Assembly (NCBI GenBank): GCA_018434685.1
Contig: JAHDOV010000013.1
Location: 186,001-250,000 of the forward strand
DNA length: 64,000 bases
Origin: Deltaproteobacteria bacterium
GTDB taxonomy: Bacteria; Desulfobacterota; Desulfomonilia; UBA1062
Reading direction: 5' to 3'
The notes beneath the pieces are model-generated. The model saw nothing but the letters and a program-made list of their open reading frames with translations, searched no databases and was not told where the DNA came from. This document shows positions 1 to 64,000 of this stretch, one piece after another (position 1 is the stretch's first letter; the number at the start of each line of letters is the position of its first letter). A program made the translations under genes and the position numbers.

Positions 1-2
1 GG

Positions 3-767
3 ATTGTCAGCACATCCAGCGGACAGGTGAAGATCGTCCACGACACGGCCGAGCTCACCGGCTGTATCACCAGCGGCGTCCTCGGCGTTATCATGCACCT
101 CGAAGGCGCCGAAGCCATAGATCCCCGCCTCGATGCGCTCGAGGTGCTCTATCGGGCAGGGCTCCGTTCGCTGGGCATTACCTGGAGCAGGCCCAACATA
201 TTCGGTTCGGGCGTACCGTTTCTGTTCCCCCATTCACCCGATACCGGTGAAGGCCTTACCGCATACGGCAGGGACCTGGTCCGGGCATGCAATGCCCTGC
301 ACATCTTGATCGATTGTGCCCACCTGAACGAGCGGGGGTTCTGGGACGTGGCGTCGCTTACCCGAGCCCCGCTTGTGGCAACCCATTCGGCAGCGCATGC
401 CCTGTGCCCTTCCAGCAGGAACCTGACAGACAAACAGCTGGACGCCATCAAGGAGACCGGGGGGGTCGTGGGGGTAACCTTCTTTGTGCGCGACCTGCAT
501 CCCGAGGGAAAGACCGAGGAGAACACCTCGCTTGTGGAGATCGTGCATCACATCGACTACATTGCCTCACGCATCGGGATTGATCATGTGGCCTTTGGCT
601 CCGACTTCGACGGCGCTGTCGTACCGAAGGACCTTGGTGATGCGAGCGGCCTTCCCCGGCTTATCGAGGCCTTAGAGGATCACGGATTCGATCACGAGTC
701 ACTCGGAAAGATCACGCATGGAAACTGGATGAGGGTATTGGAGAAGACATGGCAGGAAAATCAGTGA
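3..767 (+). CDS. Membrane dipeptidase (peptidase family M19), 5'-truncated by window
   Basis: The frame is open from the first bases of the window, so the N-terminus lies upstream; a GTG at 27 is an internal Val rather than a convincing start. The visible part carries C-terminal signatures of zinc-dependent M19 (renal dipeptidase-type) enzymes: THSAAHALCPSSRN (the conserved 'SHS...RN' region with a metal-ligand His) and FGSDFDG (conserved Asp near the end). Family members hydrolyse dipeptides with broad specificity and are usually 310-400 residues, so about a third is missing, including the N-terminal HxD metal site. The 3' end overlaps the next gene by 19 bases, which implies translational coupling. 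Confidence 0.9.
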   Translation: MVSTSSGQVKIVHDTAELTGCITSGVLGVIMHLEGAEAIDPRLDALEVLYRAGLRSLGITWSRPNIFGSGVPFLFPHSPDTGEGLTAYGRDLVRACNALHILIDCAHLNERGFWDVASLTRAPLVATHSAAHALCPSSRNLTDKQLDAIKETGGVVGVTFFVRDLHPEGKTEENTSLVEIVHHIDYIASRIGIDHVAFGSDFDGAVVPKDLGDASGLPRLIEALEDHGFDHESLGKITHGNWMRVLEKTWQENQ

Positions 768-1246
768 AATCACCAGGAGCTATTCCCGGACTCGACGGTC
801 TGAAGACCGGCACCTATGTGCTGATACTGTTTCTGGAGCAGGCCCGGATGATACAGATCGGCAAGCTCGGCAGTTACACGTTTCCCCGGGGCTACTATGC
901 CTACATCGGCAGCGCCTTCGGCACGGGCGGCCTCCCGGCCAGGATCCTCCGCCACATGAAGACCGGCAAGAGTTGTCACTGGCATATAGACTATCTGCGC
1001 CCCCATGCCGATGTTCAGGAGGCCTGGGTCTTCGGAGAACGAACCAAGCTGGAGCACAAGTGGGCGTATCTGATCAGAAACCTCCCCGGCGCGGATGTCG
1101 TGACTCCCGGTTTCGGTTGCTCGGACTGTACCTGCCTGACCCACCTGTTTCACTTTGATTCCCGGCCGTCATTCCGTCGGTTTGCCAGGGCCCACCGGAC
1201 GATATCGCCCTCCTCCCCTGCCCCGCTGATGATTCCCCTGTCATGA
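749..1246 (+). CDS. GIY-YIG nuclease-like protein, DUF123 family
   Basis: This 165-residue protein matches the DUF123 branch of the GIY-YIG superfamily. Visible motifs are GTYVLIL near the N-terminus (the GIY position), GYYAYIGSAFG around residues 49-57 (the YIG part), a conserved Arg in the following helix (ARILRH), HWHIDYL, and a C-terminal Cys-rich GCSDCTCLTHLFHF. Family members are typically 130-150 residues, often archaeal or deltaproteobacterial, with unproven biological role. The ATG start at 749 lies inside the end of the dipeptidase gene, so the two are probably co-translated. The last 25 residues are low in recognisable content. Confidence 0.85.
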   Translation: MAGKSVKSPGAIPGLDGLKTGTYVLILFLEQARMIQIGKLGSYTFPRGYYAYIGSAFGTGGLPARILRHMKTGKSCHWHIDYLRPHADVQEAWVFGERTKLEHKWAYLIRNLPGADVVTPGFGCSDCTCLTHLFHFDSRPSFRRFARAHRTISPSSPAPLMIPLS

Positions 1247-1567
1247 GCGGACATCCTGAACTGATGAGGCACTCTCAAGACCGAGGTCTGACATCGACCT
1301 GGCCGTGAACGAATACCCCTCGCCCACCGGTGCCGCAATCCCGAGCCTGTTTCCGGCAGCTGTCTGAGCCGCTCCTGCACTGTACAACCCCTTTTCACTG
1401 CAGAATCCGGGTTATACCCGCACGCTTGACTCACAACTCTATCTATTTATAGTAGTATAAGTAGATACTATAATTTTTCTTTCCTGATCCATTGCCATCC
1501 GGGGAGGTTTCTATGGCCTTTGAGAGATTCTGGCACAGATGGAGCTGCTTACAAGGGAGGGAAACCC
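1247..1567. other. Intergenic region with one candidate promoter
   Basis: No coding frame with a ribosome binding site or family similarity is visible in this stretch. Its last third is AT-rich around 1440-1480 with repeated TAGTA/ATACTA words, and contains the candidate sigma-70 promoter annotated separately. Confidence 0.5.
1426..1453 (+). promoter_or_regulatory. Candidate sigma-70 promoter for the crotonase gene
   Basis: TTGACT (1426-1431) and TATAGT (1448-1453) are separated by 16 bases in an AT-rich patch about 115 bases upstream of the crotonase start. This is a good match to -35/-10 elements by inspection, with no experimental support. Confidence 0.45.
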
Positions 1568-2377
1568 ATGCATAGGCCCAAACCGGCTTTCAACACCCTC
1601 ATCTTTGAAGAGAAGGAACCCTCCATAGGGCTTGTCACCATAAACCGCCCCGAGACCCTGGGCGCCATCAATCTCGAGATGATCGACGACTTTCAGGAGC
1701 TCTTCGGTCTGCTCACCCGCGATGATTCCATCCGCGTCCTCATCATCACGGGAAAGGGACGTGGTTTCTCCTCCGGTGCGGATCTCAACGATGCGGCAAG
1801 ACACAGCCATACAGAGGTGTTTTCCGACCCCGAAACCTTTCTCCGGCTCATCCAGCAGCGGTACAGCTCGCTGGTCACGGGTTTGAGGAACATCCCGCAG
1901 CCGGTGATCGCAGCCATCAACGGAGCCGCTGCAGGAGGCGGTTTCTGCATGGCACTGGCGAGCGATATCCGCATAGCATCCGAGAGTGCCTATTTTGTGG
2001 CCTCGTTCATCAATATCGGGCTTTCCGGCGGCGAGCTCGGCTCCTCTTATCTCCTTCCCCGCCTGGTGGGATTGTCCCGCGCTGCGGACATCCTGTGCAC
2101 GGGCAGGAAGGTCGATGCCCGCGAGGCCGAAAAGATCGGCCTGGTGAGCGCAGTGGTGCCGGCAGAGAACCTGTTGGAAACCGCTCTCGCCTATGCACGG
2201 ATGATGACGGACAAGAGTGTCGGCGGGCTCAAGCTCACCAAGAGGGTCCTTGACAGAAACATCGATGCCCCGTCACTGGAGGCCGCCCTGGAGCTGGAAA
2301 ACAGGAACCAGGCCATGATGGTGTTCTCCGGAGAATTTTTCACACTCATCAGAAATGTCATCGACAAACAGGGGTGA
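1568..2377 (+). CDS. Enoyl-CoA hydratase/isomerase (crotonase) family protein
   Basis: A 269-residue single-domain crotonase. The start is set at ATG 1568, which follows an AAGGGAGGG ribosome binding site; an in-frame ATG at 1520 lacks one. Crotonase features include TINRPETLGAIN near residue 25, the first oxyanion-hole region GRGFSSGADL (65-73) and the second AAINGAAAGGGF (115-126). The position that holds the first catalytic Glu in classical hydratases (GGGCEL) reads GGGFCM here, and the second Glu region reads INIGLSGGELG. It therefore belongs to a divergent branch, and hydratase activity should not be assumed. It stands alone behind its own candidate promoter. Confidence 0.88.
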   Translation: MHRPKPAFNTLIFEEKEPSIGLVTINRPETLGAINLEMIDDFQELFGLLTRDDSIRVLIITGKGRGFSSGADLNDAARHSHTEVFSDPETFLRLIQQRYSSLVTGLRNIPQPVIAAINGAAAGGGFCMALASDIRIASESAYFVASFINIGLSGGELGSSYLLPRLVGLSRAADILCTGRKVDAREAEKIGLVSAVVPAENLLETALAYARMMTDKSVGGLKLTKRVLDRNIDAPSLEAALELENRNQAMMVFSGEFFTLIRNVIDKQG

Positions 2378-2506
2378 TGGTTTCGCTTGACACAACCTGC
2401 TCTTTTCCCTATATTTTTCACGGTCAGTTCGATTGACTAATCGATTCGACGCAAGGCCTGAACCTGGATCATGAGGTGTGCGGGCAATGAAGGGCTGCTA
2501 CATACT

Positions 2507-3235
2507 ATGATAACCTTTAAAAAGGTAAACAAGTGGTTTGACGACCTCCATGTTCTCAGGGATATCGATTTTCATGTCGCTGCAGGCGAAGTCGTCGTGA
2601 TCTGCGGACCCAGCGGTTCCGGCAAGAGCACCCTGATAAGGTGCATCAACAAACTCGAACCAATCCAGGACGGCGAGATCATCGTGGACAACATGCCCAT
2701 CCACGATCCCAAGATCAACCTGAGACGCCTGCGGGAAGAGATAGGGTTTGTCTTCCAGCAGTTCAACCTCTACCCTCACATGACGGTCCTGGAGAACATA
2801 TCGCTGGCACCCATCTATGTGCGCAAGCAGAAGCGCGAAGAGGCCGAGGCAAAGGCGCATGAACTCCTGAGAAAGGTGGGCATTGCGGAAAAGGCCAGAT
2901 CCTACCCGGAACAGCTCTCCGGGGGGCAGCAGCAGCGCGTCGCTATTGCCAGGGGACTGGCCATGCACCCCAAAATCATGCTCTTTGACGAACCCACCTC
3001 CGCCCTCGATCCCGAGATGATCAACGAAGTGCTCGACGTCATGAAGAATCTCGCCCATGAGGGCATGACCATGATCGTGGTCACCCACGAGATGGGGTTT
3101 GCCCGCGAGGTGGCACACCGTGTCGTGTTCATGGACGAGGGGCAGATCATCGAGAGTGCCCCTCCGGGTACCTTCTTCACCCATGCAGAACACGAGCGCA
3201 CAAAGCTCTTCTTGAGTAAGATCCTGTCGCACTAG
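2507..3235 (+). CDS. Polar amino-acid ABC transporter ATP-binding protein
   Basis: This 242-residue ATPase is of the GlnQ/HisP/ArtP type. It has Walker [10 protein letters not shown] (about 34-42), Q-loop [20 protein letters not shown] signature [16 protein letters not shown], Walker [16 protein letters not shown] and the switch His in VTHEMGFA. The ATG at 2507 gives the canonical length; an upstream in-frame ATG at 2471 would add 12 unrelated residues. Together with the following binding protein and fused permease it forms a complete uptake system. In this family it energises import of polar or charged amino acids; the exact substrate cannot be read from sequence. Confidence 0.95.
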
Positions 3236-3296
3236 AGAACAGGTCTTTATATGTTACTACCAGATCAGACCAAGTAATCGAGAAAGGGAGGAGGGT

Positions 3297-4145
3297 ATGA
3301 AAAGGTTTTTACAAGGGGTAGCACTAACATTCTGTTTTGTCATGTTACTGGGCACCGTATGCTTTGCCGGCGCAACCTACGACAAGGTCAACAAAGACGG
3401 CGTGGTTCAGGTTGGCCTGATGTACAACAGCATTCCTGCCGCATACTTCAATGACAACAACGAGTGGGTAGGGTTCGATGTTGACATCGCCGAAGAGGTG
3501 GTTCGCCGGATCGGTGGTCAGATGGGCAAGGAGCTCAAGGTCGAACGGGTAAAGCTGAACAACAAGACCCGCATCTCATTCCTCACCTCGGGCAGGATCG
3601 ACATGTCCACCGCAAACATGACCCATAAGCGCGAGCGGGACAGGACCATCGATTTCTCCATCACGTACTTCTTCGATGGCCAGAAGATCCTTGCAAAGAA
3701 AGGCCGCTTCACCAAGCACGAAGACTTTGTCGGAAAGAAGATATCCTCGATGCAGGGAACCACGAGCGAAAAGAACGCCATCAACCTGCTCAAAAAACTT
3801 GGCGACCCCAATGCAGAAAAGAACGTCATCAGCTACCAGGACGAGCCTTCCTGCTTCCTCGCCCTGCAGCAGGACAAGGTTGCCGGGTGGTCCACCGACA
3901 GCACCATCCTGCTGGGATATGCCGCGAAAGAGCCCGGGAAGTATGAACTCGTCGGTGATTTCTTCAGCGACGAGCCCTACGGCATCGGCCTGCCCCAGGA
4001 TGACAGTGCTTGGAGAGATGCGGTCAATTTCGCCATTCAGGACATGTGGTCAGACGGCACATACATGAATATCTACAACAAGTGGTATGGCCCCGACACC
4101 CTGTACTACTTCCCCATGACCGAAAAGATCGAAATGTGGCCATAA
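3297..4145 (+). CDS. Amino-acid ABC transporter periplasmic substrate-binding protein
   Basis: A 282-residue solute-binding protein of family 3. The first 23-25 residues form a clear Sec signal peptide ending CFAG. The mature start reads VVQVGLMYNSIPAAYF, followed by WVGFDVDIAEEVVRRIG, which is the classic ligand-cleft region of glutamine/arginine/histidine-binding proteins. RISFLTSGRIDMSTANMTHKRERD and the Asp-rich SYQDEPSCF line up with the amino-acid-contacting segments. The ribosome binding site is AAAGGGAGG just before the ATG. It lies 61 bases behind the ATPase gene, and a strong hairpin follows the stop codon, so this gene may be transcribed in excess of the permease. Confidence 0.94.
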   Translation: MKRFLQGVALTFCFVMLLGTVCFAGATYDKVNKDGVVQVGLMYNSIPAAYFNDNNEWVGFDVDIAEEVVRRIGGQMGKELKVERVKLNNKTRISFLTSGRIDMSTANMTHKRERDRTIDFSITYFFDGQKILAKKGRFTKHEDFVGKKISSMQGTTSEKNAINLLKKLGDPNAEKNVISYQDEPSCFLALQQDKVAGWSTDSTILLGYAAKEPGKYELVGDFFSDEPYGIGLPQDDSAWRDAVNFAIQDMWSDGTYMNIYNKWYGPDTLYYFPMTEKIEMWP

Positions 4146-4166
4146 GAAAAATGAAATAAAACCGGT

Positions 4167-4205
4167 AAAATATGCGGTCCTCACACCTGTGGGACCGCAT
4201 ATTTT
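4167..4205 (+). terminator. Hairpin between binding-protein and permease genes (attenuator or RNA stabiliser)
   Basis: A perfect stem is formed by 4167-4180 and 4192-4205 around an 11-base loop, and the right arm runs into a T-run (ATTTTTTAAG). Rho-independent terminators look like this. Because the permease gene starts 60 bases further on the same strand, partial termination would lower permease expression relative to binding protein, a known pattern in binding-protein operons. Confidence 0.8.
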
Positions 4206-4264
4206 TTAAGAGGTGGCACCATCGTACCACCAGGAAGAGCCAACCGAGCAACAGGGAGCTGTAG

Positions 4265-6058
4265 GTGAGATCCTCAAAACACTTTGCACAACAATTCGGG
4301 ATTATTACTGCAATCGTACTGGTTTTTTATGCTGTCTTCAGCCATGCTGATTTCGGCTACAAATTCTACTGGGCCGTTCTCTATGAGGTAAATCCCACCT
4401 ACAAGGAGATCTTCGGTTACTGGCTGCTCAGAGGCCTGCAGCTGACCGTGGAGATATCGCTCATCAGTACCGGGATAGCCCTTTTCATGGGAACGATCTT
4501 CGGCATTGCCCGCCTCTCCACGTTCAAACCCACCTACTACCTCGCAACCGGCTATGTCGAGTTCTTCCGGAACACCCCGCTGCTGGTCCAGCTCTTCTTC
4601 TGGTATTTTGCCTTTCCCCTGGCGCTGCCTGAGACGATCCGCATCTTTCTCAACGAACACAACTACGAGTTCTGGGCGGCAACCCTCGGTCTCGGCATCT
4701 ACACCGGTTCCTTCGTGGCCGAAATCGTCCGGGCCGGGATCCAGGCGATACCGCACGGTCATGTCGAGGCTGCCCTCTCCTCCGGACTGACAAGGGCTCA
4801 GCTGCTGAGATTCGTAATCCTGCCCCAGGCCTTCCGGGTCATCATCCCGCCCCTGGGCAGCGAGTTCCTCAACAATATGAAGAACTCCTCACTGGCCATG
4901 ACCATCGGGGTTGCAGAGCTCTGCTGGCAGTCCCAGCAGATCGAATCGTTCACCTTCAGGGGGTTCGAGGCGACATCGGCCGCATCGATCATCTACCTCA
5001 GCCTGTCGCTGTCCATCTCGGTGGTCATGAACACCATCAACCACCATCTCAAGATAGGACAGGATAAACAGCTCACCCTCGTGGACAGGTTTCTGGCGCT
5101 CCTGTTCCGGCCATTCTACCTCCTGGGCACGGCGGTCTACCTCATTCTCCGGCACCTGAAGAAACGGTTCAACCTGGGCGAATACGCTCCCCAGCATGAA
5201 GAAGCCGTCTTCGCATCCGTCTGGTCCCGGACCGCAGCCATAATCTGGAACTGGATGGGGTATTGTGCAAAGATCATCTTCGTGTGTCTGTTCATCGCGG
5301 TGATCGGTCTTGCAATATATGCGGCCTATTCCTTCAACTGGGGCATCATCTGGAAAAACCTCCCGTCGCTGCTGATCTGGACTTTCCCGCACGGAGGACA
5401 GGGAGAGATCTTCTACGGCCTGGGCGGCCTTACCATGAGCATCATCATCGCGGGGATCGCCCTGCTGGCGAGTTTCTTCATCGGGCTCGTATTCGGCCTG
5501 GGCAGGCTCAGCAACAATGCCCTCATCAGCACGCCGAGCGTCCTCTATATAGAGATCATACGGGGCAACCCCCTCATCATGGTGATCTTCTGGGTCTATT
5601 TCTTCTCACCCATTGTCACCGGCATGCAGATAGATGTGTTCTGGAGTGCCACCATCGCCTTCACCATATTCTCGGGGGCCTACCTGGCAGAGATCGTCCG
5701 TGCAGGGGTCAGCGCCATCCCGCACGGGCAGGTCGAGGCGGCAACGGCCTCGGGTCTCAACTACGTCCAGGTCATGAGAAAGGTCGTCCTTCCCCAGGCC
5801 CTCAAGATCATGATCCCTGCAATAGTCGGGCAATTCATTTCCCTGTTCAAAGATACCTCGCTCGCCTACATCATCGGCGTATTCGAGCTCACCACCATAG
5901 CCCAGACCCTGAACAACCGGCTCATGATCTATCCCTTCGAGATCTATACGACTATCGCGGTTCTCTACTTCATCTGCTGCTACAGCATGAGCATGGTGGC
6001 CAACCACCTCGAGCAGAAGTATACCCCGACGAGGAGAACAGCCCGCAGCGCCGGCTAA
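4265..6058 (+). CDS. Amino-acid ABC transporter permease, two permease domains fused
   Basis: At 597 residues this is about double the usual 220-300 for HisM/GlnP-type permeases. It contains two copies of the domain: the EAA-loop signature occurs at about residues 175-200 (EAALSSGLTRAQLLRFVILPQ) and again at about 490-515 (EAATASGLNYVQVMRKVVLPQ). Each copy has its own set of membrane segments, joined by a charged linker around residues 270-325. A fused protein would supply both halves of the normally homo- or heterodimeric channel. The GTG start at 4265 is supported by GGGAG six bases upstream. The gene completes the operon with the ATPase and binding protein. Confidence 0.93.
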   Translation: MRSSKHFAQQFGIITAIVLVFYAVFSHADFGYKFYWAVLYEVNPTYKEIFGYWLLRGLQLTVEISLISTGIALFMGTIFGIARLSTFKPTYYLATGYVEFFRNTPLLVQLFFWYFAFPLALPETIRIFLNEHNYEFWAATLGLGIYTGSFVAEIVRAGIQAIPHGHVEAALSSGLTRAQLLRFVILPQAFRVIIPPLGSEFLNNMKNSSLAMTIGVAELCWQSQQIESFTFRGFEATSAASIIYLSLSLSISVVMNTINHHLKIGQDKQLTLVDRFLALLFRPFYLLGTAVYLILRHLKKRFNLGEYAPQHEEAVFASVWSRTAAIIWNWMGYCAKIIFVCLFIAVIGLAIYAAYSFNWGIIWKNLPSLLIWTFPHGGQGEIFYGLGGLTMSIIIAGIALLASFFIGLVFGLGRLSNNALISTPSVLYIEIIRGNPLIMVIFWVYFFSPIVTGMQIDVFWSATIAFTIFSGAYLAEIVRAGVSAIPHGQVEAATASGLNYVQVMRKVVLPQALKIMIPAIVGQFISLFKDTSLAYIIGVFELTTIAQTLNNRLMIYPFEIYTTIAVLYFICCYSMSMVANHLEQKYTPTRRTARSAG

Positions 6059-6112
6059 TCGGGAAGCCCACGGGCGCTGAACCACCACCGCCCTGCCGGT
6101 CCACGCAGAGCC

Positions 6113-6209
6113 TTTGCCAAATTGTCACAGAAGCAGGGGCATATCGAGTTTTTTTGCCATTTTGTCATACGAGAAGAATCCCCGGGGGACGTACATTGCC
6201 AGTATGACA
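6113..6209 (+). promoter_or_regulatory. Three spaced TTGCCA-type repeats, candidate activator (UAS) sites
   Basis: TTTGCCAAATTGTCAC (6113-6128) and TTTGCCATTTTGTCAT (6153-6168) are nearly identical and begin exactly 40 bases apart. A weaker third copy, TTGCCAGTATGACA (6196-6209), follows after 42 bases. Spacing close to four helical turns puts them on one face of the DNA. They end about 65 bases upstream of the sigma-54 promoter at 6272, the usual position for enhancer-binding-protein sites. Confidence 0.6.
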
Positions 6210-6271
6210 AATCAGCTCCATGCCATTGTTTATATCTGTTTTATTTTCGGCATGTTATGCATGTTCATTTC

Positions 6272-6287
6272 TGGCATGCCTTTTGCT
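6272..6287 (+). promoter_or_regulatory. Consensus sigma-54 (-24/-12) promoter
   Basis: TGGCATGCCTTTTGCT has the invariant GG at 6273-6274 and GC at 6285-6286 with exactly 10 bases between them, and matches TGGCAyr-N4-TTGCw. The expected transcript start is near 6298, and the first ATG with a strong ribosome binding site is at 6325. Initiation would need RpoN and an ATP-dependent activator, probably bound at the upstream repeats. Confidence 0.75.
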
Positions 6288-6324
6288 GTTTAATTTTCAG
6301 CAATCATCTGAAAGGAGAACGGTA

Positions 6325-6501
6325 ATGGTAACGCTCTGGATCATAATCGGTTGTTTGTTTCTGACAGGCATCGGCATCAGGTTCATGTATCGGGTGCTCG
6401 GACTCAGCCCGGCGGAAGCAACCGCGGTGTTCGTCCTGGTCGTAATGCTCGTGGGAGTAAACTCTGGACCCGCGCGACAGTTCATCGCACAGATGTTCTG
6501 A
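6325..6501 (+). CDS. Small membrane protein, 58 residues
   Basis: The ATG at 6325 follows the strong site AAAGGAGAA; a longer frame from 6220 has no such site and crosses the sigma-54 promoter, so the short form is preferred. The protein has two predicted membrane helices: LWIIIGCLFLTGIGIRF near the start and TAVFVLVVMLVGV near residue 35. I do not recognise a family. The first helix and the RFMYR segment resemble the 35-residue protein encoded at 6747 (pattern IG-x6-IG-x-RF-x2-R), so the two may be paralogues. It is first in a three-gene sigma-54 operon with an AtpI/AtpZ-like protein, which hints at a membrane-complex accessory role. Function unknown. Confidence 0.7.
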   Translation: MVTLWIIIGCLFLTGIGIRFMYRVLGLSPAEATAVFVLVVMLVGVNSGPARQFIAQMF

Positions 6502-6510
6502 TAACGGATT

Positions 6511-6750
6511 ATGAAACGGGACAAGCCATATAAGCTTCCCAGAAAGACCCTGGCGAGGATAACCAGGATAAGCGCCCTGAGTTTTATCCTCGTTATCATG
6601 ACCTTTCTGGGACTGTATGGCGGTATGTACCTGGACCGGATAACCGATATGGCCCCCAATTTCACCTTTCTCGGTCTCATTCTCGGCGTCATAATCGGAT
6701 TCAAGGGCTTCGTACAGGAAGCCATCGCGGAAAGGAGAGGTCAGTCATGA
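6511..6750 (+). CDS. AtpI/AtpZ-like small membrane protein
   Basis: A 79-residue protein with a basic N-terminus and two hydrophobic segments. The second half, GLYGGMYLDRITDMAPNFTF followed by LGLILGVIIGFKGF, matches AtpZ/AtpI proteins of F-type ATPase operons (G-x3-G-x2-LD ... P-x-F-x2-LGLILG-x2-xGF). Relatives assist c-ring assembly or act with Mg/Ca transport beside ATP synthase. No ATP synthase gene is in this window, so this is an orphan copy. It begins nine bases after the 58-residue gene and overlaps the next gene by an ATGA junction. Confidence 0.8.
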   Translation: MKRDKPYKLPRKTLARITRISALSFILVIMTFLGLYGGMYLDRITDMAPNFTFLGLILGVIIGFKGFVQEAIAERRGQS

Positions 6751-6854
6751 CGTTTGTATTCATCACAATCGGTCTCGTATCGTTCATCGCCATCGGATTG
6801 AGGTTTGCAGCACGGGCAACCTCAAAAGAACCGGCCGCATACCGGGCCGAATAG
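6747..6854 (+). CDS. Very small membrane protein, 35 residues
   Basis: The frame starts at ATG 6747, overlapping the TGA of the AtpI-like gene (ATGA), and ends at TAG 6852-6854. GGAGAGG lies just upstream at 6732-6740. It encodes one hydrophobic helix (FVFITIGLVSFIAIGLRF) and a short polar tail. The helix resembles the first helix of the 58-residue protein two genes upstream. The junction, ribosome binding site and similarity argue that it is real despite its size. No known family. Confidence 0.6.
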   Translation: MTFVFITIGLVSFIAIGLRFAARATSKEPAAYRAE

Positions 6855-7199
6855 CTCATATTATTTCACGATCCGGCGGCCCCGTGGCGGAGAACGTTTC
6901 CGCTGCGGGGCCTTCTGTTGTCTTCCCTCCCCCCTTGCTCCATGACCCTCTGTACCGAGTACCGGTGAACCGTAAAATATTCACCAGCACCTCATTTTCT
7001 GTTGTACGGCGCGATAAAATCAGACTATCATGACATCCCAGAAGTACATGCTATGGGTTTCTCGGATCCGGGGGAGAGGTTCTTGTTATGTATCATTTGA
7101 AATTACCATCTGCTGCTCATTGTGAGTCTGTCACGCACAGGGCACTCATGCCTGAACCGCAATCGTCCGTGCGCCGGAGCAACAGCTCGTGGGAAGACC
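6855..7199. other. Intergenic region before the RND gene
   Basis: It holds the terminator-like hairpin at 6878-6912. Beyond that I see only unmatched sequence; an in-frame upstream ATG at 7122 has no ribosome binding site. Confidence 0.5.
6878..6912 (+). terminator. Terminator-like hairpin after the small-membrane-protein operon
   Basis: GGCCCCG (6878-6884) pairs with CGGGGCC (6906-6912), and the stem extends inward with two mismatches through GGCGGA/TCCGCT. The downstream sequence is pyrimidine-rich (TTCTGTTGTCTTCCCTCC) rather than a clean T-run. Confidence 0.6.
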
Positions 7200-9491
7200 A
7201 TGAAGACGCTGTCACAGATCATCTTTAGACTCCGCCGCGCACTGGTTGTCCTCGTCATCCTCCTGACCATCGTATTCGGCCTGTGCATCAACATGGACCT
7301 GGACAACACCATCAGCGCCTGGTTCGCCGAGGATGATCCGGTCTCGGTCAAATACAACAGCTTCCGCGATACCTTCGAGGGCGCCCGATATATCGTTGTT
7401 GCCGTGAGATCCCAGGATTTCTTTTCCACCGAGGTCCTCACGTATATCAGAGACAAGACCCGGGAACTGAAAAACATCGACCTGGCGAAGAGCGTCCACA
7501 GCCTGGCAAATGCCAACAAAGTGGTGGGCACTGAAGAGGGGGTGGTCATCACGCCCCTCCTGAACGGTCTTGAGGATGGAGACATCGGCGCCATCGAAGA
7601 GTATGCGCTCAATGACGAGCTCTTCAGGGATTACCTGGTATCCCACGACGGTACCCTCAGTGCCATCGTCATAGTCTTTGACGATTTGAAACCCAGGCAG
7701 ATACTGGCTGTCCTGGACCAGGTGGAGGCAATCCTCTCAAAAGACAAACCTGCCGGTGTCGAGACGTTCCTCGCCGGCGGTCTCATGATCAACGACGCCT
7801 TCAACAAGGTGACCGAGCAGAACGAGACCATTCTCCCCATCTTCGGTGTGATCCTCGTGCTGGTCATGACCTATATCCTGTTCCGTTCGATCCCCAAGAA
7901 TCTCATCGTCGTGACGGTGATAGCCATGAGCCTGTGCTGGACGCTCGGTTTCTATTCCCTGATGGGCTATACCTACAACGCGGTCAGCGGCCTGATCATC
8001 CCGTTGATCGTCATTCTCTCCATCGCCAACACGGTGCACATCATCGAATATTACGACGAGGTGCGCAAAGAGAACAACAGGAGAACCTCATACCTCGAGA
8101 CGATCCAGTACATCACCATCCCCTGCTTCATCACGAGCATCACGACCGCGTTCGGGCTCTTATCCCTGTGGGCCAGTCCCATCACCGCAGTACAGCATTT
8201 CGGCATCACCTCTGCGGCAGGCATCATGTTCGCCTTTATCATCTCCATTGTCATCGTTCCGTTCCTGCTCATACTCCTGCCGTCTCACGCACGGGTGCAC
8301 CACCCGCATTGGGGACACATGCTGGCAGGGATTTTCCATATCAGCGAGAGGGGATTCTGGGGCATCCTGCTGGCCACCGTGCTCTGCTTCATCTTTTTCG
8401 GTTACGGCGCCTCGAGGGTCAACATCGAGACCAATGAACTGGAGTGGTTTCCCAAGGACAGCGACGTGTACGTCAATTCCATGATGCTGGATACCTATCT
8501 CGCCGGTGTCGGCACGCTGGAACTGATTCTCGACGGGCAGGAAGATGTTCTCAAGGACCCGGAAATCCTGCACCGGATAGACGATCTTTCCCGGGAGCTC
8601 CGGCAGCTGCCTGGAGTGAAGAAGGTCATCTCCCTGACCAATTACGTCAAGGCGGTCAACCGGGCACTGAACAACAATGACCCGGCAGCCTACACGATTC
8701 CGGATTCACGCGAGCTCATTGCCCAGGAGATTCTCCTGTTCAGTTTTTCGGAGTCGGGCACCGAGGAACTGGAACGGATGGTCAACATGGACTACTCCCG
8801 GGGCAGGATCGCCTTGAAGATCAAGTATGCCGGCTCCCAGGAAACCCGGGCACTCATAGCACAGGTGGAGGAGAAGGCCGCGCACGCATTCTCCGGCACG
8901 GGCGTGAACATCTCGCTGACCGGAAGCTCGCACCTCTTCAGCATGCTCGACAAATACATCGTCGAGAGCCAGATCAAGACGTTCTCCCTGGCCTTCATCC
9001 TCGTCATCGGGATCCTCTTCGTCGTGTTCCGGTCGTTGAAATACGGCCTCCTGTGCGTCCTGCCCAACATCCTGCCCATCACCATGATCATCGGGATCAT
9101 GGGCTGGACGGGAATCAACCTGAACGTTGGAACGGTCATGATCGCCTCGGTCGCACTGGGCATCTGTGCCGACGACACCATTCACTTCCTCTCCCGGTTC
9201 AGGAAGGAGTTCTCTCACAAAGACCAGCCGCTCAATGTTGCCCTGAGAAAAACCATGATCTATGTGGGCAGGGCCGTGATCTTTACCTCACTCATCAGCA
9301 TCGGGGGGTTTTCCATCGTGGTCATCTCCGACTTCCAGCCCTCCCGGGATTTCGGGCTCCTGCTCTCGCTGACGCTCCTCCTTGCGCTCCTGTGCGATCT
9401 GTTTGTCCTTCCGGCAAGCATGATGGCAGTAAAGAGGTTCTTCGTAAAAAAACGCCTGCCGGAGGCCACGACCCCTCAACAGCCCACCTGA
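7200..9491 (+). CDS. RND-superfamily exporter, MMPL type
   Basis: A 763-residue polytopic protein with the two-fold RND layout: one N-terminal helix (about 10-30), a large exoplasmic loop, a first block of five or six helices (about 220-400), a second loop, and a final block (about 610-750). Motifs include NAVSGLIIPLIVILSIANTVH in the first block and GICADDTIHFLSRFRKE in the second; the Asp pair in the membrane is typical of proton-relay positions. Hydrophobe/lipid transport proteins (MmpL, HpnN-like) share this architecture. No membrane-fusion or outer-membrane partner is adjacent. The start at 7200 is chosen because it begins MKTLSQIIFRLRRA directly before the first helix. Confidence 0.88.
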   Translation: MKTLSQIIFRLRRALVVLVILLTIVFGLCINMDLDNTISAWFAEDDPVSVKYNSFRDTFEGARYIVVAVRSQDFFSTEVLTYIRDKTRELKNIDLAKSVHSLANANKVVGTEEGVVITPLLNGLEDGDIGAIEEYALNDELFRDYLVSHDGTLSAIVIVFDDLKPRQILAVLDQVEAILSKDKPAGVETFLAGGLMINDAFNKVTEQNETILPIFGVILVLVMTYILFRSIPKNLIVVTVIAMSLCWTLGFYSLMGYTYNAVSGLIIPLIVILSIANTVHIIEYYDEVRKENNRRTSYLETIQYITIPCFITSITTAFGLLSLWASPITAVQHFGITSAAGIMFAFIISIVIVPFLLILLPSHARVHHPHWGHMLAGIFHISERGFWGILLATVLCFIFFGYGASRVNIETNELEWFPKDSDVYVNSMMLDTYLAGVGTLELILDGQEDVLKDPEILHRIDDLSRELRQLPGVKKVISLTNYVKAVNRALNNNDPAAYTIPDSRELIAQEILLFSFSESGTEELERMVNMDYSRGRIALKIKYAGSQETRALIAQVEEKAAHAFSGTGVNISLTGSSHLFSMLDKYIVESQIKTFSLAFILVIGILFVVFRSLKYGLLCVLPNILPITMIIGIMGWTGINLNVGTVMIASVALGICADDTIHFLSRFRKEFSHKDQPLNVALRKTMIYVGRAVIFTSLISIGGFSIVVISDFQPSRDFGLLLSLTLLLALLCDLFVLPASMMAVKRFFVKKRLPEATTPQQPT

Positions 9492-9536
9492 ACGGAAACC
9501 CCCGTGTCATGGTCGGTGCGGATCATTATCCGGGGA

Positions 9537-9564
9537 TTGACACTGCTTTTCTCGATTGTATCCT
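9537..9564 (+). promoter_or_regulatory. Candidate sigma-70 promoter for the hybrid kinase gene
   Basis: TTGACA (9537-9542), a perfect -35 hexamer, and TATCCT (9559-9564) are separated by 16 bases. The kinase ATG is at 9602, just downstream. Confidence 0.55.
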
Positions 9565-9601
9565 TTACCGTAAGAAACCGTTACGGAACAGGAGTCGATC
9601 C

Positions 9602-12097
9602 ATGCCGCACACCACCCTCGATGATCTGCAGAAACGCATCAGAGAACTCGAGCAGGACAACAGGATCCTCTCTCATGACATAACGGCCCACAAACAGATC
9701 GAGGATCTTCTCCGTTTCCAGAGGGATCTCGGCATCTACCTGAGCACCTCGAGAGACCTCCAGCAGACCTTGACCCATGTCCTGGAAAGCATCTGCGGTA
9801 TCGAGGGCATCGACGCCGCAGGCATATACCTCATCGACGATTTCACCGGGTGCATGGACCTCGCCGCTCATAAAGGTTTCAGCAGCGAACTCGCCGGGCA
9901 GCTTTCCCACTATGAAGCCGGTTCGCCCCAGGTCAGAGAAGTCATGGAGGGGACACCTGTCTACCGCGACTGTTCCGACACAGTGACCCACACCGGGGAT
10001 CCGGCTCGCCGGTTCGAGTTCAAGGCAATGGCAATCATCCCCATCAGGTCCGAGGACAGGACCATCGGCTCGCTGTTCCTAGTTTCCTTCAGCCTCGATG
10101 CTGTTCAGATCAACGTCCGCATAGCCCTCGAGACCATCACGGCCCGCATGGGCGGGGTAATCGTCCGCATCAAGGCCGAAGACACGCTCAAGAGATACGA
10201 ACTCATCCTGTCCACAGTGCATGACTTCATATCGTTTATCGATACCGGCTACATCTACCGTGCAGTGAATAAAACATACCTCCTGGCCTTTCAGAAACCT
10301 CGCGAGGAGATCATCGGCAAGAGCGTTGCCGATCTCTTCGGGGAAGAGGTCTTCAGGAACAGGATACAGAAACAGATCGACTCTGCCCTGGGGGGAAAAG
10401 AGACCCACTATGAAGAGCGTTTTGATTATCCTGCGTGGCCGGGGCGCTGGATGAGCCTGAGCTACTACCCCTACCGCGAGAAGGACGGCTCCATAAGCGG
10501 GATAGCCGTTATTGCCCGGGACATAACCGAGAGGAAGAAAGCGGAGAAAAGGCTCATGGAGAGCGAAGTGCAATACCGGCATCTCTTCGAATATGCCAAC
10601 GATGCCATCCTCATAATCAAAGACCTGCTTATCGTTGACTGCAACAGGAAGAGCATGGAGACCTTCGGGTGCACAAGAGAGGACATGATCAGCCGGCATC
10701 TGGCCGGATTCCTGCCCCTGCTCCAGCCTGACGGGGAAAAGTCCCTGGACAGGTGGGCAAGGCTGCAGCAGAGGGTCCTCTACGATAAGCCACAGATATT
10801 CGAATGGGTTTTTCAGCGCTGCCCTGGGGAAGTATTTGATGCAGAAGTGGGCATCAACCATATAGAACTCAAAGGCCAGCATTATATCCAGGCAATTATC
10901 CGCGACATCACCCAGCGCAAGCGCAGGGAGGAAGAACACATCAAGGTCAGCAAGCTCGAGTCCATCGGCATTCTTGCCGGGGGGATCGCCCATGATTTCA
11001 ACAATATTCTCGCGACGATCCTGGGCAATATCGAACTCGCCCAGACCTTCGTCCAGGACCGGGACAAGCCCTATACCAGGTTGTCCAGGGCCATAGAGGC
11101 CTGTAACCGGGCGAGAGACCTCACGATGCATTTCCTCACGCTGTCCAAGGGAGGCACCCCGCTCAAGAAAACCGGGCCCATCACTCCTCTGATCAGAGAA
11201 TCGACCGGCCTTGCCCTGTCCGGATCGAATATCAGGTGCGAGATCACCCTGCCGGATGACCTCTGGCTGGTCGAGTTCGACGAGAGCCAGCTCCTCCATG
11301 CTATCGACAATATCCTGGTGAATGCCCGGGAGGCCATGCCGAAAGGCGGAACCATCACCATATCCGCCGAGAACATCGTCCATCAGTCCGGCACCTTCAT
11401 TGCGGGCGCTGCCGTACCGGAAGGTCGCTATCTTCGAATAGCCATAACCGATTCGGGCCCGGGAATCCCGGAAGACATCCGGACAAAGATATTCGACCCT
11501 TACTTCTCGACAAAGGAGATGGGCGCACAAAAGGGCATGGGTTTAGGGCTCACCACCGCCTATTCCATCATCAAGAAACACGGCGGGTATCTCTTCATGG
11601 ATTCACAGCTGAACGTGGGCACAACGTTTTATATCCTGCTGCCTGCCATCAGGAAGAGCCCGGCCGAGCACGCCCCGGGCGAGGCAACCTTCTCTCCCGG
11701 CGGGAAAAGGATCCTCCTCATGGACGACGAGGAAATGATCCGGGATACGGTCTCGCATATGCTCCATGAGCTGGGTTATGACGTGGAAACCTCCCGCAAC
11801 GGCGAAGAGGCCGTGGAACGATACATTCTTGCGAGAAAGGCAGGGCTCGGTTTTGACGCAGTGATCCTCGATCTTACGGTCCGCGGCGGCATGGGCGGCG
11901 CGCACACCATGGAACAGCTGAAAAAAATCGATCCGAAGGCAACGGGCATCATCTCAAGCGGGTATTCGGATGATACGGTCATGATCAATTTCGAGAAGTA
12001 CGGCTTCAGCGCAGTCATGGTGAAACCCTTCAGCATGGCTGAACTGTCCGATACCCTGCAGAAGATATTGACTCCCCGGATAAGGATCGGGGAGTGA
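9602..12097 (+). CDS. Hybrid sensor histidine kinase: GAF-PAS-PAS-HisKA-HATPase-REC
   Basis: An 831-residue, soluble-looking sensor kinase. In order: a short coiled coil (1-40), a GAF domain (about 45-190), two PAS domains (about 195-315 and 325-440, each ending in a PAC-like ITERKK or ITQRKR), the HisKA H-box GGIAHDFNNILATILGN with the phosphoacceptor His near residue 460, the HATPase N-box NARE and G-boxes DSGPGIPED and GMGLGLTTA, then a C-terminal receiver (about 705-831) with the Asp in VILDLTVRG and the Lys in VKPFS. No membrane segment is visible, so a cytoplasmic signal is likely. The ATG at 9602 follows AGGAG. The final phosphotransfer partner is not nearby. Confidence 0.92.
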   Translation: MPHTTLDDLQKRIRELEQDNRILSHDITAHKQIEDLLRFQRDLGIYLSTSRDLQQTLTHVLESICGIEGIDAAGIYLIDDFTGCMDLAAHKGFSSELAGQLSHYEAGSPQVREVMEGTPVYRDCSDTVTHTGDPARRFEFKAMAIIPIRSEDRTIGSLFLVSFSLDAVQINVRIALETITARMGGVIVRIKAEDTLKRYELILSTVHDFISFIDTGYIYRAVNKTYLLAFQKPREEIIGKSVADLFGEEVFRNRIQKQIDSALGGKETHYEERFDYPAWPGRWMSLSYYPYREKDGSISGIAVIARDITERKKAEKRLMESEVQYRHLFEYANDAILIIKDLLIVDCNRKSMETFGCTREDMISRHLAGFLPLLQPDGEKSLDRWARLQQRVLYDKPQIFEWVFQRCPGEVFDAEVGINHIELKGQHYIQAIIRDITQRKRREEEHIKVSKLESIGILAGGIAHDFNNILATILGNIELAQTFVQDRDKPYTRLSRAIEACNRARDLTMHFLTLSKGGTPLKKTGPITPLIRESTGLALSGSNIRCEITLPDDLWLVEFDESQLLHAIDNILVNAREAMPKGGTITISAENIVHQSGTFIAGAAVPEGRYLRIAITDSGPGIPEDIRTKIFDPYFSTKEMGAQKGMGLGLTTAYSIIKKHGGYLFMDSQLNVGTTFYILLPAIRKSPAEHAPGEATFSPGGKRILLMDDEEMIRDTVSHMLHELGYDVETSRNGEEAVERYILARKAGLGFDAVILDLTVRGGMGGAHTMEQLKKIDPKATGIISSGYSDDTVMINFEKYGFSAVMVKPFSMAELSDTLQKILTPRIRIGE

Positions 12098-12137
12098 ACC
12101 GGGTGAAGCCGCCCCTGCAGGCCGGCTATGAGGTAGG

Positions 12138-13085
12138 CTAAACCCTGTCCGAACAGCGCCTGGCGTCCCTATAGGACCGCACGAGGACGAAGAGCCACAC
12201 GGCTGCTGCTGCGGCCACGACCCGGGGGACGAGAATCCAGAACAGCGAGGCGCCTATGGCAACGAACAGGAGCGTATCTTCGATGAGCGAATGGCTTATC
12301 CCGAGCGACAGGTTCAGTCGAATCATTTCATCATGATCCATGTGGCCTGCCTTGGACTCGGCTATGATCACCCCGGACCCGTAGGCAAGCCCGAAGACAA
12401 TGCCTGCCATCCACATGAAGGCGCTCTTGACCGGCAGGGCGTTTATCCGGGTGAACGGGCGAAGCATGCTCACTACCGGGGTAAAGAGGCCGAAGTGCCT
12501 CATGAGGTCTATCATCATGGTCAGAGCCAGCACGATCAGGATCACCTTGAAGGTGAGCACGGATGTCTGGCCGAACCAGTTGCCCAGCATCTCCATGAAG
12601 GTCAGCGCCTGGTCCGGGACGATACTGCTGTGGGTCCACTGCTGAGCCTTCAGCGATTCCGGGAGCACAACGCTCAGGCAGAGCCCCATCGAAGCGGCAG
12701 CAGCGATACGGAAAGCCGTCATCTTCACTCCGGACACCCCTGTCTTGGACTGTACCGCAGACTCGACAATGAGATTGTGGCAGATCAGCATCATGACCGC
12801 GATGATATTGATGCTCCAGAGGTCGAGCGGCATGGTCCCCATCACTGCGATACCGGCGTAGATATTTATGAGAGCCCCCACGATCAGGGCCATCGACGCC
12901 TCGGGAGGGAGGGAGAACACCGCCATGACCGGCGCCAGTATCCAGTTGAGATGCTCGAGCAGGCCCGTAAACTGCAGCATGGTCATGCCGAAAGAGACAG
13001 GGACCATGATAATCAGGATTGACCAGGCAGCCCCCAGACCCTTCCTGCAGGAACCGGCGGCAACCCTCATTAATTCTTGAGCCAT
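12138..13085 (-). CDS. Nucleoside-recognition (Gate) domain membrane protein
   Basis: A 315-residue polytopic protein with about eight hydrophobic segments. GSCRKGLGAAWSILIIMVP and the later mirror region LTFKVILIVLALTMMIDLMRHFG are typical of the two Gate-domain halves found in SpmA/SpmB/YjiH and nucleoside-recognition proteins. HNLIVESAVQSKTG and HSLIEDTLLFVAIGA are the conserved polar segments in mid-membrane. The family is named for similarity to nucleoside transporters, but its substrates are mostly unknown. It is isolated, converging with the kinase gene (40 bases apart). Confidence 0.82.
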   Translation of the reverse strand: MAQELMRVAAGSCRKGLGAAWSILIIMVPVSFGMTMLQFTGLLEHLNWILAPVMAVFSLPPEASMALIVGALINIYAGIAVMGTMPLDLWSINIIAVMMLICHNLIVESAVQSKTGVSGVKMTAFRIAAAASMGLCLSVVLPESLKAQQWTHSSIVPDQALTFMEMLGNWFGQTSVLTFKVILIVLALTMMIDLMRHFGLFTPVVSMLRPFTRINALPVKSAFMWMAGIVFGLAYGSGVIIAESKAGHMDHDEMIRLNLSLGISHSLIEDTLLFVAIGASLFWILVPRVVAAAAAVWLFVLVRSYRDARRCSDRV

Positions 13086-13269
13086 GCATGCAGATAACCA
13101 TATTCTAAAAAAAATACCAGCACGATCTATGGGGAATGATAAATTTCAAAGAAGGTGAGGCAGGGCACAAGACACTTGGTCAGGATACGCTTCATCGGCG
13201 ACCCTGACCAGACACATGTTCCGCTTACGGGACAGGAGGTCTCTTCCCGGCCTCGATGTCGGTGCCGGG

Positions 13270-14904
13270 TCAGACCGTCCGGTGGTCGCGGCCCGTCTTG
13301 TAGAGGTAGTATTCGTAATCCCCTTCGTAGATGCGCATCTCGCCGTGGTCGATCTCGAAGACGCGGTTCACCAGCGACCGAAGAAAGTGGCGGTCGTGGC
13401 TGACCATGACCACGGTACCGGTGAAATCCTGCAGGGCTTCCAGCAGGATCCCCCTGGTCTGGATGTCGAGGTGGTTGGTCGGCTCGTCGAGGATCAGGAC
13501 ATTGACCGGGCGTGCCATCAGGGTGGCCAGCACCACCCTGCTCTTCTCACCGCCGGAGAGCTTGTCGATGCGCTTGTCGATGTCGTCACCCTGGAACAGG
13601 AAGGCGGCGCAGAGGTTGCGCACCACGCCGATGGTGGCATTGGGCATGGCATCCTGCATCGTCTCCATGACGGTCTTTCTCGGGTCGAGGAGATCCATGG
13701 AGTGCTGGCTGAAGTAGCCCAGGTTGACGTTCGCCCCCACGGCAACACTGCCGGTTGTAGGTTCGGTCTCACCGCAGAGCACCTTGAGGAAGGTAGACTT
13801 GCCGGCGCCGTTGACGCCGACCACGGCGATCTTGTCCTGGCGTCGGATCATGCCGGTAACCCCGCCGAACACGGATTTCTCACCGCCGTCTGCACGCGGC
13901 CACGTCTTGCCGAGATTCTCCAGTTTGAACACGTCGTCCCCGCTGCGCGGCGGCTGTGTGAAAGCGAACCTGACGGTCTTCTGCTCGGGCGGCAGCTCGA
14001 TGCGCTCGATCTTTTCCAGTTTCTTCACACGCGACTGCACCTGGGATCCATGAGAGGCGCGGGCAGCGAACCGGGCGATGAATTCCTCTTCCTTGGCAAG
14101 CATCTCCTGCTGGCGGCGGTAGCTCGCAGCGAGCTGTTCGCGGCGGACTTCCCGCTCGCGCAGGTAGAAATCATAGTTGCCGCTGTAGGTGGTGACGGTC
14201 CTGTTCGCCACCTCGATGATGCGGCCGACAACGCGGTTCATGAAGTCGCGGTCGTGGCAGGTCATGAGCAGTGCACCCTTGTAGTCGCTCGCAATCCATT
14301 CCTCGAGCCAGATGATCGATTCCACGTCGAGGTGGTTTGTCGGTTCGTCGAGCAGGAGCACGTCGGGATTCAGGGTGAGGATCTTAGCCAGGGCAATGCG
14401 CATCTTCCATCCGCCGCTGAATGTTTCCACCGGGAGGTCATACTCTCCCGGTCCGATGCCGAGCCCGGTCAGCACGGTCTGCGCACGGCTTTCCAGGTCG
14501 TAGCCCCCGCGGTGCTCGAACTCGGCCTGGGCATCGCCGTAGCGCTCGAGGAGCCCTGCCATCCCGTCATCGTCCAGGGACTCGCACATGGCGGCCTCCA
14601 TCTCCCTGATCCGCTCTGCGAGCTGCATCACCGTGGCAGAGGCCGACATCACCTCCTGCAGCGCAGAACGGCCCGACATATCGCCCACGTCCTGGGAGAA
14701 GTAGCCGACCACGGTCTTTTTCGCCTTCGTGATCTCGCCGGCATCACACTCTTCCTCTCCCATGATCAGGCGGAAGATGCTCGTCTTGCCGGCGCCGTTG
14801 GGGCCGACGAGGCCGTTCCGGGTACCGGGAAGGATCTGCAGGCTGGCATCCTTGAACAGGACCTGCGAGCCATACTGTTTGCTGATATTCGTCAGGTGAA
14901 TCAT
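13270..14904 (-). CDS. ABC-F family ATPase (translation factor type)
   Basis: A 544-residue soluble protein with two ABC domains and no membrane segment. Walker A motifs are GPNGAGKTS (about 35) and GVNGAGKST (about 345); signatures are FSGGWKMRIALAKIL and LSGGEKSRVVLATLM; Walker B motifs are LLLDEPTNHLDVES and LILDEPTNHLDIQT. The basic coiled-coil linker (about 230-300: REREVRREQLAASYRRQQEM) is the ribosome-contacting P-site region of EttA/Uup/YkpA-type proteins. The start at 14904 (MIHLTNISKQYG) is chosen over a longer frame from 15159 because homologues begin at this strand and GGAG lies eight bases before the ATG. Subfamily assignment is uncertain. Confidence 0.92.
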   Translation of the reverse strand: MIHLTNISKQYGSQVLFKDASLQILPGTRNGLVGPNGAGKTSIFRLIMGEEECDAGEITKAKKTVVGYFSQDVGDMSGRSALQEVMSASATVMQLAERIREMEAAMCESLDDDGMAGLLERYGDAQAEFEHRGGYDLESRAQTVLTGLGIGPGEYDLPVETFSGGWKMRIALAKILTLNPDVLLLDEPTNHLDVESIIWLEEWIASDYKGALLMTCHDRDFMNRVVGRIIEVANRTVTTYSGNYDFYLREREVRREQLAASYRRQQEMLAKEEEFIARFAARASHGSQVQSRVKKLEKIERIELPPEQKTVRFAFTQPPRSGDDVFKLENLGKTWPRADGGEKSVFGGVTGMIRRQDKIAVVGVNGAGKSTFLKVLCGETEPTTGSVAVGANVNLGYFSQHSMDLLDPRKTVMETMQDAMPNATIGVVRNLCAAFLFQGDDIDKRIDKLSGGEKSRVVLATLMARPVNVLILDEPTNHLDIQTRGILLEALQDFTGTVVMVSHDRHFLRSLVNRVFEIDHGEMRIYEGDYEYYLYKTGRDHRTV

Positions 14905-15134
14905 GTCGCACACTCCATGGAAAGTGCCGCACAGGTACCATGGAGGGGGTGTCTCTGCAAGGAAATTCAGGATCGTGCCTGTCGAGGCTGCGACGGTATC
15001 CGCCAGCGGCTGGGACGAAGCTTGTGGCATACATTTCACGCAGTGACGGCATCCAGACCAGGCAGGACAGCAGACGCCGGACAGCTCGCTCCGCTCTGGG
15101 CCAGGGCTGTGGCACCACCCCCTGTCTGGAACAG

Positions 15135-15175
15135 AAAACGGCTGCCGGGGTGAAACCATCCCCGGCAGCCGTTTT
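15135..15175 (-). terminator. Rho-independent terminator of the OmpA-family gene
   Basis: A perfect 16-base stem is formed by 15135-15150 and 15160-15175 around a nine-base loop. On the minus strand the stem ends in TTTT. It lies 28 bases past the stop codon of the OmpA gene and before the ABC-F gene, so it should separate the two units. Confidence 0.85.
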
Positions 15176-15202
15176 CATGTATTGTTTCCGGAACCACTCT
15201 GC

Positions 15203-16393
15203 CTAGGGAACCGGTACGAATTCCACCCTTCGGTTCAAGGCCCGTCCCTGGCTGGTATCGTTTGACGTCATGGGATCGGACATCCCGTATCCCTGTGCGG
15301 AAAGCCGCCCGGGGTCGACCCCCTTGCCGACGAGGTAGTCCATGACAGCCCCGGCCCTCTTCTCGGACAGCATCTGGTTGAAATCCTTTGGCCCGACATT
15401 ATCGGTATGGCCCCGTATCTCGAGCTTCAGATCCGGGTTGCTCTCGAGGAAGGCCATCACCTCATCCATCGCCGGGTATGCACTTCCCTTCAGCGTTGCC
15501 TTACCGAAATCGAACTGGATGTTCCTGAAGATGTAGGCTCCGCGCTCGGTGACCTCAGCTCCCTTTGGCTCGGCCTTGGGGCAGCCGTTTTCATCAACGA
15601 CAAGGCCACGGGGCGTGTCGGGACACTTGTCGAGATAGTCGGGGACACCGTCGCCGTCACTGTCCTTCGGACACCCATCGGCATCGACTGCAGCACCCGA
15701 AGGGGTGTCAGGGCATTTGTCGAGATAGTCGGGGACACCGTCCCCGTCGCTGTCGAGCGGACACCCGGAACTGTCCACGGCAACCCCTCGCGGGGTATCC
15801 GGGCACTTGTCGAATTCATCGAATACACCGTCCCCGTCGCTGTCGACCTTTTTCTTCTCTCCTCCGAAGGAAAAGAGCAGGCCCAGCGTATAGAGCAGGT
15901 TGTTGTTCGTGTCATTAAAGGAGATGATGTGACGCACATCTGCGCGCAAAGCCACGGACTCACCCAGGAAATATTTCAGCCCGGCACCGTAGTTCGCCAG
16001 GAAGTACGCATCGTTGCTGACACCCGGCCTGTCATAATCATAGTTGATGCCCCCTGCGCCCAGTGCCACATACGGCACCAGCCTGTTTTCCGGAATGAAA
16101 TGATACAGTGCGTCGAGATGATACACGTAGGCAGCGACATCTTCATCGCCGTTGTCTTCTGTGTCCACGTAGTTGAACTGCCCCTCGATGCCCCAGTGCG
16201 CGGTTGCATTATACCCGAGAACCAGGCCGTACGTTCTTGCCGCATCAAGATCCTGGTCGGGGTCGAACGTGTACCCGCCGTAAAAGAGCGTCACACCCAA
16301 AGCGCCGGATTTATTTTCCGCCGCTGCATTCCCTGGCAGAAAGATTGCGAGCAGGGCCAGCGAAAGTATTATTGGTTTTATTAAGCGGTTCAT
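15203..16393 (-). CDS. OmpA-family outer-membrane protein with thrombospondin type-3 repeats
   Basis: A 396-residue envelope protein. It begins with a signal peptide (1-25, ending NAAA), followed by an eight-strand OmpA-like barrel region to about residue 200 (alternating segments such as GVTLFYGGYTFD and WGIEGQFNYVDTE). Next come three calcium-binding-type repeats built on DSDGDGV-x-D-x2-DKCPDTP-x-G (about 205-290), and a C-terminal peptidoglycan-binding OmpA domain (about 300-396) with LEIRGHTDNVGPKDFNQMLSEKRA. The start at 16393 is fixed by AAAGGAGGAACAAG immediately upstream. It anchors outer membrane to cell wall. It is monocistronic and terminated by the hairpin at 15135-15175. Confidence 0.93.
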   Translation of the reverse strand: MNRLIKPIILSLALLAIFLPGNAAAENKSGALGVTLFYGGYTFDPDQDLDAARTYGLVLGYNATAHWGIEGQFNYVDTEDNGDEDVAAYVYHLDALYHFIPENRLVPYVALGAGGINYDYDRPGVSNDAYFLANYGAGLKYFLGESVALRADVRHIISFNDTNNNLLYTLGLLFSFGGEKKKVDSDGDGVFDEFDKCPDTPRGVAVDSSGCPLDSDGDGVPDYLDKCPDTPSGAAVDADGCPKDSDGDGVPDYLDKCPDTPRGLVVDENGCPKAEPKGAEVTERGAYIFRNIQFDFGKATLKGSAYPAMDEVMAFLESNPDLKLEIRGHTDNVGPKDFNQMLSEKRAGAVMDYLVGKGVDPGRLSAQGYGMSDPMTSNDTSQGRALNRRVEFVPVP

Positions 16394-16750
16394 CTTGTTC
16401 CTCCTTTGCCCATTGGCTAAAAGTATAACGACTAAAACTAATGGGGCTGCCTGAGAAATCAAGTATGGTTCGAGTGTTTATTTCAAGAATGATGCAGGGA
16501 ATCTAAAGCGGGATCTTCGACACCAGTCCGCAGGGTCATCCACCTTGATCATCCCCTCGCGTTGTCATGAATTACCGAATTTGACCTTGCAATCCGCCGG
16601 TGTTTTATTCTAGAACCGAGACCCAATGGAAACCGAACACCCCTCAAGGACGGGCGCTGCAGTTTCTTGCCAGCGCCGAATGCTTCCCGGGGGAAACTCT
16701 TCCCGCCATCCTTCACCCCCGGCAGGAAGACAACCGGTGAAAGGAACCCT
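16394..16750. other. Divergent intergenic region
   Basis: This stretch separates the OmpA-family gene (-) and the phosphoribosyltransferase-like gene (+). A weak plus-strand promoter is possible at TTGACC (16581-16586) with TTTATT or TATTCT 17-19 bases on. No coding frame with support is seen. Confidence 0.4.
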
Positions 16751-17746
16751 ATGAAGCTGCAGCCCATTTCACGTACTCCACAATGTTCGATCTATGCCCT
16801 GCCCGCAGAAAAACCCTCTTCGCTTACCAGCCTTGTGGCATCGACCCCTGAAACCCGGATGATCTGCAATGACCCGCTTGTCATGGGGGTACGCTACACG
16901 AGGTTGCTGCAGACGGCCTGCACCCGTATTCTGTCAACGCTCAATGAGCGGCGGCTCTTCGATATGGCCGAGATCGAGACCATCGTGTTCCACGTTCTGC
17001 GCGGAGGGCTCAACTTCGGGCTGCGCGAGGCACTCGCAGACGCCTACGGCTGGAACCGCCACGGTTCGGCCTTCATCAGTGCACAGCGGGCCCGCAACAG
17101 CAAGGGTTCCGAAGACTGGCACATCACCGAGAGCGATTATAAAAAGGTCTATCTCACCAGGGTATGCACCGCCGTGGTGGGCGATGTCGTCGCTACGGGC
17201 ACCAGCCTCGAACACGCACTTCATGAACTGCTCAATGCTCTCGACCAGCAGGGTGCACAGCTCAAGTCACTCCTCTTCTTCACCTTCGGCGGTTCCCGGG
17301 CGCATGAGATCATCCAGGAGGTCGACACCGTGTGCAGGGCCCGTTTCGATGCCTATACCGGGTCGACCATCATTTATCTCGAGGGCTGCTTCAAGGTGGC
17401 CCAGATCGACACCCCGCTCACGATTCGCATCACCGGCACCGACCTGCTCAGGAGCGGCTCCACCATGTGCGAGGAGTTTCTGGAATCGCAATACGACAGC
17501 CCCAGTTATCCCATTGAACGCTGCGTCATCTACGATGCCGGGTCCCGGGCATTCTGGCTGCCGGAATACCTGGCCGACGTGGAGGGCTACTGGCGGGAGA
17601 CCCTGTCGCTGGCCGAAAAAAGAATGTCCTATGCCGAACTGCTCCAGGAGCGCTTCGGCGAGTTGGACGGAAGCCGTTTCAACGGCGTTGACCTCAAAGA
17701 CGTGTGCCTGCAGCAGCTTGCCAGGATCGAACAACACCATAGCTGA
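16751..17746 (+). CDS. Phosphoribosyltransferase-like protein
   Basis: A 331-residue protein. The segment TAVVGDVVATGTSLEHAL (about 145-162) fits the PRPP-binding loop of type I phosphoribosyltransferases (hydrophobic stretch, acidic residue, TGTS); the more usual acidic pair is DV here. FHVLRGGLNFGLREAL (about 80) resembles the hood/flexible-loop region of uracil or orotate enzymes. The C-terminal 100 residues (GSRAFWLPEYLADVEGYW onward) match no domain I know. The ATG at 16751 follows AAAGGAA. It lies 24 bases ahead of a purine/cytosine permease gene, which suggests salvage of the imported base. The exact base is unknown. Confidence 0.72.
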   Translation: MKLQPISRTPQCSIYALPAEKPSSLTSLVASTPETRMICNDPLVMGVRYTRLLQTACTRILSTLNERRLFDMAEIETIVFHVLRGGLNFGLREALADAYGWNRHGSAFISAQRARNSKGSEDWHITESDYKKVYLTRVCTAVVGDVVATGTSLEHALHELLNALDQQGAQLKSLLFFTFGGSRAHEIIQEVDTVCRARFDAYTGSTIIYLEGCFKVAQIDTPLTIRITGTDLLRSGSTMCEEFLESQYDSPSYPIERCVIYDAGSRAFWLPEYLADVEGYWRETLSLAEKRMSYAELLQERFGELDGSRFNGVDLKDVCLQQLARIEQHHS

Positions 17747-17770
17747 AACAAACAAACCAGGGGGGAACCA

Positions 17771-19042
17771 ATGACAACCGGCACCAATCATCACGACAGC
17801 GACTTCTCGTTACAGCATGTGCCATCCACGGCCAAGCGCGGCTTCTGGGCAATGTTTGTGGTCATGATGGGATTCACCTTCTTCTCCGCCAGCATGTGGG
17901 CCGGCGGCAAACTGGGGGTAGGCCTCACGGCTGCGCAGTTTTTTATCGCCGTCATGACCGGGAACCTGGTCCTGGGGGCCTATACCGGCACGCTGGCCTA
18001 CATCGCATCGCGAACCGGTCTGTCCACACACCTGCTCGCACGCTATTCGTTCGGGGAAAAGGGATCGTACCTGCCCTCTTTCCTGCTCGCCATCACCCAG
18101 GTCGGCTGGTTCGGCGTAGGGGTGGCGATGTTCGCATTGCCGGTGCAGAAGGCTACCGGCATCAACCTGTACGCGCTCATCGTCATCGGCGGTATCCTCA
18201 TGACCGCAACCGCCTACTACGGATTCAATGCCCTGACAGTAATCAGCATCATTGCCGTTCCCGCAATCGCGTTTCTGGGATGTTTCTCCGTGAGCAGTGC
18301 CATCAGCTCGGCCGGAGGCCTTGACCTGTTCTTGGGCCTTACCCCCCAGGAACCAATGGCCATGAGCGTTGCCATCGGCATCTGCGTGGCATCGTTCATC
18401 AGCGGAGGCACACTGACCCCTGATTTCACGCGTTTCGCCCGCACCAGCATCATTGCCGTATCCACAACAATGCTGGCCTTCTTCCTGGGAAATTCTCTCA
18501 TGTTCGTCTTCGGCGCTGTTGGTGCTGCCTATTTTCAGCAGGCCGACATCTCCGATGTCATGCTCAGGCAGGGGCTCATTTTTCCGGCCATGATCGTTCT
18601 GGGCCTGAACATCTGGACCACGAACGACAACGCGCTGTATGCCTCGGGACTCGGCTTTTCCAACATCACCAGACTGCCGAAGAAATACCTCGTGATCTTC
18701 AACGGGTTTCTGGGGACGCTCGGGGCCATGTACCTGTACAACAATTTCGTGGGCTGGCTCGCGCTTTTGAACACCATGCTGCCGCCCATCGGTGCGGTGA
18801 TCATCACCGATTTCTTCCTTCTCCGGAGAGGTTCCTACCGGAACCTGGACGAAAACAGCTTTCAGCGGGTCAGGCCCACTGCTGTGACAGCCTGGGTCAT
18901 CGGTGTGCTCGCGGCGAAATTTTCTCCGGGAATCGCACCCATCAATGGGCTCATCGCTGCAGCAGTTGCCTATCTGCTGGCCGAAAAAATCCTTGTGCGG
19001 CTCTTTGATAAGGTGAACGAAGCAGATCCCGTGGCAGAGTAG
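17771..19042 (+). CDS. NCS1-family cytosine/purine permease
   Basis: A 423-residue, roughly 12-helix permease. Hallmarks are GFWAMFVVMMGFTFFSASMW near the N-terminus, the conserved GTLAYIASRTGLSTHLLARYSFGEKGS (SF-GxxGS motif), QVGWFGVG, a helix-3 GGTLTPDFTRFAR region, and NDNALYASGLGFSNI, all typical of CodB-type nucleobase:cation symporters. Ribosome binding site GGGGGAA precedes ATG 17771. It follows the phosphoribosyltransferase-like gene directly, so the pair likely forms an uptake-and-capture unit for a pyrimidine or purine base. Confidence 0.9.
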   Translation: MTTGTNHHDSDFSLQHVPSTAKRGFWAMFVVMMGFTFFSASMWAGGKLGVGLTAAQFFIAVMTGNLVLGAYTGTLAYIASRTGLSTHLLARYSFGEKGSYLPSFLLAITQVGWFGVGVAMFALPVQKATGINLYALIVIGGILMTATAYYGFNALTVISIIAVPAIAFLGCFSVSSAISSAGGLDLFLGLTPQEPMAMSVAIGICVASFISGGTLTPDFTRFARTSIIAVSTTMLAFFLGNSLMFVFGAVGAAYFQQADISDVMLRQGLIFPAMIVLGLNIWTTNDNALYASGLGFSNITRLPKKYLVIFNGFLGTLGAMYLYNNFVGWLALLNTMLPPIGAVIITDFFLLRRGSYRNLDENSFQRVRPTAVTAWVIGVLAAKFSPGIAPINGLIAAAVAYLLAEKILVRLFDKVNEADPVAE

Positions 19043-19106
19043 AAGAGATCACGCGACCTCTTCTTTCTGCAGCAGGAATCGCCCGTGGACAGGGAGATGT
19101 CCACGG
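19041..19106 (+). terminator. Two hairpins between convergent genes
   Basis: AGAAGAG/CTCTTCT (19041-19047 with 19058-19064, followed by TTCTGC) and CCGTGGAC/GTCCACGG (19083-19090 with 19099-19106) lie between the permease gene and the minus-strand SRPBCC gene. They probably end transcription from both sides, although T-runs are short. Confidence 0.5.
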
Positions 19107-19141
19107 CATCGTCCCGATCATCTCCCACAGGGAACCCGGGG

Positions 19142-19570
19142 TCAGCTTTCCAGCTTCTCCTTGATATTGATCAGGTCCTGCTCGGCCTCGCGCTCGTTAT
19201 GTCTGAGAAGGACTTTTTCGGCCAGTCTGCCGAGAACCGGTACCGGGATGCTGTAATCGATATCCAGGTTCATGGTCGTGGCATCTCCGTGAGGATCGAA
19301 CGAGTACGTCCAGGTGCTTTCGATTCCCCCCTTGGTCCTGTCCACTATCTTTTTTGCCTGGATGTCCTCGACCCGTTCGGCTTCACCGTGAAAGTGCAGC
19401 CCCGCCATCTTATAGGTCCAGTTATAATGGGCTCCGGCGCCAGACCCTTTCACATCGTTGACGTCAACCAGACTCGTCATCCATTCCGGCTCGTTTTTCG
19501 GATCTTCTACGTAGGAAAAAACCTTCTTGACCGGGGCATTGATATCAATGCTCTTGTGTATTCTGGGCAT
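19142..19570 (-). CDS. SRPBCC-family (START/polyketide cyclase-like) protein
   Basis: A 142-residue protein that starts with the usual SRPBCC strand pattern: IHKSIDINAPVKKVFSYVEDPKNEPEWM, where the 'INAP...VF.Y..DP...PEW' signature is typical of polyketide-cyclase/CoxG-like proteins. The rest alternates strands and ends in a long helix (PVLGRLAEKVLLRHNEREAEQDLINIKEKLE). Such proteins bind hydrophobic ligands; the ligand here is unknown. GAAAGGAGGGTAAAG before 19570 fixes the start. No operon partner is obvious. Confidence 0.85.
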   Translation of the reverse strand: MPRIHKSIDINAPVKKVFSYVEDPKNEPEWMTSLVDVNDVKGSGAGAHYNWTYKMAGLHFHGEAERVEDIQAKKIVDRTKGGIESTWTYSFDPHGDATTMNLDIDYSIPVPVLGRLAEKVLLRHNEREAEQDLINIKEKLES

Positions 19571-19903
19571 CTTTACCCTCCTTTCTTTCAGCAACCCTCT
19601 GTTATCCTTATCTTTATTCGGATCTGAAACGATTTCCTCCCCGATATGCTCACCTCCCTTCGTGATATCCCTCAGGATCACAATCCAACATCCCGGCAGT
19701 CGTTCTCCGGCGAGGTGGAAATCATCAGGGGCAGCTGCCGGCTCATCGAACGAAAGAACTGAGATGCAGCACGTTCACAAGGCTACTCCCCCGGACAGAC
19801 CGTGCTCCCACGATGTGGAGGAGATCTCCGGGCTCGCAAAAAAACCGAAGATCTCACCGGGATGCTCACCATCACCAATCGTGCACAGATGTGCGAGAAT
19901 CCT

Positions 19904-20206
19904 CTACTGGGGGATCGGTGCCGGTGTTTCTTCTCCGATATACACATACGGCCTTATGGCTTCGAGCATTTCCTCATTCATTCCCTTCACATTGAGCAGG
20001 TCTTCCAGAGATGCGAAGGGTCCGTTGACACCTCGGTAGAATACGATGTTCGATGCCAGTTCCTGGTCGATATTCGGCACCTTCATGAGCTCTTCAACTG
20101 ATGCAGTATTGATATTATGGCTCTGTTGCCTCGCACAGGAACCTGCGGCAGACAGAACCGCAAGCGCCATTACAAGGAGAAAAGCTGCAATCATTATCCT
20201 CTTCAT
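19904..20206 (-). CDS. ComEA-like helix-hairpin-helix lipoprotein
   Basis: A 100-residue protein with a signal peptide ending in LSAAGSC (lipobox, Cys near residue 24), so it is probably a lipoprotein or periplasmic. Residues 32-90 form a ComEA-type double HhH domain: INTASVEELMKVPNIDQELASNIV then GPFASLEDLLNVKGMNEEMLEAI. ComEA proteins bind incoming DNA during natural transformation, but small secreted HhH proteins are also common without competence genes, and no other competence gene is visible here. The start follows AAAGGAGGCAATAA. Confidence 0.85.
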   Translation of the reverse strand: MKRIMIAAFLLVMALAVLSAAGSCARQQSHNINTASVEELMKVPNIDQELASNIVFYRGVNGPFASLEDLLNVKGMNEEMLEAIRPYVYIGEETPAPIPQ

Positions 20207-20742
20207 TTATTGCCTCCTTTGAAGATTTTCTCCCTCTTTGCGTGCATGACTCAACCGACAACCGATTCAACTGTTCACCCTCATCCGGAAGTCCTCCTGT
20301 CTTCCGGAGCATCAATCCACCCTGGTCAACGCTGAAGCTCTTTCGCGAACTGCAAGAACAACCATGGGATAATTCTTACTGCATGGCGATTGTATGAAAT
20401 AAGGAAAACCCTTGAATGAATAATCAAGGTATTCGAAAAGTCAAGGGGTCGAGCGGGACATGTCAAAGCTCTTCAGAATGTCCCCAGGGAGCAGTTAGGT
20501 AGAACAGACCCAGGGAGGGGCCATGGCGGTATTTGAGATGAGCCGGAAAAAAAGGGGGCGTTTGGAGGGGATGAAGGAGCTGTCAGAGACGGCTTGAGGG
20601 TTGCCATGCTTGTCGGGTTTGGCCCGGAGAGACTGAAGAACCTGCGAATCCCTGGGTAAAAGATAAAAATATACCCTCGCCCCCTTTCGGCAGGGACGAG
20701 GGATTGGTCAAGCCCGCCTGCACGCGGTCGTCACATGCAGGG
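20207..20742. other. Non-coding stretch with a transposase remnant
   Basis: No intact gene is seen. The only recognisable item is the short transposase-like frame at 20523-20597. The rest holds G-rich runs and no convincing structured RNA. Confidence 0.45.
20523..20597 (+). pseudogene. Possible remnant of an insertion-sequence transposase N-terminus
   Basis: Behind AGGGAGGGGCC, an ATG opens a 24-codon frame containing FEMSRKKRGRLEGMKELSE. The 'MSRKERDRL..M' pattern is how many ISNCY-type transposases begin, just before their helix-turn-helix. The frame stops where the helix-turn-helix should start and nothing downstream resumes it. I read this as a decayed fragment, with modest certainty because the match is short. 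Confidence 0.35.
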
Positions 20743-21612
20743 CTACTTGGTTGGCACGTAGTAGACGAGTCTCAGGTATGCGGACTGCGCCTTTTCCTTG
20801 TTCCTGGCATCGATGTCGAAGGCGGCCTTTGCCCTGAGCTGCAGGCAGTTGGTGAGGTTGACACACGCCGTGGGACCTGCGTACCAGGACCTGCTCCAGG
20901 TCCCGGAGATCTCTTCTCCATCCAACTCATCTTTCTCGGTGTAGATCCCGCCGATATCCATGCCCAGACGCGCGCGGTCGCCGAGAGCGAAGCTCGGACC
21001 GACTACCCAGTGGAATTCGTTCCCGGGCTTCATGTCGCTGTCGGTGTCCTCAAGACGGAAGGTATAGTCCACTGCTCCTTCGATGGCGACCTTGGCACCA
21101 CCACCGAATGGGGAACCCTTGAAGAAAAACTTCGAAAACCTGAGATCCGCCCTCACGTCATACTGCTCGTCGCTGACATCCGTGTTGGTGGGGATCTTCA
21201 CCTCGATGCCGGGGGAGAGGTTGATGTCGAACGGGCGCCACGCTGCAGAGGCGTTCTCGTTCCTGACCCATGCACTCACCCAGATATCGCCGATACCGCT
21301 GTCGTCCACACCAAAGGCATCCACTTCCTGATCCACCACCGGGATCCATGCGTCGAAGATCCAGTATTTCGTGGCATAGATGGGCCGGAGCAGCAGAAGG
21401 TTCACATCGAGACCGAGGTCCTGGCCTCCGAGATTCACGGTGTTGCCGTCATTGTCCTTGAGATCATCGGCTGTGATGTGCTTCGCCCAGGTCTCTATCC
21501 AGATGCCCTGGGGTATGGTGGCCTCGAAAAATTCCGCACGGGCCTGTGTCACGTTCAGAAACACCAGGCACAGGAGAGCCACAAACCCTCTGGTCAAGAT
21601 AACTCGTTTCAT
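20743..21612 (-). CDS. Outer-membrane transporter-like protein (MetA-pathway phenol type)
   Basis: A 289-residue predicted beta-barrel protein with a signal peptide (1-26, ending TQARA). Its pattern matches the 'putative MetA-pathway of phenol degradation' family: an early LLLLRPIYATKYWIFDAWIPVV, GIGDIWVSAWV, SPGIEVKIPTN and a C-terminal strand ending YLRLVYYVPTK. Such proteins occur near genes for hydrophobic-compound degradation and are thought to pass substrates through the outer membrane, with little direct proof. CAGGAGGAAGATTGC before 21612 fixes the start. Its neighbours give no substrate clue. Confidence 0.82.
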   Translation of the reverse strand: MKRVILTRGFVALLCLVFLNVTQARAEFFEATIPQGIWIETWAKHITADDLKDNDGNTVNLGGQDLGLDVNLLLLRPIYATKYWIFDAWIPVVDQEVDAFGVDDSGIGDIWVSAWVRNENASAAWRPFDINLSPGIEVKIPTNTDVSDEQYDVRADLRFSKFFFKGSPFGGGAKVAIEGAVDYTFRLEDTDSDMKPGNEFHWVVGPSFALGDRARLGMDIGGIYTEKDELDGEEISGTWSRSWYAGPTACVNLTNCLQLRAKAAFDIDARNKEKAQSAYLRLVYYVPTK

Positions 21613-21920
21613 GCAATCTTCCTCCTGAATATGATGCATAGACTCCAGATTATGGAGCCATGTTGATCCGAGTTTTTGCCTGAACTCCAGACAGATTGCA
21701 ATAAGCCGGATTATGGATTTTCTGTAGGATAATCACCAGGGGCAGATCCATGCCGTACAGACCTGCAGGCAAGGCCCTTCTTATCTCGACAGGCTGGTTT
21801 TTGGTGTTTTTTCTCCCCGATAATGATGATTCACAATCTCCTACGCGGACATGCCGGTCGCAGTAGGAAGATGAGCCGAGACGAGGGGATCATACGCCTT
21901 AACCCGTCTCTCAACATGGA
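21613..21920. other. Intergenic, no gene seen
   Basis: Between the outer-membrane protein and the CDF transporter, both on the minus strand, I see no supported gene. The small repeat ACTCCAGATTATGGAG near 21631 is too weak to name. Confidence 0.4.
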
Positions 21921-22847
21921 TCATCGGGCATCGCAGGCAGGTTGAGTTGTGCTCTGGGTTATCTGGATGGTGGACTCGATGATGTGGTACCTTTCCTGGA
22001 GAAATTGGTTGAGCCGGGCAATGACCATGCCCTGTTCTTCGGTAGTCAGGCCGCCATTGAGGCTCACATGCGCGGAAAACACGAACATGTTCGAGGTGAT
22101 GGTCCACAGGTGAACATTACCGAGCTCTCTGATCTCGGGAAAATGTTCCCTGAGGTCGTTGCCGATGGTGTCGGTACTCAGGCCCGCAGGTGTCATCTCC
22201 AGCAGAATCCTGGTGGATTCCCTCAGGATGCCGTATGCCCAGACCGCGATCACCGCTGATATCCCGATGCTGACGAGAGGGTCGATGATATTCCACCTGG
22301 TGTAGTGAATAGCCACGGCTGCACCCACTATGCCGATGGATGAGGCGACATCGCCTATCATGTGATAGAACACGCTCTTTACATTGAGATCTTCGTGGTG
22401 GCTGCCATGGAGGATCGCAATGGTAACGATGTTCACGATCAACCCGATCACGGCTATGACGAGCATCTGGAGGCTGAGCACCTCTTTCGGCTCGATGATG
22501 CGCTGCACAGCCTCGTAGATGATGATCGCCACCACGAGCAGCAGGAACAGCCCGTTGATGAATGCCGCCAGGATCTCGGCGCGGAACATGCCGAAGGTCT
22601 TGTGATGGCAGGGCGGCGTGCGGGCGATGATGATCGCGGCAAGGCTGATGGCGATGGCAAAACTGTGGGTGAACATGTGCCCGGCATCGCTGATCAGGGC
22701 AATGCTGTTGGTCATGAAGCCTCCCACAAACTCCACGATCATGACCGTAAAGGTTATGACCAGTGAGAGGATCAGTTTTGACTGCGCCACTGACCGGAAT
22801 TCAAAGAGGTTATCCGAGAATGAATTTGAATGGTTATGATTATCCAT
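21921..22847 (-). CDS. Cation diffusion facilitator (CDF) metal exporter
   Basis: A 308-residue six-helix transporter. The transport-site motifs are SIALISDAGHMFTHS in helix 2 (HxxxD-type) and YHMIGDVASSIG in helix 5; the cytosolic loop carries RTPPCHHKTFG. A C-terminal metallochaperone-like domain follows (about 215-308). CDF proteins export Zn, Co, Cd or Fe in exchange for protons. His/Cys-rich stretches (HNHSNS near the N-terminus, CHH in the loop) favour zinc. The start at 22847 (MDNHNHSNS) is chosen over a longer in-frame extension to 22916. Confidence 0.92.
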   Translation of the reverse strand: MDNHNHSNSFSDNLFEFRSVAQSKLILSLVITFTVMIVEFVGGFMTNSIALISDAGHMFTHSFAIAISLAAIIIARTPPCHHKTFGMFRAEILAAFINGLFLLLVVAIIIYEAVQRIIEPKEVLSLQMLVIAVIGLIVNIVTIAILHGSHHEDLNVKSVFYHMIGDVASSIGIVGAAVAIHYTRWNIIDPLVSIGISAVIAVWAYGILRESTRILLEMTPAGLSTDTIGNDLREHFPEIRELGNVHLWTITSNMFVFSAHVSLNGGLTTEEQGMVIARLNQFLQERYHIIESTIQITQSTTQPACDAR

Positions 22848-22943
22848 GGTTGTGCCTCGTACACCTGCGCCTTTGGTTGTAATGGGAGAGCAATCCTCTA
22901 TATCTCGACACTCCATGCGACCTGATTCATACGGGTCCGCAGG

Positions 22944-23990
22944 TCACACGACCTCTGCGAGCCGTCTCACAAAGGCTGCGGTGTCTTTCCAGCCCAGGCA
23001 CGGGTCGGTAATGGATTTGCCGTAGATGTTCTCGTCGATGCTCTGGGAGCCTTCCACCAGATAACTTTCGATCATCAGGCCCCTGACCATGTCCTTGAGG
23101 AGATCGGAATGCTTCCGGCTCTGCATGATCTCCATGCCTATCCTCGGCTGTTCCTGGTAGCGCTTGTTCGAATTGGAGTGGTTGGTGTCCACCACGATCG
23201 TCGGATTGGCCAGGGTGCGCTCCATATAAGACTGGGCAACGCTGTTGAGATTCTCGAAATGATAATTCGGGATGCTCCTGCCATGGAGATCGACCGCGCC
23301 GCGCAGGATCGCGTGGGTAAAGGGATTGCCCGATGTCCTGACCTCCCACCGGTTGTAGATGAATACATGGGATTGCTGTCCTGCATAGATGGAGTTCATC
23401 ATGACGGATATATCACCGCTGGGGGGGTTCTTCATGCCCACCGGCACCTCCATGCCGCTTATGGTGAGCCGGTGCTGCTGATTTTCAACAGACCGGGCGC
23501 CCACAGCGACATAACTCAGCAGGTCCTCCAGATAGGGCAGATTTCCCGGGTAGAGCATCTCATCGGCGGCAGAAAGATGGGATTCCCTCAAGGCCCTGAT
23601 GTGCATGTTGCGGATCGCGCGCAGGCCTTCTGTGATGTTCGGCGTCTTGTGGGGGTCGGGCTGGTGGACCATGCCTTTGTAGCCCTCTCCGGTGGTCCTG
23701 GGCTTGTTCGTATAGATTCTCGGGATGAGGAGAATCTTCTCTTTCACCTCGTCCTGCAGGCGGGCCAGCCGCGAGACGTATTCACACACGGCATCTTCAT
23801 TATCGGCGGAGCACGGACCGATCACCAGGAAGAACCGGTCGCTCTCCCGCTGAAATATGGCGCGCATCTCACGGTCACGCTCCTCTTTCACCTTCTTGAG
23901 ACTGTCGGGAAAGGGAATCGTCTCTATGATCTCTTCCGGGCTGGGGATCTCTCTGATATAGTCAAAACTCAAGGTTTTGTTCTCCTGCAC
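22944..23990 (-). CDS. 3-deoxy-7-phosphoheptulonate (DAHP) synthase, AroF/G/H class I
   Basis: A 348-residue enzyme that condenses phosphoenolpyruvate and erythrose-4-phosphate, the first step of the shikimate pathway. Class I-alpha signatures are clear: FFLVIGPCSADN (metal-binding Cys), YTNKPRTTGEGYKGM, SVENQQHRLTISGMEVPVGMKNPPSGD (PEP loop with Lys), IVVDTNHSNSNKRY (metal-ligand His) and SYLVEGSQ. Length agrees with E. coli AroG/F/H. Feedback sensitivity cannot be judged by eye. It is not clustered with other aromatic-pathway genes. Confidence 0.95.
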   Translation of the reverse strand: MQENKTLSFDYIREIPSPEEIIETIPFPDSLKKVKEERDREMRAIFQRESDRFFLVIGPCSADNEDAVCEYVSRLARLQDEVKEKILLIPRIYTNKPRTTGEGYKGMVHQPDPHKTPNITEGLRAIRNMHIRALRESHLSAADEMLYPGNLPYLEDLLSYVAVGARSVENQQHRLTISGMEVPVGMKNPPSGDISVMMNSIYAGQQSHVFIYNRWEVRTSGNPFTHAILRGAVDLHGRSIPNYHFENLNSVAQSYMERTLANPTIVVDTNHSNSNKRYQEQPRIGMEIMQSRKHSDLLKDMVRGLMIESYLVEGSQSIDENIYGKSITDPCLGWKDTAAFVRRLAEVV

Positions 23991-24078
23991 GAGGTTCCTT
24001 CATTCTTATATGGTATACCCGGGTAATGGTCAAGGATTTGAACTCCCCGGGTCGCCCGGTGCCGGCGCCGCAAATCAA

Positions 24079-24645
24079 TCAGGAAATGATCCTGACGATG
24101 TCCGGCTCATGGCGAGGGGAGGCCTCCGGGATGCCGCTGGGATACCCCAGGATAACCGGGGCCACGATCCGGCAGCCGTCAGGCACACCGATCTCGTTCA
24201 GGGTGTCCTTGTCGCGGATGTTCGATCCCAGTGCGATCCAGCAGGTTCCCAGTCCGCGGGAAGCCGCAGAGAACATGAAATAGGAAACGGTCAGGGCGCA
24301 ATCCACGTCCAGGGAACCCACCTGGCTGGGACCGATCACGAACACCAGGCACGGGGCATTGTAGAAGACATTGAATGTCTCTTCGCGAAGGATATCTGCG
24401 TACATCTTCATCGGGGAATCCGGGTTCCTGGCGAGATCGTCAAGGAGATTCCGTTTGCTCTCATCCGAGAGCTTTTTCATGAGCCCGCGATCCTGAACGA
24501 TGATGAACCTGCAGGGTTGGCCATTGCTGGCCGTTGGGGCCAGGCACGTGTCCTCGAGGATCTCCTTCACGAGCGGCAGGGGCACCTGCCGCTCGTGAAA
24601 TTCTCTGATAGAGCGCCTGTTTTTCAACAGTTCCTGAAATTCCAT
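24079..24645 (-). CDS. Nitroreductase-family FMN oxidoreductase
   Basis: A 188-residue protein of the NfsA/NfnB-like fold. FLKNRRSIR-type N-terminal phosphate-binding residues appear as LLKNRRSIREFHERQVP; APTASNGQPCRFIIV holds the conserved SGxN/P turn; RGLGTCWIALGS and ILGYPSG are the C-terminal FMN contacts. Family members use NAD(P)H to reduce nitroaromatics, quinones or flavins; substrate unknown. AAAGGAGTTGAATC before 24645 fixes the start. Monocistronic. Confidence 0.92.
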   Translation of the reverse strand: MEFQELLKNRRSIREFHERQVPLPLVKEILEDTCLAPTASNGQPCRFIIVQDRGLMKKLSDESKRNLLDDLARNPDSPMKMYADILREETFNVFYNAPCLVFVIGPSQVGSLDVDCALTVSYFMFSAASRGLGTCWIALGSNIRDKDTLNEIGVPDGCRIVAPVILGYPSGIPEASPRHEPDIVRIIS

Positions 24646-24855
24646 GATTCAACTCCTTTCCGGTGAAGATTGCCGGCCTGCAGACAGACCGTAGGCCCTG
24701 ATATGTATCACGTTTCCTCACCTGGTACTCTCATTATATTACGCACGCCGGACAGGGCAAGGACCTCATAAGGATCAGTGTGCAAGGTTGAACCGTGAAT
24801 TGGCAAGGACCTGTGGACAGGGCAGAACGTTCAGGCCTCAACCGGGTGAGCCCTG

Positions 24856-26001
24856 TCATGGACGCCGCTGGGGGACAAGGTCGATGATGGTGACTTCCGG
24901 CGGTGAGAGAAACCGGATCGGCGGCCCCCACGTCCCGGTCCCCCGGCTCACGTACAGATGGGCTCCCCCGGGGAGGTCGTACCATCCAGCACTGTGAGAG
25001 AAGAACAGGTCTACCGCGAGCCTGAAGGGAAAGATCTGCCCCCGGTGGGTATGTCCCGAGAGCTGGAGGTCATAGAGGCCGAGAGAGCCTTGCCTGAGCA
25101 CTGGCTGATGTTTGAGAACAACGGTGAAGGTATCCCGCGGGAGCCCTGCGAGCAGGTCATCTTCAGATGCCCCGCCGGCCTGGCCGAAACGTTTTCCTGC
25201 CGGATCATCGACACCGATCAGGTTGACCGCACCGGCGACGTTCACTGCCTGGCCCCGCAGCACGGTGAACCCGGCATCTCTCGTGAATTGAAGTGCCTGC
25301 TCGATCCCTGCGTAAAATTCATGGTTGCCCGTGACGGCGAACTTTCCGTAGCGTGGTTGTACCTCTTGAAGGGCCTGCGCCAGGGCAGTAAGGTCGTTGA
25401 TCTGCCCGTCCACCAGATCGCCGGTGGAGACGAGGATGTCGGGGTTCGCCTCCCTGATCACGTCGATGATCCTGTTCAGCCTCGCCTCGCGCACGATGAG
25501 GCCGAGATGGACATCGGAGATCTGGACAATCCGCAGGGACCTTGACTCTGCGGGAAGCTTGTCCGTGGTGATGGTGATCCTTTCGGGACGGATATTCAGA
25601 GCCTCCAGGTAACCGTACAGGGAAAGGCACAGCGCCAGAAACAAGGGGACCAGGAAGGCAACGCGCGGAGCAGGCCTGAACAGCGCCAGGTCCGTGCGGA
25701 GAATCACCTCACAGGCATACAGACAGAGGCGGTAGAGGTCCATGAGGACAGAGAGCGAGAAAAAGAGAAACAAAACACCCATCCAGCTGTAGCCGAGGTA
25801 CGACAGCAGTCTGGCCGGGATCTCGTACTCATGCCGTTCCAGGAGCCGTACGAGGATGGGGGCACAGGTCATGGCCGCCATGAAAACACCCAGGATGATG
25901 CCGGAGAAGGGTCCGAGCGGGAAGGCCGCCCTCGCCTTCAGAAAGGCATAGACATGGACGGCGCCGTAGATGCCGAAGATGAAGAGCAGGAACATTCGCA
26001 T
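24856..26001 (-). CDS. Membrane-anchored metallophosphoesterase
   Basis: A 381-residue protein: about four N-terminal membrane helices (1-135) followed by a calcineurin-like domain with the full ligand set QISDVHLG, STGDLVDG, VTGNHEFYAG, LKHQP and LSGHTHRGQ. This architecture is that of YkuE/YaeI-like phosphodiesterases. Substrates are unproven; UDP-2,3-diacylglucosamine or cyclic nucleotides have been proposed for relatives. A second ATG two codons later (25995) is equally possible. Monocistronic. Confidence 0.9.
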   Translation of the reverse strand: MRMFLLFIFGIYGAVHVYAFLKARAAFPLGPFSGIILGVFMAAMTCAPILVRLLERHEYEIPARLLSYLGYSWMGVLFLFFSLSVLMDLYRLCLYACEVILRTDLALFRPAPRVAFLVPLFLALCLSLYGYLEALNIRPERITITTDKLPAESRSLRIVQISDVHLGLIVREARLNRIIDVIREANPDILVSTGDLVDGQINDLTALAQALQEVQPRYGKFAVTGNHEFYAGIEQALQFTRDAGFTVLRGQAVNVAGAVNLIGVDDPAGKRFGQAGGASEDDLLAGLPRDTFTVVLKHQPVLRQGSLGLYDLQLSGHTHRGQIFPFRLAVDLFFSHSAGWYDLPGGAHLYVSRGTGTWGPPIRFLSPPEVTIIDLVPQRRP

Positions 26002-26246
26002 GATACTCTCAGGAGTCCTTTCTAATCGTGTTTGTTACCCTATGTAGGGGATGCATGCTGAGTTTGCAAGTGCGCTTGGGATTCCGGAGGGTCTTGATTG
26101 CACCCGGAGCCACTCCTGCAGATTAAGATTCCGTTCAGGAGCCGCACCGGGTGGACAGGCAGGTACACGGCCTGCCCGCACAGAGACAGGCACTTCGAGG
26201 CTGAGGGTTCTCCGCAAGACAGCGGGACAGCCCTTGTTACAACTCT

Positions 26247-27524
26247 TCAGCGGGACAGGAGGTTGGGGATATTATCCGCTCCGGACCCGATGAATTTCAC
26301 TGCGACACCGCTTTCGGTCTTTCTCAGCACCTTCCCCCTCACCAGGGGGAGACCCACGCCGGGTTTATCGGCAAAGCTTGCCGTCACGAACACCCCCTTT
26401 CTCAGGGGCTGATCGGTCTCCATGAACAACCCACCCCTGCTGATGTCCCTGAGCTGTCCGACCTGGTAGTCCATGTTCTGTGGCTGCAGGGTGATGGGGC
26501 GTGCCGTCTTGAAGCGGCTGAATTTCCTCCGCTTGTACGGGTGTTCCTCTTCCCGGGGAGGGTGAATCTCGTCTTCGAGTGCATTCCTCAGCGGGGTGTA
26601 GATGATCCCCAGGGCGCGTTCCGCCCTGCTCCCGTCGACAAGAACATTCTCCGACATGGTCTTTGCGCCATCCGTGGACAACCCCCACAGCGGCGGTCTC
26701 CCGGTCAGGTTCGCCAGCATGGTGAGGAAAAAGGCATTGGCCCGGCTCAGCCAGTCGGGGAACGTGAGCCTGGGCATGTCGATCCTGGAAATCTCGCCGA
26801 TCATCGCGTTGAATTCCCTCATCGAAAGATGGCCCTTGCTGACGATATACTGCGCCCCGACATTGTCCTTGTTCTCTGCAGCGTTGACAATGGCCTCTAC
26901 GACGTCCTTGACGTGCACAAACGACATATTGGTGCTGTTGAATGCCGTTGCCGGGAGTTTTCCATGGATGAGGCTCTGGACGTACTGGCCGGAATACCCG
27001 GTATTCCCCGGTCCGATGACGGAAGAGGGATATATCACCACGAGGGGGAGGTCTGCCCTGGCAAACAGATTCCAGGCAATGAGATCTCCCTCATACTTGG
27101 TCTGGGCATACAGGCTGAAGCGTTCAGGCCCCACCGGGTCTTCCTCGGTTATGGGCCACTTGGGCGGCTTGCCCCAGATTGCCACGGTGCTCACGTGCAC
27201 AACCTTCTTTATGTCAGTTTCCAGGGCGCTTTCCATGACGTTACGGGTACCATCGACATTGACCTTCCGGTATATTCGCCTGTCTTTCTCCCAATAACTG
27301 TCAGCACTTGCCAGGTTCATCACCCAGTCGCAGCCGTCCATTCCCTCGAGCAATGAACGCCTGTCCGTAACATCCCCAAGGACAAGGGTCACCCCCAGCT
27401 TTTCCAGTTCCGCGACATTGCTTGTGGGCCTGACAAGGCAGAAGAGCTCATGCTCGGTCTGAACCAGACGCCTGACAAGGTGGGTTCCGATGAACCCCGT
27501 AGCACCGGTGATAAAGATCTTCAT
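26247..27524 (-). CDS. NAD-dependent epimerase/dehydratase fused to a C-terminal PilZ domain
   Basis: A 425-residue fusion. Residues 1-320 are an extended short-chain dehydrogenase: GATGFIGTH (NAD-binding GxxGxxG), LVLGDVTDR, and the catalytic YAQTKYEGD (YxxxK) with PSSVIGPG downstream. This resembles 3-beta-hydroxysteroid dehydrogenase/dihydroflavonol reductase types. Residues about 330-425 form a PilZ domain: RRKFSRFKTARP (the RxxxR cyclic-di-GMP contact region) and LRDISRGGLFM (the D/NxSxxG motif). The joining stretch PPREEEHPYKR is hydrophilic. A redox enzyme responding to cyclic-di-GMP is implied, but its substrate is unknown. Confidence 0.88.
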   Translation of the reverse strand: MKIFITGATGFIGTHLVRRLVQTEHELFCLVRPTSNVAELEKLGVTLVLGDVTDRRSLLEGMDGCDWVMNLASADSYWEKDRRIYRKVNVDGTRNVMESALETDIKKVVHVSTVAIWGKPPKWPITEEDPVGPERFSLYAQTKYEGDLIAWNLFARADLPLVVIYPSSVIGPGNTGYSGQYVQSLIHGKLPATAFNSTNMSFVHVKDVVEAIVNAAENKDNVGAQYIVSKGHLSMREFNAMIGEISRIDMPRLTFPDWLSRANAFFLTMLANLTGRPPLWGLSTDGAKTMSENVLVDGSRAERALGIIYTPLRNALEDEIHPPREEEHPYKRRKFSRFKTARPITLQPQNMDYQVGQLRDISRGGLFMETDQPLRKGVFVTASFADKPGVGLPLVRGKVLRKTESGVAVKFIGSGADNIPNLLSR

Positions 27525-28033
27525 ATACCTTACCCCCCTGTATTATCTATGAATCATTAAGATTTGTGCTGCGGAATAGACTACAAACGGCAACCAGACA
27601 TTGCACAAAGGAGATTTCATCTAATTGTATCACATGCCCAAATGCAACAGCTCTTGTTAGACCTATAAGAATAAGTTGGACCTGATAAAAGTCAAGCAAG
27701 GAATGTTCAGGAGCACAGGAAGCCTGGCAGGCCGGAGGCAGCGGTTTCCCGAGGTTTGTATTATGCCTTGCGGTCCCCGTGGCGGGGTCATGCATGAAGC
27801 CACACCTGCAGAACAATATTTCAATGTGTCTCGGTGGGTTGCCTAGTTCTCTACGTTTCTGCCCAGCGCCTAGTGCCTCGGGCCCAGCGCCTCTTAGATC
27901 ATGAGCCCCATGTCCTGTACTGCCTGAAATCTACAACGGACCTGCTATGGTCGCGGCTCAAAGCCGCTCCTACAGTGTTACCGGGCACAACCCGCAAAAA
28001 TTGCTGGTGCGCTGCGCACAATATCCACCCAGT
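27525..28033. other. Intergenic region with REP-like element
   Basis: No supported gene. A minus-strand open frame (27547-27816) has no family and no ribosome binding site. The interval contains the short repeat CCCAGCGCCT twice (near 27861 and 27882) and the REP-like palindrome annotated at 27949-27976. Confidence 0.5.
27949..27976 (-). repeat. REP-like extragenic palindrome
   Basis: Read on the minus strand the core is CTGTAGGAGCGGCTTTGAGC followed by CGCGACC: a conserved GTAGGAGCGGCTTT head and a GCGGCT/AGCCGC hairpin. This is the form of REP elements mobilised by RAYT transposases in gammaproteobacteria. A single copy is seen here and no RAYT gene is in the window. Confidence 0.55.
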
Positions 28034-29329
28034 CTAGCGTGCAACGACAATCAGCACCGAGTCCTGAATCCGCGCTGCAAGGTTCTCCAGGTCCCCGTTC
28101 TTCCGGGGGAGTTCCTTGATCGCACCTGTATTGATTTCAAGCTGTGCCAGGAGGGTATTGACCGAATCCACCTTGGTGACGCAGCTGATATTCTGCAGCA
28201 TGGAGATATTCCCCGAGGCCGTGTCCCTGATGCCGAGCATCGAGGCAGCCAGACCGACAACCTCACCCTTCATGTTGAGCACCGGGCCTCCGCTGTTACC
28301 CGGCTGAATGGGAACCGTTACCTGGTATGCAGCCGGGTCATCATAGAGCCCGTTTATGCTGCTGATAATGCCGACAGAGAGTTTGGGCGTCTTTCCCATG
28401 ACATCCAGGCGGGGAAACCCTATGGTGAAAACCTCGGCACCCAGACGGGCCTGTGACCTGGCAAGAGGAAGGGCTGCCGGCAGCTTGTCCTGCTCATCGA
28501 CCTCCAGCAGCGCAATGTCATTCGTCTCATCGCGCAGCCTCACCCTTGCTGCGATCTCACGACCTGACACGGTTACCAGGGTTGCCGTCTCGACCTCTGC
28601 CACCACATGGTTGCAGGTCACCACATACCCTGCAGCTATGGGCCAGGCAGTGCCGATCGATGCGTTATCGAAGATCCCGGGCGCAGTTTTTCCCGGCGAG
28701 GCATCTCCGGTGCCGGGGATCTTCTCCCTCAGCCGCGTAGCAAGATCGTGATCGGGATCGATTTTACTGATGGCATCGACCACTGTCAGGACCCCTTCGG
28801 TGTTGTTTTCTTTCAGGTAGTTGAGCCCTGCCTTGTACAGCCACTGGACAGACAGGTCCTTGTCTTTCGTCACCCCGGCACCCGAGGCATAGAGCATGCC
28901 GAGATCATACTGGGCGATGCTGAAATCCTGTTCCGCGGCCTTCCGGTACCAGGCGACAGCCTGCCCCAGGTCGAGAGCAACCCCTCTTCCGGTTGAATAC
29001 ATGACGGCGAGGTTATACTGGGCCCCGCTGTTTCCCTGTTCCGCAGCCTGCCGGTACCACTGGGATGCCAGTACCGGGTTTTCGCCAACCCCGTTCCCAC
29101 TGTCGTACATGGTTCCCAGGTTGACCTGGGCCCTCACATCGCCCTTTTGTGCGAGCCCCTCCCATATATGGAAGGCCTCTTCGTAGCGGCCGGCATCATA
29201 TGCCTGCCAGCCAAGCGCGAATTGTCCGGCCGTGTTCCCGGCGGCGGCACACAGGGTGCCTGGGTGACCGAACCCGATGATACACAGTACTGTCAGGATG
29301 ATGGTGCAGGTTCTCAGATGCTTCATCAT
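28034..29329 (-). CDS. Secreted Sel1-repeat protein fused to a trypsin-like serine protease
   Basis: A 431-residue protein: signal peptide (1-29), then three Sel1-type repeats (about 50-170; VRAQVNLGTMYDSGNGV, SGAQYNLAVMYSTGRGV, SIAQYDLGMLYASGAGV), then a chymotrypsin-fold protease domain (about 215-400). The triad is visible: His in VVTCNHVV, Asp in DETNDIALLEV and Ser in QPGNSGGPVL. No PDZ domain follows. The Sel1 array probably recruits a partner or substrate in the periplasm. This domain order is uncommon compared with DegP-type proteins. Monocistronic. Confidence 0.88.
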   Translation of the reverse strand: MMKHLRTCTIILTVLCIIGFGHPGTLCAAAGNTAGQFALGWQAYDAGRYEEAFHIWEGLAQKGDVRAQVNLGTMYDSGNGVGENPVLASQWYRQAAEQGNSGAQYNLAVMYSTGRGVALDLGQAVAWYRKAAEQDFSIAQYDLGMLYASGAGVTKDKDLSVQWLYKAGLNYLKENNTEGVLTVVDAISKIDPDHDLATRLREKIPGTGDASPGKTAPGIFDNASIGTAWPIAAGYVVTCNHVVAEVETATLVTVSGREIAARVRLRDETNDIALLEVDEQDKLPAALPLARSQARLGAEVFTIGFPRLDVMGKTPKLSVGIISSINGLYDDPAAYQVTVPIQPGNSGGPVLNMKGEVVGLAASMLGIRDTASGNISMLQNISCVTKVDSVNTLLAQLEINTGAIKELPRKNGDLENLAARIQDSVLIVVAR

Positions 29330-29759
29330 TTCTCTGCTCTCTCTTGTTGTAGGATGTATCCCCGGTAGCGGAGATAGAAACAGAAGTGATGTGCCCTAGG
29401 AAACGAGGTGCCCCTCATCACTCCCGGTTTACCGGCATTATCTATAGCAGACTTTAATCGATGAGGAAACCTAATTCTCGATCACATATCTCTCGTTTTC
29501 TAATGCTCGTTCATTATTGCGTTTATTTCCTATGCCTACGTGGTTTTTATTTTGATTTTCCCGCATTGCCGCACTGACAGCTGCCTGCGCCAGGACACAG
29601 AGGCCCGTGCCGGCCCCGGGCCTTCACCGCCGGTACTGCTTACCGGACATGACATGGAAAAAAACATCTGGCCCGCAGAGATTTTGAGCCGCAAAAATCT
29701 CACCGGACCGGTACCGGTCCGGTGAGATTGACTGTTCACCACCTGATTGCCCCGGGGAT
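29330..29759. other. Intergenic region with a perfect palindrome
   Basis: No coding evidence. The only strong feature is the 34-base palindrome at 29696-29729, which belongs to the 3' side of the following lipoprotein gene. Confidence 0.5.
29696..29729 (-). terminator. Perfect 34-base palindrome, terminator of the repeat lipoprotein gene
   Basis: The left half AATCTCACCGGACCGGT (29696-29712) is exactly complementary to 29713-29729, with no spacer. Read on the minus strand the palindrome is followed by TTT (…GAGATTTTTGCGG), 31 bases past the stop codon. It fits a rho-independent terminator with a very long stem. Confidence 0.7.
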
Positions 29760-30743
29760 TTACTCGCCCAGGTTCACCTGCAGGCTCTCAATGGTGCCAT
29801 AGGTCAGTGCACCCGTTTCAAGCCCCTTTTCCTTCTGGTAGGAGGTGACCGCTTCCATGGTCCGTTTCCCCACGATTCCGTCTATCGGGCCGGGATCGTG
29901 ACCGAGGGTCTTCAATGCGGTCTGGATCTTCTCTATGTTGTCTTTGGTCATGTTGGTTTCGCACAGGACCTTACGCCATCCCACGGTGCCCGGGGATACC
30001 ATGACGGTCTTGGTTACGGTCTCATATTTCGCAGGGACCTTCACGACCTCTTCCCGGGGCGGCGAGATCATCTTATTGATCTTGACGGTTTCATACTCGG
30101 CAGGGACATCCACAACCTGGGTGGTGGAAGGCGTCAGCATCACCCGCTTCTTCACGGTCTTGTATTCAGCGGGAACCTCCACCAGGCACATGATTTCACC
30201 CGTGGTGTTATCCACCTTCTCGATGAGCCCCCTGCCCTTCTGCCATGCCGTATGGGCCTCCTTGACCAGCACCTTCTCTTCGACCATGTCATACTGGGCA
30301 GGAATAGTTTCGATCTTTGTCGTTGCCTCCCTGATCATGATCCTCTGCTCTGTGGTCTCGTATTTTGCAGGAACAACCTGGACCTGTTCCGTCTCGCCCT
30401 CCATCAATACCTGCTCGCTCACGGTGGCGAATTGCGGCGGAATGAATACCCGGGCGAAACACTGGCCTGGCTGGGCCTCCTGCGGCATCATCAACATCTC
30501 TGCCGAGACGGCCGCTGCCCTCTCCTCGGCATCCTGGGTGGCACGGACCTGCATATCGAGGTCTTTCCTGCATCCCGCAATCTCCATATCCTTCTGCTCG
30601 TTTGCGGCTGTCAACTCCTGGATCTGCTTGTCTTTCTGCTCTAATTCAGCCCGCATCTCCTTCTTGGAATGAGCACAGCCCAGTATTGCAAGGCTGAATA
30701 TCAAAACAGTCACCCCTATCCATCTGTTTGTTTTGATAAACAT
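29760..30743 (-). CDS. Lipoprotein with VPAxYETV repeats and a peptidoglycan-binding domain
   Basis: A 327-residue protein. The lipobox LAILGC places the modified Cys near residue 23. A coiled coil follows (about 28-80, heptads around EQKDKQIQELTAANEQKDME). The middle (about 100-260) contains at least five imperfect repeats of about 25-35 residues centred on (V/I)PA-x-Y-(E/K/D)-(T/M)-V and a following VM/MI segment: VVPAKYETTEQ, IPAQYDMVEE, VPAEYKTVKK, VPAEYETVKI, VPAKYETVTK. The C-terminus (about 265-320) is a peptidoglycan-binding type-1 domain (IQTALKTLGHDPGPIDGIVGKRTMEAV). It is likely tethered between outer membrane and cell wall. Function of the repeats is unknown. Confidence 0.85.
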   Translation of the reverse strand: MFIKTNRWIGVTVLIFSLAILGCAHSKKEMRAELEQKDKQIQELTAANEQKDMEIAGCRKDLDMQVRATQDAEERAAAVSAEMLMMPQEAQPGQCFARVFIPPQFATVSEQVLMEGETEQVQVVPAKYETTEQRIMIREATTKIETIPAQYDMVEEKVLVKEAHTAWQKGRGLIEKVDNTTGEIMCLVEVPAEYKTVKKRVMLTPSTTQVVDVPAEYETVKINKMISPPREEVVKVPAKYETVTKTVMVSPGTVGWRKVLCETNMTKDNIEKIQTALKTLGHDPGPIDGIVGKRTMEAVTSYQKEKGLETGALTYGTIESLQVNLGE

Positions 30744-31494
30744 ACTCTTACCTCCTTATTTTTCTTTTCTCTTTGCTGCTGTGCTTTTGTACCGGTGGCC
30801 GAAGCATCTGTCTCTGAAGTTGGATGATCGTTTTTAAAAGCCTGGGTGTTCTGAGTAAAATAATTTCAGAATCATGATTGTCAATAAGCCCCGGAGATTA
30901 ATTTTCTTCCCCGAAGAACATCCATTTCCAGGGAGACCATGGGACCCCACAGGGTAACCCTTCGATAGCCGCGGATACCATTGTGCAGTTTGGTCGGTAT
31001 GCCGACCCTTGGATGCTATTCCGTCTCTTTAAGCATCCACCGCAGACTCCCTCTCGCGATGATTTCCTGAATAATCCATTTATTTTCTGGCTGTTATACC
31101 ATTAAGCCCCACCGGCTCCCAGGTGGCATCAATATAGCAATACTCTGATATGATGATGTCCTGTGCAATGAAAAATTATATGAGGCCTGTTCGCCGGCAG
31201 GGGAGAATGAATGCCAAGCCGTTCCCGGATGGGATTTCCCGCATGGGTGCACGACCGGAACACCCCTGGTCGTGGCCCGGTCTCAGGGAAAACCCGGAGG
31301 AACCATCTCTGAAGAAAACCTTGCAGGACTTCGCCGCGAGCCAGGACCGTCTCAAGCATGCGATCGCGGACAGAAAGAACCCGTCCCTGTGCAGATCCGC
31401 GCGTAAAACAATCATGAACAAGCGCGCATGAACCGTGCCCCTCGTACGATCCGTATGAAGCACACAGAGCGACTTGTTCACCAAGGGAGGATGT
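30744..31494. other. 750-base region without a firm gene
   Basis: The upstream half is AT-rich and shows no coding bias. A plus-strand frame at 31150-31431 (up to 93 codons, rich in Arg/Lys/Pro, no family) is open, but no start has a properly spaced ribosome binding site, so I do not call it. The sigma-factor gene begins at the end of the interval; its leader is long enough to hold regulatory RNA structure, which I could not define by eye. Confidence 0.4.
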
Positions 31495-32253
31495 ATGGAA
31501 AGCAAGGTTTTTGAACAGAACATGAAATTCTTCTCGATGAACATCAAAAACTATCCGGTCCTCACCGCCGAAGAAGAACTCGATCTGGCGAGAAGGTATA
31601 GAGATGGAGATGCCGAAGCCGGGCACACGATCATCATGTCCAATATGCGTTTTGCCCGGAAGATAGCCCAGCGCTACATTCATCTCGTCGATGATCCGCT
31701 CGAGATCATTCAGTGCGCCAACCTGGGGCTGGTAAAGGCCATCACCCGTTTCAACCCGGATGTGGGGGTCCGGTTCATCTCCTATGCGATCTGGTGGATA
31801 AAGGCCTACATCAAAAACCATATCAACAAAAGCTACCAGGTCAATACGGGCAGCCTCGCAGATGCCAGGAACCTTGTATCGCTTGACTGCAACATCTCAG
31901 CGGATAATGAAAATGACGGAACCCTGGTGGAACACCTGCCGAATGAAGGGCCAGACCAGGACGAGCTGTATACCTACAAAGAGCGCGGCGATTATCTACG
32001 CAGTTTCCTGAGATCCGACGGCTCAAGCCTCAATGAGCGGGAGGTCTTCATCATCGAGCAGCGCTACCTCGCCGACCCCCCGGCCACGCTCAAGGACATC
32101 TCGTCGATGATCGGCGTAACCCGTGAACGGGTCAGGCAGATCCAGCAGAGATCTCTCGAGAAAATACGGGCTGCCATCGAAGATCAGGGCTCCCTGTTCC
32201 CCGAAGACATCCATGTGCGGCAGAATTACCAGGTCAGGAGAGAATATTTCTGA
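31495..32253 (+). CDS. RNA polymerase sigma factor, RpoH-like
   Basis: A 252-residue sigma-70-family protein without region 1.1. Region 2 is clear: NMRFARKIAQRYIH, DDPLEIIQCANLGLVKAITRFNPDVG and the -10-recognition helix FISYAIWWIKAYIKNHI. Region 4 with the -35 helix-turn-helix is LKDISSMIGVTRERVRQIQQRSLEKIR. Size and FSMNIKNYPVLTAEEELDLARR at the N-terminus fit the RpoH (sigma-32) group, but the RpoH box is not an exact match, so an alternative stress sigma is possible. The ATG at 31495 follows AAGGGAGG with short spacing. A target promoter set is not evident in the window. Confidence 0.85.
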   Translation: MESKVFEQNMKFFSMNIKNYPVLTAEEELDLARRYRDGDAEAGHTIIMSNMRFARKIAQRYIHLVDDPLEIIQCANLGLVKAITRFNPDVGVRFISYAIWWIKAYIKNHINKSYQVNTGSLADARNLVSLDCNISADNENDGTLVEHLPNEGPDQDELYTYKERGDYLRSFLRSDGSSLNEREVFIIEQRYLADPPATLKDISSMIGVTRERVRQIQQRSLEKIRAAIEDQGSLFPEDIHVRQNYQVRREYF

Positions 32254-32375
32254 GGATGACAGGCAGCCGACCCGGGTGAATCACCAGGCATGTCCTGGCG
32301 GCAACAGGACATGCTTCAGGAAATATGCTGAAGAAGCGCTGAAACAGGCCCCCTCCCCTTGGCGAGCCTGAAGGT

Positions 32376-32429
32376 GCAGGGAGAAGCAATCCAATAATTA
32401 CTACAGTCCCAGCGATTGCTTCTCCCTGC
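32376..32429. repeat. Perfect 16-base inverted repeat after the sigma gene
   Basis: GCAGGGAGAAGCAATC (32376-32391) is exactly complementary to 32414-32429, with a 22-base spacer. Neither side has a T-run, so it is not a standard terminator. Confidence 0.7.
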
Positions 32430-32594
32430 GAGACCATCAGTGTCTTCGATGATCCCCAAAAGGAGAGGTCAATCCTCCTTTCATGAATCTGTTTATCAAT
32501 AAATTCCTTGATCATGCAGTCCGGGGCATTGAAATACCGGCGGCATGACCTTACAGAACGATAAGCAAAATCAACAAAAAAATCTCCTTTTTAA

Positions 32595-32622
32595 GGGGGC
32601 TGCAACGGCTCCCTATTTTTTT
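32595..32622 (+). terminator. Rho-independent terminator
   Basis: GGGGGCT (32595-32601) folds on GGCTCCC (32607-32613) with two G-U pairs and a five-base loop, followed by TATTTTTTTA. It probably ends the sigma-factor transcript. Confidence 0.65.
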
Positions 32623-32765
32623 ACCCCATGCACGATAAAAATCGTCTTGAGACCATGGCACCCGCCTTCGGCCCGGCAGAAAAAGTGATTGTGCCCGGCA
32701 CAGGCAACCGTTATGTTTTCAGCAGGAGTGAAATCATGTATTAGTGTTCATTCAGGAGGTCATTC

Positions 32766-33161
32766 ATGGCTCATGTTTCCGTAATCTTAATCCTCTTCTC
32801 CATCGGTCTGGCTTCAGGTATTGCGTCAGGCCTGTTCGGCATCGGCGGCGGGGTCATCATTGTTCCTGCCCTGATCTATCTCGCCGGGTACTCTCCCCAT
32901 ATGGCCATTGGAACCAGCCTTGCCATTCTGCTTCCGCCGGTCGGCCTTGCAGCCGTAATCGAGTACTACCGCCACGGCCATGTCGACCTGAAGGTGGCAC
33001 TCATCGTGGCCCTCGGCCTCTTTCTCGGTGCCTGGGTCAGCGCCTATTTTGCCAACAGGATCTCCGGGCCCTATCTGCGGCTGGTCTTCGGCGTGTTCGT
33101 GGTCTGCATCGGAATCTATATCGTCTACGGGGCACTCAGGCGGCTGCCCGTGATTTCGTAA
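32766..33161 (+). CDS. TauE/SafE-family permease, half-size
   Basis: A 131-residue membrane protein corresponding to one half of a normal 250-270-residue TauE/SafE (DUF81) transporter. The helix-1 motif SGLFGIGGGVIIVPAL and the following AIGTSLAILLPP are well conserved; it ends after four helices. TCAGGAGG precedes the ATG. Because the stop codon comes after a complete repeat unit, it may be a natural one-domain form that dimerises rather than a truncation. Relatives move sulfite, sulfonates or other organic anions; this copy is far from the sulfatase island, so no substrate is inferred. Confidence 0.85.
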   Translation: MAHVSVILILFSIGLASGIASGLFGIGGGVIIVPALIYLAGYSPHMAIGTSLAILLPPVGLAAVIEYYRHGHVDLKVALIVALGLFLGAWVSAYFANRISGPYLRLVFGVFVVCIGIYIVYGALRRLPVIS

Positions 33162-33272
33162 TGCGAAGCAAGGCCCAGGCTCACCGAAGGAACAATTTCC
33201 CCGAGAGTGTTGTCCCCATACCTCGCAAACCAGGTCATCATCCCCGGGCCTGCCGATGGGTGCCTTCCGCCT

Positions 33273-35243
33273 CTATGAGAGCCGCCGCTGTACCTGCTGC
33301 CAGACCTCTTTCACATCCATGGGCTCAAAGCCGGGCTTGCCGAATCGTTCTCTCCCGAGTTCATAAATGGTCTCGTTGTACGGGGCCCTGACACCCGTCG
33401 TCCTGGCCAGTTCGAGGATATAGCCGGTCAGGGAATCCAGCTCCGAGTCTGTAGAGCCCCGCTGAATAATATCCTGGCTCATGCTCGACATGACCATCTT
33501 GGCCAGATTCCGCTTGAACATCGGTCTGGTCAGACCCCGGGGAAGCAGGGCACCGGCCTTCATAAGCAGCCAGGGCGGCATCCCGCCCAGCTTGCACTCC
33601 TTGTAGCCGGCAGCCCGTACAATCCGCACCCCCTCATACAGGGTTTTCGTCAGGAGCCTCTGGAACGTGTCGATATCGGATATGTCCCTGAACCCGTGTC
33701 CCACCAGGGTCGTCAGGGAGTTGGTGAGGTTCACCACGATCTTGGAGTGCACTGCGTCCTGGAGATGGTTTGTGATCACGGTTTCGACGCCCTTGCCGAA
33801 GATATCGGCAACCGCGTTCATCTCGGACAGCAGGGTGTTGTCAGGGGTTCCCAGAACGAGTGGCCCCCTTTTCTGATAGCCCACGGTGACCGGGGCATCC
33901 ATCCAGGCGTTGTAGCTGACAACACAGTAGATCACCCGGGAAAAGTATTTGGGCAGAATCGCCTGGTTATCGATGCCGTTGGCCATGGAGACAATGATCA
34001 CGTCATCTCTGGCATGGGCCTTGATCAGTTTGGCGACCGCCTCGAGGCTGTAGTTCTTCACCCCGACAACAATCACATCCATGGACCCCAGCTCGGCCAG
34101 GTTCTCCACAACCCTGACAGGGACAGAGCTCATGGTCTCGGCCTTTTGTCCTCCCTGATAGAGGCTTATGCCGGTTGTCTTCAAGGCATCGAGGACCGCC
34201 CCCTGATCGATGAACCAGGTCTGTTCATGGAAGGGGGCCACCCATCCCCCCACAGAGGCCCCTATGGCACCGGCACCGAAAAAGGCGACCTTCAGGTCAT
34301 TGCCTGACAATTTCATGCTGGCCTCATCCTCCAGGGCATAGTCGCTCACCGGGAGGCTTCCGGCCCAGTCGGGCATCTGAGTGTTGGGCAGATCAAAGCA
34401 CGATGACATGTGTTCGGCGTAGCGTGTCTGGAAGGGCATTTCTTCTATCTCGAGCCGTTTCAGCAGCGGGGCGAACGAGGTGTCTCCCAGCTCGAGAGAG
34501 GCACGTTCGGGCTTCACATCTTTTTTCAGCAGGAGCTCCATGTTCTTTTTCACCCTGAAGGCTGCCCTGAAATCTGTCCGGCTCTGGCAGAGCTTCCCTC
34601 CCAGCTGCGAATACAGGTACGACGAGACATCGAAATCGGTAGGTTTTCCCTGCATGGGGATACGAAGCGAGAGGTATGCGTTCCCATCACCGTCCATGGC
34701 CTTTACAACACAGTCACCCCCCTCACGATAGATGTCGATGTCCTGGGTCACCTTGGGCAGGCCCCAGATTCTGCGGCCCCTTATGGTGTTTTCCTTCGAG
34801 GTCACCGGCATGCCCGCGATGTAATATCCGAACCGGCTGAACTTATCGATGATCATCGGCAGGACAGGGACATTGAAGCCGGGATCGACCATCACCGGGA
34901 TGGCAATGGCGATCTCGTTGTATGGCCTCACGCCCATGACCTTCTTGTATTCATAACAGGAAAAGGCCACCAGCGCACGGCCCCTGGTCATCCTCACCGG
35001 CACGATCCGGGGACTCAGCTGTTCGGCCAGCAGGGCAGCAGCCTTGTCATAGGAGCACAGGAATACGGCCATGGCGCACGTGACATCCCCGTAAAAGGTC
35101 GGGAACAGATAATCCTTTCTCACGTGCTCGTTTATCCTGAGCGGTTGCGATGCCGTATGAAGAATAAAGCGCCGGTAGAAATCATTGTCAAACTCACCGG
35201 CATTATCGAGCAGTTCCTCTGGAATATCCCATGTTGCCTTCAT
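33273..35243 (-). CDS. Fusion of acetoacetate-decarboxylase-like and ketopantoate-reductase-like domains
   Basis: A 656-residue fusion. The N-terminal 270 residues resemble acetoacetate decarboxylase (ADC) proteins: GRALVAFSCYEYKKVMGVRPYNEIAIAIPV, YIAGMPVTSKENTIRGRRIWGLPKV and later barrel strands. Residues about 325-656 form a PanE/ApbA-type reductase with an N-terminal Rossmann motif VAFFGAGAIGASVG, VVGVKNYSLEAV and the C-terminal catalytic-Lys region HSKIVVNLTNSLTTLVG. ADC-like proteins act on beta-keto acids and PanE-like enzymes reduce 2-keto acids to hydroxy acids, so a two-step keto-acid conversion is possible. No pathway partners adjoin it. Only one start has the ADC N-terminus. Confidence 0.85.
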   Translation of the reverse strand: MKATWDIPEELLDNAGEFDNDFYRRFILHTASQPLRINEHVRKDYLFPTFYGDVTCAMAVFLCSYDKAAALLAEQLSPRIVPVRMTRGRALVAFSCYEYKKVMGVRPYNEIAIAIPVMVDPGFNVPVLPMIIDKFSRFGYYIAGMPVTSKENTIRGRRIWGLPKVTQDIDIYREGGDCVVKAMDGDGNAYLSLRIPMQGKPTDFDVSSYLYSQLGGKLCQSRTDFRAAFRVKKNMELLLKKDVKPERASLELGDTSFAPLLKRLEIEEMPFQTRYAEHMSSCFDLPNTQMPDWAGSLPVSDYALEDEASMKLSGNDLKVAFFGAGAIGASVGGWVAPFHEQTWFIDQGAVLDALKTTGISLYQGGQKAETMSSVPVRVVENLAELGSMDVIVVGVKNYSLEAVAKLIKAHARDDVIIVSMANGIDNQAILPKYFSRVIYCVVSYNAWMDAPVTVGYQKRGPLVLGTPDNTLLSEMNAVADIFGKGVETVITNHLQDAVHSKIVVNLTNSLTTLVGHGFRDISDIDTFQRLLTKTLYEGVRIVRAAGYKECKLGGMPPWLLMKAGALLPRGLTRPMFKRNLAKMVMSSMSQDIIQRGSTDSELDSLTGYILELARTTGVRAPYNETIYELGRERFGKPGFEPMDVKEVWQQVQRRLS

Positions 35244-35360
35244 GCAAACCCTCCTGGATAATTATCCTAGCACACTTTCCTTCGAGGAAGAAGACTGCTT
35301 GTCATTCTGGAGGGAAACACCTCCTCGGGCAGGCAGGATTTTAGGGAGGACAAACCGGTA

Positions 35361-35400
35361 TTCCCCTGGCCGCCATCATGCGTGACGACGGCCAGGGGAA
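35361..35400. repeat. 12-base inverted repeat after the Do-protease gene
   Basis: TTCCCCTGGCCG (35361-35372) pairs exactly with 35389-35400 across 16 bases. It lies 41 bases past the protease stop codon and lacks a T-run, so it may be a terminator of a rho-dependent unit or an RNA 3'-end stabiliser. Confidence 0.6.
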
Positions 35401-35440
35401 CCGAAGGTGGAGAGAGATCAATCTCACCCGATGCGAAAAT

Positions 35441-36928
35441 CTATTTTTCGACGTCGAGCGCTATATACTGTGAACCCCTCTCATCGCGGACGAGGAGGAG
35501 GATGGGCTTCTTCCCGCTTTTCTCTATCGCCTTTTCAAACTCTTTGACGTTCTCGATCTTTTCGCGGTTCACTTCCTGTATCAATATGCCCGGCTTCATG
35601 CCGGCCAGGGCAGCAGCAGATCCGGTCTCGATACCGGTAACCACGACGCCCTTCTCACCCTTGTAGCCGTACTGATCAGCCAGTTCGCCGGTAAGCGTCG
35701 TCACGGTAAGCCCCATCTTCTCCATGCTTTCCGGGCGGGATACCGCTGCAGCAGTGTCTGCCGTCATCTTTTCGACCTTCACGCCGAGAGACAGCTCTTT
35801 GCCGTCGCGGACCACGGTCAGTTCTATCTTGGTGCCCGGTTCGGTCAGCGCGATCTTGTTGCGGAACGGGGCCACGGTCTCGACCGGCTCCCCGTTAATC
35901 CCGACAACGACATCACCCTGCTGCAACCCCGCTTTCTCCGCAGGGGTATCGGGCATGACCTGGGCGATGAGCACCCCCTTGCTGTCCTTCAGCCCGAATG
36001 ACCTGGCAAGATCCGGGGTGAGGTCCTGGACGGTTACCCCGAGATATCCACGGATCACGCTTCCATGATCGATGAGCTGGCTGTAGATATTCCGTGCCAT
36101 GTTGACCGGGATGGCAAAACCGATACCCATGTATCCGCCGCTCTGGCTGAAGATCGCCGAGTTAATTCCAACGACCTGGCCCTCGAGGTTGATGAGGGGT
36201 CCTCCGGAGTTTCCCGGATTGATGGCAGCATCGGTCTGAATGAAGTCCTCATAGTCCGAGATGCCTATCCTGCTGCGTCCCAGCGCGCTGACAATACCGG
36301 CAGTGAGGGTGTGCGACAACCCGAAGGGATTGCCGAGCGCAAGAACCCATTCACCCACCTCGAGCCTGTCAGAGTTGCCCAGGGTGAGAACCGGCAGATC
36401 CGTGGCATCGATCTTCACGACCGCCACGTCGGTCGGGGGGTCCGTACCGATGATCTGTGCCGGGAACTCCCGGCCATCGAGGAGCTTCACCATCACCTTG
36501 TCCGCATCAGCAACCACATGGTTGTTCGTCAGGATGTACCCGTCGGGCGAGATGATGAAGCCTGACCCCTGGCCCTGTATCGTACGCTTGGGCTGCTCGG
36601 GACTCTGGGGTTGGCCGGGCATGGGCTGGCCGGGCATGGGCTGTCCGAAAAATCGTTTGAAGAACTCTTCATTAAAGGGCATTCTCATGGAAGGACCGGC
36701 TGCCACGGTCTTCTCTACCCTGATGAACACCACGGCAGGAGATGCATCCCGTGCAATGGATGCAAAGGCCTTGCCTGTCTCCTTGAGATTCTCCAGGGCC
36801 TTCTCCTGTGCCTGCGCAAGGCCGGGCATGCCCGCAAGGAGGAGTACGAACATGATCGAGAGCACCCCGAATGTCCGCACGCGATTAAGATTAGATCGAT
36901 TCTCCTGGTAACACATTGTCTTTTCCAT
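35441..36928 (-). CDS. Do-family (DegP/DegQ/HtrA) periplasmic serine protease
   Basis: A 495-residue protease-chaperone. It has a long signal segment (about 20-45, ending LAQAQ) and a proline-rich stretch with tandem GQPMPGQPMPGQP. The catalytic domain (about 105-285) carries the triad: His in TNNHVVAD, Asp in PTDVAVVKI and Ser in NPGNSGGPL. Two PDZ domains follow (about 295-385 and 405-490; GYLGVTVQDL and GVVVTGIETGSAAALAG). The start at 36928 is set by GGAGG-type spacing (CCTGGAGGATTTCAG); a longer frame to 37096 is less likely. It degrades or refolds misfolded envelope proteins. Confidence 0.94.
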   Translation of the reverse strand: MEKTMCYQENRSNLNRVRTFGVLSIMFVLLLAGMPGLAQAQEKALENLKETGKAFASIARDASPAVVFIRVEKTVAAGPSMRMPFNEEFFKRFFGQPMPGQPMPGQPQSPEQPKRTIQGQGSGFIISPDGYILTNNHVVADADKVMVKLLDGREFPAQIIGTDPPTDVAVVKIDATDLPVLTLGNSDRLEVGEWVLALGNPFGLSHTLTAGIVSALGRSRIGISDYEDFIQTDAAINPGNSGGPLINLEGQVVGINSAIFSQSGGYMGIGFAIPVNMARNIYSQLIDHGSVIRGYLGVTVQDLTPDLARSFGLKDSKGVLIAQVMPDTPAEKAGLQQGDVVVGINGEPVETVAPFRNKIALTEPGTKIELTVVRDGKELSLGVKVEKMTADTAAAVSRPESMEKMGLTVTTLTGELADQYGYKGEKGVVVTGIETGSAAALAGMKPGILIQEVNREKIENVKEFEKAIEKSGKKPILLLVRDERGSQYIALDVEK

Positions 36929-37439
36929 CTGAAATCCTCCAGGTTCGCTATGGCTTGCCTGTTCTCTGCCAGTTCTTGCCTCATGAAAACGCAGTCCCTT
37001 GGCAGAACCGGCACTACTGTTTCGGCATTGTACCTTGCGTTGACGTCCCGCGATCACCTGCGTTGTAATATAATGATCCGTTATTCTCTTTTCCACTCGA
37101 GCCCCCTCTTCAGTTCATTATTTTTCCAGAATACATAAGGCAAAGAGGGTGCCATTCTCAACTTGCTGTTATTGTTTGTTATATTAATCTATCACGAGAC
37201 CATTACCCGCAGATATGTATAGTTATTATACAGTTGTGTATAGTTTGTTTACAGGTGTATACACCTCCTGCCGATGGCCAAGGATCAACACGGCACAGGA
37301 TGAGGGACTGAAAAACACACACCAGAGGCAGATCGAGTTGACCGGCTTGACAGTTGTATTGCAATTCCTGGCTGGAGCAGACCTTGAAACCCCGCATGAC
37401 GTGACCCCCTGCGCGGGGCCGTGCCGATGCCCTTACCTG
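36929..37439. other. Intergenic region with AT-rich repeats
   Basis: No supported gene. From 37213 to 37266 the DNA is AT-rich with repeated TGTATAGTT and GTGTATA words and a small GTGTATACAC palindrome. This may be a promoter or nucleoid-protein site, but no element is assignable. Confidence 0.4.
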
Positions 37440-37847
37440 CTACGGCGTGCCGGGGGAGCCGACATCGATACGGAAATAGGGAATGCCGTTGTACACGTCT
37501 ATGACTGCCGGGCTCGGCCAGAATGACGCTGCCGTCGAAGATGGCACATAGCCGGCAAAGGAATCGGCGCTGCGGGGCCTCACCGAGAGACCCGTGACCC
37601 TGAAGTTGGAAACACCGACATAGCCGCCGGCAGTAGTGAGCCCCCACGGGTTATACGCACCGACCCCAAGGCCGTCCGAATCGCCCCAGGCCAGGGTGTC
37701 TATGGAGATATTCATGGTTATATCGACAAATATGCTCACGCCTGTCTGACCGGAGATACTAGAAAGCTCGGCATCGTCCACAGGCCTCATGGCCATTACC
37801 GACATCGGCAGGAGCATTACCGCAACGAGCACCGCGATACGGTTCAT
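37440..37847 (-). CDS. Small secreted protein with 'ELSSISGQTG' motif (DUF6160-like)
   Basis: A 135-residue protein with a signal peptide (1-20, ending SVMA). The mature N-terminus MRPVDDAELSSISGQTGVSIFVDITMNI matches a motif seen at the start of DUF6160-type secreted proteins in Proteobacteria ('L..V.GQ.G..I'). The rest is beta-rich, with WGDSDGLGVGAYNPWG and VGVSNFRVTGLSV. Relatives are usually 150-400 residues; this one ends at TAG right after RIDVGSPGTP, which leaves open a truncation. The start follows GAGGGGGGATGTGGGA. Function unknown. Confidence 0.6.
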   Translation of the reverse strand: MNRIAVLVAVMLLPMSVMAMRPVDDAELSSISGQTGVSIFVDITMNISIDTLAWGDSDGLGVGAYNPWGLTTAGGYVGVSNFRVTGLSVRPRSADSFAGYVPSSTAASFWPSPAVIDVYNGIPYFRIDVGSPGTP

Positions 37848-38065
37848 TCCCACATCCCCCCTCTCTGTGCCACCTCGGGCATGACTCAAACCTTTGCTGC
37901 GGCCTCAGGGTGTCTGTCTGTACACCCTGCGATCATTCTGCAGGGATCGTTTCCTTTCCGGATCATCAGCCACACTAGCTCAAAGAATAACACCATGCAC
38001 GGCTGATGCAAGATCCCCTTTCCCGGTGCAACCGGAGAAACCCGTTTCCTATTTCAGAAAAGGGA

Positions 38066-38257
38066 TCATCCGGCCCTCACAACACCGTCGACGATGATCA
38101 GATTCTGGTAGGGTTCGTGCTCCGGCGGGGTGAGATCGTTATAGTCGATAATGACACATTCATCGTTATAACCGACAACGACCCCCTCCCGATCGAGACT
38201 ATGAACCGATTTAACCCTTCGCCCCACCCACTCATTGTTTGGCCATGTCATGTCCAT
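38066..38257 (-). CDS. Small hypothetical protein, 63 residues
   Basis: The ATG at 38257 has a good site, AAGGAG, eight bases upstream, and the protein has balanced composition (VGRRVKSVHSLDREGVVVGY, then CVIIDYNDLTPPEHEPY), which suggests a compact beta-strand domain. No family is recognised. It stands alone, divergent from pal. Confidence 0.5.
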   Translation of the reverse strand: MDMTWPNNEWVGRRVKSVHSLDREGVVVGYNDECVIIDYNDLTPPEHEPYQNLIIVDGVVRAG

Positions 38258-38817
38258 AACACCACTCCTTACACTTCATACAGAATCCATTGATAGTACG
38301 TGGCTGGTTTCACCCCAAAAACCCTGCTGAACACAAATGCATGTGCGCCACGAAAACAATACAGATATTATACTGAAGTGCCCATGATAATTCCATGATT
38401 TTCTTTGCAGGAACATGTAATGGTTCGGAAAATCCCCCGGGGATGGTCTCCACCCCGCTCACGGCACTCCGCCCCCCCCCGGGGGAATTTTCATCATCCA
38501 TGGTTATCTTTATTTATCCATTATTATTTTATCTATGATTATCAATACGCCTCTATACCAGCCCATGTTTCCCCTTTCCTCTTTTATTCTCCTTTTTCCG
38601 GCCTTTTTTAAATCACCTTTTTTTGATTTTTCGTGAAAAACTCTGAAACGCATACAAAGATGAAGAAACCATGTGCTGGGGATACAGGGCTGACTAAACC
38701 TGTCTCCCGCCTCCTGCCGACGCCCGGAATGTTTCAAGGCCATCCTTGTGTTTCCATACCGAAAGAGTATGAAAGCTCTCACGCTTCATCAACACAAATA
38801 GGAGGGAGAAAACTCAA
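38258..38817. other. Divergent intergenic region with GC-rich inverted repeat
   Basis: No coding evidence. The region contains a GC-rich inverted repeat (38428-38492) and, downstream of it, a long pyrimidine/AT-rich stretch (about 38510-38630) leading to pal. A promoter for pal must lie here, but no hexamer pair stands out. Confidence 0.4.
38428..38492. repeat. GC-rich inverted repeat
   Basis: GAAAATCCCCCGGGG (38428-38442) and CCCCGGGGGAATTTTC (38477-38492) are complementary apart from one extra base, with a 34-base spacer. It sits between divergent genes. Confidence 0.6.
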
Positions 38818-39357
38818 ATGATCAAAACAGTTAGGTGTCTCGTGTTTGTTTCTCTGGCAGTGCTTCTTTTGTCTGCAGGGTGCTCCAAGAAGGTCCTGAA
38901 TCCCGTGGATACATCCTCAGACGCTGCACAGCCTCAGGACCAGCAGATGCAGGGGTTTTCGCAGGATTCCGGGCAGGATGCACAGGTAACTACCGATACA
39001 ACGGCTGGATCCGCAGAATTTGGCGACAAGATGATCTACTTCGATTACGACAGGTTCAACATCCGTCCCGAGGATACTCAAATCCTGGCAGAGCTTGCAG
39101 CATTCCTGAATCTGCACACCGATCTCAAGGTACAGATCGAGGGACACTGTGATGAACGGGGAACCAGCGAGTACAACATGTCACTCGGCGACAGAAGGGC
39201 CAGGGCGGCACAAACCTACCTGATATCTCTCGGCATCGATTCGCAAAGGATCAGCGCCATCAGCTACGGCGAGGAAAAGCCGCTGCTTGCAGGCCATACC
39301 GAGGAAGACTGGACCAAGAACCGCAGGGATCAGTTCGTATTCAGCGGGCAACTGTAG
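38818..39357 (+). CDS. pal: Peptidoglycan-associated lipoprotein Pal
   Basis: A 179-residue lipoprotein. LSAGC is the lipobox (Cys near residue 22), followed by a Gln/Asp-rich linker and a C-terminal OmpA domain (about 70-175) with IYFDYDRFNIRPED, LKVQIEGHCDERGTSEYNMS and LGDRRARAAQTYL. The EGHCDERG sequence is diagnostic for Pal rather than other OmpA-like proteins. The ATG follows GGAGGGAGAAAACTCAA. Pal links the outer membrane to peptidoglycan. The usual partners tolB/ybgF are absent upstream. An adjacent hairpin ends the unit. Confidence 0.93.
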   Translation: MIKTVRCLVFVSLAVLLLSAGCSKKVLNPVDTSSDAAQPQDQQMQGFSQDSGQDAQVTTDTTAGSAEFGDKMIYFDYDRFNIRPEDTQILAELAAFLNLHTDLKVQIEGHCDERGTSEYNMSLGDRRARAAQTYLISLGIDSQRISAISYGEEKPLLAGHTEEDWTKNRRDQFVFSGQL

Positions 39358-39369
39358 GATCATACTGAA

Positions 39370-39408
39370 AAGGGAAGCAGGCGGGATCATGACCTGTCTG
39401 CTTCCCTT
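39370..39408 (+). terminator. Hairpin after pal
   Basis: AAGGGAAGCAG (39370-39380) pairs with CTGCTTCCCTT (39398-39408), and the sequence AAAATAAT follows. The weak T content makes it a hairpin rather than a classic terminator. Confidence 0.5.
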
Positions 39409-39490
39409 AAAATAATACCTAACAAGAGACAGAAGAAAGACAGGGAACTCATCTTCGGATTGCACTGTAATTGAGGAACAGCAAAAACAT

Positions 39491-39997
39491 ATGAGCGAAT
39501 TCATGAAATGTCTGGCAATGTGGACTCTCACGGCTGGGGTGATTCTCCTGTTGGCATCTCTGGGGTATACGGGGCAGCCGGAGGAAAGTGATCTTCTCGA
39601 TACCATCAATACGAATGAATCCCTCCGGATCCTTGCCCGGGCCATACAGGAAACCGAGACCGACGGTATACTGAAGAACGATGGTCCTTTCACCATATTC
39701 GCCCCGGATGACGAGGCCTTCCGGAAACTACCCCCGGAAATGCTCACCATGCTCTTCAACCCTGACAATTCTGATCAGCTGGCCTCGATAATCTCGGTCC
39801 ATATAATCCCCGAAAGGCTGGTGGCCTCAGATATTGCAGCGATGGATTCCATCCTGATGAGCAACGGCGACACGCTCCGTGTCGACATCAACAAACAGGG
39901 CATAACAGTGAATAACGCCCGGATTATCGAACCTGACATCCTGTGCCTGAACGGGGTTATTCACATCATCGATACAACGATAATACCTGCTGAATGA
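39491..39997 (+). CDS. Secreted fasciclin-domain protein
   Basis: A 168-residue protein with a hydrophobic N-terminal segment (about 5-27) and one fasciclin domain: LRILARAIQETETDGILKNDGPFTIFAPDDEAFRKLP and later SIISVHIIPERLVASDI, INKQGITVNNARIIEPDILCLNGVIHIIDTTIIP. These are the conserved H1 and H2 motifs. Fasciclin proteins mediate adhesion in many bacteria; the partner is unknown. It follows pal after a hairpin and precedes a small lipoprotein, an envelope-related grouping. Confidence 0.9.
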   Translation: MSEFMKCLAMWTLTAGVILLLASLGYTGQPEESDLLDTINTNESLRILARAIQETETDGILKNDGPFTIFAPDDEAFRKLPPEMLTMLFNPDNSDQLASIISVHIIPERLVASDIAAMDSILMSNGDTLRVDINKQGITVNNARIIEPDILCLNGVIHIIDTTIIPAE

Positions 39998-40028
39998 AAA
40001 TTCGGCATAATAAAAAGGAGAGGAATGT

Positions 40029-40373
40029 ATGAATACAGCAACGGAAACAAACAATGGTTCAATGTGGAAGGGGTTATTGGTTCTGGTGTGTGGGATAGTC
40101 TTATTCTGTTTCTTGGCCACCGGCTGCGAGTCGCAAAACACGGTTCCTGAGGCTCAGGCATCTTCGGAATCGGTCGCACAGAATCAGGATGCAACCCCCG
40201 CAGTACCGGCAAATGAGCCTGCTGCAGAGGCAATGACAGAAACAGCGACATCCGGCGGCGTCCAGGAACAGGCCGAGACCCAGGCTGCGGCTCCGGAAAA
40301 GGAAGATGTCGGGGCAGAGAATGAGCAGGCAGCAGCGCCTGTCGATGAGCCCAAGACCGAGAAGACCAATTAG
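40029..40373 (+). CDS. Small low-complexity lipoprotein
   Basis: A 114-residue protein with a lipobox FLATGC (Cys near residue 35) after a single hydrophobic helix. The mature part (about 36-114) is rich in Ala, Glu, Gln and Thr without a fold signature. It lies 31 bases after the fasciclin gene and has a strong terminator. It may act as an envelope spacer. Function unknown. Confidence 0.7.
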   Translation: MNTATETNNGSMWKGLLVLVCGIVLFCFLATGCESQNTVPEAQASSESVAQNQDATPAVPANEPAAEAMTETATSGGVQEQAETQAAAPEKEDVGAENEQAAAPVDEPKTEKTN

Positions 40374-40407
40374 CATACTTGGAGGGTATTACCCTCCCCC
40401 TGTTCAT

Positions 40408-40440
40408 ACGTCCCCGGCTCTAACGCCGGGGACGTTTCTT
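40408..40440 (+). terminator. Rho-independent terminator of the pal-fasciclin-lipoprotein region
   Basis: ACGTCCCCGGC (40408-40418) pairs perfectly with 40425-40435 over a six-base loop and is followed by TTCTTTTTG. A smaller GGAGGG/CCCTCC hairpin precedes it at 40381-40397. Confidence 0.85.
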
Positions 40441-40529
40441 TTTGTCGTTCACCAGGGTCTCCCGTCCGGGACATGACAGCGGTCAATCCCGGTAAGCGGG
40501 CTTCCGTGGTCGATCGATCTGCCAGCCGG

Positions 40530-42113
40530 TCAGTTGTCGAGTATGTTCAGTGCCTCGCCCTTGTCCACATCCATGATGTAGTCGATGCCGCTGACGCGCG
40601 ATGCATCGGGGGTGAGGGCGGCTATGTCGTTCCGGGAGATGTGATCGATGGAGAACTTTCTGCTCCCGGCCATGATCTGGCGCAGACCCTGGGTAAGGCG
40701 TTCGTAATAGGTATACAGACCCAGTGCACCGGTGGGCAGTTTATCGAATTCATCCCTGCCGATTTCTCTCCTGAGGGATGCGGCAGTCACGAAAATCTCA
40801 TCCTTTGAGCTGCCGAACCGCTCGATGTACACAGGCACCTGCAGGTCTTCTATGGTACGGCCGATTGTCTTTCCCACCATGGCTGCGGCAATGGGGCCAC
40901 GTGCCATGCCGATGAGCTTGACGAACGGTGCGCCCAGGGCAAGGCCCTTGAAGATGTGATCCTCGAAGGAGAACCCTCCGGCCAGTGCCAGTGTGGGCAC
41001 GTATTCACCCTTGCCGGCCAGATGCGATGCATACTGGTGCAGAAGGGAATGCAGCTCTACAGGGGGAACACCCCATTCATTCATCATCCGCCACGGGCTC
41101 ATGCCCGTGCCGCCGCCCGCACCATCGACGGTAAGCAGGTCGAGCCGGTATTTCGAGGCAAAGGAGATCGCCCGGGCAAGATCTGCAGGCCGGTATGCAC
41201 CGGTCTTGAGGAAGATGTACTTTGCGCCGGCCGCCCTGAGCTCTTCGATTCTTTTTGCAAAGGATTCCTCCGTTACCATGCCCACCCGCGAGTGGCGTTC
41301 GAACTCCTTGAACGAGCCGCGTTCAAAGGCCTGGATAACATCTTCGTCAAAGGGGTCGGGCAGAACTATGTACCCTCGCTCGGCAAGCATCTGTGCCCGC
41401 TTCAGATTCGGGATCTTGACCTCGCCGCCGATGTCCTTCGCACCCTGTCCCCACTTCAGCTCAACACACTCGACGCCGAGTTTTTCGATTGCATACTCCT
41501 GCACGCCCAGACGGGTATCCTCGATATTGGCCTGTACGACGATGGCCCCGTAGCCGTCGCGCTGGTAGTCCCGGTAGAGATTCACCCGCCGCTTCAGGTC
41601 GACGGTATCCACCACCCGGCCGTCTTTGAGAACAGCCTCCGGGTCCATGCCCACGACATTTTCCCCTATGGTCAGACCGGTGCCCACCAGGGCTGAGCCG
41701 ATGGCCAGGCCATCCCAGTTGTTCTTGGCTATAGCTGTCGAGCCGATGCCGGGGATGATCCAGGGGCAGCGGAACCTGATCCCCTTGTCCTTCCCGAACA
41801 CGACGCCTAGGTTCACGTTCGGGAATATCGCCTTGTCGCTGTCCGCCTCTATCCCGTGAGCACCCACACAGGTGCCCATGATATTGAAGTGCGAATAGTC
41901 AACTGGGTAGCGCTTCTCGCCGGCTGTGGTTATCACACCGAACGGCTGGGGATAGATAACCTCATGACCGCGATAGGCGGATTTTCCGATTTCGCACATG
42001 CCGATGCAGCCGTCCACGCAGGTGACACACATACCCGAGGTCGGCACGACCGAGTCTTCAGTCCTGTTTTTCGTAAGCGTTGCAGCCGAAGCATTTACCT
42101 TAGAGATGATCAT
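40530..42113 (-). CDS. GltB-like FMN-binding protein (glutamate-synthase large-subunit domain)
   Basis: A 527-residue protein carrying the central/FMN domain of glutamate synthase: IGSALVGTGLTIGENVVG, GAIVVQANIEDTRLGVQE, ECVELKWGQGAKDIGGEV, DLLTVDGAGGGTGMSPW, GGFSFEDHIFKGLALGAPFVKLIG. It lacks the N-terminal amidotransferase. Near the N-terminus it has four cysteines at 29, 32, 36 and 40 (C-x2-C-x3-C-x3-C), a candidate iron-sulfur site. It is the last gene of an operon with NuoE/F/G-like proteins, 24 bases after the NuoG-like gene. It may receive electrons from the NAD(H) module, but the electron acceptor is unknown. Confidence 0.85.
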   Translation of the reverse strand: MIISKVNASAATLTKNRTEDSVVPTSGMCVTCVDGCIGMCEIGKSAYRGHEVIYPQPFGVITTAGEKRYPVDYSHFNIMGTCVGAHGIEADSDKAIFPNVNLGVVFGKDKGIRFRCPWIIPGIGSTAIAKNNWDGLAIGSALVGTGLTIGENVVGMDPEAVLKDGRVVDTVDLKRRVNLYRDYQRDGYGAIVVQANIEDTRLGVQEYAIEKLGVECVELKWGQGAKDIGGEVKIPNLKRAQMLAERGYIVLPDPFDEDVIQAFERGSFKEFERHSRVGMVTEESFAKRIEELRAAGAKYIFLKTGAYRPADLARAISFASKYRLDLLTVDGAGGGTGMSPWRMMNEWGVPPVELHSLLHQYASHLAGKGEYVPTLALAGGFSFEDHIFKGLALGAPFVKLIGMARGPIAAAMVGKTIGRTIEDLQVPVYIERFGSSKDEIFVTAASLRREIGRDEFDKLPTGALGLYTYYERLTQGLRQIMAGSRKFSIDHISRNDIAALTPDASRVSGIDYIMDVDKGEALNILDN

Positions 42114-42137
42114 ATCATTTTACCCCTTTATCACGTC

Positions 42138-42809
42138 TTATTTTATTTCACAGGCAACACACGGTTTCATGTAGCACATCAGATCGCTGTACTCTTCTTT
42201 TTCGATACACGGAGGCCTCAGGTTTGCACAGGCATTGCAGATGGCATGTTCCGGCTGGTTGTACGTACACCGCAGCTGACACGCCGGACAGATGTACATA
42301 CAGGCCCCGCAAAGCCTGCAGACGTCTGAAGACATGTCAAAGGGTGTGCCGATGCTTCGGTCCTCTCCCCTGCCGCGGAAGCCAATGGCGTGAGCCATCA
42401 TCTGCTCGGAACACATCCGCACGCACAGTCCGCACAGGATGCAGTCTTCATGTTCCTGCCTGAAGCGCTGCTGGCGAACCCCATGTGCAGACGCCAGATC
42501 CTGGATGGTCTTTGACTGGGGACACGATGCCAGGAGCAGTTCGATGATCATCCTGCGTGCCCTCACCACCCGCTGAGAAGCTGTCCTGATCTTGAGCCCC
42601 TCCTCCACCGGGTACGTGCAGGAAGAAACCAGTTTTGATCTGGGTTCCTGCCCGATCTCCACGACACAGAGCCTGCAGGCTCCATAGGGGGAGACCCCGT
42701 CATTATGACACAGAGTCGGGATGGGGAAACCGACAAACCGTGCCGCTTCCAGGATGGTCGTTCCTTCCTCGACACGGACATCCAAGCCGTTAATCGTCAC
42801 CGTAACCAT
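42138..42809 (-). CDS. NuoG/HydA-N-like iron-sulfur protein
   Basis: A 223-residue electron-transfer protein equivalent to the N-terminal part of NuoG. An N-terminal 2Fe-2S plant-ferredoxin domain (VTVTINGLDVRVEEGTTIL ... CHNDGVSPYGACRLCVVE ... CTYPVEEG) is followed by a His/Cys 4Fe-4S region (ASCPQSKTIQ, CILCGLCVRMC) and a C-terminal cluster region (CRLCGACMYICPACQLRC, then CNACANLRPPC). It lacks molybdopterin and hydrogenase domains. Overlap and spacing put it between the NuoF-like and GltB-like genes in one operon. Confidence 0.85.
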   Translation of the reverse strand: MVTVTINGLDVRVEEGTTILEAARFVGFPIPTLCHNDGVSPYGACRLCVVEIGQEPRSKLVSSCTYPVEEGLKIRTASQRVVRARRMIIELLLASCPQSKTIQDLASAHGVRQQRFRQEHEDCILCGLCVRMCSEQMMAHAIGFRGRGEDRSIGTPFDMSSDVCRLCGACMYICPACQLRCTYNQPEHAICNACANLRPPCIEKEEYSDLMCYMKPCVACEIK

Positions 42810-42836
42810 ATTCTTTCACCCCTGTCCTTCTCACTC

Positions 42837-44684
42837 CTAGTGTATCTCTACTGCCTCGAATTTGCATATGCTCTTGCAGGCACCGCACCTGCTGCACCGG
42901 TCCTGGTCTATTACATGGCGCTGTTTCTTCTCGCCCGTGATCGCCTGTTCCGGGCATGCCTTCACACACGCGCCGCAGCCCGTGCAGAGTTCACTGATGG
43001 TGAAGCTGATGAGCCCCTTGCAAACCCCGGCAGGACAACGCTTGTGCTCGATATGCTCGAGGTATTCCTCCCTGAAATACTTGAGCGTGGACAGCACGGG
43101 ATTCGGTGCCGTCTGACCCAGGCCGCACATGGCAACGTCCTTCAGGATCAGGGCGAGCTCCTCGAGGATCTTCAGATGATTCAGGGTCCCCCTTCCGGAG
43201 GCAATATCGTCGAGCAGCTCGAACATCCTCTGGGTACCCTTGCGGCAGGCAAAACACTTGCCGCACGACTCGTCCTTGAGAAAGTTCATGAAGTATTTTG
43301 CCACATCGATCATGCAGGTATTTCCATCCATGACGATCATACCGCCTGAGCCCATGATGGAGCCTGCCTGGGCAAGGCTCTCGTAGCTGATGGGTATGTC
43401 GAACATGCCCGCAGGGATGCAGCCTCCCGAAGGCCCCCCGGTCTGCACGGCCTTGATGCCGGCCTTGCCGGACTGTCCGCCGCCGATATCGTAGATAATC
43501 TCCCTGACCGGAGTGCCCATGGGCACCTCCACCAGTCCGGTGTTCTTTATCTTTCCCACGAGGCTGAAGATCTTCGTGCCGGTATTCATCCGACCGGTCT
43601 TCCTGTATTCCTGGGCACCGTCTCTGAGGACAACCGGGATGTTTGCCCACGTTTCCACATTATTGATGAGCGTGGGTTTGCCATGAATCCCTTTCTGGAC
43701 AGGGAACGGGGGCCTCTGGCAGGGCTCTCCCATCCTGCCTTCAATGGAGCGCATCAATGCTGTCTCTTCTCCGCACACAAAGGCCCCGGCTCCCTTGACC
43801 AGGGAGATGTCAAAGCTGAACCCCGAACCGAGGATATTGCCGCCCAGCAGCCCGAGGGCCCGGGACTGTTTCAGCGCATTGTTCAGGTGCTTGATGGCAA
43901 GGGGATATTCCGTGCGCACGTACATTACGCCCTGATCAGCTCCCGTGGCATAGGCACCGATGAGCATGCCCTCGATGATGCTGTGCGGGTTGCCCTCGAG
44001 CAGGCTGCGGTCCATGTAGGCCCCGGGGTCCCCCTCGTCGGCATTGCACACGATGTACTTCCCTTTTCCGTCTGCTGCACCGGAGAGGAACTCCCATTTC
44101 ATGCCGGTGGGGAACCCTGCCCCTCCCCGGCCGCGGAGTTCGGAATCCTTGACCTCTTCGATAACCTGCCGGGGCTCCATATCCGCAAGGAGCCGGACAA
44201 AGGCGAAATATCCGCCGATTCGCAGGTAGTCATACACGTCGAGGGGGTCGATCTTTTCGTTCTGTGAAAGGAGGAGCCTGGATTGATGACGATAGAACGG
44301 GATGTCGTCCTGCCTGGCGATTCTCTGCCCGGTTTCCTCGTCGACAAACAAAAGGTCTTCGACCACCTCTTGCCGCACCAGTGCATCGATGATCCTCTTC
44401 ATGCCGGTGATATCCACCCTGGGGTAGAAGGTCCCGGCCGGTTCGATAAGCACCGAGGGTTCCATCTGGCAGAAGCCGTGACAGCCGGTTACCCTCAGAT
44501 GAAGCTTGTCCTGGAGTTTTCTCCTGATGATCTCGCGCTGGGCGGTGCGGACAAGATCCGATGCCCCGCTTGCCTGGCCGCAGGTGCCCGCAGGGATGAT
44601 GATGGTGGGGATATCGGCGTTGTAGTCTGAACAAAGCCGCTCCTGCAGTGCCGTGAATTCTTCTCGTGAGCTTAGATAGTCCAT
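42837..44684 (-). CDS. NuoF-like NADH-binding flavoprotein subunit
   Basis: A 615-residue protein with five recognisable parts: an N-terminal thioredoxin-like 2Fe-2S domain (about 25-110; PAGTCGQASG, GCHGFCQMEPSV), the FMN/NADH domain (GRGGAGFPTGMKWEF, ADEGDPGAYMDRS), the SLBB segment, the 4Fe-4S site (ESCGKCFACRKGT) and two C-terminal 4Fe-4S ferredoxin motifs (CTGCGACVKACP, CSRCGACKSICKF). This resembles HydB/HndC/NuoF of soluble NAD(P)-linked hydrogenases and bifurcating complexes. The start MDYLSS at 44684 is preferred to an ATG at 44732 because AGGAT lies upstream; the longer form would overlap the NuoE-like gene. Confidence 0.88.
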   Translation of the reverse strand: MDYLSSREEFTALQERLCSDYNADIPTIIIPAGTCGQASGASDLVRTAQREIIRRKLQDKLHLRVTGCHGFCQMEPSVLIEPAGTFYPRVDITGMKRIIDALVRQEVVEDLLFVDEETGQRIARQDDIPFYRHQSRLLLSQNEKIDPLDVYDYLRIGGYFAFVRLLADMEPRQVIEEVKDSELRGRGGAGFPTGMKWEFLSGAADGKGKYIVCNADEGDPGAYMDRSLLEGNPHSIIEGMLIGAYATGADQGVMYVRTEYPLAIKHLNNALKQSRALGLLGGNILGSGFSFDISLVKGAGAFVCGEETALMRSIEGRMGEPCQRPPFPVQKGIHGKPTLINNVETWANIPVVLRDGAQEYRKTGRMNTGTKIFSLVGKIKNTGLVEVPMGTPVREIIYDIGGGQSGKAGIKAVQTGGPSGGCIPAGMFDIPISYESLAQAGSIMGSGGMIVMDGNTCMIDVAKYFMNFLKDESCGKCFACRKGTQRMFELLDDIASGRGTLNHLKILEELALILKDVAMCGLGQTAPNPVLSTLKYFREEYLEHIEHKRCPAGVCKGLISFTISELCTGCGACVKACPEQAITGEKKQRHVIDQDRCSRCGACKSICKFEAVEIH

Positions 44685-44688
44685 GATA

Positions 44689-45579
44689 TCATCCTGGGAT
44701 CTGTTCTCTGGCGTCGTTCCTGAGTTCATCACGCCAGAGGTGACCGTTCAAAGATATCGTGCTGTTGTTGCATCCCCAGCGCGTACACATGAGGAGGGAG
44801 CCTCCTCCCTGAAAACCGAGCGTTACCATGGGGAAGCCGCAGTCGAGGCAGGCTGCCTTTCCGACGAGTTCTGCATGGCACTCCGGGCAGAAGAACTTCA
44901 CCGGGGTATCGGCCACAAAGGGGTGTTCGGATTCAAGGCAGTGACTCCCATAGAGGCTCGACATCCTCACCCAGCCCCTCGTACCGTTGAATGAACACGC
45001 AAGCGATATGGCCGGATAATCCTCGATACGATTCTGCTCGTCCATCAGGCCATGGTTACAGTGCGGGCAGTACACCTCGACGGGGAACAGGCGGTCTTCC
45101 CTGTCGCCAGGCTCTTCGGCGAACCCTGAGCTGGTCTTGGCGATGATCTTTTTCACATCCGTCCTTTTTACGTTGGAAAAATAGTGGCCATCCACCAGGA
45201 CGATCGGCCCAAGGGCACACGTCCCCAGGCAGTTGACCGTCTCGAGCGTGAATTCCCGGTCCTGGGTGGTTTCACCTGGCCTGAGTCCCAGTTCCCGGGT
45301 AAACTCATCCACGATCCCCGGTGCAGAGCGTACATGACAGGCAGTTCCCATGCAGACTGATATGTGATGCTTTCCCCTGGGCTTGAGGCTGAAGGCCTTG
45401 TAAAAGGTCGCCACCCCGTAAATGTCGACAAGGCTGCGGCCCGTTTCCTCCGCAACGATTCTCAATGCATCCTCGGGAAGATAGTGGTGTCTGGCCTGGA
45501 TATCCTCCAGGATCGAGATGAGGGCTCCCAGTTCACCCTGATGATGGCTGACAATCTCCTTAATATATTCCGGGCTCAT
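44689..45579 (-). CDS. NuoE-like 2Fe-2S protein with C-terminal zinc-ribbon-like extension
   Basis: A 296-residue protein. Residues 1-150 are a normal NuoE: GVATFYKAFSL, ISVCMGTACHVRSAPGIV and the cluster Cys in VNCLGTCALGPIVLV. The additional 140 residues contain Cys pairs YCPHCNHGL, FFCPECHAEL, ACLDCGFP and MCTRWGCN, typical of zinc-ribbon/rubredoxin-like knuckles, with no enzyme domain recognised. NuoE is usually 160-180 residues, so the extension is unusual. It opens the redox gene group and is followed directly by the NuoF-like gene. Confidence 0.85.
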   Translation of the reverse strand: MSPEYIKEIVSHHQGELGALISILEDIQARHHYLPEDALRIVAEETGRSLVDIYGVATFYKAFSLKPRGKHHISVCMGTACHVRSAPGIVDEFTRELGLRPGETTQDREFTLETVNCLGTCALGPIVLVDGHYFSNVKRTDVKKIIAKTSSGFAEEPGDREDRLFPVEVYCPHCNHGLMDEQNRIEDYPAISLACSFNGTRGWVRMSSLYGSHCLESEHPFVADTPVKFFCPECHAELVGKAACLDCGFPMVTLGFQGGGSLLMCTRWGCNNSTISLNGHLWRDELRNDAREQIPG

Positions 45580-45637
45580 ACGATTCCTTCCTCCACAAGA
45601 CGGATTGTTGTTTCTCCTGTTCTGCGACAGCGCCCCA

Positions 45638-45946
45638 TCACCTGTACTCTTCGCAGTGCCATACGCCCCCCGCGGGTTTGGGAAAACTGCATACCTTGCG
45701 GTGCATACAATTACTGCACAGCCCCATGACCTGCTGGGGCGACTTGTTTATCGGGCTATTCGGATTGCGTTTGGGCGATCCCCCCGTACCGGGAGAAAAT
45801 TTCGTCTTCCCGGTCTCCTGCGTGGCATCTGCTGTCTGATATTCCTCGCAGTAGTGAACACTTTCCAGATGGTTCTTGGCGAACATGCAATCAGATGAAA
45901 AGGTACAGGTCGAACAGAGTCCGTCGGAATTGCTGTAGTCTTGCAT
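45638..45946 (-). CDS. Cys-rich protein with duplicated GLCxxCx5C...CEEY module
   Basis: A 102-residue protein built from two related modules: GLCSTCTFSSDCMFAK (about 9-24, ending VHYCEEY) and GLCSNCMHRKVCSFPK (about 75-90, ending VWHCEEY). The shared pattern is GLC-x2-C-x5-C-x-F-x-K ... CEEY. Four Cys per module could bind zinc or an iron-sulfur cluster. A low-complexity Gly/Pro/Asn linker joins the modules. Its ATG follows GGGGAGATGCC. It is 58 bases upstream of the NuoE-like gene on the same strand, so it is a candidate redox-operon member. I do not recognise a named family. Confidence 0.65.
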   Translation of the reverse strand: MQDYSNSDGLCSTCTFSSDCMFAKNHLESVHYCEEYQTADATQETGKTKFSPGTGGSPKRNPNSPINKSPQQVMGLCSNCMHRKVCSFPKPAGGVWHCEEYR

Positions 45947-46144
45947 GGCATCTCCCCGTGTTCTTCACGTTCTTCTCCCTAAGGGCAAGAGGCATGCCAC
46001 CTCATAACGACAGGATTTGCCGTGGCAGTTCACCGCCAGGAGCAGGCACATTGATAGATAATATATTGATTATACGTATTTTATCAGACTGGCAGGAAAC
46101 TCGCGCCGCAGAATCACGACCGGTGAGGCAGGGCTGTGTCCGGT

Positions 46145-46198
46145 GCGGGAAAGTGGGGAGAAACTCACCGGCTGGCGAGTTTCTCCCCACTTTCCCGC
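46145..46198 (-). terminator. Very long perfect hairpin after the sigma-54 activator gene
   Basis: The left arm (46145-46166) and right arm (46177-46198) form a perfect 22-base stem around ACCGGCTGGC. On the minus strand it lies four bases past the activator's stop codon. It lacks a T-run, so it may act as an RNA stabiliser or rho-associated terminator. Confidence 0.7.
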
Positions 46199-46202
46199 GG
46201 AA

Positions 46203-47549
46203 CTATTCAGGTGCTGTGCCCAGGGGCTTGAGCTTGTCCCTCAGCGTCTTGCGGTCGATCCGGAGAATCTCTGCGGCGCGTGATTTATTGCCCCCCACGC
46301 TTGCCAGCACCATGCGGATGTAGGTGGCTTCCTCTTCAGCCAGCGACTTGAAGGGTACGGTCCCGGACATGGCTGAAAACCGCATGATGGAAGGCAGGTC
46401 CGGAACCTCGATGATCTTGTCTTCGGTCATGACCACCAGGCGCTGGACAAGGTTCTCCAGTTCCCTGATATTGCCGGGCCAGGAATAATTCATGAGCACC
46501 TGGAGGGTATCATCGGAAAACGCAGGGGTGGGCTTTCCCAGCTCATCGGCAAATTTGGCTGCAAAGTGAGCGATCAGCAGGGCGATATCCTCCCGCCGCT
46601 CCCGCAGCGGCGGGACCGTGATGGAGATGACATTCAGCCGGAAAAAGAGATCTTCGCGGAATGCACCCTTTTTTACCAGGCTTCGCAGATCCTTGTTGCA
46701 CGAAGCCACGATGCGCACGTCGATCTGCTGGGTCCTCCTTGCTCCGACCATGCACACCTGCTTGTCCTGGAGAACCCGCAGGAGTTTTACCTGCATGGCC
46801 GGACTCATCTCGTTGACCTCGTCCAGAAAGATCGTGCCCCCGTCGGCAGTCTGGAAAAATCCGGCCCGGGATTCATGGGCACCGGTGAAGGCGCCTTTCA
46901 TATATCCGAACAGCTCACTTTCGAGCAGTTTTTCCGGGATGGCCCCGCAGTTGACCGGAACAAACGGTGCCGAAGCCCGGCTGCTGCTGTAGTGTACGGC
47001 CCGTGCCACCAGTTCCTTGCCCGTGCCGCTCTCGCCCAGGACGAGAACAGTGGCAGTGGATACCGCTGCCTTCTCTATGTCTGCGAGCACCTTGCGAATC
47101 GCCTTTGACCCTCCGAGAATGCCGTAGGTATCCGGTCCCTCATGGGGTTTTCTGCCGAGCACGGTCTTGCGCAGCTGCTGTTTGTTGAGCGCCCGCTCAA
47201 CGGCCGCGAAGAGCTCTTCATCGGTAAAGGGTTTCGGAAGGTACTCCTCTGCCCCCATCTTCACTGCCTCCACTGCCCCTTTTACCGATGCATATCCGGT
47301 GATCATGATCACCTCGGTATCATGGTAGTTCTCCCTGATGTGCCTGATCAGATCGAGTCCGCTTGCCTTGGGCATCTTGTAGTCGGTAATGACCAGGTCG
47401 ATGGGAGAGCTCTCCAGAATCCTGATCGCATCGACCACACTGGGAGCGGTCACCACCCGGTATCCCTGCGAGGTCAGGTTGCGCTCGAGCACCTCGAGTG
47501 CTGTGGGCGCATCATCGACAACAAGAATGCTGCTCTTTCGCGCTGCCAT
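46203..47549 (-). CDS. Sigma-54-dependent response regulator (NtrC/AtoC family)
   Basis: A 448-residue activator with a receiver (1-120; Asp in LVITDYKMP, Lys in YLPKPF), an AAA+ domain (about 145-380; Walker A GESGTGKEL, GAFTGA loop ESELFGYMKGAFTGAHES, Walker B GGTIFLDEVNE, R-finger region RLNVISITVPPLRERREDI) and a C-terminal Fis-type HTH (NKSRAAEILRIDRKTLRDKLKPLG). All elements needed to drive RpoN open-complex formation are present. It is encoded four bases behind the partner histidine kinase gene. Confidence 0.95.
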   Translation of the reverse strand: MAARKSSILVVDDAPTALEVLERNLTSQGYRVVTAPSVVDAIRILESSPIDLVITDYKMPKASGLDLIRHIRENYHDTEVIMITGYASVKGAVEAVKMGAEEYLPKPFTDEELFAAVERALNKQQLRKTVLGRKPHEGPDTYGILGGSKAIRKVLADIEKAAVSTATVLVLGESGTGKELVARAVHYSSSRASAPFVPVNCGAIPEKLLESELFGYMKGAFTGAHESRAGFFQTADGGTIFLDEVNEMSPAMQVKLLRVLQDKQVCMVGARRTQQIDVRIVASCNKDLRSLVKKGAFREDLFFRLNVISITVPPLRERREDIALLIAHFAAKFADELGKPTPAFSDDTLQVLMNYSWPGNIRELENLVQRLVVMTEDKIIEVPDLPSIMRFSAMSGTVPFKSLAEEEATYIRMVLASVGGNKSRAAEILRIDRKTLRDKLKPLGTAPE

Positions 47550-47553
47550 TGTC

Positions 47554-49281
47554 TCAGTTCTCCTCCGGGATTGTGTTGAGTTTACGTGGGAGTGTGATCA
47601 GAAAACGGGCACCCTGGCCCACCGTACTTTCAACCTGTATCTCTCCCCCGTGTGCAGTCACAATGCCATGCACCACTGCAAGACCCAAGCCAGTCCCCTG
47701 GTCTACATCCTTGGTGGTGAAGAACGGCACGAATATGCTCTCTTTCACCTCGTCACTCATGCCGATGCCCGTATCCTGGACCATGAGTGATACCCTTGCG
47801 GCATCAGCTGTGGTCCGAATGGTCAGGACTCCCTCATCGGGCATGGCCTGGAGGGCATTGACCACCAGGTTGGACAGCACCTGCAGCAGCTGCGATTTGT
47901 CCGCAATTATTTCAGGCAGGTCCGGATCGAGAACGCGCTGCAGAACTACGCCGGATTTGCTGCACAACGATTCAAACAGGCTCAGCTCATCTTCAATGAT
48001 CCGGTTCAGATTTACCAGTGTCCTGCTGGGGGGGGCCTGGCGGGCGAATATCAGGAGTTCCCGTATGATCGTGCGCGCATGCAACGATGCATCCGTTATC
48101 TTTTTGATGTCTTCCAGCGCCGGTTGCGGCATCCCCGGCGTTTTCTCGACGAGCTGGGCAAATCCGAGTATCGTGTTCAACGGTTCGTTGAGCTCGTGAG
48201 CCACTCCTGCGGCAAGCTGCCCGATCGCTGCCAGGCGGTCGGCCCGGATCAGCTGATTCTGGAGCTCGGACCTGATAGCCTCTGTCTCCCGGTGTTCAAT
48301 CATCAGCGCTATCTGTCCGGCAATATTGTCGATCAGGCTCTGCTCTTCATCAAGGAAAGGATTCCCCTGAAGGAATGGCCTTTCGTTTGAGTAATGAACC
48401 TCCACCACGCCCCGCTCTTTGCCCCTGGCACCTATCCGGGCCGCCTGCTTATGCACGCCCTCTAAGAAATCAGGGGTCTGGAAGGTTTCTCCGTCGACAA
48501 CGATCCGGGCACAGGCACGCGCGGGATATTGCCAGGCAGGCGGGAGCACCGTGACGATATTCGCGAGTTTGTGCTCAAACGTTATGTCCGGCTGCGAGGC
48601 GATCTGTGCAATGCCGTACAGGCAGGTCAGTTCCTTGACCCGCTCATGCAGCCGTGCCTGCGAATGGTGGTGAAGCAGTGCAAGCTCGAATTTTGCCGCG
48701 ATGGTCTCTACATATTCCATCCTCTCTGCGGTATACTGGTTCTTTCGTTTGTTCTTGAACAGGAGCAGGCCGATCTTGTCTTCTCCGAAATGGAGCGGGC
48801 TCACTGCCAGCGACCGGTAGGCACCGCCGATAAGGAGCTCTTCAGATGGCATGTCAGGGGAAGATCCCAGGTTCCACAACAAGGGGTTATGGGTGTCTCC
48901 GGTCCAGAAACTTTCGTACTTCGTCAGCGAGGGAAGGACCGGCCGGACCCGGGAATGCAGGATGGATCTGCAGAGCCTTTCGAGATCCGAAGCAACCCCC
49001 TCCCCGGGACCGGGCGCGGATATGGTTCGAAACTCGCAGGCAGAGCTTCCCTGCCTGGACGCCTCGCATCGAAGCACCTCGTCACTGTCTTTCAGCCAGA
49101 GCTCAACCGCATCGCAACCGGAATACTCCAGGACGAGGCTCAGCACATCGGACAAAAAGTCGAATTTCGGCCTGTCCCGGGTTGCATACTTCAGGAGGTG
49201 CTGAGAGAAATCGAGCCGGTCTCCGGAAAGGTAGCGGCCTGTGTCTGAAGAGTTCCTGTTTCCCTTGTCTCTTATCGGCAT
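47554..49281 (-). CDS. Sensor histidine kinase with GAF domains
   Basis: A 575-residue kinase, soluble by inspection. GAF-like regions lie at about 30-200 and 215-335, followed by the H-box AAGVAHELNEPLNTILGFAQLV (His near 375) and HATPase motifs NLVVNALQAMP, VQDTGIGMSDEVKESIF, GTGLGLAVVHGI. It probably phosphorylates the sigma-54 activator encoded four bases downstream. The ATG start at 49281 is chosen; a longer frame from 49347 needs a TTG start. The stimulus is unknown. Confidence 0.88.
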   Translation of the reverse strand: MPIRDKGNRNSSDTGRYLSGDRLDFSQHLLKYATRDRPKFDFLSDVLSLVLEYSGCDAVELWLKDSDEVLRCEASRQGSSACEFRTISAPGPGEGVASDLERLCRSILHSRVRPVLPSLTKYESFWTGDTHNPLLWNLGSSPDMPSEELLIGGAYRSLAVSPLHFGEDKIGLLLFKNKRKNQYTAERMEYVETIAAKFELALLHHHSQARLHERVKELTCLYGIAQIASQPDITFEHKLANIVTVLPPAWQYPARACARIVVDGETFQTPDFLEGVHKQAARIGARGKERGVVEVHYSNERPFLQGNPFLDEEQSLIDNIAGQIALMIEHRETEAIRSELQNQLIRADRLAAIGQLAAGVAHELNEPLNTILGFAQLVEKTPGMPQPALEDIKKITDASLHARTIIRELLIFARQAPPSRTLVNLNRIIEDELSLFESLCSKSGVVLQRVLDPDLPEIIADKSQLLQVLSNLVVNALQAMPDEGVLTIRTTADAARVSLMVQDTGIGMSDEVKESIFVPFFTTKDVDQGTGLGLAVVHGIVTAHGGEIQVESTVGQGARFLITLPRKLNTIPEEN

Positions 49282-49508
49282 GCGATACTCATGCTTCCCT
49301 TGAATAATCCCGGTCAGTCTGTTCCGAATACACAACAACGCCCGCAATCATGGGTGTTTTGAATACCATATATGGTTTGCGGGTTCAATGTTTTCAGGAA
49401 GGGAGGCATGATGATTGCCGAACATCTGCCGAAGAGATGCGTCGTGTCCCCCTGTGCTGAACACGAGACTGTCCCGGTTCTCTATCGCCACGTTCGTCTT
49501 GAAACGTA

Positions 49509-50699
49509 TCACCGGCGGTTTTCTGATTCGAAGCGGGCGAATACCGTGCTGTCCCTGAGCAGTTCCAGGATCTCACCCTGTATTCTGTACGAGGTGGCAG
49601 TCTCCACGGTTTTACAGTCCTCACCCGGCACGATGTTGATGAACCTCTCCACGATCAGCATCTCTTCCCTGCCCTCGCCCTCCATCTTCTGCCGGTTGGC
49701 GAAATGCCCCTCCACGGTAACGAAGATCTCCTGGCCCGGCTCGTGTTCCGTGCCAAGATATGCCCGCTCGAGCGCGAGATAGTCTCTCTCCATGGCAACC
49801 GGGAATCTCCTTGACGTCCGGCACTCGACAAACAGCGCTGCATCGGCCAGGTAGGAGAACATCCCACTCAGGAGAACCCTGTCTCCGGCAGCAGCCGGTG
49901 CCGGTTCCGATACCGTATCGCCTTCAGAGATCACTCCCTCAGCGCCGGCATGGCCAGCCAACCGCACCACCTCGACAGCAACGGTGGAGGGATTCCCCCG
50001 GGTGATCACCGGATACGCCATGGCGGTGGTGAACTCTCTCTTACCGGCTAAGACAACGTCTGCACGAACCTGATAGGTATGGAGCGGGTCGACATCTGCC
50101 GTGGCATAGTAGATATGGAACGGTATGGGCATCTGCCGGCCCGGCGACGGTATGTTCTGGTCGGCGACAAAACCGGCCGGTGCATCCTGAAAGGAAACTT
50201 CCAGCAGGCTCAGGTAAATGAAGGCATCTTCCGGAAGGGCTCCGAGTTCCCGGCAGGTCACCGTTCCGGTTACCCTCGCCCCTGCAGCGTCGTTACGTCG
50301 GTACTCACCGCTCAGATAATCTTTCCCGGCAAGCGTCAGTGTCCGATCCGTGAGCATGACGACCTTCAGAGAGCTTTCAGAGGGCTGTGCATAGCGGGTG
50401 GAATTAGTGCTGAGGATCAGCGTCTCGTTCTCGATGCGCCATGCAAGACCGTTCATCGTGTGAATGCCGATGAAGCCGAAGATGCCGTCCTCATCGAACC
50501 GCATCCCCTCGATGGCTCCCTGCTGCCCCCGTATGTGGCGCACCCAGGTTCCCACCATGCGTGCCCGGAGATTTTCGCTACTGGTACCCTCCCCAATGAT
50601 TTCGTCTTTTGCAGAACCCCTGCCCGGATCGAGCAGAGCACTGCAGCCGGCCAGGAGTATCAGGACAGCAATCAGTGCTGTTTCAGCTTTCTTCACCAT
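49509..50699 (-). CDS. Multi-domain lipoprotein with YbaY-like region
   Basis: A 396-residue protein. Lipobox LILLAGC (Cys near residue 19). The first third (about 45-140; GTWVRHIRGQQGAIEGMRF) looks lipocalin-like. The middle (about 140-245; VTGTVTCRELGALPEDAFIY ... PIPFHIYY ... YQVRADV) resembles the YbaY/YscW 'type III chaperone-like' domain, and the remainder (about 275-390) contains SYLADAALFVECRTSRRFPV, similar to NlpE-type lipoproteins. The start at 50699 is MVKKAETALIA. It is likely an outer-membrane envelope-stress component; no partner is adjacent. Confidence 0.65.
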   Translation of the reverse strand: MVKKAETALIAVLILLAGCSALLDPGRGSAKDEIIGEGTSSENLRARMVGTWVRHIRGQQGAIEGMRFDEDGIFGFIGIHTMNGLAWRIENETLILSTNSTRYAQPSESSLKVVMLTDRTLTLAGKDYLSGEYRRNDAAGARVTGTVTCRELGALPEDAFIYLSLLEVSFQDAPAGFVADQNIPSPGRQMPIPFHIYYATADVDPLHTYQVRADVVLAGKREFTTAMAYPVITRGNPSTVAVEVVRLAGHAGAEGVISEGDTVSEPAPAAAGDRVLLSGMFSYLADAALFVECRTSRRFPVAMERDYLALERAYLGTEHEPGQEIFVTVEGHFANRQKMEGEGREEMLIVERFINIVPGEDCKTVETATSYRIQGEILELLRDSTVFARFESENRR

Positions 50700-50844
50700 A
50701 TAGTATTCTCTGTTACTGACATGTAAAAACAAGGTAATATTCTCTCTTGTCCCCATGAATATCCGTTACATCAACCCTGGAATCTCACGTCTTTTCATCA
50801 CGACAGATTATCATCTGTCGCGACAACCTCTCCCTGCCGGGGCC

Positions 50845-52065
50845 CTATATCATAGCCTTCAGAAGTGCCTTCAGGACGTCGACCAGGGGGATTTCGATGG
50901 CCACCACCGGGAGAAGCGGCACCAGGGCTGCTACAATGAGCGGTCCGACCCCCATGATTGTTAACGGGACAGGGTTCATCTTCCGTGCGTTTATAACACT
51001 CTGGTTCAAGTCTGTGAGCGAGGAAAAATCGGGCTCGCCCAGTGCCTCCTCACTAATCTCCGCCCCACCCTCCAGCCATTTCTCCTCGAACCGTTGCGCC
51101 AGAAGGCTGGCAAGCCCCTCGTATGCGAGCACACCCTTGCGTTTTGCTCTGGCGAGCGGCCCGGCGAACACCATCACCGGACCTGCAAAGAGAATCAGTT
51201 CCAGCAGGAGGAATGCAATGATGATAAACTTATACGACTGGAGTGAGTTCCCGGCATGGACGACCTCGTTGGCGAGCCTTCCGGCCAGCACGCAGCCGAA
51301 GGCAAACGCCGGGAGCGCAAAGGCGGCGGTCGAATCCCCCACAAAGGCCAGCCCGCCGGCCAGATCCGGGTGTTCAGGAATCACCCTGATGTTCATGAGG
51401 GCAACCTGCAGGAGAAATCGTCCCCACAGGAATATCCGCCACAGCCAGCGGCCTGCGATGAAGAAGTATGCCGGCAGTGCCACCGCACCATACCACCAGC
51501 CGGCCAGTGACAGGCTGTACCGACCCTGGTATTCTCTCACTATCCACGTGGCGATGCCGAGGTTCAGATCCGTCATGACCGAAGAAATAGCGAGGGCATA
51601 GGCAAGGATCAGGAGGACCAGTTCCACCACTGCCGAATCTATGAGCCGCAGGGCAGACTCCAGACTCTTTTTGAGGCGGGAAAGATCGGCCCTGGCCACG
51701 ACCCCTGTCAGAACAAACTGCTTCACGACCAGGCCAAGCTGTTTGCTGCAGGTGGTTTCGGCCAGAATGAGAATTGGTACGGCAAGCAGAAACCGCCCAT
51801 ATGCAAAGAAATCGAGCAACAGCGACTGCCTGGGCTGCTCTCCAAGGGCAAGGTCCTGGAGAGACGCCAGGACCAGCAGCGGCAGCCAGGTTATCAGCCC
51901 GAAGGCAATGGCCCTGCGGATTGTACCCGGTTTTCCGGGCCTCTCCAGCTTCAGGATACCCTGGAGGCGATCAAAGGGGCCTCCGGGAAACAGGGCAAAA
52001 TCGATGTACAACCTGTCGTCCATGCGCATGATCTTCCCTCTCACCGACTCAATCAGGTGAGTCAT
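50845..52065 (-). CDS. Polytopic membrane protein of unknown function
   Basis: A 406-residue protein with about seven hydrophobic segments (near residues 55-75, 85-105, 145-165, 195-215, 255-275, 285-310 and 370-390). It begins with a soluble segment MTHLIESVRGKIMRMDDRLYI and contains a polar part (EEKWLEGGAEISEEALGEPD) before the last helix. No named family is recognised. The gene is minus-strand and monocistronic, separated from the sulfatase island by a 370-base gap. Confidence 0.7.
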   Translation of the reverse strand: MTHLIESVRGKIMRMDDRLYIDFALFPGGPFDRLQGILKLERPGKPGTIRRAIAFGLITWLPLLVLASLQDLALGEQPRQSLLLDFFAYGRFLLAVPILILAETTCSKQLGLVVKQFVLTGVVARADLSRLKKSLESALRLIDSAVVELVLLILAYALAISSVMTDLNLGIATWIVREYQGRYSLSLAGWWYGAVALPAYFFIAGRWLWRIFLWGRFLLQVALMNIRVIPEHPDLAGGLAFVGDSTAAFALPAFAFGCVLAGRLANEVVHAGNSLQSYKFIIIAFLLLELILFAGPVMVFAGPLARAKRKGVLAYEGLASLLAQRFEEKWLEGGAEISEEALGEPDFSSLTDLNQSVINARKMNPVPLTIMGVGPLIVAALVPLLPVVAIEIPLVDVLKALLKAMI

Positions 52066-52434
52066 CTCAGACCCGTTATGACCTGGATCAACCGCTCAAT
52101 CTTACAAGCACAAACAGTTGCATACTAAAATCTTCTCGAGGTGTTCAAAGTTCATGGAGGAAAGCCCTCCCTTTTCAACATCAGAATAATGCCATAAAGC
52201 TGCCAGGCAAGGTACGAGATCCATTTTGCACCCTCGAATCCTATGCGGGAGCAGAAGCCATCCGGACGTATCTGGTCGAAATGTCGACCTGGGGGCGATA
52301 TCCTGACTCTGCACCGTTCTCCCCCCGCTTTTCCCCAGGTAGTTTCCAGACAGTATTCTCTTGAATATCATAATGTTAGCTGTCTGCCTGCAGGTCGCAT
52401 CACAGCTGGCATTGATCTCGCAGTAGTCCATTAC
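52066..52434. other. Divergent intergenic region
   Basis: The region separates the membrane-protein gene (-) and the ABM-domain gene (+). No supported gene or promoter is seen. Confidence 0.4.
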
Positions 52435-52773
52435 GTGATTATTGTTCTGGTAAAAATCATACCAAGACCCGGGCAGAAACAGGTGATCCTGGATCTCTTC
52501 CAGTCTGTGAGCGGCCCTACCTCGATGAAATCAGGATGCATGGAGTGCTCGATCTACGACAAATTCAATGATGACGAAACAATCCTCTACCTCGAACAAT
52601 GGTCCTCCATGGAGGCCCTGCAACAGCATATCGTCTCCGTGATCTACAACCGGGTTCTGGCTGCCATGGAGTTCGCCTGCGAACAACCCGAGATCTACTT
52701 CCATGAGATATCCCATACCCGGGGCTTTGAATTCGTAGAGGCATTGAGGGAACAACCACCGCGCGAAAGCTGA
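52435..52773 (+). CDS. ABM-domain (antibiotic biosynthesis monooxygenase-like) protein
   Basis: Residues from GTG 52435 onward give a 112-residue protein whose first strand IIVLVKIIPRPGQKQVI and later SGCMECSIYDKFNDDETILYLEQWSSMEALQQHI fit the ABM dimeric ferredoxin-like fold. The start is uncertain: no site precedes this GTG, while an ATG at 52243 would add 64 residues of non-coding appearance. ABM proteins include heme-degrading and quinone monooxygenases and many uncharacterised proteins. It ends seven bases before the SulP gene, so it may be the first gene of the sulfate-ester group. Confidence 0.65.
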   Translation: MIIVLVKIIPRPGQKQVILDLFQSVSGPTSMKSGCMECSIYDKFNDDETILYLEQWSSMEALQQHIVSVIYNRVLAAMEFACEQPEIYFHEISHTRGFEFVEALREQPPRES

Positions 52774-52780
52774 GAAGACT

Positions 52781-54478
52781 ATGAACATGAAAAAGCATGC
52801 GAAAATTGCAGGACCATCAGCATTGGTCCCATCTCTAAGCTGGCTGCCGGCATACCGGAAAGAATGGCTGCGCCCTGATGCGATTGCAGGCCTGACTGCC
52901 GCCTCGGTGGTCATCCCCAAAGCCATGGCCTATGCAGCCATAGCCGGCCTGCCGGTGGAAGTTGGTCTGTACACAATCTTTATCCCCATGGTGATCTATG
53001 TCGTCTTCGGCACGTCGCGGCCGCTGAGCATGAGCACGACCACCACCATAGCCATCCTGACCGCCACCCAAGTGGCTCTGGTGGCACCGAACAACACCGC
53101 TGCCGAGTACCTGGCAGCTGCATCCACCCTGGCACTGCTCGTCGGGGCCATTCTGGTGCTGGCAGCGGTCCTGCGCCTCGGTTTTATCGCCAACTTCATC
53201 TCAGATCCGGTGCTGACCGGATTCAAGGCAGGTATCGGTCTGGTTATCGTGGTAGACCAGGTCCCCAAGCTGCTGGGACAGCACTTTGACAAGGGCGGAT
53301 TCTTTCATAACATGGTTTCCATTGCCCGTGACCTGCCGGAGCTGTCTGTGCCGACACTCGTGCTCTCTCTCATCATGCTGGCACTCATCATAGGCATGGA
53401 GCGCTTCATGCCTCGCTCACCCGCACCGCTTCTGGCAGTCATAGTGGGTATAGCTGCATCGGCCCTGCTGGGGCTGGAAGGCAGGGGGGTCTCCATCGTG
53501 GGAGATATCCCGGCCGGTCTTCCTGCATTCAAGGTCCCGGACGTTTCCCTGGCGAGCCAGCTGTGGCCCGGCGCGCTGGGCATCGCACTGATGAGCTTTG
53601 TCGAGACCATTGCAGCCGGACGCGCCTTCCTCAGGCACGGCGAGCCGAACCCGGACGCGAACCAGGAACTCTTCGCACTGGGCCTCGCCAATGCAGCAGG
53701 CAGCCTGTTCCAGACCATGCCGGCCGGTGGAGGGACCTCGCAGACCGCAGTGAACCGCAATGCCGGGGCCCACACCCAGGCAGCAGCCATGGTGACGGCA
53801 GCGATCGCCGTGGCCTCCATGCTCTTTCTGGCACCGCTTATCGGCCTCATGCCACAGGCTACCCTGGCCGCCGTGGTGGTGGCCACGTCCATCGGCCTGG
53901 TCAATCCTGCCGAGTTCCGCAGTATCCGGCATATCCGTCATGTCGAGTTCCGCTGGGCAGTCGTGGCACTCCTGGGCGTGCTGTTCCTGGGCACGCTCAA
54001 GGGCATCCTCGTGGCCGTTATCGTCTCCATGCTGGCTCTCCTGCACCAGGCCAACAACCCTCCGGTGTATGTCCTGGGGCGCATTCCCCGAACGAATGCC
54101 TTCCGCCCTCGCTCAAAGGAGCACCCGGAAGATGAGAGCTTCGAAGGACTGCTCATGCTGCACACCGAGGGAAGGATGCACTTCGCCAGCGCCCCCCGGG
54201 CAGGTCAGAAGATGCTGGCACTGGTTCAGGAACATAACCCGAAGGTCGTAGTGCTCGATTTCAGCGCCATCCCGGATATCGAGTATACGGCGCTGAGGAT
54301 GCTGACCGAGGCAGAGGAGAATCTGCGCGAAGGAGGAATCACGCTGTGGCTCACAGCGCTGAGCCCTGAGGCCCTCAACGTCATACGCCAGGCCCCGCTC
54401 GGCAAAACCCTTGGCCGGGAGCGCATGTTCTACACCCTGGAACAGGCCGTGGAGAACTACCAGACGATGGTGAGGTAA
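52781..54478 (+). CDS. SulP-family anion transporter with STAS domain
   Basis: A 565-residue transporter. The membrane part (about 25-420) starts DAIAGLTAASVVIPKAMAYA and carries the SulP signature GLYTIFIPMVIYVVFGTSR. The C-terminal STAS domain (about 445-560) contains VLDFSAIPDIEYTALRMLTE. SulP proteins move sulfate, bicarbonate, oxalate or dicarboxylates. Here it precedes a sulfatase maturase and sulfatases, so sulfate import or export is the simplest inference. It is seven bases after the ABM gene and seven before the maturase gene. Confidence 0.9.
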   Translation: MNMKKHAKIAGPSALVPSLSWLPAYRKEWLRPDAIAGLTAASVVIPKAMAYAAIAGLPVEVGLYTIFIPMVIYVVFGTSRPLSMSTTTTIAILTATQVALVAPNNTAAEYLAAASTLALLVGAILVLAAVLRLGFIANFISDPVLTGFKAGIGLVIVVDQVPKLLGQHFDKGGFFHNMVSIARDLPELSVPTLVLSLIMLALIIGMERFMPRSPAPLLAVIVGIAASALLGLEGRGVSIVGDIPAGLPAFKVPDVSLASQLWPGALGIALMSFVETIAAGRAFLRHGEPNPDANQELFALGLANAAGSLFQTMPAGGGTSQTAVNRNAGAHTQAAAMVTAAIAVASMLFLAPLIGLMPQATLAAVVVATSIGLVNPAEFRSIRHIRHVEFRWAVVALLGVLFLGTLKGILVAVIVSMLALLHQANNPPVYVLGRIPRTNAFRPRSKEHPEDESFEGLLMLHTEGRMHFASAPRAGQKMLALVQEHNPKVVVLDFSAIPDIEYTALRMLTEAEENLREGGITLWLTALSPEALNVIRQAPLGKTLGRERMFYTLEQAVENYQTMVR

Positions 54479-54484
54479 AAGACT

Positions 54485-55804
54485 ATGAGTGATGCACAGA
54501 CCCTGAACATGTCAATGCCGCAACCGGACATACCGGCCTCTTTCCACATCATGGCCAAGCCCTCCGGGGCACGGTGCAACCTGAGCTGCAGGTACTGCTT
54601 CTTTCTCAAGAAGGACCGGCTCTATCCGGATACGCCCTGGCGCATGACCGACGAGGTGCTGGAAAGTTACATCCGTCAGACCATAGAGGGCCAGCGGGTC
54701 CCGCACGCCACCATTGCCTGGCAGGGCGGTGAACCCACGCTCATGGGTATTGACTTCTTCCGGCGGGCTATAGAGCTCGAAAACAAGTATCGCAGGCCCG
54801 GGATGCGTATCGAGAACACGCTTCAGACCAACGGTATCCTCCTGGACGACGAGTGGTGCCGGTTTCTCAAGGAGCACGATTTCCTCGTGGGCCTGAGCCT
54901 CGACGGTCCGAGGGAGATGCACGACGCCTACCGGGTGGACAAGGCCGGCAGACCGACCTTTGACAAGGTCATGCACGCTGCCCGGCTGCTCCAGGACCAC
55001 CAGGTGGAATTCAATATCCTGGCAACGGTCCACGCAAAAAACGGCGATCATCCACTTAAGGTCTACCGGTTCTTCCGTGACGAACTCGGCGCCCGCTATC
55101 TCCAGTTCATCCCCATTGTGGAGCGCGACAACGACACCGGCTTCCAGGAGGGTTCTGCGGTCACGGACCGCTCTGTCGGTGCACAGCAATACGGACACTT
55201 CCTCGTGGACATGTTCGATGAGTGGGTACGCCGCGACGTGGGCGAGATGTTCGTGCTGAACTTCGACGGCCCCCTGGCCAACTGGCTCGGATCGCCCTCC
55301 ACCTGCATCTTTTCCCCGGTCTGCGGCGAGGGCATGGCACTGGAGCGCAACGGCGACCTCTACTCCTGCGACCACTTCGTGGAGCCCCGCTACTTCCTGG
55401 GCAACATCATGGAGACCCCCATGGTGGAGATCCTGGCATCTCACAAGCAGCAGCAGTTCGGCCGGGCCAAGCGGGACAGCCTGCCCCGCTACTGCCGGGA
55501 GTGTGAGGTGCTCTTTGTCTGCAACGGCGAGTGCCCAAAAAACCGCTTTCTCATGACACCGGACGGTGAGCCGGGACTGAACTACCTCTGTGAAGGGTAC
55601 AAGATGTTCTTCAAGCACGTGGACCGTCCCATGCGTCTCATGGCCCAGCTTCTGCGCACCGGCAGGCAGGCATCCGAGGTCATGCGGTTCTACGCACAGG
55701 AGGACAGGACGCTGCGCGAGAGCTGCGCACACATGGGCCGCAACGAACCGTGCCCGTGCGGCAGCGGCAAAAAGGTGAAGCACTGCCACGGCACGGCTTC
55801 GTGA
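54485..55804 (+). CDS. Anaerobic sulfatase-maturating enzyme (radical SAM, SPASM, SEC-C tail)
   Basis: A 439-residue enzyme. The radical-SAM motif is C31-NLS-C35-RY-C38, preceded by FHIMAKPSGAR, typical of anSME. The SPASM domain (about 275-365) provides auxiliary cluster cysteines in STCIFSPVCGEGM, YSCDHFV, CRECEVLFVCNGECPKN and LCEGY. A SEC-C zinc motif (RNEPCPCGSGKKVKHCHG) ends the protein. anSME converts a Cys or Ser in the sulfatase motif to formylglycine without oxygen. It sits directly upstream of sulfatases with CxPxR/CxAxR motifs, its expected substrates. Confidence 0.94.
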   Translation: MSDAQTLNMSMPQPDIPASFHIMAKPSGARCNLSCRYCFFLKKDRLYPDTPWRMTDEVLESYIRQTIEGQRVPHATIAWQGGEPTLMGIDFFRRAIELENKYRRPGMRIENTLQTNGILLDDEWCRFLKEHDFLVGLSLDGPREMHDAYRVDKAGRPTFDKVMHAARLLQDHQVEFNILATVHAKNGDHPLKVYRFFRDELGARYLQFIPIVERDNDTGFQEGSAVTDRSVGAQQYGHFLVDMFDEWVRRDVGEMFVLNFDGPLANWLGSPSTCIFSPVCGEGMALERNGDLYSCDHFVEPRYFLGNIMETPMVEILASHKQQQFGRAKRDSLPRYCRECEVLFVCNGECPKNRFLMTPDGEPGLNYLCEGYKMFFKHVDRPMRLMAQLLRTGRQASEVMRFYAQEDRTLRESCAHMGRNEPCPCGSGKKVKHCHGTAS

Positions 55805-55909
55805 GGCCTCAGCACTGGCAGATAAAGGAGGGCTCCGGAGAGAGTCGCTTTGGTTATGACAGAGGCGCTTATGGCGCCGGAACAGAAGAGCTAAAGGAGG
55901 GAAAATCTT

Positions 55910-57391
55910 ATGGCTGAAACAAAGAAACCGAATATTCTGATCCTGTGGGGTGACGATGTGGGCTGGTGGAACATCAGCTACAACAGCCGGGGACAGATGG
56001 GCTACCGCACCCCCAACATCGACCGGATTGCCAACGAGGGCATCGCCTTCACCGACTACTATGCCCAGCAGAGCTGCACCGCAGGCCGGGCGGCCTTCAT
56101 CACCGGTCAGAACCCGGTACGCACCGGCCTGACCAAGGTGGGCATGCCCGGTGCCGCCCTTGGGCTGCAGCCCGAGGACCCGACCATCGCCGAGATGCTC
56201 AAGCCCCTGGGCTATGCCACGGGCCAGTTCGGCAAGAACCACCTGGGAGACAAGGACGAATTCCTGCCTTCAAACCACGGTTTCGACGAGTTCTTCGGCA
56301 ATCTCTATCACCTCAATGCCGAGGAAGAGCCGGAGCTTCCCGATTATCCGAAGGACCCGGCCTTCAGGAAGAAGTTCGGCCCGCGGGGTGTGATCCACAG
56401 CTTCGCTGATGGCCGCATCGAGGACACCGGTCCACTCACCAGGAAACGCATGGAGACCATCGACGGGGAAGTTACCGAGAAGGCACTCGCCTTCATCGAG
56501 AAAGCCCACAAGGACGGCAAGCCCTTCTTTCTGTGGTGGAACTCCACACACATGCACTTCAGGACCCATGTTCACAAGGACTACGAGGGCAAAAGTGGCC
56601 AGGGGTTCTACAACGATGCCATGGTCTATCACGATGACCAGGTCGGGGTTATGCTCAAAAAGCTCGACGAGCTCGGCATCGCGGACAACACGATCGTCAT
56701 GTACTCCACCGACAACGGCCCCCACTACAACACCTGGCCGGATGCGGGCATCACGCCCTTCCGCAGCGAAAAGAACACCAACTGGGAGGGCGGCTGGCGC
56801 GTGCCGGCCTTCGTGCGCTGGCCCGGAAAATTCAAGGCGGGCACCGTGCTCAACGGCATCGTCTCGCACCAGGACTGGCTGCCGACGCTCCTGGCTGCCG
56901 CGGGCGAGCCCGACATCAGGGAGAAGCTGCTCAAGGGCCACAAGGCAGGCAAAAAGACCTTCAGGGTCCACATCGACGGTATCAACATGCTGCCCTACCT
57001 GACCGGCACGGTAAAAGAGAGCCCCCGTGAATCATTCTTTTACATCAATGATGACGGCCAGCTCGTGGCCCTGCGCTACAATGACTGGAAACTCGTCTTC
57101 ATGGAGCAGAGGGCAAAACAGCTGGCCTGCTGGCAGGAGCCGTTCGTACCGCTACGCTTCCCCAAGGTCTTCAACCTTCGGCGCGACCCCTTCGAGCGGG
57201 CGGACGAGAATTCGAATACCTACTGGGACTGGGTCATGGACCATGTCTTCCTGTGCGTCCCGGTCCAGGCCTTTGTAACCCAGCAGATCCAGTCGTTCAG
57301 AGAGTTCCCGCCCCGGCAGAAACCGGCTTCGTTCAATCTGGACCAGGTGATGGATCAGCTGCAGGATGTCCAGGGCAGTGGTATGCATTGA
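55910..57391 (+). CDS. Arylsulfatase, Cys-type, CTAGR active site
   Basis: A 493-residue type I sulfatase. The formylglycine motif is C56-T-A-G-R60 in the context QQSCTAGRAAFITG. Metal ligands are GDDVGW (Asp 15/16) and STDNGPHYNTW (Asp/Asn). Active-site Lys/His candidates are FGKNHLGD and HMHFRTH. The CTAGR form (x-A instead of the usual x-P) is allowed but less common. No signal peptide is visible; the protein starts AETKKPNILILWGDD, so it is predicted to be cytoplasmic. GGAGGGAAAATCTT precedes the ATG. It lies 105 bases after the maturase gene. Confidence 0.93.
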   Translation: MAETKKPNILILWGDDVGWWNISYNSRGQMGYRTPNIDRIANEGIAFTDYYAQQSCTAGRAAFITGQNPVRTGLTKVGMPGAALGLQPEDPTIAEMLKPLGYATGQFGKNHLGDKDEFLPSNHGFDEFFGNLYHLNAEEEPELPDYPKDPAFRKKFGPRGVIHSFADGRIEDTGPLTRKRMETIDGEVTEKALAFIEKAHKDGKPFFLWWNSTHMHFRTHVHKDYEGKSGQGFYNDAMVYHDDQVGVMLKKLDELGIADNTIVMYSTDNGPHYNTWPDAGITPFRSEKNTNWEGGWRVPAFVRWPGKFKAGTVLNGIVSHQDWLPTLLAAAGEPDIREKLLKGHKAGKKTFRVHIDGINMLPYLTGTVKESPRESFFYINDDGQLVALRYNDWKLVFMEQRAKQLACWQEPFVPLRFPKVFNLRRDPFERADENSNTYWDWVMDHVFLCVPVQAFVTQQIQSFREFPPRQKPASFNLDQVMDQLQDVQGSGMH

Positions 57392-57399
57392 GGTTTCAT

Positions 57400-57441
57400 C
57401 GGGGTGGAGACCTCGTTTGTAGAGCCAGGATCTCCACCCCG
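57400..57441. repeat. Inverted repeat between sulfatase genes
   Basis: CGGGGTGGAGA (57400-57410) pairs perfectly with 57431-57441 across 20 bases. There is no T-run, so it is more likely an mRNA-stability hairpin. Confidence 0.55.
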
Positions 57442-57526
57442 TCGCAGCAGATGTGCCTGCCGGGGAAACTCGACAGGTCACTGGTGACAATCTGATGAAA
57501 ATCCAGTTTTCGAAAGGAGTTAAATC

Positions 57527-59902
57527 ATGAGTTCACAAGACAAGAAACACCGTTCACATCTCCCTATGCCGAACACATCGCGATCCCAGTTCATCGCGTA
57601 CGACGCGAAGGACCCGGACAGCAAGTTCCCGCCGATCGAGCAGTTGCGCCCGCCCACGGGAGCGCCCAACGTCCTGATCGTCCTGATTGACGATGCCGGG
57701 TTCGGCTCATCCAGCGCCTTCGGCGGACCGTGCCAGACTCCCAGCGCGGAAAAGCTGGCTGCGGACGGCCTGAAGTTCAACCGTTTTCACACCACCGCGC
57801 TTTGCTCTCCCACCCGCCAGGCGCTTCTTACCGGACGCAACCACCACTCCGCAGGCATGGGCGGAATCACCGAGATCGCCACCGGCGCGCCGGGTTACTG
57901 CTCGGTGTTGCCGAACACCATGTCTCCCCTGGCGAAGACTCTCAAGCTCAACGGCTACAACACGGCGCAGTTCGGCAAGTGCCATGAGGTGCCGGTTTGG
58001 GAGACGAGCCCGGTAGGCCCGTTCAATGCCTGGCCCACGGGCGGCGGCGGATTCGAGTACTTCTATGGTTTCATCGGCGGCGAGGCGAACCAGTGGTACC
58101 CGACCCTCTACGAGGGGACCACGCCGGTCGAGCCTGAGAAGACCCCCGAGGAGGGATACCACCTCATGGAGGATATGACCGACAAGGCCATGAACTGGAT
58201 CTCGCAGCAAAAGGCGCTCGCGCCCGACAAGCCGTTCTTCGTCTACTTCGCCCCCGGCGCGACCCACGCCCCACACCATGTGCCCAAGGAATGGGCTGAT
58301 AAGTACAAGGGCAAGTTCGATCACGGATGGGACAAGCTGCGAGAGGAGACCATTCTCCGGCAGAAGAAGCTCGGTGTTATCCCCCAGGATTGCCAGCTTA
58401 CCGTGCGCCACAAAGAGATTCCGGCGTGGGACGAGATACCCGAGGGGTTCAAACCGTTCCTGCGCCGCGAGATGGAAGTGTACGCAGGCTTTCTCGAGTA
58501 CACCGATCACCACGTAGGCCGGATACTGGATGGCTTGAAGAAGCTCGGCATCTTCGAGGACACGCTTATTTACTACATCATCGGCGACAATGGCGCATCG
58601 GCCGAGGGTGGTATCAACGGCTGTTTCAACGAAATGAGTTACTTCAACAGCCTGCAGAGCTTAGAAACGCCCGAGTACCTTTCGGCCCGGCTTGAAAAGC
58701 TCGGCGGCCCTGAGTCCTACAATCATTACGCTGTGGGCTGGGCCCATGCGATGAACACGCCCTACCAGTGGACTAAGCAGGTCGCTTCGCACTGGGGCGG
58801 CACGCGCAACGGCACCATCGTTTCCTGGCCGAAGGGGATCAAGGCCAAGGGCGAGATACGTTCGCAGTTCAGCCATGTGATTGACGTGGCCCCCACCGTG
58901 CTCGATGCGGCGGGAATTCCCCAGCCGGTCTCGGTGGACGGTATCCAGCAGGACCCGATCGAGGGCACCAGCATGCTCTATGCCTTCAACGACGCCAAGG
59001 CCCCTGAGCAGCACGAGATCCAGTACTTCGAGATGTTCGGCAATCGCGGCATCTACCACAAGGGATGGACCGCGGTGACTCATCACCGGACTCCGTGGGC
59101 TGCCTTGGATTTGAAACCCCCGGCCTTCGACGACGATATCTGGGAGCTCTACGACACCACCAAGGACTGGAGTCAGTCCAAGGACCTGTCAAAGGAGAAT
59201 CCTCAGAAGCTCCATGAGCTGCAGCGTCTCTGGCTGATCGAGGCCACGCGCTACAAGGTGTTGCCGCTGGATGATCGTATGATGGAGAAGATGAATCCGG
59301 ACACAGCCGGACGGCCGGTGTTGATCAAGGGCAAGACCCAGCTGCTGTTCGGCGGCATGGGCCGCCTGTCGGAGAACTGCATCCTCAGCATCAAGAACAA
59401 GTCGCACTCCGTGACCGCAGAGATCGTGGTACCTTCAAGCGGCGCCGAGGGTGTCATCATCGCTCAGGGTGCCAACATCGGCGGCTGGAGCCTGTACGCC
59501 AAGGACGGCAAGCTCAAGTACTGCTACAACTGGGGCGGTTTCAAACACTTCATCGTCGGTTCCGAACAGGTGATCCCTGCCGGGCAGCACCAGGTGCGCA
59601 TGGAGTTCGCCTACGCCGGCGGCGGCTTGGGCAAGGGCGGCAAGGCGACGCTCTTCATCGACGGGAAGAAGGCAGGCGAGGGAAACATTGGAGGAACGCT
59701 GGCGATCGTCTTCTCCGCTGACGACGGCTGTGACGTCGGCGAAGACAGCGGTGCTCCTGTCTCCCCGGAGTACGGCTCGCGGGGCAACGCCTTCAACGGC
59801 GAGGTCAAGGGCGTTTTGCTTTCGATAACCGACGATCCGCTAAATGCGGATCACATGATCACAGCAGAAGACGCCATCCGCGTCGCGCTGGCGCGTCAGT
59901 AA
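57527..59902 (+). CDS. Large arylsulfatase, Cys-type, CSPTR active site
   Basis: A 791-residue type I sulfatase. The formylglycine motif is C93-S-P-T-R97 in TTALCSPTRQALLTGRNHH, and the metal Asp pair is LIDDAGFG (55-56). FGKCHEVP, ATHAPHHVP and IIGDNGASAEGG hold further active-site residues. The C-terminal 200 residues (about 600-790) form a beta-rich domain (TAEIVVPSSGAEGVIIAQGA, GKATLFIDGKKAG) likely to be a jelly-roll accessory domain. There is no signal peptide. The site AAAGGAG precedes the ATG. It resembles the two later sulfatases but is clearly diverged. Confidence 0.92.
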   Translation: MSSQDKKHRSHLPMPNTSRSQFIAYDAKDPDSKFPPIEQLRPPTGAPNVLIVLIDDAGFGSSSAFGGPCQTPSAEKLAADGLKFNRFHTTALCSPTRQALLTGRNHHSAGMGGITEIATGAPGYCSVLPNTMSPLAKTLKLNGYNTAQFGKCHEVPVWETSPVGPFNAWPTGGGGFEYFYGFIGGEANQWYPTLYEGTTPVEPEKTPEEGYHLMEDMTDKAMNWISQQKALAPDKPFFVYFAPGATHAPHHVPKEWADKYKGKFDHGWDKLREETILRQKKLGVIPQDCQLTVRHKEIPAWDEIPEGFKPFLRREMEVYAGFLEYTDHHVGRILDGLKKLGIFEDTLIYYIIGDNGASAEGGINGCFNEMSYFNSLQSLETPEYLSARLEKLGGPESYNHYAVGWAHAMNTPYQWTKQVASHWGGTRNGTIVSWPKGIKAKGEIRSQFSHVIDVAPTVLDAAGIPQPVSVDGIQQDPIEGTSMLYAFNDAKAPEQHEIQYFEMFGNRGIYHKGWTAVTHHRTPWAALDLKPPAFDDDIWELYDTTKDWSQSKDLSKENPQKLHELQRLWLIEATRYKVLPLDDRMMEKMNPDTAGRPVLIKGKTQLLFGGMGRLSENCILSIKNKSHSVTAEIVVPSSGAEGVIIAQGANIGGWSLYAKDGKLKYCYNWGGFKHFIVGSEQVIPAGQHQVRMEFAYAGGGLGKGGKATLFIDGKKAGEGNIGGTLAIVFSADDGCDVGEDSGAPVSPEYGSRGNAFNGEVKGVLLSITDDPLNADHMITAEDAIRVALARQ

Positions 59903-59914
59903 ATAGATTCAGGG

Positions 59915-59940
59915 CCGGCAGCCCAAACCCGGGCTGCCGG
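59915..59940 (+). terminator. GC-rich hairpin after the second sulfatase gene
   Basis: CCGGCAGCCC (59915-59924) pairs perfectly with GGGCTGCCGG (59931-59940) over a six-base loop. No T-run follows, so termination is uncertain. Confidence 0.55.
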
Positions 59941-60040
59941 GATTGAACGGGCATAATGATGCAACGGGGAAGAAAACTTCCGGCCAGACACTGAGGCGCT
60001 TGTGACCAGGAGAATACACAGAGATAAAGGAGGGTATCTC

Positions 60041-62395
60041 ATGGCACTAAAGGAATATAAACCCGGAACCGCATTCCCGGGGGCCATCGGGCGTACGGTG
60101 GACCGGTCGACGCCTGCCTGGCCCGAGCCCCTTCGCTCGAAAGAAGGCGCTCCCAACGTCCTGTTCATAGTCCTGGATGATACGGGCTTCGGCCAGCTCG
60201 GCTGTTACGGCAGCCCCATCAGGACGCCCAACATCGATGCTTTAGCGTCCGACGGCCTGCTCTACACCAATATGCATACCACGGCCCTGTGCTCACCGAC
60301 CCGCTCGTGCATTTTAACCGGCCGAAATCATCATTCCAATCACATGGGGTGCCTCTCGAACGGTTCGACCGGATACCCTGGCTCCGACGGCTACATCCCA
60401 TTCGAGAACGGCTTCATCTCCGAGATTCTTCTCCAGAACGGCTACAGCACGTACTGCCTTGGCAAGTGGCACCTGGCCCCGGAGGAGACCATGTCGGCTG
60501 CAGGCCCGTTCGACCGCTGGCCGCTCGGGCGTGGTTTCGAGCGCTACTACGGCTTCCTGGGAGGCGATACCCACCAGTACTATCCAGAATTGGTGCGCGA
60601 CAACACCCAGGTAGAGCCGGAAAAGACCCCCGAGCAGGGCTATCACCTCAGTGTGGATCTGGTTGAAAAGGCCAGAGCCATGATTGCCGACGCCAAGCAG
60701 GTCGCCCCTGACAAGCCGTTCTTCATGTATTTCGCCCCCGGGGCCATGCATTCGCCGCACCATGTGCCCCGTGAGTGGGCCGACAGATACAAGGGCATGT
60801 TCGACGATGGCTGGGATGCCTACCGGGAGAAGGTTTTTACCCGGCAGAAGGAACTCGGTATAGTTCCACCGAACACCGTACTGTCCCTTCATGACCCGGA
60901 CGTACAGGAATGGGACACGCTTCCGGCAGACGAACGCAGGCTTTACGCGCGCATGATGGAGGTGTTCGCCGGATTCCTGGAGCACACCGACCACTGCATC
61001 GGCGAGCTGATCCGGTTTCTGAAAGACCTGGGCGAATACGAAAACACGCTGATCATGCTCATCTCGGACAATGGCGCCAGTGCAGAGGGCGGGCCGACCG
61101 GATCGGTGAACGAGTGCCGGTTTTTCAACAACGTAGCGGACAGCATCGAGGACAATCTGGCCCTGATCGACGAACTCGGCGGACCGACCTGTTTCAACCA
61201 CTATCCGTGGGGCTGGACCTGGGCCGGCAACACCCCGTTGCGTCGCTGGAAGCGCGAGACGTACCGGGGCGGGGTGAGCGACCCGTTCATCGTGTGCTGG
61301 CCGAGGGGCATGAAGGCACAGGGGGAAATCCGCAACCAGTATGCCCATGCCATCGATCTGGTTCCCACGGTCCTGGAGGCTCTCGGGATCAAACCGCCGG
61401 ACGCGATCAGGGGCGTGACCCAGGCCCCGATCGAGGGCTTCAGCCTCACCCACACTTTCAATGACGCCGGGGCACCGGAGAACCACCTCACCCAGTACTT
61501 CGAGATGTTCGGGCACCGTTCGCTCTACCACGACGGCTGGCGCGCGGTCTGCCCCTGGCCGGGAACATCGTTTACCGAATCCGGCAGGCGATTCGGCACA
61601 CCGATCACGGCCGACATGCTCACCGAACTCGATGCGGAGGGTTGGGAGCTCTATCACGTGAGCGAGGACTTCGCCGAGACAAAGAACCTTGCCGAGACCG
61701 AGAAGGCTCGCCTTATCGCCATGATCGGCATGTGGTACGTGGAGGCCGGCAAGTACCACTTACTGCCCATCGACAGCCGGGGCACGCAGCGTATCGCCGA
61801 TGAGCGGCCGCAGATCGGGGTCAGGCGGAGCAGATACGTTCTTTATCCGGGTACCCAGGCCGTGCCGGCCACGGCTGCACCGAAGATCCTCAACCGGCCC
61901 TACTCCATCACGGCAGAGGTGGATATCCCAGAGAGCGGGGCCGAGGGCGTGCTGCTCAGCATGGGGGGCAACGACGGCGGCATCTCGTTCTATGTGCAGG
62001 ATGGCAGGCTCTGTTTCGTCCACAACTACGTGGCAGTTGACCGTTACTATGTGAAATCGGGCACGCCCGTACCGATTGGCCGGCACTTCCTGAGCATGGA
62101 ATTCGAGCCGACCGGGGCTGCTGATATCCCCAATGGCAGGGGCACGCCCGGCAGGGTCAAGATCCTTGTGGACGGAAAAGAGATCGGCAGCGGCGAACTG
62201 CCGGTGACGTCACCGCTGCGACTGGGCCAGGGCGCCGCCATGCTCGTGGGAGCCGACGCAGGGGCACCGGTTACGCCGGAATACAACCCGCCGTTTCGGT
62301 TCACAGGCACCATCAGGCGTGTGATCGTGGACGTGAGCGGCGAGTACGTGGAAGACTATGAGGCCGAGATGCGCATCGCCCTTGCCAAACAATGA
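60041..62395 (+). CDS. Large arylsulfatase, Cys-type, CSPTR active site
   Basis: A 784-residue type I sulfatase. The active-site motif is C84-S-P-T-R88 (TTALCSPTRSCILTGRNHH); metal ligands appear in LDDTGFG (46-47) and LISDNGASAEGG; LGKWHLAPEE and AMHSPHHVP complete the pocket. The C-terminal beta-rich accessory domain (about 610-780; AEVDIPESGAEGVLLSMGG) matches the previous gene. The start at 60041 follows AAAGGAGGG; an upstream GTG at 60002 is not favoured. No signal peptide. Bases 60050-60237 are almost identical to the start of the fourth sulfatase. Confidence 0.92.
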   Translation: MALKEYKPGTAFPGAIGRTVDRSTPAWPEPLRSKEGAPNVLFIVLDDTGFGQLGCYGSPIRTPNIDALASDGLLYTNMHTTALCSPTRSCILTGRNHHSNHMGCLSNGSTGYPGSDGYIPFENGFISEILLQNGYSTYCLGKWHLAPEETMSAAGPFDRWPLGRGFERYYGFLGGDTHQYYPELVRDNTQVEPEKTPEQGYHLSVDLVEKARAMIADAKQVAPDKPFFMYFAPGAMHSPHHVPREWADRYKGMFDDGWDAYREKVFTRQKELGIVPPNTVLSLHDPDVQEWDTLPADERRLYARMMEVFAGFLEHTDHCIGELIRFLKDLGEYENTLIMLISDNGASAEGGPTGSVNECRFFNNVADSIEDNLALIDELGGPTCFNHYPWGWTWAGNTPLRRWKRETYRGGVSDPFIVCWPRGMKAQGEIRNQYAHAIDLVPTVLEALGIKPPDAIRGVTQAPIEGFSLTHTFNDAGAPENHLTQYFEMFGHRSLYHDGWRAVCPWPGTSFTESGRRFGTPITADMLTELDAEGWELYHVSEDFAETKNLAETEKARLIAMIGMWYVEAGKYHLLPIDSRGTQRIADERPQIGVRRSRYVLYPGTQAVPATAAPKILNRPYSITAEVDIPESGAEGVLLSMGGNDGGISFYVQDGRLCFVHNYVAVDRYYVKSGTPVPIGRHFLSMEFEPTGAADIPNGRGTPGRVKILVDGKEIGSGELPVTSPLRLGQGAAMLVGADAGAPVTPEYNPPFRFTGTIRRVIVDVSGEYVEDYEAEMRIALAKQ
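60050..60237 (+). repeat. 188-base near-identical segment, copy 1 of 2
   Basis: This segment at the start of the third sulfatase gene matches 63530-63717 with about six differences by eye. Outside the segment the two genes diverge. Confidence 0.85.
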
Positions 62396-62499
62396 TCTGA
62401 GGCAGGAGATGATTCCATTGATGGAACCATGTGCAGGCAAACGTCGGAAGAGAATGATGTAAACCTGAAGGTACAGAAACAAAAGAAAGGGATCGAGGT

Positions 62500-63474
62500 A
62501 TGAAAGAGACCCTCCTCGCCATAGTGAGAGTCGGTCTGCCACTGACCGTCACGGCCAGCATGCTCGCCCAGGGAATGACCATTGCCCCGAGCCGGCTTGT
62601 CCTCTTCGGCCAGCGGCCCATGCTCATGCTGCGCTCCCTTGTGGTGGTGCTCGTTCTGGTCCCGCTCGTTGTGCTTGTGATCCTTCTCCTGTTTGAGCCC
62701 GCTCCGGAAGTGACCATCGGCCTGTCGATCCTGGCGGCATCGCCGGCAGCCCCCCTCATGCTGGTCAAAATCCCCAGGAAAGGAGGAAGTCTCTCCTATA
62801 TAACCTGTCTTCACCTGAGTCTGGCACTGCTCGCTCTCCTCACCGTGCCCGTCACCCTGGACCTGTTCTCAAGGGTGCTCGGATTCCAGGCCGAGGTGGG
62901 CGTGTCTGCCGTGGCCAGAGTCGTCGGGATGACGATCCTCGTTCCGATCTGTCTCGGCATGCTGATCCAGGCCCTCTTCCCCGGAATTGCCGGCACAATC
63001 GGCCCGGCACTGGCCAGGATCTGTGCCATTGCATTGATGGTATTGATTCTCTGTGTGGTGGGGCTGACGTACGGCCTCCTGCTGAGGATGAATCCAGGGG
63101 CCTATCTCGTCATGGCCTTAGTGGTCGCCGCATCCATCGGCATCGGTCACGGACTCGGGCCGCAGGATCCGCAGGAGCGGACCACCCTGGCCATAGAAAG
63201 CGCCGCGCGCCACCCGGGATTGGCGCTGACTATTGCAACGCTCAACTTCAGTCCCGACAAAGCGCTGCCGGTTCTGGTACCCTATCTGGCGGTGTTCGTC
63301 GGTGTCTCCACAATCTATCTGCACTTACGCAAGAGACCATTTCCCAGGCCGGCACTTCCCGGAGAGGATCAAACGCCTCAAGATCAGCTCAGGGCTGATC
63401 AAAGGCGAACAGGTCGAGATGCCTGCGGTCATGACTCGGCGACAGGCAGTGAGAATAAAGGGAATGGCAGGTAA
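62500..63474 (+). CDS. Bile-acid:sodium symporter (BASS/SBF)-like permease
   Basis: A 324-residue membrane protein with eight or nine hydrophobic segments. ILAASPAAPLMLVKIPRKGG and ERTTLAIESAARHPGLALTIA match the conserved Na-binding/crossover regions of SBF-fold transporters. SBF relatives carry bile acids, sulfated steroids, pantoate or pyruvate. The last 45 residues (from HLRKRPFPRPALPGED) are polar and of low complexity. The gene sits between two near-duplicate sulfatases, so uptake of an organic sulfate ester is an attractive but unproven role. Confidence 0.85.
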   Translation: MKETLLAIVRVGLPLTVTASMLAQGMTIAPSRLVLFGQRPMLMLRSLVVVLVLVPLVVLVILLLFEPAPEVTIGLSILAASPAAPLMLVKIPRKGGSLSYITCLHLSLALLALLTVPVTLDLFSRVLGFQAEVGVSAVARVVGMTILVPICLGMLIQALFPGIAGTIGPALARICAIALMVLILCVVGLTYGLLLRMNPGAYLVMALVVAASIGIGHGLGPQDPQERTTLAIESAARHPGLALTIATLNFSPDKALPVLVPYLAVFVGVSTIYLHLRKRPFPRPALPGEDQTPQDQLRADQRRTGRDACGHDSATGSENKGNGR

Positions 63475-63517
63475 GCAAGAGTACCTGTCGTGAGAAAACC
63501 AAAAAAGGAGGAGTAAC

Positions 63518-64000
63518 ATGTCGGAATTAAAAGAATATAAACCCGGAACCGCATTCTCGGGGGTCATCGGGCGTACGGTGGACCGGTCGACGCCTGCCTG
63601 GCCCGAGCCCCTTCGCTCGAAAGAAGGCGCTCCCAACGTACTGTTCATAGTCCTGGATGATACGGGCTTCGGCCAGCTTGGCTGTTACGGCAGCCCCATC
63701 AGGACGCCCAACATTGACCGCCTGGCCTCCGGAGGTCTGCGCTACAACAACATGCACACGACCGCTTTGTGCTCGCCCACGCGCACGTGCATCCTGACCG
63801 GCCGCAACCACCACAGCAACGCCATGTCGTGCATCACCGAAGGCTCCACCGGGTTCCCCGGCGGCAACGGCTACATCCCGTTCGAAAACGGGTTCCTCTC
63901 CGAGATGCTGCTGCAGCACGGCTACAACACCTATGCCATCGGCAAGTGGCACCTCACCCCGGCCGACCAGATCTCGGCAGCCGGCCCGTACGACCGCTGG
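63518..64000 (+). CDS. Large arylsulfatase, Cys-type, 3'-truncated by window
   Basis: The frame runs past the window end; 161 residues are visible. AAAAAAGGAGGAG precedes ATG 63518. The active-site motif is C85-S-P-T-R (TTALCSPTRTCILTG), with metal Asp pair LDDTGFG. The first 75 residues are nearly identical to the gene at 60041, but similarity drops sharply after TPNID. No signal peptide. If complete it would be about 780 residues like its neighbours. Confidence 0.9.
   Translation, partial: MSELKEYKPGTAFSGVIGRTVDRSTPAWPEPLRSKEGAPNVLFIVLDDTGFGQLGCYGSPIRTPNIDRLASGGLRYNNMHTTALCSPTRTCILTGRNHHSNAMSCITEGSTGFPGGNGYIPFENGFLSEMLLQHGYNTYAIGKWHLTPADQISAAGPYDRW
63530..63717 (+). repeat. 188-base near-identical segment, copy 2 of 2
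   Basis: Second copy of the segment at 60050-60237, at the start of the fourth sulfatase gene. It ends at the same codon (AACAT[C/T]GA) as the first copy. Confidence 0.85.

Follow-up and report, generated by a model that had tools for sequence, protein, structure and literature searches.

An AtpZ-like protein and two miniproteins encoded in a multi-copy, family-specific operon with sigma54-type control signals

AtpZ and AtpI, helper proteins whose genes belong to atp operons, are still poorly understood. In Bacillus pseudofirmus, AtpZ has been linked to Mg2+ acquisition and AtpI to the stability and assembly of the ATP synthase (review PMC4453477). With respect to sigma54 control, most sigma54 regulators in the D. 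vulgaris regulome have one to four targets (PMC4641369). The unit described here encodes an AtpZ-like protein between two miniproteins, P58 and P35, downstream of a predicted sigma54 promoter with enhancer sites. It lies in a window of 64,000 nucleotides, the whole stretch of DNA that was analysed, from a Deltaproteobacteria bacterium (Desulfobacterota; Desulfomonilia; UBA1062). The features of the unit are listed below.

6115 to 6127, + strand: enhancer (UAS) site 1, TGCCAAATTGTCA, of the form TGNCA-N3-TGNCA; at about -214, the same position in most relatives.
6155 to 6167, + strand: enhancer (UAS) site 2, TGCCATTTTGTCA; 40 bases past site 1, the same position in most relatives.
6197 to 6209, + strand: enhancer (UAS) site 3, TGCCAGTATGACA; 42 bases past site 2, with a site at -125 to -140 in 42 of 42 loci.
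6243 to 6256, + strand: AT-rich conserved segment in the gap between enhancers and promoter, weakly IHF-like; conservation spans columns -29 to -16, counted from the -24 element.
6272 to 6287, + strand: predicted sigma54 -24/-12 promoter, TGGCATGCCTTTTGCT; all 36 aligned upstream regions carry TGGCA and TTG without variation.
6325 to 6501, + strand: P58, a 58-residue two-helix membrane miniprotein, the core of the unit; 45 distinct sequences, helices predicted by AlphaFold2.
6511 to 6750, + strand: AtpZ-like (ATPase_gene1) protein of 79 residues; PF09527 at 37.6 bits, above the gathering score.
6747 to 6854, + strand: P35, a 35-residue single-helix paralogue of the first half of P58; kept at 33 of 37 loci, hhalign probability to P58 91%.
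6878 to 6922, + strand: intrinsic terminator downstream of P35, with a 16-pair stem and a T-rich tail.

Analysis of the three frames confirmed their placement as given in the preliminary description, with nine bases between P58 and the AtpZ-like gene and an ATGA overlap between the latter and P35, and all three were found to be coding. Mean column identity in the alignments of relatives was highest for P58 (87%), followed by AtpZ (73%) and P35 (63%), and P58 is thus the best conserved member of the trio. Among its 45 distinct sequences, G9, R19, E31, A32 and N46 are invariant. AlphaFold2 predicted helices at residues 2-25, 29-46 and 48-57 of P58 (mean pLDDT 84, pTM 0.54). Purifying selection is strong on P58 (median pN 0.16 and pS 0.69 over 666 pairs) and moderate on P35 (0.30 and 0.72, respectively), which indicates that both are real genes. 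Neither miniprotein matched a family in Pfam, NCBIfam, PHROGs or PADLOC, and the PHROGs and PADLOC profiles did not identify the unit as a phage holin or a defence component. P58 and P35 therefore add two small-protein families without matches in these collections, and gene callers may skip them.

The IG-x6-IG-x-RF-x2-R motif reported earlier was found in both miniproteins, and the paralogy that it suggested was borne out by profile-profile comparison with shuffle controls. Residues 1-31 of P58 and residues 1-31 of P35 aligned without gaps over 31 columns (hhalign, E about 1e-6); the score of 30.6 exceeded the shuffle maximum of 22.3 and was reached by none of 150 full and none of 150 class-preserving column shuffles. 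This gapless match argues that P35 is a single-helix version of the N-terminal half of P58. Profile comparison revealed no relation of either P58 or P35 to AtpZ.

Among 37 non-redundant loci, P58 was found in all 37, AtpZ in 33 and P35 in 33, with P35 ambiguous at one further locus and divergent forms counted as present; loci from whole genomes had been gathered with P58 as the search handle. AtpZ is missing at the remaining four. P58 and P35 occur without AtpZ in L081 (at 5877), L083 and L094; P58 and AtpZ without P35 in L085 and L024; and P58 alone in L095, while L086 holds P58 with divergent forms of both partners. Sixteen loci were gathered with AtpZ instead: the scan of species genomes gave 16 relatives of the AtpZ-like protein, of which 15 were preceded by the 58-residue frame and the sixteenth begins at a contig edge. 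In most of the 16, a frame of 35 residues follows, its start sharing ATGA with the AtpZ stop codon. The set is thus conserved across loci. Retention of the AtpI-like gene with loss of the flanking frames was not observed; rather, the reverse holds, since P58 is constant and AtpZ is the member missing at four of the 37 loci. The view of an orphan AtpZ with two flanking accessories therefore had the hierarchy wrong: P58 is the core, and AtpZ and P35 are its usual but dispensable partners. At G405:C202:1722-2089, a tandem pair of P58 genes lies about 20 bases apart.

A phylum-wide draw of 395 genomes revealed a match in 14. In the class-level search, within the host's family, full-length P58 was present in 22 of 24 sampled genomes with one to six copies each, and the host genome itself has three units. 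The other two family genomes are 77-78% complete; one has a P58 fragment and the other an enhancer pair, both at a contig edge. None of 18 genomes of the sister family contained P58, save for one chance-level match. This match (G312, E 4e-4) lies inside a CitMHS/DASS-type transporter, and was rejected as a selected chance match whose shared residues need a six-residue gap. The sole unit outside the host's family (G157:C58:323-496) is at a contig end in a genome of a distant family. P58 is absent from ten relatives of that genome, and the copy could represent transfer or binning contamination. No unit was found in the viral contigs or the plasmids searched.

Two of the host's units, on C49 (L099) and at C56:40280 (L100), are 97% identical over 813 bases with unrelated flanks, and the identity has clean edges, beginning at enhancer 1 and ending shortly after the terminator. 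Such copies of genes for small hydrophobic proteins are what a selfish or toxin-type cassette (type I toxin or holin-like) spreading in the genome would leave. We consider this highly improbable, as no PHROG or PADLOC match was obtained, the unit is absent from the viral contigs and plasmids searched, no terminal repeats were seen by eye, and toxin control does not look like a sigma54 enhancer with several sites. Furthermore, the two sites resemble sites occupied in other genomes, namely the tRNA-Phe site (L095, L100) and a hydrolase/epimerase block; a tRNA-Phe gene precedes the unit in L100, the unit in L095 and the one at the start of L183. A mobile cassette as the source of the near-identical copies was rejected on this ground. 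Because both sites are occupied in relatives too, the likeness is most simply, and probably, explained by gene conversion between old copies.

Comparison of the genes around the units revealed that neighbours vary between loci, indicating that the unit stands alone. An amino-acid ABC transporter operon directly precedes the window copy and several further units; other neighbours include an MMPL exporter, a hybrid sensor kinase, and a block of a metallo-hydrolase, an epimerase, a glyoxalase-family protein and a helicase. Single-helix accessory peptides are common in transporters, and the miniproteins might accordingly be small regulatory subunits in the style of KdpF or the MetS type, serving for instance the amino-acid ABC transporter next to the copy in the window. 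We regard this as rather improbable, given that most units have other neighbours, that the unit has its own promoter and that known accessory families in Pfam and NCBIfam gave no match. Two further observations concern the neighbourhood. The frame at 4265-6058 of the window encodes a 597-residue protein in which two ABC amino-acid permease domains are fused; its ATPase and its binding protein are encoded in the same operon. Hybrid histidine kinases of the GAF/PAS type, equipped with a receiver domain, turn up repeatedly close to units (window 9053-12097, L012, L014, L017 and L081); such kinases being common, the recurrence may be due to chance.

Analysis of the upstream regions revealed an elaborate control region, which, like the multi-copy, family-wide distribution, had not been noticed in the preliminary description. 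At each locus, a predicted sigma54 element of the TGGCA/TTGC type is located 50-63 bases (typically about 55) 5' of the P58 start, and it is conserved in all 36 aligned regions. TGNCA-N3-TGNCA sites occur one to three per locus, near -130, -172 and -214; at least one is present in all 42 loci and two or three in most. Their spacing of about 42 bases corresponds to four helical turns, which places the sites on the same face of the helix. The AT-rich segment that separates the enhancers from the promoter may be an IHF-like site. When the 24 family genomes were searched for paired sites, 32 places were found: 27 are immediately before P58 and five are at contig ends, where the assembly breaks off. 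The reversed-pattern control gave none. Since paired sites occur only at units or contig ends, this criterion detects no regulon member other than the unit, and the sigma54 regulon appears to be composed only of copies of one operon. Sigma54-type regulation of the unit is thus well supported by these sequence patterns. For the cognate enhancer-binding protein there are 31 strong candidates in the host genome, and reciprocal best hits with the carriers G032 and G157 gave no unique match. A literature search on NorR-type enhancer sites returned nothing relevant. A terminator scan over the loci, of limited informative value, was positive at 17 of 36 against 5.6 expected and overlooked the window's own hairpin.

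The middle protein is a member of Pfam PF09527 (gathering cut-off 26.6), with a score of 13.4 bits against NCBIfam TIGR02230, under the cut-off of 46.7. The earlier statement that ATP synthase genes are absent holds for the window as regards the a subunit, but not for the genome, which has three atp clusters on other contigs, with a subunits only on C40, C47 and C1. Each cluster has its own AtpZ nearby. None of the 37 non-redundant unit loci has an adjacent atp gene, so the check for atp genes beside the unit agrees with the proposed independence from them; at L085, atp F0 genes lie at a distance of about 6 kb, separated from the unit by unrelated genes. The units could alternatively tune how the resident ATP synthases, of which this genome has three, or their c-rings are assembled under a special condition, providing AtpZ on demand with P58 and P35 as adaptors. 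Both AtpZ and AtpI are tied to atp operons and to the stability of the synthase, three atp clusters exist in the genome, and with an AtpZ already at each of them an inducible extra copy would modulate. This explanation is unlikely in view of the units without AtpZ, the lack of any unit adjoining atp genes, and the tendency of trio AtpZs to group apart from operon AtpZs, a weakly supported grouping with long branches.

Two observations were also made on the atp clusters themselves. In the second host cluster, a frame of 494 residues (G000:C47:245246-246646, partly in L009) holds six F0 c-subunit hairpins in tandem and precedes a separate c subunit, and similar fused c frames were found in G021, G033, G036, G037 and G053. 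The third cluster, with its own AtpZ-type gene (G000:C1, L008), is possibly of the N-ATPase type judging from gene order.

Overall, our analysis shows an autonomous, conserved, multi-copy and family-specific operon with sigma54-type control, closed by a terminator in the window. The presence across a family of several copies with the same elaborate control is suggestive of a small membrane machine that is produced only in some particular condition. We propose tentatively that an enhancer-binding protein would turn the operon on under one particular condition and that the products would assemble as a small inner-membrane complex. P58 as helical hairpin and P35 as single helix would form the constant scaffold, and the AtpZ-type hairpin, a subunit borrowed by this complex, would be the usual partner. 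Complex formation by the three proteins is plausible. The likeliest job would be to assist, conditionally, either divalent-cation (Mg2+/Ca2+) homeostasis or the assembly and stability of a membrane complex, separately from the resident atp operons. We infer this function as the most economical one from the ties of AtpZ to Mg2+ acquisition and of AtpI to synthase stability; homology of the middle protein to AtpZ is the one ground that suggests it, and the absence of an AtpI partner from the unit counts against it. As AtpZ is missing from four of the 37 units, P58 and P35 must also have a role independent of AtpZ. The unit constitutes a natural system in which AtpZ occurs outside the atp context, with defined miniprotein partners and predicted tight inducible control, so that its role can be studied apart from the rotary enzyme.

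Comparison with the F0 c subunit (PF00137) revealed a faint similarity of P58 helix 2 around the invariant glutamic acid. P58 might be read as a degenerate proteolipid, its second helix (GLTPxEAxAVFxLIxxL) homologous to c-subunit helix 2 including the ion-binding glutamic acid, which would form a c-like oligomer with AtpZ as assembly factor. Searched against 177,635 PDB sequences, the P58 profile had a c subunit as its top match, with E31, invariant in 45 of 45 P58 sequences, placed on the ion-binding residue (E 0.32, not significant), and hhalign of the 45 sequences against the c subunit scored 19.6, equalled by one of 200 class-preserving shuffles. However, the probability was just 13%, falling to 3% with a smaller P58 set, for which 4 to 8 of 200 shuffles were as good. 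P58 has no PF00137 match at E up to 1, is shorter and is without the polar RNP-type loop. Its glutamic acid is only three residues into the predicted helix, where T/S-P-x-E fits an ordinary N-capping box, and the c-subunit register was noticed after the fact. The homology is suggestive only, and we give the degenerate proteolipid very little credence. A broader possibility, also improbable, is that P58 and P35 represent a new membrane-complex family of proteolipid-like character, conceivably with a distant likeness to the c subunit. This family would have removed an AtpZ assembly factor from its F-ATPase setting and brought it under a sigma54 enhancer switch that is dedicated to this single purpose and is kept in several copies throughout the bacterial family.

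The AtpZ of the Bacillus pseudofirmus OF4 atp operon (PF09527) shares with the middle protein the N-in double-helix layout and the conserved GLYxGxxLD segment. Unlike it, the trio AtpZ is outside an atp operon, has no AtpI partner, is far under the TIGR02230 cut-off, is bracketed by P58 and P35 under sigma54-type control, and is lost from some units. The sigma54 enhancer-dependent operons of the D. vulgaris regulome (PMC4641369) resemble the unit in the -24/-12 promoter, the tandem enhancers, a possible IHF-type bend and a small regulon, within the range of one to four targets. The TGNCA-N3-TGNCA motif did not turn up in that study's text, and in contrast to the regulons described there, the only targets detected for the unit are copies of the same operon.

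Follow-up and report, generated by a model that had tools for sequence, protein, structure and literature searches.

A PilZ domain joined to an extended SDR enzyme, with predicted c-di-GMP control, in one bacterial family

The window, a 64,000-nucleotide stretch of DNA from an uncultured, anaerobic Deltaproteobacteria bacterium, carries a minus-strand gene (26247-27524) that encodes an extended SDR and a PilZ domain in a single uninterrupted frame of 425 amino acids, with an ATG start and with the stop codon counted in the coordinates. We propose that the product is an NADP(H)-linked extended SDR, a reductase or dehydrogenase, whose activity is set directly by c-di-GMP, and we give this reading, in which both ligand binding and its coupling to catalysis are predicted, a probability of about 0.6. 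Ten such genes were found in the host bacterial family, and sequence comparison indicates that the fusion is real and old.

The fused gene and its two parts

A purine-rich run, GGGGGG (27533-27538), lies just upstream of the ATG. Residues 1-321 (26562-27524, minus strand) form the extended SDR part, with a Rossmann NAD(P)-binding fold and a substrate lobe according to Pfam and AlphaFold. Pfam matched residues 3-224 to Epimerase (PF01370; 131.7 bits, cut-off 20.9, E 3.7e-38), and both the dinucleotide-binding motif GATGFIG (residues 7-13, 27486-27506, minus) and the YAQTK motif with catalytic Tyr139 and Lys143 (residues 139-143, 27096-27110, minus) were found in the sequence. The SDR has the glycine motif TGxxGFIG and a Ser112, Tyr139, Lys143 active site, in agreement with the first-pass annotation, which had described an intact extended SDR.

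The PilZ domain spans residues 332-413 (26286-26531, minus; PF07238, 38.3 bits, cut-off 22.5, E 1.8e-9) and was also found in a genome-wide search. It carries all five canonical c-di-GMP motif positions: R333 and R337 of RxxxR (RKFSR, residues 333-337, 26514-26528, minus), which is located in the short linker between SDR and PilZ, and D360, S362 and G365 of DxSxxG (DISRGG, residues 360-365, 26430-26447, minus). The RRKFSR and DISRGG motifs noticed at first reading therefore hold, and with these motifs c-di-GMP binding by the SDR-PilZ protein is likely.

Enzyme type and cofactor

The enzyme had been assigned to the steroid-dehydrogenase/flavonol-reductase type, and this is partly right: 3Beta_HSD (PF01073) matches with 85.5 bits (cut-off 22), overlapping the stronger Epimerase match in Pfam, but the best curated NCBIfam model is HpnA (TIGR03466) and the nearest structure is Gox2253. 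The HpnA model, a hopanoid-associated sugar epimerase, covers nearly the whole SDR part but has no PilZ domain; membership in HpnA was rejected, the score of 207.3 bits falling below the cut-off of 367.65. Gox2253 (3wj7) is the nearest solved structure by both sequence and fold, at 28% identity and as top PDB fold match of the SDR part (E 2.6e-28, TMt 0.83), and its chain of 342 residues, unlike the window protein, has no PilZ. The structure matches that follow 3wj7 are UDP-sugar epimerases and cinnamoyl-CoA reductases. With HpnA below its cut-off and with Gox2253, epimerases and cinnamoyl-CoA reductases as structural neighbours, these matches do not single out a substrate.

In the AlphaFold model of the full protein (34 sequences), SDR residues 1-320 have block pLDDT values of 86-99, which together with the 3wj7 match support the Rossmann fold. 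Arg32 ends strand 2 of the SDR with no acidic residue there, and from this we infer that the cofactor would be NADP(H) rather than NAD(H).

The PilZ part and proposed control by c-di-GMP

The full AlphaFold model gives the PilZ part six strands and the last helix at low pLDDT (38-69 by block), and a model of the isolated PilZ domain is likewise of low confidence (mean pLDDT 64.7). A Foldseek search with this isolated, low-confidence model placed PilZ structures at ranks 1-4, with a best E of 0.015, and one of these four, 3dsg, is titled as trivial in c-di-GMP binding. No PilZ chain was significant in a PDB sequence search (best PilZ E 0.35). Given a low-confidence model and an E no better than 0.015, the PilZ assignment therefore rests on the Pfam score and the motifs.

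In all six pairs of fusions with dS below 0.5 in both domains, which lie within the other genus that holds the fusion, dN/dS is 0.13-0.23 for the SDR part and 0.13-0.31 for the PilZ part. These values show purifying selection on the PilZ part like that on the SDR part, as measured in that sister genus. Deep pairs, whose dS is saturated, were set aside, and the PilZ dN/dS of 1.02 between the window copy and that of genome G015 is uninformative, not supportive.

Direct c-di-GMP control of the SDR is the most likely reading of these sequences. The ligand would bind the RxxxR segment of the linker and the DxSxxG turn, and binding would order the RxxxR segment and swing the PilZ barrel against the C-terminal helix, the substrate lobe or the dimer interface of the SDR. 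This movement could open or close the SDR active site, on the model of cellulose synthase BcsA. That c-di-GMP is coupled to catalysis we infer from RxxxR lying in the linker.

It is also conceivable, if unlikely, that PilZ serves here for docking or localisation, as the PilZ adaptor of type IV pili does, taking the SDR to the membrane or to a binding partner, and that c-di-GMP affects at most where the enzyme is. PilZ adaptors that work without a ligand exist, according to the part of PMC7288161 consulted. Non-binding PilZ proteins are among the top fold matches of the isolated PilZ model, and in the host family PilZ is joined to unlike enzymes, as a generic tag would be. Adaptor PilZ domains generally have no c-di-GMP ligand motifs, however, and R333, R337, D/N360, S362 and G365 are kept in all ten fusions. 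A search of the SDR for residues peculiar to the fused clade, and hence for a docking face, yielded only positions 296 and 319, too few to define one.

Somewhat less probable again is an SDR part that is mainly NADP(H)-sensing or structural, so that the fusion would integrate redox state and c-di-GMP. In one fusion (G017, also recovered as locus L040) the catalytic Tyr139 is replaced by Leu in an otherwise intact fusion, and this protein may be inactive or work otherwise; structural relatives of extended SDRs exist as well, the 39-kDa subunit of complex I being among the sequence matches. The other nine fusions nevertheless have Tyr139, as does every one of the 33 unfused rows in the alignment, while Ser112 and Lys143 are found in 10/10 fusions, in which T6, G7, T9, G10, F11, I12 and G13 are also invariant.

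Spread and origin of the fusion

Full-length SDR-PilZ genes are present in 9 of the 24 genomes of the host family: two copies in the window genome (G000), one in a second genome of the same genus (G001) and one in each of seven genomes of one other genus (G005, G012, G015, G017, G019, G021 and G023). With the same architecture in ten genes, each one continuous frame, nothing speaks for a frameshift, a misassembly or two overlapping genes, and we reject such an artefact, or a fusion found only here, as practically inconceivable; the fusion is genuine, as the first-pass annotation had supposed.

Beyond the family, 395 genomes were drawn evenly from the phylum, with at most 4 candidates scored per genome in the results considered; six of these had a match at E up to 1e-60, namely five fused members of the host family and one unfused genome (G237). 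An alignment scan of named genomes, covering the best 80 loci among 522 relatives, gave one locus of the 80 that extends into the PilZ part: L040, from Syntrophaceae bacterium UBA6087, which the NCBI taxonomy places in the phylum Thermodesulfobacteriota. Outside the host family the sets searched, these best 80 loci included, yielded no fused homologue. A first contig scan with a single protein as query gave no matches. The homologue searches followed the window SDR, and an independent PilZ fusion of another SDR would escape them.

Among 132 genomes of the phylum to which the Zixibacteria record belongs, 11 hold close relatives without the fusion; in the class of Longilinea, 8 of 396 genomes do so at E up to 1e-110 and 14 of 396 at 1e-60. 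This unfused Zixibacteria/Anaerolineae sister subfamily has the same SDR motifs as the window protein and is 42-51% identical to its SDR part in L039 and L041 and up to 60% identical in others, but its members stop at or shortly past the SDR part, without a PilZ domain. A tail of PilZ length is absent from all 17 sister ORFs read to the C-terminus (L179-L187, L189-L196), a count that leaves out the partial matches L188 and G436.

In an SDR tree of 43 rows, which includes two identical pairs and from which four distant or long-branched rows of a first tree had been dropped, all ten fused rows fall into a single clade (support 97/97) nested in the unfused sisters. In that first tree, of 24 rows, L039 was placed next to the window copy, though weakly supported there (89/95), so that the fused rows did not make up a single clade. 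The window copy and that of G001 form one branch and the second copy of the window genome (G000:C49) groups with the other genus, so that the window genus holds both SDR-PilZ lineages. The 43-row tree shows, at the level of sequence, a fusion that arose once inside the unfused SDR subfamily and was then duplicated in the window genus. In a tree of PilZ parts the SDR-PilZ rows group together only at 76/82, and the single origin therefore rests on the SDR tree.

Other PilZ-tagged enzymes in the host family

The SDR is one of several enzymes joined to PilZ in this family. Three genes encode acetoacetate-decarboxylase-like (ADC-like) proteins with PilZ, two in G000 and one in G001. Only the first of the two G000 proteins, with which the second shares 38% identity over 372 amino acids, scores over the Pfam ADC cut-off (30.9 against 29.8). 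Downstream of one ADC-like-PilZ gene (L173, 9588-10727, plus), at 270 bp and in the same orientation, is a gene for a CHASE4-HAMP-GGDEF diguanylate cyclase (10998-12665, plus), which was not found after the other two ADC-like-PilZ genes in the stretches read. The window genome has 15 GGDEF and 15 PilZ matches, and with 15 GGDEF matches c-di-GMP is plausibly made there.

AMP-binding acyl-CoA synthetases with PilZ are encoded by four genes: two in G010, one in G020 and a contig-edge piece in G001, which shares its short contig with the SDR-PilZ gene of that genome. One of the G010 genes encodes a 941-residue protein composed of acyl-CoA synthetase, PilZ, SRPBCC and a further PilZ (L219, 13710-16532, plus) and adjoins the second. 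An SRPBCC protein of the same Pfam family (Polyketide_cyc2, 65.1 bits) is encoded in the window at 19145-19636 (minus). The G020 gene, read by eye from protein starts, lies amid synthetase, thiolase and enoyl-CoA hydratase genes, and G002 has a short, possibly deleted synthetase-PilZ gene, also read by eye. G005 encodes a protein with PilZ N-terminal to a methyltransferase-like part (L212, 802-2247, minus).

In the ADC-like and synthetase fusions the PilZ parts are 25-47% identical in the pairs compared, and the PilZ tree unites them (80/99) to the exclusion of the SDR modules, which suggests that one module was re-used across enzymes and that the SDR fusions acquired PilZ separately. The best reading of the window SDR-PilZ protein would be as one of several PilZ-tagged acyl-CoA-type enzymes of the host family.

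Gene neighbourhoods and possible substrate

The order metallo-beta-lactamase-fold (MBL) protein, SDR-PilZ, VOC protein and helicase is found in all eight main-lineage loci, namely that of the G000:C49 copy and the seven of the other genus. These neighbours are absent from both the window and the G001 copies, so the argument from context belongs to the paralogue lineage. At the G017 locus, the only one scanned, the VOC protein resembles methylmalonyl-CoA epimerase at 69.8 bits, below the cut-off of 114.95, and in G015, G017 and G023 the distance from SDR-PilZ to an unfused ADC-like gene is about 4-7 kb. The MBL-fold gene at L164 (5909-6655, plus) is upstream of SDR-PilZ, as are its counterparts in the other seven loci; its product, the only one of these scanned, has a sub-threshold match (29.8 bits, cut-off 50) to the cyclic-nucleotide hydrolase Apyc1.

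The window copy itself is flanked by genes for a metallophosphoesterase, a protein that by eye is of nitroreductase type (its NCBIfam matches are all below cut-off) and a Sel1-trypsin protein, and since the conserved neighbours are absent here the window itself points to no pathway. A second enzyme fusion within the window, at 33276-35243 (minus), encodes 655 residues with an acetoacetate-decarboxylase domain (PF06314, 64 bits) and a ketopantoate reductase (ApbA/ApbA_C). In eight stretches around unfused sisters, blastp at 1e-8 found none of the MBL, VOC, helicase, ADC and ACAD neighbours of the G017 locus, and the neighbours therefore do not identify the ancestral substrate.

Our guess, from the neighbours and the sister fusions, is that the substrate belongs to acyl-CoA/ketone (keto) metabolism, because PilZ is also fused to acyl-CoA synthetases and ADC-like proteins in the host family and because most SDR-PilZ genes adjoin a methylmalonyl-CoA-epimerase-like gene. 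A wider and rather doubtful extension is that c-di-GMP acts directly on carbon flux, with PilZ-tagged synthetase, ADC-like and SDR enzymes switched together by a lifestyle signal.

Comparison with known systems

The c-di-GMP effectors described in the portions of the literature consulted act mainly on motility, polysaccharide, secretion and gene expression. If the proposed control holds, c-di-GMP may switch metabolism directly in the anaerobes of the host family, and an oxidoreductase with a covalent PilZ domain and with unfused sisters as natural controls would allow a direct test of c-di-GMP allostery over metabolic flux.

Known PilZ effectors share with the window protein a PF07238 match over the cut-off and the RxxxR and D/NxSxxG motifs, and in BcsA the PilZ domain is C-terminal, as it is here. 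The partners named for PilZ in the parts of PMC12943098 and PMC7288161 consulted include BcsA, Alg44, YcgR, GGDEF, EAL and proteases, whereas here the partner is an extended SDR. PMC7288161, again in part, gives 221 Pfam PilZ architectures, a list that may hold an SDR-PilZ entry. In open-licence PMC papers we recognised no publication on SDR-PilZ, ADC-PilZ or acyl-CoA synthetase-PilZ. Publications have connected the E. coli SDR BdcA, which has none of the usual c-di-GMP motifs, with this ligand; once reported as a c-di-GMP binder, it showed no c-di-GMP binding when later examined by DSF and ITC, according to PMC4171110. Direct c-di-GMP control of such an enzyme had been called unusual at first reading, which is supported within the sets searched, the binding by BdcA not having been confirmed. 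PilZ effectors are thus already known in many architectures, and the extended SDR as a partner is a new variation among those searched.
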